In this document: one piece after another, positions 1 to 21,999 of the stretch | Layout: every line of letters starts with the position of its first letter | Position numbering within the stretch: position 1 is the first letter of the stretch | Source of the DNA: a virus | Strand: one strand, 5' to 3' | Length of the DNA: 21,999 nucleotides | Virus record (IMG/VR): IMGVR_UViG_3300022540_000125 | Location: 1 to 21,999 of that record | The notes under the pieces: generated by a model | Seen by the model: the letters and a program-made list of their open reading frames with translations, nothing else | Database searches by the model: none | What the model was told of the DNA's origin: nothing | Program-made: the position numbers and the translations under genes

Positions 1-1
1 A

Positions 2-148
2 GAATTAGATACTACTGGACTTATTGTTTCAGATGCAGAGATCCAAGCACAAGAGCAGAAGAATAGAGAAGATGCCTTAGTTCAACAAGGGGCTCAGGGG
101 ATGGTAGAGGGGGCAGTAACAGAAGCTACCGCACCAGCACAACAATAA
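2..148 (+). CDS. Portal (head-tail connector) protein, C-terminal end only
   Basis: Partial gene entering from the left edge: frame 2 is open from base 2 to the TAA at 146-148, giving 48 residues beginning ELDTTGLIVSDAEIQAQEQ. The portal is the dodecameric ring at one capsid vertex through which DNA is packaged and ejected. The evidence is the tail sequence, with a DTTGL-x-S-x-x-x-I segment followed by a Gln/Glu-rich helix and an Ala/Gln-rich end, as in T7 gp8-type connectors, together with its place directly upstream of scaffold and capsid genes. Most of the protein is outside the window, so the family call rests on a short tail plus synteny. Confidence 0.72.
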   Translation, partial: ELDTTGLIVSDAEIQAQEQKNREDALVQQGAQGMVEGAVTEATAPAQQ

Positions 149-173
149 ACAACAACAAACAAAGGACATACAA

Positions 174-524
174 ATGGGAAAGACACTACAGCAAGTAAAA
201 GCAGAAAAAAATAAAGTTAAAAATAACAACATCACAGATAGTGACTACGTACTTAGGGATAAAGATGCTGAGGATATTCAGAAAAACACCATCAACATGA
301 CACCTACTATCACTGATCTATCTCCAGAAGATATTGAAAAACAACGTGTTATCCAGGAGAAGATTGATGAAGCAGTAGCGGAACAGCGTCAGAAAGAGAT
401 TGATGAAGCAGTAGCTAAAGGTGTAGCAGAGGCTCTGGCAAAAATTGAAGCCGATAAAAAGAAAGTAGCTCCTAAAACAAAAGCCACTACAGCTCCTACA
501 ACTACTCCAGAAGCGAGTAAGTAA
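174..524 (+). CDS. Hypothetical helical protein between portal and scaffold
   Basis: A 116-aa hydrophilic protein, very rich in Lys, Glu and Ala, without membrane segments. The second half (about residues 58-100) reads as one long charged alpha helix containing two near-identical units, KIDEAVAEQRQ and EIDEAVAKGVAE. It ends in a Lys/Ala/Thr/Pro-rich tail. An exact 18-nt DNA repeat (362-379 and 398-415) underlies the two units. The stop codon TAA overlaps the ATG of the scaffold gene (TAATG at 522-526), so the two are probably translationally coupled. The position suggests a role in procapsid assembly, for example a scaffold accessory. T7 has no obvious equivalent there, and I do not recognise the family. 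Confidence 0.75.
   Translation: MGKTLQQVKAEKNKVKNNNITDSDYVLRDKDAEDIQKNTINMTPTITDLSPEDIEKQRVIQEKIDEAVAEQRQKEIDEAVAKGVAEALAKIEADKKKVAPKTKATTAPTTTPEASK
362..415 (+). repeat. 18-bp direct repeat, 36-bp period, inside the 116-aa gene
   Basis: GATTGATGAAGCAGTAGC occurs exactly at 362-379 and 398-415. The 36-bp period equals 12 codons, so it duplicates an IDEAVA helical unit in frame. It probably reflects a recent internal duplication within a coiled-coil region and does not look regulatory. Confidence 0.85.
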
Positions 525-1366
525 TGGATGAAATAGAAGGAGGAGCACCACAAGGTGAAGGTCTAACAGAACAACAGCAGATTGAAGCAGATGCAGTAGC
601 ACGTTTTAAGAAGTCACAACCAGGCTACGTTGATCCTAATCCAGATGTAGTGGAGGGACATAATGCAGATGGGACACCTATTACTCCAGCAGGCAGTATC
701 CCAGAAAAATATCAAGGGAAGTCGATTGAAGAAGTAATCGCTATGCACCAGGAAGCAGAGAAGAAGATCGGAAACCCTGATCCTACTCCTAAACCAGATC
801 CAGACCCAGTTCCTCCAAAAGAGGGCGATCCAGCTCCCACTCCAAAAGAAGAGGAAGCTAACGGATTTACTAAGTATACAAATGAGTATGCTGAAACTGG
901 TGTAGTATCAGAAGAGTCTTATAAAGAATTGGAAGCTAAAGGGTTTCCTAGATCAGATGTAGATGCTTATATCGAAGGTCAGAAAGCTATTGGTGCTTCA
1001 TTTACTGCTAAAGTTTATGAGTTGACTGGTGGTGAGGAAGGCTACACAGAACTTATCAAGTGGGCTGAAACTGGTATGGACGCTGGTACTGTAGCTGATT
1101 ACAATACTGCTATTGCTAAAGGTGATCAAGCCAAAGTAACAAGACTTGTAGAATATATGGCTCTAAAGCATGGATCAGCTAACAGAGCCCCTAACCGTAT
1201 TCAAGGTGAAGGTGGTGCTGATGCTGGTGGACTTAAGCCCTTTGCTACTAAGCAAGAGTGGCAACAAGCTACTAACCCTCGTACTACTAACTACGGAAAA
1301 GATCCTAAGTACACAAAAATGGTAGATGATCGTTATCTAACTAGTAAGAGAAAAGGCACTATCTAA
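524..1366 (+). CDS. Capsid assembly scaffolding protein (T7 gp9-like)
   Basis: A 280-aa acidic protein expected to act inside the procapsid as the removable scaffold on which the major capsid protein assembles. Visible features: a Gln/Glu-rich N-terminus, the segment PEKYQGKSIEEVIAMHQEAE at about residues 66-85 that resembles the KY-x-S-x-EEL motif of podovirus scaffolds, then a Pro/Asp-rich linker (about 88-110) that looks disordered, then helical segments. The C-terminus is basic (TSKRKGTI), as expected for a capsid-binding tail. Length is close to T7 gp9 (about 307 aa), and it lies between portal and capsid genes as in T7. The ATG overlaps the upstream stop. The call rests on motif, composition and synteny together. 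Confidence 0.85.
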   Translation: MDEIEGGAPQGEGLTEQQQIEADAVARFKKSQPGYVDPNPDVVEGHNADGTPITPAGSIPEKYQGKSIEEVIAMHQEAEKKIGNPDPTPKPDPDPVPPKEGDPAPTPKEEEANGFTKYTNEYAETGVVSEESYKELEAKGFPRSDVDAYIEGQKAIGASFTAKVYELTGGEEGYTELIKWAETGMDAGTVADYNTAIAKGDQAKVTRLVEYMALKHGSANRAPNRIQGEGGADAGGLKPFATKQEWQQATNPRTTNYGKDPKYTKMVDDRYLTSKRKGTI

Positions 1367-1371
1367 AAGCC

Positions 1372-1416
1372 TTCCCCTCCACGGTTTATCCTCCTTTACG
1401 TGGGCTCATAGGGGAA
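1372..1416 (+). other. Two-tier RNA hairpin after the scaffold gene
   Basis: TTCCCCT (1372-1378) pairs with AGGGGAA (1410-1416), and inside it CCACG (1379-1383) pairs with CGTGG (1399-1403), leaving a 6-nt bulge and a 15-nt loop. It starts six bases after the scaffold stop codon and lies just upstream of the tRNA. It has no U-tract afterwards, so an intrinsic terminator is unlikely. A processing site (RNase III type, as in T7 mRNAs) or a 3'-end stabiliser is a reasonable inference. Confidence 0.55.
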
Positions 1417-1427
1417 CAAAGAAGTAT

Positions 1428-1516
1428 GGAGAGTTGACTGAGTGGCTAAAAAGTAGATCGTCCGAGACGATTCTGTCAGAAATGGCACAAGGGTTCGAAT
1501 CCCTTACTCTCCACCA
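1428..1516 (+). tRNA. Class II tRNA, anticodon CGA (Ser-like), with encoded CCA
   Basis: A full cloverleaf can be drawn by hand. The acceptor GGAGAGT (1428-1434) pairs with ACTCTCC (1506-1512). The D-stem is ACT/AGT (1437-1439/1452-1454) with loop GAGTGGCTAAAA. The anticodon stem is GATCG/CGATT (1456-1460/1468-1472). The long variable arm is TGTCA-GAAA-TGGCA (1474-1487). The T-stem is AAGGG/CCCTT around loop TTCGAAT (1489-1505). A73 is followed by genomic CCA (1514-1516). The D-loop and acceptor look serine-type, and the loop TCCGAGA places CGA at positions 34-36, reading UCG. Oddities are C instead of U at position 33, G at 37, and A73 where bacterial tRNA-Ser normally has G. The fold is strong; the amino-acid identity is less certain. 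Confidence 0.85.
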
Positions 1517-1841
1517 AACACGTTTTTAAAGTCTATACATCCTAACGCTGGGGCATCGGTGGTTAGGTTCTATCCCGTTAAGAGAAGGAAGGATCGATAG
1601 GTAAAATACAGTCTCCACTTCGAGCTTATAATTATACGTATATAATAAACTCAACCTCTCACGTAACTTACTACTTTAGTAAGGTTACTAAACAATCAAC
1701 TAATTCTACATATTTCTGATTAGACTTATTCTTCAAGCCCAATATTAAAATGCTGAGAGCAGTACACTGAGGACAACTTAAGGAAGATAGAATAAAAGTA
1801 AGTATAAGAATAACACAAAAATTTAAAATTAGGAATATAAC
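1517..1841 (+). promoter_or_regulatory. Structured leader upstream of the capsid gene; candidate promoter region
   Basis: No gene is visible here. It holds hairpin stems CCTAAC/GTTAGG (1541-1546/1562-1567) and CTATC/GATAG (1570-1574/1596-1600). An AT-rich block carries the palindrome TATACGTATA (1633-1642). The element ACTCAAC (1649-1655) lies 16 bases after GAGCTTATAAT (1622-1632); the same 11-mer immediately precedes ACTCAAC in the junction array near 19530. A tight inverted repeat, TTTAGTAA-GG-TTACTAAA, lies at 1675-1692. T7-type phages place a strong phage-polymerase promoter just before the capsid gene, so a promoter near 1620-1660 is plausible, but no promoter consensus can be proven from this window. 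A short AGGA sits 8 bases before the capsid ATG. Confidence 0.4.
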
Positions 1842-2846
1842 ATGGCTGGATTAACAACAGTAAACTTAGGAAACAACTCACAAACTCCACTTGGTGTACC
1901 AACGGAGATGGACAATGCTATCGAGATCTATTCTGGACTAGTACTAACTGCTTTTGAAAGAAAGACAGTATTCTTACCTCTCGTTTCCCAAAAGACGGCA
2001 GATCACGGTAGCTCAATGAGTTTCCCAGTAATCGGGCAAGCTTCTGACGGAGATACTAATACTCATGTACCTGGTACTGAACTTACAATGTCTGCGATCT
2101 TGGTTAAAGACAGAGTTATCAATATCGATGCACTAGAGTACTACTCTCTAAACGTTGATAAGTTTGAAGAAAAGATCCTACACTTTGAAACTCGTAATGA
2201 ACTTGCGAAACAATCTGGTGAAGCTCTTGCAGTTAAGATTGATAAAGCAGTTGGATCAGAAGTATTAACAGCTTCTCAGACATCTGGAACAATCGGTGGT
2301 GATGTACTTCAAGCTGACGGCGGTGAAGTCAACAACGATGTTATCTTCACGGGTACTACTTCAAAAGCTAAAGGTGATGCTCTTATTGAAGCAACATTTA
2401 CAGCAGTAGCTCAGATGGAAGAGAAAGATGTATATGGCGATAAAGTGCTTGTAGTTAAGCCTATTACTTATGCTTACCTTGCTCAATCAGATGCAGTTAA
2501 CAAAGATCTCACATCTGGTTCTAATGGTGGACTCGACTCTGGTATGGTAATGGATGTAGCTGGAATTGGTATTGTCAAGTCTAACAACGTTCCTACTGTA
2601 GCAGTTGGTCAAACTTCTGTAGGTGTAGACGTTGGTGAAACAAACACTAGATACGTACAAGGTCTATTATTCAATGAAGAGTGTGTTGGAGTTGTAAAAC
2701 TTCTTGACATTACTTCTGAGCAAAACTACTTACCAAAACAACTATCTACATTACTTACTTCATACTACTCGTATGGAATGGGAGTACTTAAACCAGGTGC
2801 TTCTACAGTTATTACTGGTGGTGATACTGGTGTAGTCGCAGTTTAA
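1842..2846 (+). CDS. Major capsid protein (T7 gp10A-like)
   Basis: A 334-aa protein that forms the icosahedral shell (HK97-type fold, known for T7 gp10). Supporting features: length close to T7 gp10A (345 aa); an N-terminus with a Gly/Asn/Thr-rich arm followed by IEIYSGLVLTAFERKTVFLP, typical of T7-like capsids; an E-loop-like stretch around GQASDGDTNTHVPGTEL (about residues 65-81); and the segment VKDRVINIDALEYYSLNVDKFEE. It sits between scaffold and tail tubular A and is followed by a strong terminator, exactly as gene 10 in T7. AGGA before the ATG at 1842 supports this start. I see no sign of the -1 frameshift that yields gp10B in T7; the frame ends with VVAV. Confidence 0.93.
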   Translation: MAGLTTVNLGNNSQTPLGVPTEMDNAIEIYSGLVLTAFERKTVFLPLVSQKTADHGSSMSFPVIGQASDGDTNTHVPGTELTMSAILVKDRVINIDALEYYSLNVDKFEEKILHFETRNELAKQSGEALAVKIDKAVGSEVLTASQTSGTIGGDVLQADGGEVNNDVIFTGTTSKAKGDALIEATFTAVAQMEEKDVYGDKVLVVKPITYAYLAQSDAVNKDLTSGSNGGLDSGMVMDVAGIGIVKSNNVPTVAVGQTSVGVDVGETNTRYVQGLLFNEECVGVVKLLDITSEQNYLPKQLSTLLTSYYSYGMGVLKPGASTVITGGDTGVVAV

Positions 2847-2862
2847 CCGACTGCTAACTTAT

Positions 2863-2903
2863 AGGGGATATTTAAGAGAAATCTTAGGTGTTCCCTTTTT
2901 TTT
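2863..2903 (+). terminator. Rho-independent terminator after the capsid gene
   Basis: AGGGGA (2863-2868) pairs with TTCCCT (2891-2896) with one G-U pair, an inner stem TAAGA/TCTTA (2873-2877/2882-2886) closes a GAAA tetraloop, and eight T residues follow (2896-2903). It lies 17 bases after the capsid stop. T7 has its main phage terminator (T-phi) at the same place, so it probably lowers transcription of the tail genes relative to capsid. Confidence 0.88.
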
Positions 2904-2947
2904 AGTCTTTATATAAGTTAAGGACATATTTATTTAAGGATTCAAAA

Positions 2948-3523
2948 ATGACAGAACTTGACGCAGTAAACAAAATGTTACGTTTCGTAGGTGAATTGCC
3001 GATACCTTCATCAGTGATTATAGATGATCTACCAGAGGGACATGAAGCCAAAGACGCTAAATTAGTACTTGCAGAGCTTAATAAAGAGCTTCAAGAAAAA
3101 GGGTGGTGGTTCAATACAGAGGACTGGACATATCTTCAAGTAGAAGGATATATAACTATACCAACTACAGTGATAAGTGTTAGGAGTACTAATACTAGTG
3201 ATAAGTACTTAGTTAAAGGGAATCAGTTATATGATGTAGCTGGTCAGACTAAGATATTCACTAACGATGTAACATTAACAACAATATTTGAAGAGAGCTT
3301 TACAGAGCTCCCAAGCATCTTTGCTACCTATGTAATGTATGAATCAGCAAAACAGCTACATACCTTCTTAAATGGAGATACGTCTACTCAGAAAGATTTA
3401 GATATCCTGATAAGAAAACAGTTCATAAAAGTTGAACGAGAAGATATGTCACATAAAAGTTATAACTTGATAAAAGCTTCAAGAGTAATTGACAGAACTA
3501 CTACCCCTACACCACTATCATAA
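2948..3523 (+). CDS. Tail tubular protein A (T7 gp11-like)
   Basis: A 191-aa protein expected to form the upper ring of the short tail, between portal and nozzle. The start MTELDAVNKMLRFVGELPI matches the conserved opening of this family (LDAVN-x-ML-x-x-IGE-x-P-V). Further family-like segments are LQEKGWWFNTEDW (about residues 48-60) and a C-terminal helix region with TYVMYESAKQLHTFLNGD. Length equals T7 gp11 (196 aa) closely. AAGGA precedes the ATG. The end of this gene overlaps no other, and the nozzle gene begins 10 bases after its stop. Confidence 0.93.
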   Translation: MTELDAVNKMLRFVGELPIPSSVIIDDLPEGHEAKDAKLVLAELNKELQEKGWWFNTEDWTYLQVEGYITIPTTVISVRSTNTSDKYLVKGNQLYDVAGQTKIFTNDVTLTTIFEESFTELPSIFATYVMYESAKQLHTFLNGDTSTQKDLDILIRKQFIKVEREDMSHKSYNLIKASRVIDRTTTPTPLS

Positions 3524-3533
3524 GGAGAATAAA

Positions 3534-5702
3534 ATGGCTAAGTTTCACAAAGTGTATCCCTCTTTCTATAATGGGATCTCACAACAAGTTCCAGAATTTA
3601 TGATAGACAGTCAATGCAAGGATATGGTAAACTGTATTCCTGATATTGTTCTTGGAGCGAGTAAGAGACCTCCATCTCTATACGTAACTCATAATAATGA
3701 TCTCCCAGTAGAGTCAAAAATAGTACATGTATATGATAGAGGAGAGGATGAAGAAGAGTACGTATTTGTAGGAACTGGTGAGAGTAGTAACCCTTTACAG
3801 ATATTTAATAAGGCTGGTGTAGCTAAATCTTTAAGCTATACGGGTAATGTAACAGCCCTCAAAGCCTACCTAACAGCTAATACGATAACTAATCTAAAAG
3901 GACTAACTGTTCAAGATAGGACATTCTTAGTTAATACAGAAGAAACAGTGGGAATATCTACTGTAGCCCCTACGTCAACTATACCTACTGCTTTCTATTG
4001 GTTAAAGAGAGCCAGTGCTGATGAACTCAATGAGTTTAGATATGCAGTTTATTTAGAAGGCACTTTATTTCAAACTACTGATCATGAGTCAGATGTCGCT
4101 GTAGGAGAGTTAGCTAATCTGATTAATGCTGATGCTAGATTCACAGCAGAGTATAAAGGCACTTCTATAAGTGGTGGGAATATTATAAAAATAACTAGAT
4201 CAAACTCTGCGGATTTTACTTTTGATTCCTGGGATAGTTGGGGAAGCCAGGCATCCTTTGGGTGGAAAGGCTCAGTATCCAAACTATCAGATCTACCAGC
4301 TTCTTTAGGCTTTGATGGCACAGTAGTAGAAATTACTGGAGATGATAATAATGATTTCACTAATTACTTTGTAGAAGCTAACGTTTCATCTTGGATAGAA
4401 ACTAAAGATCCAGCAGATACAAGAGGAACGTTAGAAAATATGCCAGTAGCTTGTGACAGACAAGCAGACGGAACTTTCTTACTATCTTTTTTAGATTGGG
4501 GAACTCCTCTGGTAGGGGATGAAAACACTAACCCTAGTCCGTCCTTTATAGGTACGCAGATAAAAGATGTATTCTTCTACAAAAATAGACTAGGCTTAGC
4601 CAGTGACGCAAACATAATATTAAGTGAAACGGCTGGATATTATAACTTCTATATCAAAACAGTACTAAGTGTACTAGATACTGATCCTATAGATATCGCA
4701 CTAGCCTCAACTAAAGCTAGTAAGATCCAATATGCTAAACCTTTTCAAGGGAGTCTCTACATCTTTACTAAGGATAGTCAGTATGAATTACTTTCATCAG
4801 GGATCACCTCACCTCTTTCTGTTTCCGTAGAGATAGTTTCAAACTACCCTATGAATACAGATGTAGAGCCAGTAGTTAATGGTAACAGTCTCTTCTTTAT
4901 TAGTACTACACATAATCAGCAACAACTAAGGGAATATCGTAAAAATGAAGATACCTTAAATGTTTCTGGAATAGATCTAAACCTCTCTACTCCTACTTTA
5001 ATTGATGAGCCAATACAAAAGATCTTAATCAATGGTGTGCTTGGTTATGTGTTTTGTACTACTTTAACTAATAAAATTTACTTGTATAGTTTTAAGGATA
5101 ATAGTACAGAGAGGCTACAATCAGCCTGGGGTAAATGGACGTTCTATGAGGGACATTCAGAGATAACAGATAATAGTTTTGAATATGAGATATTAGACAA
5201 TCTATTACTTGTTGTGTATAAGTCAGGCACTCAATATACTTATAATACTGTAGAACTTGCTAAGGATGCTATATTAACAGCAGAGGGAGCACCTCTCTAT
5301 CCTAGTGAAGATCTCTATCCTAGTGAGGACTTATATCCTTCTGGCTCATCTTTCCTAGATACAACTGAATCTACTTCATTTACTTATAAGTCAGAAATTA
5401 AACTTCCAGATTGGTATCCTCATGTAGGTCAGGAGATAGGTAGTCCAAAAGATAAGGTATTAATTAAGAAAGTAACAATAGAAGGTGAAGGTCAGTTTGA
5501 TGCTCGTGTCTACAGATCTGATTATAATGTTACGTACACTAAAACACACGATTATACAACAATTAAAGACCTTGATTTACATGTTAATTCTAAGGTTGGG
5601 AGCTGTGATATATACATAAGTAATGAGACTTCATCCGATTTTAGAATAAGATCGCTAGTAGTTGAAGGTTTATATAATCCAACAAGTAAAGTACTAAGAT
5701 AA
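3534..5702 (+). CDS. Tail tubular protein B, nozzle (T7 gp12-like)
   Basis: A 722-aa protein that builds the tail nozzle through which DNA leaves and to which fibres attach. The N-terminus MAKFHKVYPSFYNGISQQVP with MVNCIPDIVLGASKRPP matches the family pattern (NGVSQQP, then cysteine- or leucine-containing GL-x-KRPP). Further in, KNRLGLASDANIILSETAGY (about residues 345-364) is another conserved nozzle stretch. An in-frame ATG exists at 3489, but that would overlap gp11 by 35 bases and has no ribosome binding site. The ATG at 3534 has AAGGAG eight bases upstream and gives the conserved N-terminus, so it is preferred. The repeated peptide LYPSEDLYPSEDLYPSG occurs at about residues 588-604. Confidence 0.93.
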   Translation: MAKFHKVYPSFYNGISQQVPEFMIDSQCKDMVNCIPDIVLGASKRPPSLYVTHNNDLPVESKIVHVYDRGEDEEEYVFVGTGESSNPLQIFNKAGVAKSLSYTGNVTALKAYLTANTITNLKGLTVQDRTFLVNTEETVGISTVAPTSTIPTAFYWLKRASADELNEFRYAVYLEGTLFQTTDHESDVAVGELANLINADARFTAEYKGTSISGGNIIKITRSNSADFTFDSWDSWGSQASFGWKGSVSKLSDLPASLGFDGTVVEITGDDNNDFTNYFVEANVSSWIETKDPADTRGTLENMPVACDRQADGTFLLSFLDWGTPLVGDENTNPSPSFIGTQIKDVFFYKNRLGLASDANIILSETAGYYNFYIKTVLSVLDTDPIDIALASTKASKIQYAKPFQGSLYIFTKDSQYELLSSGITSPLSVSVEIVSNYPMNTDVEPVVNGNSLFFISTTHNQQQLREYRKNEDTLNVSGIDLNLSTPTLIDEPIQKILINGVLGYVFCTTLTNKIYLYSFKDNSTERLQSAWGKWTFYEGHSEITDNSFEYEILDNLLLVVYKSGTQYTYNTVELAKDAILTAEGAPLYPSEDLYPSEDLYPSGSSFLDTTESTSFTYKSEIKLPDWYPHVGQEIGSPKDKVLIKKVTIEGEGQFDARVYRSDYNVTYTKTHDYTTIKDLDLHVNSKVGSCDIYISNETSSDFRIRSLVVEGLYNPTSKVLR
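5295..5345 (+). repeat. 18-bp in-frame tandem repeat in the nozzle gene
   Basis: Two and a half copies of an 18-bp unit encode LYPSED, LYPSED and LYPSG (5295-5312, 5313-5330, 5331-5345). The first two copies differ at synonymous positions only, as do parts of the third, so the peptide is conserved while the DNA has drifted. This suggests an established loop extension that is not brand-new slippage. Confidence 0.85.
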
Positions 5703-5711
5703 GGAATAAAG

Positions 5712-6299
5712 ATGGCTAGTAATTATACTAAAACAGTTTGGACTAACAATAGCTTACAACCTATTAACAAAACAAACTTAGATAAGATAGAACAAGGAAT
5801 AGCTGATGCTCAGGACGGCACAAAGATTAAACAATGGTATGAAGCAGAGGATGATACTAATGCGTATACCGATGCAGATAAGACAGCAGTAGGAACTATA
5901 GCTACCCTAACAGAACATTCTTTAGGTTTTGCTCCTTACTATAATTATAGTGTTGAAATACCAGATCCTATCAATAGCGAGGCTTGGGTAGAAACGAACA
6001 GATTAACAACTGGTACACTTCCTATTGGAGTCTATCAAGTACTACATTCTGTTGTGTGTAACTATAACAGTATTGTTAATAGCGGTTACTGTAGGATTAG
6101 TCCAGATGGAGGGACTACTTGGATGGAGTTCAATAATGAACCTAAAGATATAGCTGATAATAATTTAATGACTTGTGCTCGTCCTCTCGTATTAACAGAG
6201 GAAGGTATCATCGATGTCATTGTACAACATAGATGTGAATTAGCTACTGATACTTTAACAATAGCAATAACGAACTTGATACTAGAACGAAAACTATAA
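5712..6299 (+). CDS. Small tail-associated structural protein (fibre or adaptor)
   Basis: A 195-aa protein whose first 30 residues (KTVWTNNSLQPINKTNLDKIEQGI) match a motif common at the N-terminus of phage tail fibre and baseplate proteins, where W-x-NN-x-x-P-I-x-x-x-NLNKIEQGI forms a small trimerising helix. The remainder (about residues 65-195) is beta-rich with Gly/Thr-rich strands, including VNSGYCRISPDGGTTWMEF, resembling a small jelly-roll or binding domain. It stands between nozzle and spike with AAGGAATAAAG before the ATG. Likely a short fibre or a spike adaptor. The exact role is inferred from position and the N-terminal motif only. Confidence 0.7.
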   Translation: MASNYTKTVWTNNSLQPINKTNLDKIEQGIADAQDGTKIKQWYEAEDDTNAYTDADKTAVGTIATLTEHSLGFAPYYNYSVEIPDPINSEAWVETNRLTTGTLPIGVYQVLHSVVCNYNSIVNSGYCRISPDGGTTWMEFNNEPKDIADNNLMTCARPLVLTEEGIIDVIVQHRCELATDTLTIAITNLILERKL

Positions 6300-6309
6300 G
6301 GAGCGAGAA

Positions 6310-8730
6310 ATGGCAATAACACAATACCCCTTTGATGGGAATGGAAATACGAGAATATTCCCAATAGCAACACATATTATAAGTGAGGACTATGTAAGAA
6401 TAGATATAGATGCTACACCTTTCTTAGATACTACAGAGTTTGATATTATCAATAATAGTATAGTTTTCAAAACAGCTCCAGCTAATTTAACAGCTATTAT
6501 AGTATGGGTAGCAGATAGTTTTGAATCTATTGCTGATCTAGGTACTACGACCAACGTAGATTTAGTTGGTGCTTCTATAGGAGATATAAATATAATAGCT
6601 TCACAGCTAGAGTACTTAGCAGGTATTAGTACAGAGATTGCAGAGCCTATTCAGGCAGAGTTAGCTACGAAAATGGATGGTATAGTAGTTGATACAATAG
6701 CTGATTTACTTACAGTAGACACAGAAGTGTACACAACAGCCTTAGTTAAAGAGGAGCTTAGGGGAGGAATATTTAATTATGATGCCTCACAAGTAGCAGT
6801 AAACAATGAAGGTACTATTATAAATGGATGGATCAGACAGTACGATGGGACTATTAACGTAAAGTGGTTTGGTGCTAAAGGTGATGGTAGTACAGATGAT
6901 AGTCAAGCTCTACAAAAGGCAGTAGATCACTTTAAAGATTTAGCTTCTACCACACCATCGACTTTACACTTCCCAGCAAGTAAGTATCTAATACGAGATC
7001 ATATTGACTTCATAGCTACTGGAGGTGAGAGGAGACAAATTACTGGTGGAGATGGATTTGAAGCTGTAGAAATAGTAGTTGATTTCAATGGATATGGTGC
7101 GGATGCAGTAGCTCCCTCAGCCTTCTCTTTTGGCGATGAAGATAACCAAGCATATCAGTCAGCTATCTCAATTAACGGATTCCACTTCTCAAAAGGTTCA
7201 AATTGTAGTAGGGCCCCAGTAGGGATATTAGGCGTATTAGCACAATCAAGAATTAATAATATTACTTTTGGGACTTGGAACAACAACACCATAAGATTAA
7301 TTTCTCCTCAAAACTGTAGATTCAGAGACATATCAATGTTTTCTGGTGGGGAGTCTTTCGAGTATAAAGATGCTTCTGCAATCACAGTACAACAATCAGG
7401 GAACACCGTTACAGCAAGTGGAGCAATATTTTCAAGTGCTGATGTAGGACATACTATAGCAATTTGGGGCTTAGTAGGAAATACAAATAGGAGAAAATGT
7501 AAGATCACTGGATATACATCCTCAACACAAGTTACTGTAGATACATCACACACAGATAGCCTTAATAGACGTTTATTTTTCGGAACTCCTTTAGTTTCAA
7601 TATCTGCTACATCTTCAACACTAACCGCAGATGCTAATTGTTTTACTTCCGACCATGTAGGTTTATATATATATATAAAAGGAGCTGGTACTAACGGAGG
7701 GTTATTCAGAACAAAAATCACAGCTTATATATCTGCTTCATCTGTCACACTAGCTGATACTGCAATAACAACTATTAGTGATAAAGAGTTTACTGTTCCA
7801 GCAGTTGACATCTACAGCGGAGCAGTTGGCGGATCTTCTGATAATACCTTCACAAACTTCCAAGTAGAAAATCATAAAGGTGTTGGTATGTGTCTACAAG
7901 ATTTGGATATATTCACTTTCACAGCAACAAAGATACATGGAGAACAGAGTGCTATAAGTGATCGTTACTCAATAGCTTGTATTTGGGCTGATAAAGTACA
8001 AGGTTTCTACCAAGGCTCATTTGACGCACAGTATTTAGGTGAAGAGAGAGTATACATAACAAATCAGACAAGTTGTTTTACTTTTGAATCACTATCTACG
8101 AGAACAGCTTATGATGAGATACTCTTTAGGATAGGTGATAGATCTCCTACTTTTCAAGGTAGTTTGGTTCAAATAGACGATATAGCTATAAGCGGTGCTT
8201 ACTCTCTTAACGCAGATATCGAGGACTTAATAAAAGATGATAATATAGATATCCCTGGTTATTCATTAACGGGTAGAGTAAGCTTTAATGAATATGAGAA
8301 AACAGTACAATATGCTGGAAGTACTCATCCTGGTAAATACAATGAAACTTTAACAAATGTAATATGGGATGGGACAGATCCATCAAGCGGAACTGAACAA
8401 TATAGATATTCTCGAATAGGTAATGTAGTTTTCTTTGAAATGAGGCTGGAGTATGCAACAGCAGGAGTGAGTAACTCTTATGTTACTATACCTCTTCCTT
8501 TAGATATGCCTACTCCATTCCAGCTCCCTAACAATGGTGACTCTGAGCTAAACAGTATGTTAAATGGAGCTATATCTACTAGTAATGCTGGTACAGTAGC
8601 CCCAGCGTTATCTAAATGTTACTGGAGAGGTGATGGAGATGGTACTCATAGTTTAGTAGCTAGGTTAAACAGTGGTACTATATCAGCTAAATTCGCAACG
8701 ATCAATGGTATGTATTTTACAAAAGTATAA
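6310..8730 (+). CDS. Tail spike: T7-fibre-type anchor plus pectate-lyase-like beta-helix
   Basis: An 806-aa receptor-binding protein. Residues 1 to about 110 (QYPFDGNGNTRIFPIATHII...) resemble the T7 gp17 N-terminal tail-attachment domain, with a Gln/Thr-Tyr-x-x-(D/N)G-x-T-x-x-FPI opening. After a linker, NVKWFGAKGDGSTDDSQALQKAVDH (from about residue 183; W186) is the hallmark entry of the pectate-lyase-3 / right-handed beta-helix spike family, which often cleaves capsular or O-polysaccharide. The helix continues to about residue 660. The last 130 residues, including RYSRIGNVVFFEMRLEY, look like a C-terminal binding or trimerisation domain. Catalytic acids cannot be assigned by eye. A good ribosome binding site (AAGGAGCGAG) precedes the ATG. 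Confidence 0.88.
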   Translation: MAITQYPFDGNGNTRIFPIATHIISEDYVRIDIDATPFLDTTEFDIINNSIVFKTAPANLTAIIVWVADSFESIADLGTTTNVDLVGASIGDINIIASQLEYLAGISTEIAEPIQAELATKMDGIVVDTIADLLTVDTEVYTTALVKEELRGGIFNYDASQVAVNNEGTIINGWIRQYDGTINVKWFGAKGDGSTDDSQALQKAVDHFKDLASTTPSTLHFPASKYLIRDHIDFIATGGERRQITGGDGFEAVEIVVDFNGYGADAVAPSAFSFGDEDNQAYQSAISINGFHFSKGSNCSRAPVGILGVLAQSRINNITFGTWNNNTIRLISPQNCRFRDISMFSGGESFEYKDASAITVQQSGNTVTASGAIFSSADVGHTIAIWGLVGNTNRRKCKITGYTSSTQVTVDTSHTDSLNRRLFFGTPLVSISATSSTLTADANCFTSDHVGLYIYIKGAGTNGGLFRTKITAYISASSVTLADTAITTISDKEFTVPAVDIYSGAVGGSSDNTFTNFQVENHKGVGMCLQDLDIFTFTATKIHGEQSAISDRYSIACIWADKVQGFYQGSFDAQYLGEERVYITNQTSCFTFESLSTRTAYDEILFRIGDRSPTFQGSLVQIDDIAISGAYSLNADIEDLIKDDNIDIPGYSLTGRVSFNEYEKTVQYAGSTHPGKYNETLTNVIWDGTDPSSGTEQYRYSRIGNVVFFEMRLEYATAGVSNSYVTIPLPLDMPTPFQLPNNGDSELNSMLNGAISTSNAGTVAPALSKCYWRGDGDGTHSLVARLNSGTISAKFATINGMYFTKV

Positions 8731-8772
8731 TAGTGATATAAAAGTATAATAAATAAAAAATAAGGATAAGAG

Positions 8773-9072
8773 GTGGAAGAACAAAGACTATCAAAGATAG
8801 AGAAAGATATGGCAGTAGTAAGCGAATCCCTACTGCATATATCTACAACATTAGAGAAGATGAGTGATGTCCATTTAGATAATAAACTTCTATCAGGGAG
8901 ATTCGCTTCAATGGATAGAGAGCTTGCCGATTCTTTTAAGAGGATACATAAGCGGATGGATGATGTTGAAAAACACATGGATCAAGATAAAGCAGATAGA
9001 AGAGCAGAGAAACTAGTGTTCTTAGGGTTTGCTCTATCCGTTGTAGGATTATTCATAGAAAGAATACTATAA
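8773..9072 (+). CDS. Coiled-coil protein with C-terminal membrane anchor, probable lysis-cassette member
   Basis: A 99-aa protein starting with GTG, with AAGGATAAGAG just upstream. Residues 1-79 are a highly charged, heptad-like helix (KIEKDMAVVSESLLHISTTL onward), and residues 80-97 (LVFLGFALSVVGLFIERI) form one hydrophobic segment ending in a short basic tail. This topology recalls XhlA/haemolysin-type proteins that accompany holins, or a pinholin-like helper. Its stop codon overlaps the ATG of the following 3-TM protein (TAATG at 9070-9074), which suggests translational coupling and a shared job at the cytoplasmic membrane. It could instead be a virion membrane component. The lysis role is inferred from topology and neighbour. 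Confidence 0.72.
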   Translation: MEEQRLSKIEKDMAVVSESLLHISTTLEKMSDVHLDNKLLSGRFASMDRELADSFKRIHKRMDDVEKHMDQDKADRRAEKLVFLGFALSVVGLFIERIL

Positions 9073-9506
9073 TGTTAATGGAACTTTTACCCTTAGTTGG
9101 TGGAGGTGTCTTTGGAGCAGTCGTAAAACTCTTTAGTATGAGTATGCAGAACAAAGCTGAACAGCATAAGCAGACTATGGAAGCTTTCTCTGTAAGAGAT
9201 CAACAGATCCAACATCTTAATAAGACAGCTACTACTAACTCTGGCTTCGCTTTCACTAGGAGAACTATTGCTCTAGCTATAACGGCTATCATTGTGGTAA
9301 TAGCTTTAGTTCCATACGATCAAGGGATCAATGTTATAACAGAAGTTAAGACTGGAGGATCATACCTCTTTGGCTTAATAGATACAACTCAGACAGAACA
9401 AGTTTGGACAACACTTAAGGGATTAGTAATTCTACCAGTTGTTAGTACAAGCTTTCAAGCTATTGTTGGTGCATACTTCGGAGCATCTATAGCTAGTAAC
9501 AAATAG
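9072..9506 (+). CDS. Putative holin with three membrane segments
   Basis: A 144-aa membrane protein with hydrophobic segments at about residues 3-22, 65-82 (TIALAITAIIVVIALVPY) and 115-138 (KGLVILPVVSTSFQAIVGAY). A charged Gln/Lys-rich helix lies between the first two and a short polar stretch between the last two. The arrangement matches phage holins of the three-TM type (compare the GTA_holin_3TM family, named from memory and not searched). A holin would form the membrane lesion that releases the muralytic enzyme at lysis. It overlaps the upstream coiled-coil/TM gene. No endolysin or spanin gene follows in this window, so the rest of the lysis set must be elsewhere in the genome. Confidence 0.72.
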   Translation: MLMELLPLVGGGVFGAVVKLFSMSMQNKAEQHKQTMEAFSVRDQQIQHLNKTATTNSGFAFTRRTIALAITAIIVVIALVPYDQGINVITEVKTGGSYLFGLIDTTQTEQVWTTLKGLVILPVVSTSFQAIVGAYFGASIASNK

Positions 9507-9513
9507 CCGATTT

Positions 9514-9546
9514 AAGAGCGTTTAGGTTAACTCCTAAGCTCTTTAT
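9514..9546 (+). terminator. Probable terminator after the holin gene
   Basis: AAGAGC (9514-9519) pairs with GCTCTT (9538-9543) and, after a 2-nt bulge, TTAGG (9522-9526) pairs with CCTAA (9533-9537) around a 6-nt loop. TTTAT follows, a weak U-tract. It starts seven bases after the holin stop. A second small hairpin, GCTGA/TCAGC (9568-9572/9582-9586), comes before the next gene. It could also be a processing hairpin. Confidence 0.5.
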
Positions 9547-9630
9547 CCAACGGTCTACTTTTAAGAGGCTGACAGCTAACCTCAGCTTGTTATGAGTAGA
9601 TAACACTTAAATATAAAATAGGAGAATAAC

Positions 9631-10122
9631 ATGCCAGTACCATTAATACCTTTAGCTATGGGCGGTTTAAGTTTGGTCGAATCTATCTTTGGAGGAGCAC
9701 AAGCAGAAGAAAATGCTAAATTACAAGCTGAACAAGCTTATAGAAATCTCGGAATAAAAGTTAATAGTCTAAAGCAGACAGCAGAGGAACTCAACCGCCA
9801 GACTGGTATGGAGCTTACTGATGCTAAGTTTAAAGAAATGGAAGCAGTTTCTTCTATAGCTGGACATCAAGCGGAATCTGGTATAGTTGGGAACACATCT
9901 CAAAGGATAGCAAACTCAATTGAGATCAAAGGGATGAAATTTAGAAACCAGATCAAACAGAGAGCAGAGGCAAATACCGTAAAGGTACAAACAGAGATGA
10001 GGAACGCTGTTACTAATTACCAATCACAAATGGTTAGTATAGCAACTGATTACGAAAATGATACGGACTCTGGTTTTGGCATGTTAGCTAAAGCTGGTAC
10101 AGTATATTACGAAGCACTTTAA
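9631..10122 (+). CDS. Internal virion (ejection) protein, T7 gp14-like
   Basis: A 163-aa protein, in size near T7 gp14 (196 aa). It opens with a hydrophobic Gly/Leu/Ala segment (LIPLAMGGLSLVESIFGGAQAE) that could insert into the outer membrane, followed by a long Gln/Glu/Ala-rich amphipathic helix. This is the architecture of gp14-type core proteins, which leave the capsid on infection and help form the conduit through the cell envelope. GHQAESGIVGNTSQRI (about residues 75-90) resembles the conserved GASGVxGxS segment of this family. It heads the three-gene ejection block, and TAGGAG precedes the ATG. A strong terminator-like hairpin upstream suggests the block has its own promoter, which I could not identify. 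Confidence 0.82.
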   Translation: MPVPLIPLAMGGLSLVESIFGGAQAEENAKLQAEQAYRNLGIKVNSLKQTAEELNRQTGMELTDAKFKEMEAVSSIAGHQAESGIVGNTSQRIANSIEIKGMKFRNQIKQRAEANTVKVQTEMRNAVTNYQSQMVSIATDYENDTDSGFGMLAKAGTVYYEAL

Positions 10123-10132
10123 AGGAGACTAA

Positions 10133-13100
10133 ATGGTAGATTTTGGATATACACCAGAAATAGGACAAGTAACTGGGTATACTGCTCAGATTGGAGTTAA
10201 GAGTAAAGTAGCTGGACTAGCTGGAGATATCAGTAGCTTACTTATGGCTAAGAAAGTCTCAGATGTTAGAGTAGCTAAAGCAGAAGCTAAGTACTTAGAT
10301 GATGAAGCTAAAGAGCGTATGAATGATGCTCAGCTTAATATCATGGAACTACAAGATAAACTTTATGAGGATTATAATACTACAGCAGATCCAGAAGCTA
10401 GAAATAGATTCGTTCAAGAGTTTGAAGATAATGCGACTAAAGTAGGTGGTTACTATAACATCGAAGGTGATGATCTTGTTACGCTTACAAAAGGTTATAA
10501 AGGTACAACAAATAAACTAAGACTATATAATTCAAATGTAGTCGGGAAAGTAAACGATACGGTAAACGTATCTAAAGCTAATACAGCAGACTTCGCTACT
10601 ATGGATGTAGCAAATACAAAAGAAATGGATTCTACTATACTTTCTAACAATAAAGACTACTTAATCAAAACTGAGTTTGGTGGGAATAAAGCTAAATATT
10701 TTGATGCTAAGTTTACTGACTACGGTGTGCGACTAAAAGAATCTGTAGCTGAAACTTCTTCTCCAGAAGAGATTGATATACTATTGAATAACCTGGATAT
10801 ATTTGCTAAAGAGAAACTGGGTGATATAGTATCAGTGAATAATAAAGATGTTACAGTTGATAGTACTATGTATAATGGTTATCATAAGAACAGACAATTT
10901 CTATTAGAGAAGAGAGCTACAGCTATAACTAAACTTAAAGCTACTCTACCTCAACATATTAAGGGTAGGAATAAAGATGCTTATATGGCAACTATTGAGA
11001 GAGTGGCTAAGGTGGGGGGATTTGAGAATCCAGATTTAAAACAATCAGCTATCGACTCTTGGGATCTTAAGACTGAGAAAGCAAATACGTCTAAGATCAA
11101 TGCTATGAAGAAACAACCTGACTATGTAGCTGGGTATGTTGATCCTAGTTTAGTCGAGACTACTTATAAGGCTCATGGTGGAACTGATGAACAGTTTATT
11201 ATTGACTATAAAACTAAACACGATTTTACTCAAAACTACCTTACTAATCCTATTAATACTGACTTATCAGCGAACCCTAAACAAGCTAAAATAGTTGCAG
11301 ATGATGTTATTAAAAAGTTGGTACTCTCAGGAGATGTTGCTACAGCAGTAGATATGGCTGGTAAAACTGGACAAGGTGGAGTAATTAACTCCTTTACTAC
11401 CTCAGCCCTAAGTGAGGAAGATCCTAAAATACTTACTCAAAACGTCAATAAGGTTCTGGAAGGTTACTATACTAATCAAAGTGTTATGAGTAATAACATG
11501 GAGAAAGATGATAAATCGGCTATGTTCTTCTACGCTTACCAGATGAGAAGAGGGGGAGAACTTACAGAAGGGCATATTGACAGAGTTAAACAAGGTAATG
11601 CGGAAGGAATCATACAAAAAGCTGGAAAAGAGTTTAATGAGGAATTTGCTGGTAAATCAAATTACACAGAGAATATCGGAATCTACTCAGCTTTAATTAA
11701 ATATGGTGTACCGCCACAGACAGCCGTTGACTACATCAAGGAAGATACAGAAGCTCATATTGTTAGTGTTAGCTCTGGATTATTTACTTCTATGGATGTT
11801 GATATGAGAGGTGCTCCTAACGGTGTGCAGACTTATGACACTGAACAGTTAGAAGAGGTACTTGCTCCTTTAGTTGATAAAGTTGATAAGATTGGTATCG
11901 AAGGGGATAAGAAACTTGTTTATGATAAATCTACTGGAGACTTTAGATTATTTGTAGATGAAGTCCCTATGCAAGATATGGCAGTGAACTTAGATGATCT
12001 TATTAAGTACAAACAAAAAGCAGACTTAGCTGTGGAAAAAGGTGCTTGGGCGACTACAACTAGGAAAGTAGAAGCTATCTGGGATTCATTTATGACTGGA
12101 ACTAGTGAAGCTATTAGAGACGTTTTTACTGAGATTGATAGACTTGAACACGAATATAAAAAACAACAGTCCTACGAAGGAGTAATACGACTTACTACAA
12201 ACAAAGCTCTTAAGGCTGAAACTAAAAATAAAGCTTTAGCAGAAGAAGCAGAGGCTAAGAAAGCTATAGAGAGTGATCCAGCTTATGTTGAATCAACTAT
12301 GGAAGTAGCTCTTAATAGCAGAGAAAATGCTACGGCATTATTTAATAAGGATGGTATAAATGATTATATTAATTTTCTTAACAGTAACTTTTCAACAATA
12401 CTTACGCAACCGTTGATCGTAAGTGAAGATGGTAGAGCTATAGTAGATAAGACTAAAAGTGTAGATGTTACCAACCCAAACGGAAGAGAGAAACTTAAAA
12501 CTATTATCAAAGATAAACAAGCTATTAATAATACAGTAACTAAGGTTATTGAAGAAGCCCCTATAGCCTCTAAACCTATCCTAAGTAATTTAGTTAATAA
12601 TATGGAGGCTATTAGAGTAGCCGAAGTAGGGGATAAAATATTTAAAGAAGGGCAACTACACGTAGGTCAAGAGACTATTACCCCAGCAAACCCTAAAGGC
12701 ACTAAGAATACTACAAGGTATGGAGTAGTTATTACAAATTTCCCTAAAATAGGTAAAGAGACTGACTATGATCATGCGGTACGTTACTACACTAAGAATG
12801 TACTCCCAGCAATAGAGAATGTTAAAGGGATAGAAACAGCCTCAGAGAACACTATAACAGCCTTATCTAAACTTGTTTGGAACAAAGGTAATATTATTAA
12901 AAAGTTAGATCTTAATGATCAAGCTGGAACAATATCTACTTTACTAGATGTAACAACAACAAGCGGTAAACATAGTAATGGTGTTATCAATAGAACGATA
13001 CAAGATTATGGACAACTAGCTACTGAGTTAGGTTATCCACAAGTGGCTTTTGTTGAGACAACTCCTCCTAAGAGTGGTAAGTATAGAATCCAGTACTTTG

Positions 13101-13231
13101 ATAAAGAGGGTAAACTAATCCATGATGATGCCAGAACAGCTACAACTGCTCCTGGATCAACTATAGGGGCTAATAAGAGGTATATTGTTAGGAATAATAG
13201 TATAGATATAAGATCAGGTATTGATAAATAA
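10133..13231 (+). CDS. Internal virion (ejection) protein, T7 gp15-like, with C-terminal lysozyme-like domain
   Basis: A 1032-aa protein at the gp15 position of the ejection block, larger than T7 gp15 (747 aa). Most of it is Lys/Asp/Asn-rich and helical, fitting a core protein that forms part of the DNA-ejection tube. The extra length is mainly C-terminal. Residues about 825-965 read like a GH24/GH108-type muramidase: IFKEGQ with a candidate catalytic Glu839, then ANPKGTKNTTRYGV (like the DPGG-x-TN-YGI motif), then a helix with TALSKLVWNKGNI (like the AL-x-x-x-x-FN-x-G motif), then TSGKHSNGVINRTIQDYGQL (like GK-x-x-x-GL-x-x-RR-x-x-E). Such an enzyme would open the cell wall for the tube. AAAGGAG precedes the ATG. 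The domain call is by eye and needs a profile search. Confidence 0.8.
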   Translation: MVDFGYTPEIGQVTGYTAQIGVKSKVAGLAGDISSLLMAKKVSDVRVAKAEAKYLDDEAKERMNDAQLNIMELQDKLYEDYNTTADPEARNRFVQEFEDNATKVGGYYNIEGDDLVTLTKGYKGTTNKLRLYNSNVVGKVNDTVNVSKANTADFATMDVANTKEMDSTILSNNKDYLIKTEFGGNKAKYFDAKFTDYGVRLKESVAETSSPEEIDILLNNLDIFAKEKLGDIVSVNNKDVTVDSTMYNGYHKNRQFLLEKRATAITKLKATLPQHIKGRNKDAYMATIERVAKVGGFENPDLKQSAIDSWDLKTEKANTSKINAMKKQPDYVAGYVDPSLVETTYKAHGGTDEQFIIDYKTKHDFTQNYLTNPINTDLSANPKQAKIVADDVIKKLVLSGDVATAVDMAGKTGQGGVINSFTTSALSEEDPKILTQNVNKVLEGYYTNQSVMSNNMEKDDKSAMFFYAYQMRRGGELTEGHIDRVKQGNAEGIIQKAGKEFNEEFAGKSNYTENIGIYSALIKYGVPPQTAVDYIKEDTEAHIVSVSSGLFTSMDVDMRGAPNGVQTYDTEQLEEVLAPLVDKVDKIGIEGDKKLVYDKSTGDFRLFVDEVPMQDMAVNLDDLIKYKQKADLAVEKGAWATTTRKVEAIWDSFMTGTSEAIRDVFTEIDRLEHEYKKQQSYEGVIRLTTNKALKAETKNKALAEEAEAKKAIESDPAYVESTMEVALNSRENATALFNKDGINDYINFLNSNFSTILTQPLIVSEDGRAIVDKTKSVDVTNPNGREKLKTIIKDKQAINNTVTKVIEEAPIASKPILSNLVNNMEAIRVAEVGDKIFKEGQLHVGQETITPANPKGTKNTTRYGVVITNFPKIGKETDYDHAVRYYTKNVLPAIENVKGIETASENTITALSKLVWNKGNIIKKLDLNDQAGTISTLLDVTTTSGKHSNGVINRTIQDYGQLATELGYPQVAFVETTPPKSGKYRIQYFDKEGKLIHDDARTATTAPGSTIGANKRYIVRNNSIDIRSGIDK

Positions 13232-13240
13232 GGAGATTAA

Positions 13241-16200
13241 ATGGCAGATGTTATAACAGATGAGAATATATTTGAAAGAGTAGAGGAGGTTACAGCTAAG
13301 TATGCTGAACCTGATCGCTTTGAAGAAGATTTTAGTAAAGACTTAGCTTCTGCCTTTAGGCTAACTGCTAATGGTGCGTATCTTTTTGCGGATCAGAAGT
13401 ATCAAATACCAGGAAACGATAGAGATCCTAGCTTTAAACATAATTCACAACAGACACAAGATCTCTATAAGAAGTATGCAATAGATGATATAAAACAAAC
13501 TGAATTTTATGATAGTATCAATGAAGCTCACCTAACAGCTAGACTAGAAAGAAATAAACTACGTAGAGAAGATAAAGCTAGATTACAAGAGGAACAACCT
13601 ATAGCACAGTACCCTATTATGATGGCAACCTCTATGGCAGATCTTCCTTCAATGTTAGCTATGCCTTTAGGTTATAAGTTTCTAGGTGGCATCAAGATGT
13701 TAAGAGATGCTTCACGTACAAATAATGCAATCAAAGCTGGTACTACTGTGACTCTTTCTAACACAGCTAGTGAATATATGATACAAGCTTCTGCTGATGA
13801 TGTCGACTCAGATGAGTTACAAGCAGTTGCTTTAATGTCTGGACTAATTGGAGGAGGGCTAGGCACACTACTACCACATACTAGATCTAATCAGCGATAT
13901 GCTGATGAAGATGGACTAACTCCATTTGATAAAGTTAATAAAGAGATGCGAGGACTTAGTGTTACTACCGAGAAAGATTTGAAGTTTCATGCTGACATGC
14001 TTAATGGTACTGACGACTTTGCTCACATCGATAGTGGCTTCAAAGGTAGGATAGAAAGTTTTGCTGGTAAATTTACCTGGAGTCCTATCGCTAGGATGTA
14101 TAAGTCTAAGAATCCAATAGTAATTGGAGTGGCTAATGCCTCTGAGCATAGTCCTCTAGCACTCACAGCAAAAGGTAAACTACAAACTGGATCTCCAATT
14201 AAAGCAACTAATACTAAAATGAATCTCAATGGTTTATATAGTAAGTTCATGAGACAGACTGGAGAACATTATAAGAAAGCTCAGGTAGAAAACCCTGATC
14301 TCGAACTACCTCAGTACATGAAAGGACTTGGTGACGACTATCGTACAAGACTTAAAGAGATAGATGATGAGGCAGTGCAACGCTTCTCAGAGATACATAC
14401 TGATGAACTACAACTACTCGACCAATATGAAACCTATGTAGGTAAACCACCTATGAAGATCGTTGACGATATAGATGCTGAGGGTGTCCCTATTAAGAGA
14501 GAAGAGTTTGATACTGAGTTGATGGAAGAGAACTTGATCAATGCTTATATTAAAGAGATTGAAACTGCTAAAGAGTTACCAACTCAATTAAAACCTATTA
14601 GAGATTACTACGAACAATATCAGAAGTTTGGTGAAAAAGTAGAACACTCTAGCTTTATTGGAAGAAATGGGAGAGCTTATATTGGTAGAATGTTTGACAA
14701 AGAACATATCGAAGATTTAGGTTTTCAGAGAGCTTCTGATCAAATGTATGAAGCGTTGATGGGCTCTTCTCGTAACAAACTGACTATCTCTTCTATGCTT
14801 AGAGATGGGGCTACTGAGGAACAGATCACAAAACTATTTAGAAAAGAAGCTGAGGGAGCAATCAGTAAGATTATGAGTTCAAGTATTTATACTGACCTAG
14901 ACTTCAAATCCGTAACAAGTACAAGTGCTTTAAAGAAACGTAGGCTTCACTTAGATGAACAAGTAGCTGGTGATTTGATTATCAGAGATGTAGGTAATAT
15001 AGCGGAAGGCTATAACCATAAGATCTCAGGAAAACTTGCTATGAAGAAACACTTAGGACTAGAGAGTATGGAAGATATTTCAGCTCTTAAGAAACGTATT
15101 GAGGATAAAGGTAGAGAGCTTGGACATACTCCAGCAGAAATTACTAAAGACTTGAAAAACGTACAGATCATCCTAGACTCACTTAATAGTACTAGAGGAT
15201 TAGCAACTGATCCAAACTCCTGGTTAGAAACATTTTCTCGTAGATTCCAGAAGTTTAACTATGTAACACTTGGTGGGGAGTTTGCGATCAATACACTTGG
15301 AGAAATTGGTAATGCAGTAGGTACAAATGGATTGAGAGTCTTTAAACACCTTGTCCCAGCAGTACAAGAAACTATTAATATGTATAAACGTAGGCCATTG
15401 AAAAAGACTACTAATGACTTATTGGGTATGGGGTTAATTGAACAGATCTACAGAAGTAATAGAGTACAGCGTTATGATGCACTTGATACTATCCACTCTA
15501 AAGGTAAGGCTGATGCTATTCTTGATAGATGGTCAAATAAAATGTCTGACTTATCTGGATTGAACTTTGTTACCTCAGCCTTAGAAATGATGGTACACTC
15601 TTCTACTCTCAATGATCTTTCAGATTTAGCTAATGCTACTAAACTTTCAAAGACACAGAGTAAAAGACTATCAAGATTAGGACTTACTACTGACGACCTA
15701 GCTCAATTCAAAGCACAAAATAAAATTGAGTATGATGAGAAAGGACACTTAATAAACTATAACTTTGATAAGTGGACTGACCTAGGTTTCGTAGATAAGA
15801 TCAGAGCAACAGTTCAAACTAATGTTAATGAAGCTGTCCTCCAGGGTGATATCACTAGACTCCCAGCCTTCGCTACTACAAGTAATCCTTTAGCTAAGTT
15901 AGCTTTACAGTTTATGAGATTTCCTATCCAAGCTCACGAATATATCTTCTTGAAAACTCTGGATGAAATGGATGCACGTAAAGCTATGGGTATAGTTACA
16001 ACTATTGGTGTAATGGGATCGTTCTACACACTAAGAGAACAAGCTTTAATCCAAGCTGGTTTCATGAAAGAAGAAAATCAGAAGTATACTTGGGATGAAG
16101 AGGGCTTTGCAAATATGGCTCAAAGACTTGGTACAAAACTACCGCAAATGGGAGTTGGATATACTGTAGCTGATATGGCTAATAAGATGTTTAACCCAGA

Positions 16201-16408
16201 GGCTAAGACTTATGGGGAAGATCCTATATCTACTTTTAGTGGACTAGGTAAGAGAGTAAATGATGCAGTTAAGTTCGGTAAAGACGTTATAGAAGATGGT
16301 GAACTCACTGATTCTAATCAACGGGCTATGCACTACTGGCTACCATTCTACAATCTCTTCTACATTAAACCTATTACAGACATGATCACAGAAGGAGAGA
16401 CACGATAA
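13241..16408 (+). CDS. Internal virion (ejection) protein, T7 gp16-like, lacking the SLT domain
   Basis: A 1055-aa protein at the gp16 position, shorter than T7 gp16 (1318 aa). Its C-terminal third contains ATTSNPLAKLALQFMRFP (LQFMRFP at about 890-896) followed by a hydrophobic Gly/Val/Ile helix (about 918-935), a pattern I recognise from large gp16-type proteins. Residues 130-220 include several hydrophobic Gly/Ala/Leu segments (YPIMMATSMADLPSMLAMPL), perhaps membrane-active. The N-terminus starts directly with an acidic helical region, and no lytic transglycosylase motif (ES-x-x-P-x-A-x-S) is visible. Gp16 lines and extends the ejection conduit in the inner membrane. The AAGGAG before the ATG is good. 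The stop overlaps the TerS start (TAATG at 16406-16410). Confidence 0.82.
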   Translation: MADVITDENIFERVEEVTAKYAEPDRFEEDFSKDLASAFRLTANGAYLFADQKYQIPGNDRDPSFKHNSQQTQDLYKKYAIDDIKQTEFYDSINEAHLTARLERNKLRREDKARLQEEQPIAQYPIMMATSMADLPSMLAMPLGYKFLGGIKMLRDASRTNNAIKAGTTVTLSNTASEYMIQASADDVDSDELQAVALMSGLIGGGLGTLLPHTRSNQRYADEDGLTPFDKVNKEMRGLSVTTEKDLKFHADMLNGTDDFAHIDSGFKGRIESFAGKFTWSPIARMYKSKNPIVIGVANASEHSPLALTAKGKLQTGSPIKATNTKMNLNGLYSKFMRQTGEHYKKAQVENPDLELPQYMKGLGDDYRTRLKEIDDEAVQRFSEIHTDELQLLDQYETYVGKPPMKIVDDIDAEGVPIKREEFDTELMEENLINAYIKEIETAKELPTQLKPIRDYYEQYQKFGEKVEHSSFIGRNGRAYIGRMFDKEHIEDLGFQRASDQMYEALMGSSRNKLTISSMLRDGATEEQITKLFRKEAEGAISKIMSSSIYTDLDFKSVTSTSALKKRRLHLDEQVAGDLIIRDVGNIAEGYNHKISGKLAMKKHLGLESMEDISALKKRIEDKGRELGHTPAEITKDLKNVQIILDSLNSTRGLATDPNSWLETFSRRFQKFNYVTLGGEFAINTLGEIGNAVGTNGLRVFKHLVPAVQETINMYKRRPLKKTTNDLLGMGLIEQIYRSNRVQRYDALDTIHSKGKADAILDRWSNKMSDLSGLNFVTSALEMMVHSSTLNDLSDLANATKLSKTQSKRLSRLGLTTDDLAQFKAQNKIEYDEKGHLINYNFDKWTDLGFVDKIRATVQTNVNEAVLQGDITRLPAFATTSNPLAKLALQFMRFPIQAHEYIFLKTLDEMDARKAMGIVTTIGVMGSFYTLREQALIQAGFMKEENQKYTWDEEGFANMAQRLGTKLPQMGVGYTVADMANKMFNPEAKTYGEDPISTFSGLGKRVNDAVKFGKDVIEDGELTDSNQRAMHYWLPFYNLFYIKPITDMITEGETR

Positions 16409-16746
16409 TGGAAATACTAAAGGGAAAAGCTACTACAGCAGAACTGGATAACCTCCACAACACTGTAGCTAGAGTTATAAGTGATGAGCTTATCTCACAG
16501 ACTAAAGAAGTTACATATCGTGATGAAGAATCTGGAGAAGAAACAGTTGAGAGAGGGATGGTAGATACTAAGTTACTCGGTCAAGCCATCGCCTTTCTTA
16601 AGAACAACAATATCACAGCAGATGTACTTGAAAATGATAAGATGCGATCCCTTGCAGAAGATATTAAGGCGATTGCTAATAAAGAGAATGAGATCAAAGA
16701 TATATCTGTAGAGGATATGTTAGCGATAGCTGAGAAAGCAAATTAA
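16408..16746 (+). CDS. Small terminase subunit, DNA maturase A (T7 gp18-like)
   Basis: A 112-aa, mostly helical acidic protein. The segment TKLLGQAIAFLKNNNITADV (about residues 54-73) is characteristic of podovirus small terminases, where a leucine-rich helix is followed by FLKDNNI-x-AD. The N-terminal part (ELDNLHNTVARVISDELISQ) precedes an acidic turn (RDEESGEETVERG). The oligomeric small subunit recognises concatemeric DNA and regulates the ATPase of the large subunit. Its ATG overlaps the gp16-like stop, so it is probably coupled. The large subunit is separated from it by one small gene, as in T7 where lysis genes lie between 18 and 19. Confidence 0.85.
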   Translation: MEILKGKATTAELDNLHNTVARVISDELISQTKEVTYRDEESGEETVERGMVDTKLLGQAIAFLKNNNITADVLENDKMRSLAEDIKAIANKENEIKDISVEDMLAIAEKAN

Positions 16747-16760
16747 AATAAGGAATAAAG

Positions 16761-17066
16761 ATGATAATTGATAATGAAGTACTGGCAGTACAAGCCTATA
16801 AAGCGTTCTCGCCAGAGAAAAGAACTAATAACCATACGGTACAAGTAAACATTGATGCTACAACTACAGCCATTACTGTTTCACTCGCTCAATCACTAGA
16901 CGGAGTAGAATATAAAACCATAGATACTCATGTCTTTGATGCAGGAGAGCTTGTTGCTGATTCTGCAATCTTTACAGTACAGAATATACCAGCTCGATAT
17001 CTTAGATTGAGTGTAGATAGTTTTACTGGTGATGGTAACATCTCAGCTTACTACGAAGGATCGTAG
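16761..17066 (+). CDS. Unrecognised beta-rich protein between terminase genes
   Basis: A 101-aa protein with no signal peptide or membrane segment. It alternates hydrophobic and polar residues as in a small beta-sandwich: HTVQVNIDATTTAITVSLAQ, then SLDGVEYKTIDTHVFDAGE, then FTVQNIPARYLRLSVDSFTG and a final NISAYYEG strand. The SLDG-x-x-(Y/W)-x-x-I and AR-Y-L-R-L segments resemble small phage structural or decoration modules often annotated as hypothetical in phage genomes. In T7 the same interval carries spanins; this protein has no lipobox or TM and cannot be a spanin. A head decoration or fibre component is possible. AAGGAATAAAG lies before the ATG. It is followed by a terminator. Confidence 0.75.
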   Translation: MIIDNEVLAVQAYKAFSPEKRTNNHTVQVNIDATTTAITVSLAQSLDGVEYKTIDTHVFDAGELVADSAIFTVQNIPARYLRLSVDSFTGDGNISAYYEGS

Positions 17067-17079
17067 AGCGTTTATTGAG

Positions 17080-17112
17080 CCAAGGTAGGCAATCAGTCGC
17101 CTTGGTTTTATT
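17080..17112 (+). terminator. Rho-independent terminator before the large terminase gene
   Basis: CCAAGG (17080-17085) pairs with CCTTGG (17100-17105) around a 14-nt loop and is followed by TTTTATT (17106-17112). It lies between the 101-aa gene and TerL, so TerL is either transcribed by read-through or from a promoter in the 42 bases that remain before its start. Confidence 0.68.
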
Positions 17113-17154
17113 AAGCCCTTATAAGCTAACCTTGTACCATCTAAAGGAGATTAA

Positions 17155-18966
17155 ATGGAACAAACAATAATGCTGGAGTACAGCGAAGCACAAGAGCTAC
17201 AGAAACAGCGTGAGCTAATGGAACAAGCTATAGCTATGTCAGATCCAGAGCACATGTCAACTAACGAGATTGAAGGCTGTATTCAGGACTTTAGAGTATT
17301 TCTGATGCACTTATGGAGACATTTACGACTTCCAGCTCCTACTAGGATGCAGTTATACATCGCTGATTACCTCCAACAAGGACATAAGCGTTCACAGCTC
17401 GAAGCATTGAGAGGTATCGGTAAGACTTGGATCACTGGTGGCTTTGTTGCCTGGAGATTATTACGAGATCCTAATGAAAAGGTACTGATAGTATCGCAAT
17501 CGGGTGGACATGCTGAGGCTATTGCTATCTTTATTAAGAAGATCATCCATACTATGCCTCTATTAGAGCATCTAAAAGCTAGATCTGATCAGAAAGATGC
17601 CACTACAGCCTTTGATGTTGATGGATGTCAGGTTACAGTACAACCTTCTGTTAAAGCTTTAGGTATTACTTCACAACTTCAAGGGAACAGAGCTACACTT
17701 TTGGTATCAGATGATGTTGAAGGTAAGCAGAATAGTGCTACGGAAGTTATGAGAGCTAAACTTATAGAGGCTGTAGCTGAGTATGAAGCAATTTTACAAA
17801 CAGATGAGAAGTCTCAGATCCTAGTACTTGGTACACCTCAGTCTAGTGAGTCAATCTACAACAACCTACGTGACAAAGGTTATATTACAAGGATCTTCCC
17901 AGCTCGTTATCCAGCTATGGTAGATAACTATGAAGGATGCCTGGCAGAATACATATTAGAGGACATGGCTCTACACCCAGAGCTAGTCGGTTTACCGTGT
18001 GATAGTAGGTTTACTGATGCTGACCTTATTGCTAGAGAGTTATCCTATGGGTTATCTGGGTTTAAGCTCCAGTATATGCTAGATACTACTCTATCTGACT
18101 CTGAAAAGTATCCTCTTAAGCTCTCTGATCTAATTGTAACAGACCTAGAACCTACTAAAGCCCCTTCTAGCCTCTCCTGGACATCTCATCCTTCTTCTAT
18201 TATAACTGATATACCTAATATTGGGTTCACTGGAGATCGATTACATCGTCCTGGGGTTATATCTGAGGACTTAATTAACTATGAAGGTAAGATATTAGCT
18301 ATCGATCCCTCTGGTAGAGGTTCAGATGAGACTGGTGGAGCCGTTGTTAATCACTTACATGGTAAGATCTTGTGTCCTTGGATTGGTCATTGGGATGGAG
18401 GCTATGAACCAGAGACATTAATCAAGATGGCAGAGACAGCTAAGAAGTATGAAGTCGAACTGATTGTGATTGAGAGCAACTTTGGTGATGGTATGTTTAG
18501 TAAACTACTACAGCCCGTACTTAATGCTATTTACCCTTGTACTATTGAAGAGATCCATAATAGTATACAGAAAGAGAAAAGGATCATTGATACACTAGAG
18601 CCATTAATGAATCAACATAGACTTGTAGTAGATTATAGTAATATGAAAGATGATGTTAGAAAGGCTCTCTCTGAGGGAACTACTAATAAAACTCTACCTT
18701 ACTCACTACTATTCCAAATGACTCACATTACCAAAGACCGTAACTCGTTACAACATGATGATAGATTGGATGCTCTAACTATTGGTGTACAGTATTGGAA
18801 TGAGAAGAACATCTTAAAGCAAGATAGTAATATAGCAGTGGCTATGTATAATAAGAAGTTGATTCAAGATGAACTTGATCGTAGAGCCCAGCTCTTTAAA
18901 CGTGCTAGTAACCATAGACCTAAAGTAAGAGGTGCTATTGGAACTATTAAAGCCTTTAGAAGATAA
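17155..18966 (+). CDS. Large terminase subunit, DNA maturase B (T7 gp19-like)
   Basis: A 603-aa packaging motor (T7 gp19: 586 aa) that cuts concatemeric DNA and pumps it into the procapsid. The ATPase half has a Walker A-like loop LRGIGKTW (Arg86 to Thr91), a Walker B strand TLLVSDDVE (181-189; Asp186, Asp187, Glu189 region) and a coupling motif VLGTPQS (224-230). The nuclease half shows the RNase H-like acid clusters: AIDPSGRGSDETG (Asp384), LIVIESNFGDG (Glu440) and HDDRLDAL (Asp535, Asp536, Asp539). All expected motifs are intact. AAAGGAG lies before the ATG. It is the last late gene before the non-coding junction, as gene 19 is near the right end of T7. The last 50 residues are basic. Confidence 0.96.
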   Translation: MEQTIMLEYSEAQELQKQRELMEQAIAMSDPEHMSTNEIEGCIQDFRVFLMHLWRHLRLPAPTRMQLYIADYLQQGHKRSQLEALRGIGKTWITGGFVAWRLLRDPNEKVLIVSQSGGHAEAIAIFIKKIIHTMPLLEHLKARSDQKDATTAFDVDGCQVTVQPSVKALGITSQLQGNRATLLVSDDVEGKQNSATEVMRAKLIEAVAEYEAILQTDEKSQILVLGTPQSSESIYNNLRDKGYITRIFPARYPAMVDNYEGCLAEYILEDMALHPELVGLPCDSRFTDADLIARELSYGLSGFKLQYMLDTTLSDSEKYPLKLSDLIVTDLEPTKAPSSLSWTSHPSSIITDIPNIGFTGDRLHRPGVISEDLINYEGKILAIDPSGRGSDETGGAVVNHLHGKILCPWIGHWDGGYEPETLIKMAETAKKYEVELIVIESNFGDGMFSKLLQPVLNAIYPCTIEEIHNSIQKEKRIIDTLEPLMNQHRLVVDYSNMKDDVRKALSEGTTNKTLPYSLLFQMTHITKDRNSLQHDDRLDALTIGVQYWNEKNILKQDSNIAVAMYNKKLIQDELDRRAQLFKRASNHRPKVRGAIGTIKAFRR

Positions 18967-18976
18967 CTACTTATAT

Positions 18977-19021
18977 CCTTTAGTTACCATGTGAATAACT
19001 ACATGTGAATAACTCTAAAGG
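18977..19021 (+). repeat. Tandem 14-bp repeat enclosed by a 7-bp inverted repeat
   Basis: CATGTGAATAACT occurs at 18988-19000 and 19002-19014 (period 14). It is flanked by CCTTTAG (18977-18983) and CTAAAGG (19015-19021), which are perfect complements and could close a stem-loop. It starts 11 bases after the terminase stop. There is no U-tract, so it is not an ordinary terminator. Another hairpin, ACATC/GATGT (19028-19032/19040-19044), follows immediately. Confidence 0.8.
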
Positions 19022-19089
19022 GTAAGGACATCTATAGACGATGTACTAGGAGTTTACCTACCTAAAACATTGAGTTATACTGCATTAAT

Positions 19090-19180
19090 AGGGGAGAGAG
19101 AGGGTTATCTGTACTGTATTTATAACACTATTTGCTATCTGTTATCAGATACTTATGTTCGATATATGTACAGTTCCCCT
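19090..19180. repeat. Three-tier nested palindrome
   Basis: AGGGG (19090-19094) pairs with CCCCT (19176-19180), CTGTAC (19109-19114) with GTACAG (19168-19173), and TATCTG (19136-19141) with CAGATA (19146-19151) around a TTAT loop. All three are co-axial on one centre region, spanning 91 bp, with unpaired stretches between tiers. It may extrude as a cruciform or act in end processing or replication. Confidence 0.6.
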
Positions 19181-19228
19181 AACCCACTACTCCTACCTAC
19201 TTATATAACTATTAATACCTCTACTTTC

Positions 19229-19684
19229 CAACCTTGAGCCACTTACACTCAACCCTACCCCTTACATTTATAACCTGATCACTCTTGGTATAGTTAACGT
19301 TCTACAGTTAGTTATTTGACTTGTGTTGACTAGCGATCTTGCAAGGTTTCTAAAAATATTGAAAAAATGTGAGGGGGTATCATATAACATCTAGCACCAG
19401 TTTTCCCCCGTTACCCCTTCTTTCGCCAACCTTTAGTCACATACGCTCAACTATCCTTATAACTCCTCACTCAACCTTACTTACTCCCTTATTTATTGCA
19501 AACTTGAGTCACTTACACTCAACTTACATGAGCTTATAATACTCAACTAACGGTTATTTAACTGTTTTAGTATAGTTTAGTCACCTACACTCAACTTAGT
19601 TTAGTCTATGTTAGTCAACTGTTGCTTAAGTACTCAAATACAAATTTTTAACTTTTAACCTTTAGCGTACCTCACTCAACCTTA
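19229..19684 (+). repeat. Array of dyad elements, consensus TTKAGTCACNTACACTCAAC
   Basis: Full copies, with a C/A-rich lead-in, lie at about 19229-19254, 19427-19451, 19499-19526, 19574-19599 and 19657-19684. Partial copies sharing ACTCAAC or GTCAAC lie at 19468-19479, 19541-19547 and near 19600-19620. Start-to-start spacing is about 198, 72, 75 and 83 bp. The best copy (19504-19522) is a true dyad: TTGAGT, 7-nt spacer, ACTCAA. The others keep the right half better than the left. The array looks like protein-binding iterons. Candidate roles are terminase or concatemer-processing sites (T7 has short repeat arrays beside its terminal repeat), replication sites or phage-polymerase promoters. Confidence 0.8.
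19373..19417. repeat. G5/C5 inverted repeat inside the array region
   Basis: GGGGG (19373-19377) can pair with CCCCC (19405-19409), or in another register GGGGTA (19374-19379) with TACCCC (19412-19417). It is the most GC-rich spot in an AT-rich intergenic region and falls in the 172-bp gap between the first and second dyad elements. Confidence 0.55.
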
Positions 19685-19777
19685 TATCTAACTTTTCTTT
19701 TTACGCATATATAATGTAAGTAAACCAGATCCTCATACAATTCTTTTAACAAATTAACATCTTTTTATCTAAAACCC

Positions 19778-19806
19778 TTGACATTCATTTAAAACCATGT
19801 TATAAT
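19778..19806 (+). promoter_or_regulatory. Early promoter 1: consensus sigma70 promoter
   Basis: TTGACA (19778-19783), a spacer of exactly 17 bp, and TATAAT (19801-19806) preceded by TG one base further up (TGTTATAAT, extended -10). Both hexamers are perfect. Transcription would run rightward towards the early genes and start near 19812-19814. By position it corresponds to the first of the T7 A-promoters, which the host polymerase uses right after infection. Confidence 0.92.
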
Positions 19807-19875
19807 ACTCCCATATAAGCAGATAGTTTGTTTATAAGTTCTTTAATATCTTTTTAAATGTTCTGTTAACGTGCC

Positions 19876-19902
19876 CTTACTTTAAGGTTAACATGTTACA
19901 AT
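19876..19902 (+). promoter_or_regulatory. Early promoter 2: extended -10 promoter with palindrome
   Basis: TGTTACAAT (19894-19902) is an extended -10 box with a 5/6 TATAAT match. The -35 region is poor (CTTACT at 19876-19881, short spacing). The 25-bp block 19879-19903 repeats at 20052-20076 with one mismatch and contains the palindrome TAACATGTTA overlapping the -10 box. The extended -10 may compensate for the weak -35. Confidence 0.55.
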
Positions 19903-20076
19903 TACATTATCTTTAAATATTAAGTGTTACTCTTAAGGAGTGATTAGTCTTGATTAAGTGATTATAGCTCATAGTTAGCATACATAATCGTTATACTTAT
20001 GACATAAGAGTTACTTAAACAAATTTTTAAAGGTGGTCAAACTGTAGCTTAACTTTAAGGTTAACATGTTATAATT
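19879..20076 (+). repeat. 25-bp direct repeat carrying an operator-like palindrome
   Basis: The blocks 19879-19903 and 20052-20076 differ at one base (TTACAAT versus TTATAAT) and are 173 bp apart. Each contains GTTAAC and the 10-bp palindrome TAACATGTTA, which overlaps the -10 region. Binding of a dimeric regulator there would block both promoters together. Promoter 1 shares only the ATGTTATAAT end. Confidence 0.82.
20049..20075 (+). promoter_or_regulatory. Early promoter 3: extended -10 promoter with palindrome
   Basis: TGTTATAAT (20067-20075) is a perfect extended -10 box. TTAACT (20049-20054) is a moderate -35 at 15-bp spacing. It lies about 25 bases before the first early ATG, so its mRNA leader would be short and include the AAGGAG site. 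It shares the GGTTAACATGTTAYAAT core with promoter 2. Confidence 0.72.
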
Positions 20077-20100
20077 TAACATGACAAATAAGGAGTCAAA

Positions 20101-20226
20101 ATGTTTAAACTGTACATTGAAGAGAGTAACGGAGTAGAGGTATTAGTTGGAGTCATAAACTCCTTAGACGAGGCTATAGCAGAGGGTGACACCTACGAGG
20201 GCTATGAGTTTAGTATATACAAGTAG
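20101..20226 (+). CDS. Hypothetical early protein, 41 aa
   Basis: A short acidic protein (MFKLYIEESNGVEVLVGVIN then SLDEAIAEGDTYEGYEFSIYK), the first gene after the early promoters. It has a strong ribosome binding site, AAGGAG, five bases before the ATG. The pattern of a beta hairpin, an SLDEAI helix and a final strand suggests a compact alpha/beta fold. It is followed after nine bases by another early gene. Position alone suggests expression immediately after infection, where T7 encodes its anti-restriction protein gp0.3. Size and sequence give no basis for equating the two. Confidence 0.78.
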   Translation: MFKLYIEESNGVEVLVGVINSLDEAIAEGDTYEGYEFSIYK

Positions 20227-20235
20227 GAGTGAATT

Positions 20236-20511
20236 ATGAACAAGTTAAAATGTAACGGAATGAATGATAGTTATGAGGTGTTAAATGTTTGGTTAAATAA
20301 ACCGAATGGGAATGGATTATATTTAGTGAGGCACAGAGGCACTGGTAATGTAAAGTTAGTAGAGGTCTATGATAACGGTTATTTAACCTCTTGGTTCACT
20401 GTATATGAGAATGATACCTTTAGTAACGATTTAGGCTATTGTAGAAATATAATGAGAAGTAAAGTTGAGGTAGCGATTAGATATGCTAGAAAACATGGAT
20501 TTGAACTGTAA
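20236..20511 (+). CDS. Hypothetical early protein, 91 aa
   Basis: Second early gene, with TAGGAG eight bases before the ATG. The protein alternates strands and turns (NGLYLVRHRGTGNVKLVEVY, then NGYLTSWFTVYEND) and ends with a basic helix (SKVEVAIRYARKHGFEL), which suggests a small beta-barrel with a C-terminal helix. It has two cysteines (Cys6 and Cys69) and no recognisable catalytic motif. I do not recognise the family. Early phage proteins of this size often bind and inhibit a host protein. That is inference from position. Confidence 0.82.
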   Translation: MNKLKCNGMNDSYEVLNVWLNKPNGNGLYLVRHRGTGNVKLVEVYDNGYLTSWFTVYENDTFSNDLGYCRNIMRSKVEVAIRYARKHGFEL

Positions 20512-20521
20512 AGGAAGTATA

Positions 20522-20647
20522 ATGTATCGAATAATTGCGAATGACATGGTAGTAGCATCTACTAGGGATTATGATGTAGCGGTTAGCTTAGTGAGTCTAC
20601 TAGCTAAGAGTTTAGAGTGTGACACGTACATGGCAAAGGATGTGTAA
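20522..20647 (+). CDS. Hypothetical early protein, 41 aa
   Basis: A short reading frame (MYRIIANDMVVASTRDYDVA then VSLVSLLAKSLECDTYMAKDV) with AAGGA five to nine bases before the ATG at 20522. Its TAA overlaps the ATG of the next gene (TAATG at 20645-20649), a strong sign that both are translated. The sequence pattern, two strands followed by one amphipathic helix, is similar in size and layout to the first 41-aa early protein, although the residues do not align convincingly. Function unknown. Confidence 0.72.
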   Translation: MYRIIANDMVVASTRDYDVAVSLVSLLAKSLECDTYMAKDV

Positions 20648-20856
20648 TGAGAAACTATGGAATTAAACCGTGTAGGCACTGTGGTAATCCAGTGACGGGA
20701 TACTATGACGCTAAAGATGTGACTATGTACTGTAGTAGGGCTAAATGTGGTAAGATAGAAGATAACGGAAGCTTCACAAATAAGAGTAAAGCAAGTACAG
20801 TGAAGTCAGATAAGGCTTTTAAGAGACAACTAAACTTAGATAGCAGAGGGTATTAA
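20647..20856 (+). CDS. Small zinc-ribbon-like early protein, 69 aa
   Basis: The N-terminal half carries PCRHCG (Cys9, Cys12) and MYCSRAKCG (Cys29, Cys34), a CxxC plus CxxxxC set that could bind one zinc ion, as in zinc ribbons of small nucleic-acid or protein-binding phage factors. The C-terminal half is Lys/Ser-rich and basic (NKSKASTVKSDKAFKRQLNL), fitting DNA or RNA contact. The start overlaps the preceding stop, so it is coupled. It might act on host polymerase or a nuclease, but nothing in the sequence shows the target. The next gene begins one base after its stop. Confidence 0.82.
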   Translation: MRNYGIKPCRHCGNPVTGYYDAKDVTMYCSRAKCGKIEDNGSFTNKSKASTVKSDKAFKRQLNLDSRGY

Positions 20857-20857
20857 C

Positions 20858-21583
20858 ATGAAAAAGAATGAGAGAGATGCACTGTATTACAGATACTACT
20901 ACAAGTTTCAATGCTTGTTAGCTAGAGATCTAAACTATAATGATATGATTAGTGAGACTGAGCCCATAGCTGGTAATGGCGTGAGAAAAGAGAGTAGTTT
21001 ACCATTTACATTAAATGACTGTGCTCATGATATGGCTGGTATACAGTGTGGACATGATGTAAATAAGAGTCACTTTAGTTTATCTAAATGGGAGACGCTT
21101 AGAGCTCATCCTTGGATTGAAAAGATCAGAGATCATGATATGCACCGTTTAAGGGTTGAGGAGTGTTATAAAGAGACCTATCATGTATATTTGAATAGGC
21201 TTAAGGATGATAAAAGATCCTTTTTAGATGATATTGTAGAGGCTGAGTACTACTATATAGCTGTAGATGGGGCTGGAGTAGTGCATGGAGGATTTGCTAC
21301 CACTAAGAGAGGGTATCTAACGGGCTTATTCTCCTTATCAAAAGGGAGAGGTAACGAGATCTTCAAACTGAGACTTCAAACGGCTAGAAAAGATCTTGAT
21401 GCAAGCGTGAAACAGTTTAGGATCTTTTGTACTGGAGACTTTTTAAGAGAGTTCTATGGAGAATGGGGCTTTAGAGTTACGGATGTAGTAGAGTGGGAAG
21501 ATAAATTTGCTCCTAAAGGATGGGACTATACTAAAAATGGTAGGCCTACTCTGTATAATATGGAGAAAAGTACCCAGTTTTAA
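20858..21583 (+). CDS. Early protein with GNAT-like acetyltransferase C-terminal half
   Basis: A 241-aa protein. Residues 1-125 are rich in Tyr, Cys, His and charged residues and unrecognised. Residues about 128-235 follow the GNAT order: a strand (YYYIAVD), GG-x-x-x turn, strand GYLTGLFSL, then SKGRGNEIFKLRLQTA with Gly163 and Gly165 as the acetyl-CoA pyrophosphate loop, then strand FRIFCTG, then FLREFYGEWGFRV (199-207 like the FYE-x-x-GFR motif). The loop departs from the usual Q/R-x-x-G-x-G at its first position. Such early enzymes can modify host proteins, RNases or DNA. The substrate cannot be read from sequence. An AGGG-type site precedes the ATG. Confidence 0.8.
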   Translation: MKKNERDALYYRYYYKFQCLLARDLNYNDMISETEPIAGNGVRKESSLPFTLNDCAHDMAGIQCGHDVNKSHFSLSKWETLRAHPWIEKIRDHDMHRLRVEECYKETYHVYLNRLKDDKRSFLDDIVEAEYYYIAVDGAGVVHGGFATTKRGYLTGLFSLSKGRGNEIFKLRLQTARKDLDASVKQFRIFCTGDFLREFYGEWGFRVTDVVEWEDKFAPKGWDYTKNGRPTLYNMEKSTQF

Positions 21584-21636
21584 TGAGGGGTATAAGAAAT
21601 TTAAGATATAAGTAGATACATACAAAGGAGTATAAG

Positions 21637-21672
21637 ATGGGTAAACTTTATAAACAAAAAAGATTTCTTTAA
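21637..21672 (+). CDS. Possible 11-residue leader peptide or frameshift start
   Basis: ATG at 21637 has an excellent ribosome binding site (AAAGGAG, 21625-21631) and encodes MGKLYKQKRFL before TAA at 21670-21672. The next ATG, of the 84-aa gene, starts one base after that stop and has no good site of its own. The peptide is therefore either a leader that delivers ribosomes to the next start, or the true N-terminus of the next protein joined by a +1 shift at CTT-TAA. Confidence 0.4.
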   Translation: MGKLYKQKRFL

Positions 21673-21673
21673 T

Positions 21674-21928
21674 ATGGGATATAATGTATATGGTAACTAT
21701 AAAGATGAAAGAACAGAGCCTAGAGACTGGAAAGAAAGTAAACATACTTTAGAGTATGATAAAGAGATTAAAAAGTACATAACCTTCAATGGAAGTGAGA
21801 TACGAAAGTTTGATGATATCGAGGATGCACTTGATCAGCTTGAAGCTAGATGGATGGGTGAGATCACAAATAGAAAAGAAGTTGTAGACTCTTTTAATGA
21901 ACATATCAAAGGAGATCAAGATGAGTAA
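21674..21928 (+). CDS. Hypothetical acidic early protein, 84 aa
   Basis: MGYNVYGNYKDERTEPRDW is followed by a strand-like KKYITFNGSEIRKFDD and a strongly acidic helix (IEDALDQLEARWMGEITNRK) ending in HIKGDQDE. It is soluble, has no cysteine and shows no known motif. Acidic helical early proteins include DNA mimics and host-factor binders, but that is only a possibility. Its start lacks a clear ribosome binding site and lies directly behind the 11-codon frame. Its end overlaps the start of the following gene by eight bases, with AAAGGAG inside this gene serving the next. Confidence 0.68.
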   Translation: MGYNVYGNYKDERTEPRDWKESKHTLEYDKEIKKYITFNGSEIRKFDDIEDALDQLEARWMGEITNRKEVVDSFNEHIKGDQDE

Positions 21929-21999
21929 CTTTTTAAAACAATTAGCTATACTAGCTTTAGAACATGGTTTCACTGTGACTTTAGATCGTGATAATAAGA
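21921..21999 (+). CDS. Hypothetical early protein, 5' end only
   Basis: ATG at 21921 with AAAGGAG seven bases upstream; the frame stays open to the right edge and gives 26 residues (MSNFLKQLAILALEHGFTVT then LDRDNK). The start looks like an amphipathic helix followed by a strand. No family can be assigned from so little sequence. Confidence 0.65.
   Translation, partial: MSNFLKQLAILALEHGFTVTLDRDNK

Follow-up and report, generated by a model that had tools for sequence, protein, structure and literature searches.

The window, i.e. the whole stretch of 21,999 nucleotides analyzed here, is a genome fragment in which Pfam matches revealed a T7-like setting of T7 capsid assembly, Gp10A-like capsid, gp14-like, pectate-lyase-type tail, DNA packaging and terminase proteins. 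A gene encoding a protein of 1032 amino acids is flanked by genes for a gp14-like and a gp16-like ejection protein (Table 1), which is the gene order of a T7-type gp15. Since the 1032-aa protein matched no PHROG or Pfam family, including any gp15 family, the designation "gp15-like" refers to gene position alone. The original prediction had assigned a lysozyme-like domain to the C-terminal end of this protein. Its coordinates for the reading frame and the motifs were accurate, as KEG (with E839), NTTRYGV (residues 859-865), TALSKLVWNKG (909-919) and GKHSNGVINRT (945-955) were all located at the positions given. A second public contig (L003) is 100% identical to positions 13979-21999 of the window (8021 bases) and continues the same phage genome past the window end. 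The tail ORF at 3489-5702 is listed with a TTG start codon, an internal ATG (MAKFHKVYPSF...) being the likelier start.

Table 1. Features of the ejection protein locus and of the corresponding domain in a sister phage (L001)
Feature	Position	Strand	Basis
gp14-like ejection protein	9631..10122	+	PF24072 (T7_gp14), E 7.1e-14, match at 9631-10119
gp15-position ejection protein, 1032 aa	10133..13231	+	place between T7_gp14 match and gp16-like protein
C-terminal segment, aa ~796-1032, swapped cassette, wholly different from nearest relatives	12518..13231	+	tblastn end at 795, DNA identity drop
Putative lysozyme N-lobe, aa 825-865, with candidates E825, E831, E839 and the NTTRYGV string	12605..12727	+	register varies between alignments
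GH24-like C-lobe, aa ~899-960, TALSKLVWNKG ... GKHSNGVINRT	12827..13012	+	custom-profile searches
Tail region, aa ~961-1010, aligned with the segment after the lysozyme in SP6-type gp36	13013..13162	+	slotS profile match aa 935-998, borderline
gp16-like ejection protein, 1055 aa, SLT-free	13241..16408	+	phrog_342, E 1.1e-68
GH73 domain of the L001 gp15-position protein	L001:10425-10814		PF01832

The gp16-like protein matched phrog_342 with residues 22-1051 on profile positions 216-1224 of 1235 (E 1.1e-68), the match beginning no earlier than position 216. An SLT domain was detected in this protein neither with Pfam at E<=1 nor by a six-frame search at E<=10. The controls were positive: T7 gp16 showed the domain at residues 15-127 (E 1.7e-31, Pfam), and in the Rhizobium phage TRX32-1, a relative found via the gp16-like protein, it was located at residues 8-85 of the gp16-like protein. 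The statement that the gp16-like protein of this phage carries no SLT domain was thus correct, and a recognized hydrolase of this type, which would have spoken against the original prediction, did not emerge. Six-frame searches for SLT and PF00959 were negative in all four records, two of the window's phage and two of its sisters, while PF01832 was found in two of the four, both from the sisters and neither from the window's phage. Elsewhere in the window record, itself a fragment, SLT, PF00959 and PF01832 were not found.

Close relatives among viral contigs were L001 and L002. The two share 99.8% identity across 5866 aligned positions and are therefore effectively one lineage. Their gp15-position proteins are 57% and 56% identical to that of the window by alignment, and their gp16-like protein is 72% identical over its whole length. 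The tblastn match of the 1032-aa protein to both contigs, however, stops at residue 795. At the DNA level, identity to L001 in bins of 150 bases amounted to 57-75% in 15 of the 16 bins up to position 12532, the remaining bin (0.37) lying at a protein-level gap; it dropped to 19-41% with gaps at 12533-13132 and was 53-84% across the gp16-like gene. The G+C content of the swapped segment is the same as in the rest of the gene (0.353 each). In the slot of the window's C-terminus, L001 possesses a PF01832 glucosaminidase domain (residues 809-938 of 939, E 8.6e-16), which is FlgJ-like by PDB sequence (4.4e-11) with an aligned ETG motif, and L002 has a PF01832 domain at the end of its gp15-position ORF as well. 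An enzyme cassette at the C-terminus of the gp15-position protein has thus been exchanged between the window phage and its sisters. The domains share the slot and the flanking proteins (57% and 72% identity) but not the family, since the window domain is GH24-like instead of a glucosaminidase. The presence of GH73 in the slot of the sisters supports a wall-hydrolase role of the window domain.

For the last ~230 residues of the window protein, searches of Pfam (E<=1), NCBIfam (E<=1) and PDB sequences returned nothing beyond chance rows; the PDB phmmer rows were all designed proteins. PF00959 was not detected in the window at E<=1 with Pfam or at E<=10 in six frames. Because the curated profiles were silent, profiles were built from fetched sequences. 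A joint profile of 10 phage GH24 endolysins, SP6 gp36 and phiEa1H gave an hhalign score of 28.4 (P 6.5e-4) with residues 812-975, compared with maxima of 17.0 among 160 natural decoys and 18.0 among 150 shuffles. A deeper joint profile was made of 26 endolysins, retained from 90 by mutual identity under 75% and a length of at least 110 aa, together with six sequences that are SP6-type or related to these. It yielded a probability of 54% (P 1.3e-4) in hhalign and a score of 17.7 bits in hmmsearch, where E was 1.1e-7 for a single comparison. When 299 ORFs were ranked by this profile, only six real or likely lysozymes stood above the window domain, namely SP6 gp36, P22 gp19, phiKMV gp45, T4 gp5, T4 e and an ORF of L020, with phiKMV gp36 just below (14.9 bits, hmmsearch); the scores of the ranked lysozymes are not independent as some of them are in the profile, while the window domain and phiKMV gp36 are outside it. 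The best unrelated ORF, the window's own capsid protein, attained 10.0 bits and the best reported shuffle 3.4 bits (of 1000 shuffles, hmmsearch reported 783, 778 and 800). The endolysin-only profile gave no separation, the unrelated capsid protein scoring 11.4 bits versus 10.5 for the window domain, and with the profile of SP6-type sequences only (slotS) the domain reached 12.5 bits, one shuffle in 1000 scoring 12.8. In pairwise comparison the domain showed a z of 9.6 with an endolysin (L126), the best of 32 comparisons, and none of 200 shuffles was as high. The register of the C-lobe was identical in all six MAFFT runs. Judged by these profiles, residues ~899-960 are GH24-like above chance, although the separation in hmmsearch needs the joint profile.

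The likeness to GH24 and GH108 muramidases that had been proposed for the whole domain therefore holds in part. It is GH24-like in the C-lobe; the first half, which contains KEG and NTTRYGV and would be expected to hold the catalytic residues, was not matched reliably. For GH108 (PF05838) there was no Pfam match and the hhalign score, obtained with a profile consisting of a single sequence, lay within the decoys; the same applied to the pesticin type (PF16754) with a profile of two sequences. GH108 was not adopted as the family. A T4-type lysozyme profile gave no signal on the domain by hhalign. Close relatives of the domain alone were not found among the viral contigs or phages searched, the alignment-driven scans A1 and A2 recovered the known sisters only, and a genome_contigs scan with the gp16-like protein returned no relative. 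Some isolated matches were taken as chance: a MotB-like regulator PHROG on the domain slice (E 0.0015), phrog_1671, a 28-residue match inside an unrelated protein of 2004 aa (L005), a tape measure protein whose sequence is coiled-coil-like by eye (H41), and H42. As the curated profile was silent and the candidate active-site residues shift with the alignment, the domain is not filed as a member of GH24.

The N-lobe aligned differently from run to run and provided no reliable match. In one register, E825 and D834, which show x8 spacing, coincide with the columns that hold Glu and Asp in GH24; in the hhalign register there is no Glu in the Glu column, and in one register Asn853, not Asp, lies near the Asp position. 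The original prediction had named Glu839 as the catalytic residue. This assignment is not adopted, as E825, E831 and E839 are all candidates and the register shifts with the alignment. If the Glu of the window domain were displaced, this would have a parallel, since SP6 gp36 and phiEa1H have Ala in the usual GH24 Glu column and a conserved Glu upstream. In SP6-type gp36 (L027:5750-6550, L040:1-846) this Glu sits as if displaced by an insertion.

Structure prediction, which had been suggested as a check, yielded models of insufficient confidence to judge the fold. A single-sequence model of the domain had a mean pLDDT of 39. A second model, for which homologue rows were given for the C-lobe and tail but none for the N-lobe, reached 60.5 and revealed a helix, two strands and then helices, the helix and the two strands lying in the putative N-lobe of this low-confidence model. 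Foldseek found no PDB match to this model at E<=0.001. Lysozymes or lysozyme fusions made up 13 of 50 rows in the VIA list, with 97-118 residues aligned at Z 2.5-4.8, values under what the tool regards as meaningful; the top Z of 5.6 belonged to pantothenate synthetases, whose alignments span 64-78 residues in the C-lobe and tail. The 50 rows are without GH108, which is not counted against that family. Due to the homologue rows supplied for the C-lobe and tail, the structure comparison is partly circular. The best fold match in the viral library, the lysozyme of Erwinia phage S2 (E 2e-3), was discarded as circular because L048, taken as that phage, was an alignment row.

Two other explanations have to be weighed against a functional muramidase. 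The domain might be a lysozyme-fold pseudo-enzyme derived from GH24, with the C-lobe retained and the active site gone, serving only as a glycan binder or as a structural adaptor where the tunnel protein ends, while another protein cuts the wall. The unrecognizable N-lobe and the lack of a stable Glu/Asp/Thr set fit this idea, and so does the appearance among the VIA neighbours of the second model of the SpmX muramidase domain (6h9d), which we take to be a scaffold. On the other hand, the sisters keep a conventional GH73 domain with an ETG motif in the slot, suggesting selection for cutting, and the SLT, PF00959 and PF01832 searches of the remaining window fragment uncovered no protein to take over this task. 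We thus consider a pseudo-enzyme unlikely. It is quite improbable that the likeness to GH24 over ~60 residues arose by chance in a different wall hydrolase or in a non-enzymatic domain of unknown fold. The silence of the curated families would be explained in this way, as would the 10.0-11.4 bits of the unrelated capsid protein with two of the same profiles and a fold comparison under significance, but neither the distance between 17.7 bits and the best unrelated of 299 ORFs nor the result with 160 decoys is readily reconciled with chance, and the match sits in a domain occupying a hydrolase slot.

Hence, the C-terminal ~230 residues are probably a muramidase module, GH24-like but divergent and broadly similar in type to those of SP6 and phiKMV gp36, which is inserted at an exchangeable slot and opens peptidoglycan at entry. 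Going by likeness of sequence, an entry muramidase is the most likely function. If it adopts a full lysozyme fold and is active, the module would be carried in the virion together with the ejection proteins, enter the periplasm alongside them and cut a local peptidoglycan hole for the DNA channel. The presumed task is that of T7 gp16, whose SLT domain would be the counterpart, but in T7 this domain resides at the N-terminus of gp16, while the window module belongs to another family and is part of another ejection protein.

Gp15-like ejection proteins bearing a lysozyme have been described for phiKMV, SP6 and K1E/K1-5, and the window represents a divergent further case. A 2017 review (PMC5380687) lists phiKMV gp36, SP6 gp36 and K1-5 gp38 as virion lysozymes, places the lysozyme domain of phiKMV at the C-terminus and reports phiKMV gp36 as active. 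A 2022 review (PMC8954989) states that some gp15-like homologues (K1E, K1-5) contain the lysozyme activity which T7 has on its gp16, and describes the swapping of domains among ejection proteins as thematic. With these reports the central idea of the original prediction was already in print, and its wording that the activity "moved" to another ejection protein with a different chemistry is too strong as history. What stands is that the gp15-position protein has a C-lobe resembling GH24, that the gp16-like protein is SLT-free and that the sisters have GH73 in the slot; the different chemistry is putative. SP6 gp36 has PF00959 at residues 770-905 of 978 (E 6.6e-10). Like this protein, K1E gp35 and the phiEa1H relatives, the window protein occupies the gp15 position with a putative GH24-type domain near the C-terminus and a putative short tail after it, and the partner in SP6 (gp37) is likewise without a Pfam SLT. 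Unlike SP6 gp36, the window domain has no PF00959 match and an unstable N-lobe alignment. It shares with phiKMV gp36 the gp15 position, a C-terminal (in the window putative) muramidase and the failure to match Pfam (phiKMV gp36 none at E<=0.1). However, gp36C of phiKMV matches T4-type lysozymes, which the window domain does not. The window contributes a putative virion lysozyme that is strongly diverged, attached to a tunnel-forming ejection protein and missed by curated profiles.

The new and most interesting point is the apparent swap between muramidase and glucosaminidase at the same site, the muramidase side of which is suggested by sequence likeness. Among the open-licence papers searched, none describing a glucosaminidase on a gp15-type ejection protein was found; the available text of PMC11172527 mentions glucosaminidase in a general sentence only. 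It is conceivable, though here we lean slightly towards doubt, that the gp15-like C-terminus is a true plug-in site at which closely related phages trade entire wall hydrolases that differ in bond specificity (GH24-like versus GH73). Recombination at a fixed boundary would then adapt entry to the host peptidoglycan and leave the ejection machine otherwise as it is. The sister pair constitutes a natural experiment, as the gp15 body and gp16 are alike and the wall enzyme differs, which makes the contribution of the enzyme type comparable in closely related proteins.

Eleven more distant relatives were scanned, comprising eight of 71 phage records and three viral contigs, the latter being those of six new distant loci with both genes complete. 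Three of the 11 revealed a Pfam hydrolase on the gp15-position protein and one an SLT domain on the gp16-like protein. In the Pelagibacter phages Bylgja (L012:6559-8418) and HTVC134P (L017:6400-8259), the protein before gp16 has an N-terminal pesticin domain (PF16754, E 2.5e-41 and 8e-39), and phage ctHz2215 (L015:4964-7429) harbors GH108 in the middle of its gp15-position protein (PF05838, E 2.1e-14). The gp15-position protein of Vibrio phage CKB-S2 (L013:644-2785) is annotated as a lytic transglycosylase, yet it gave no Pfam hydrolase match. In L020, an ORF of 137 aa on the plus strand upstream of the gp15-position gene is GH24 lysozyme-like (33 bits with the joint profile) and is perhaps an endolysin within the structural gene block.
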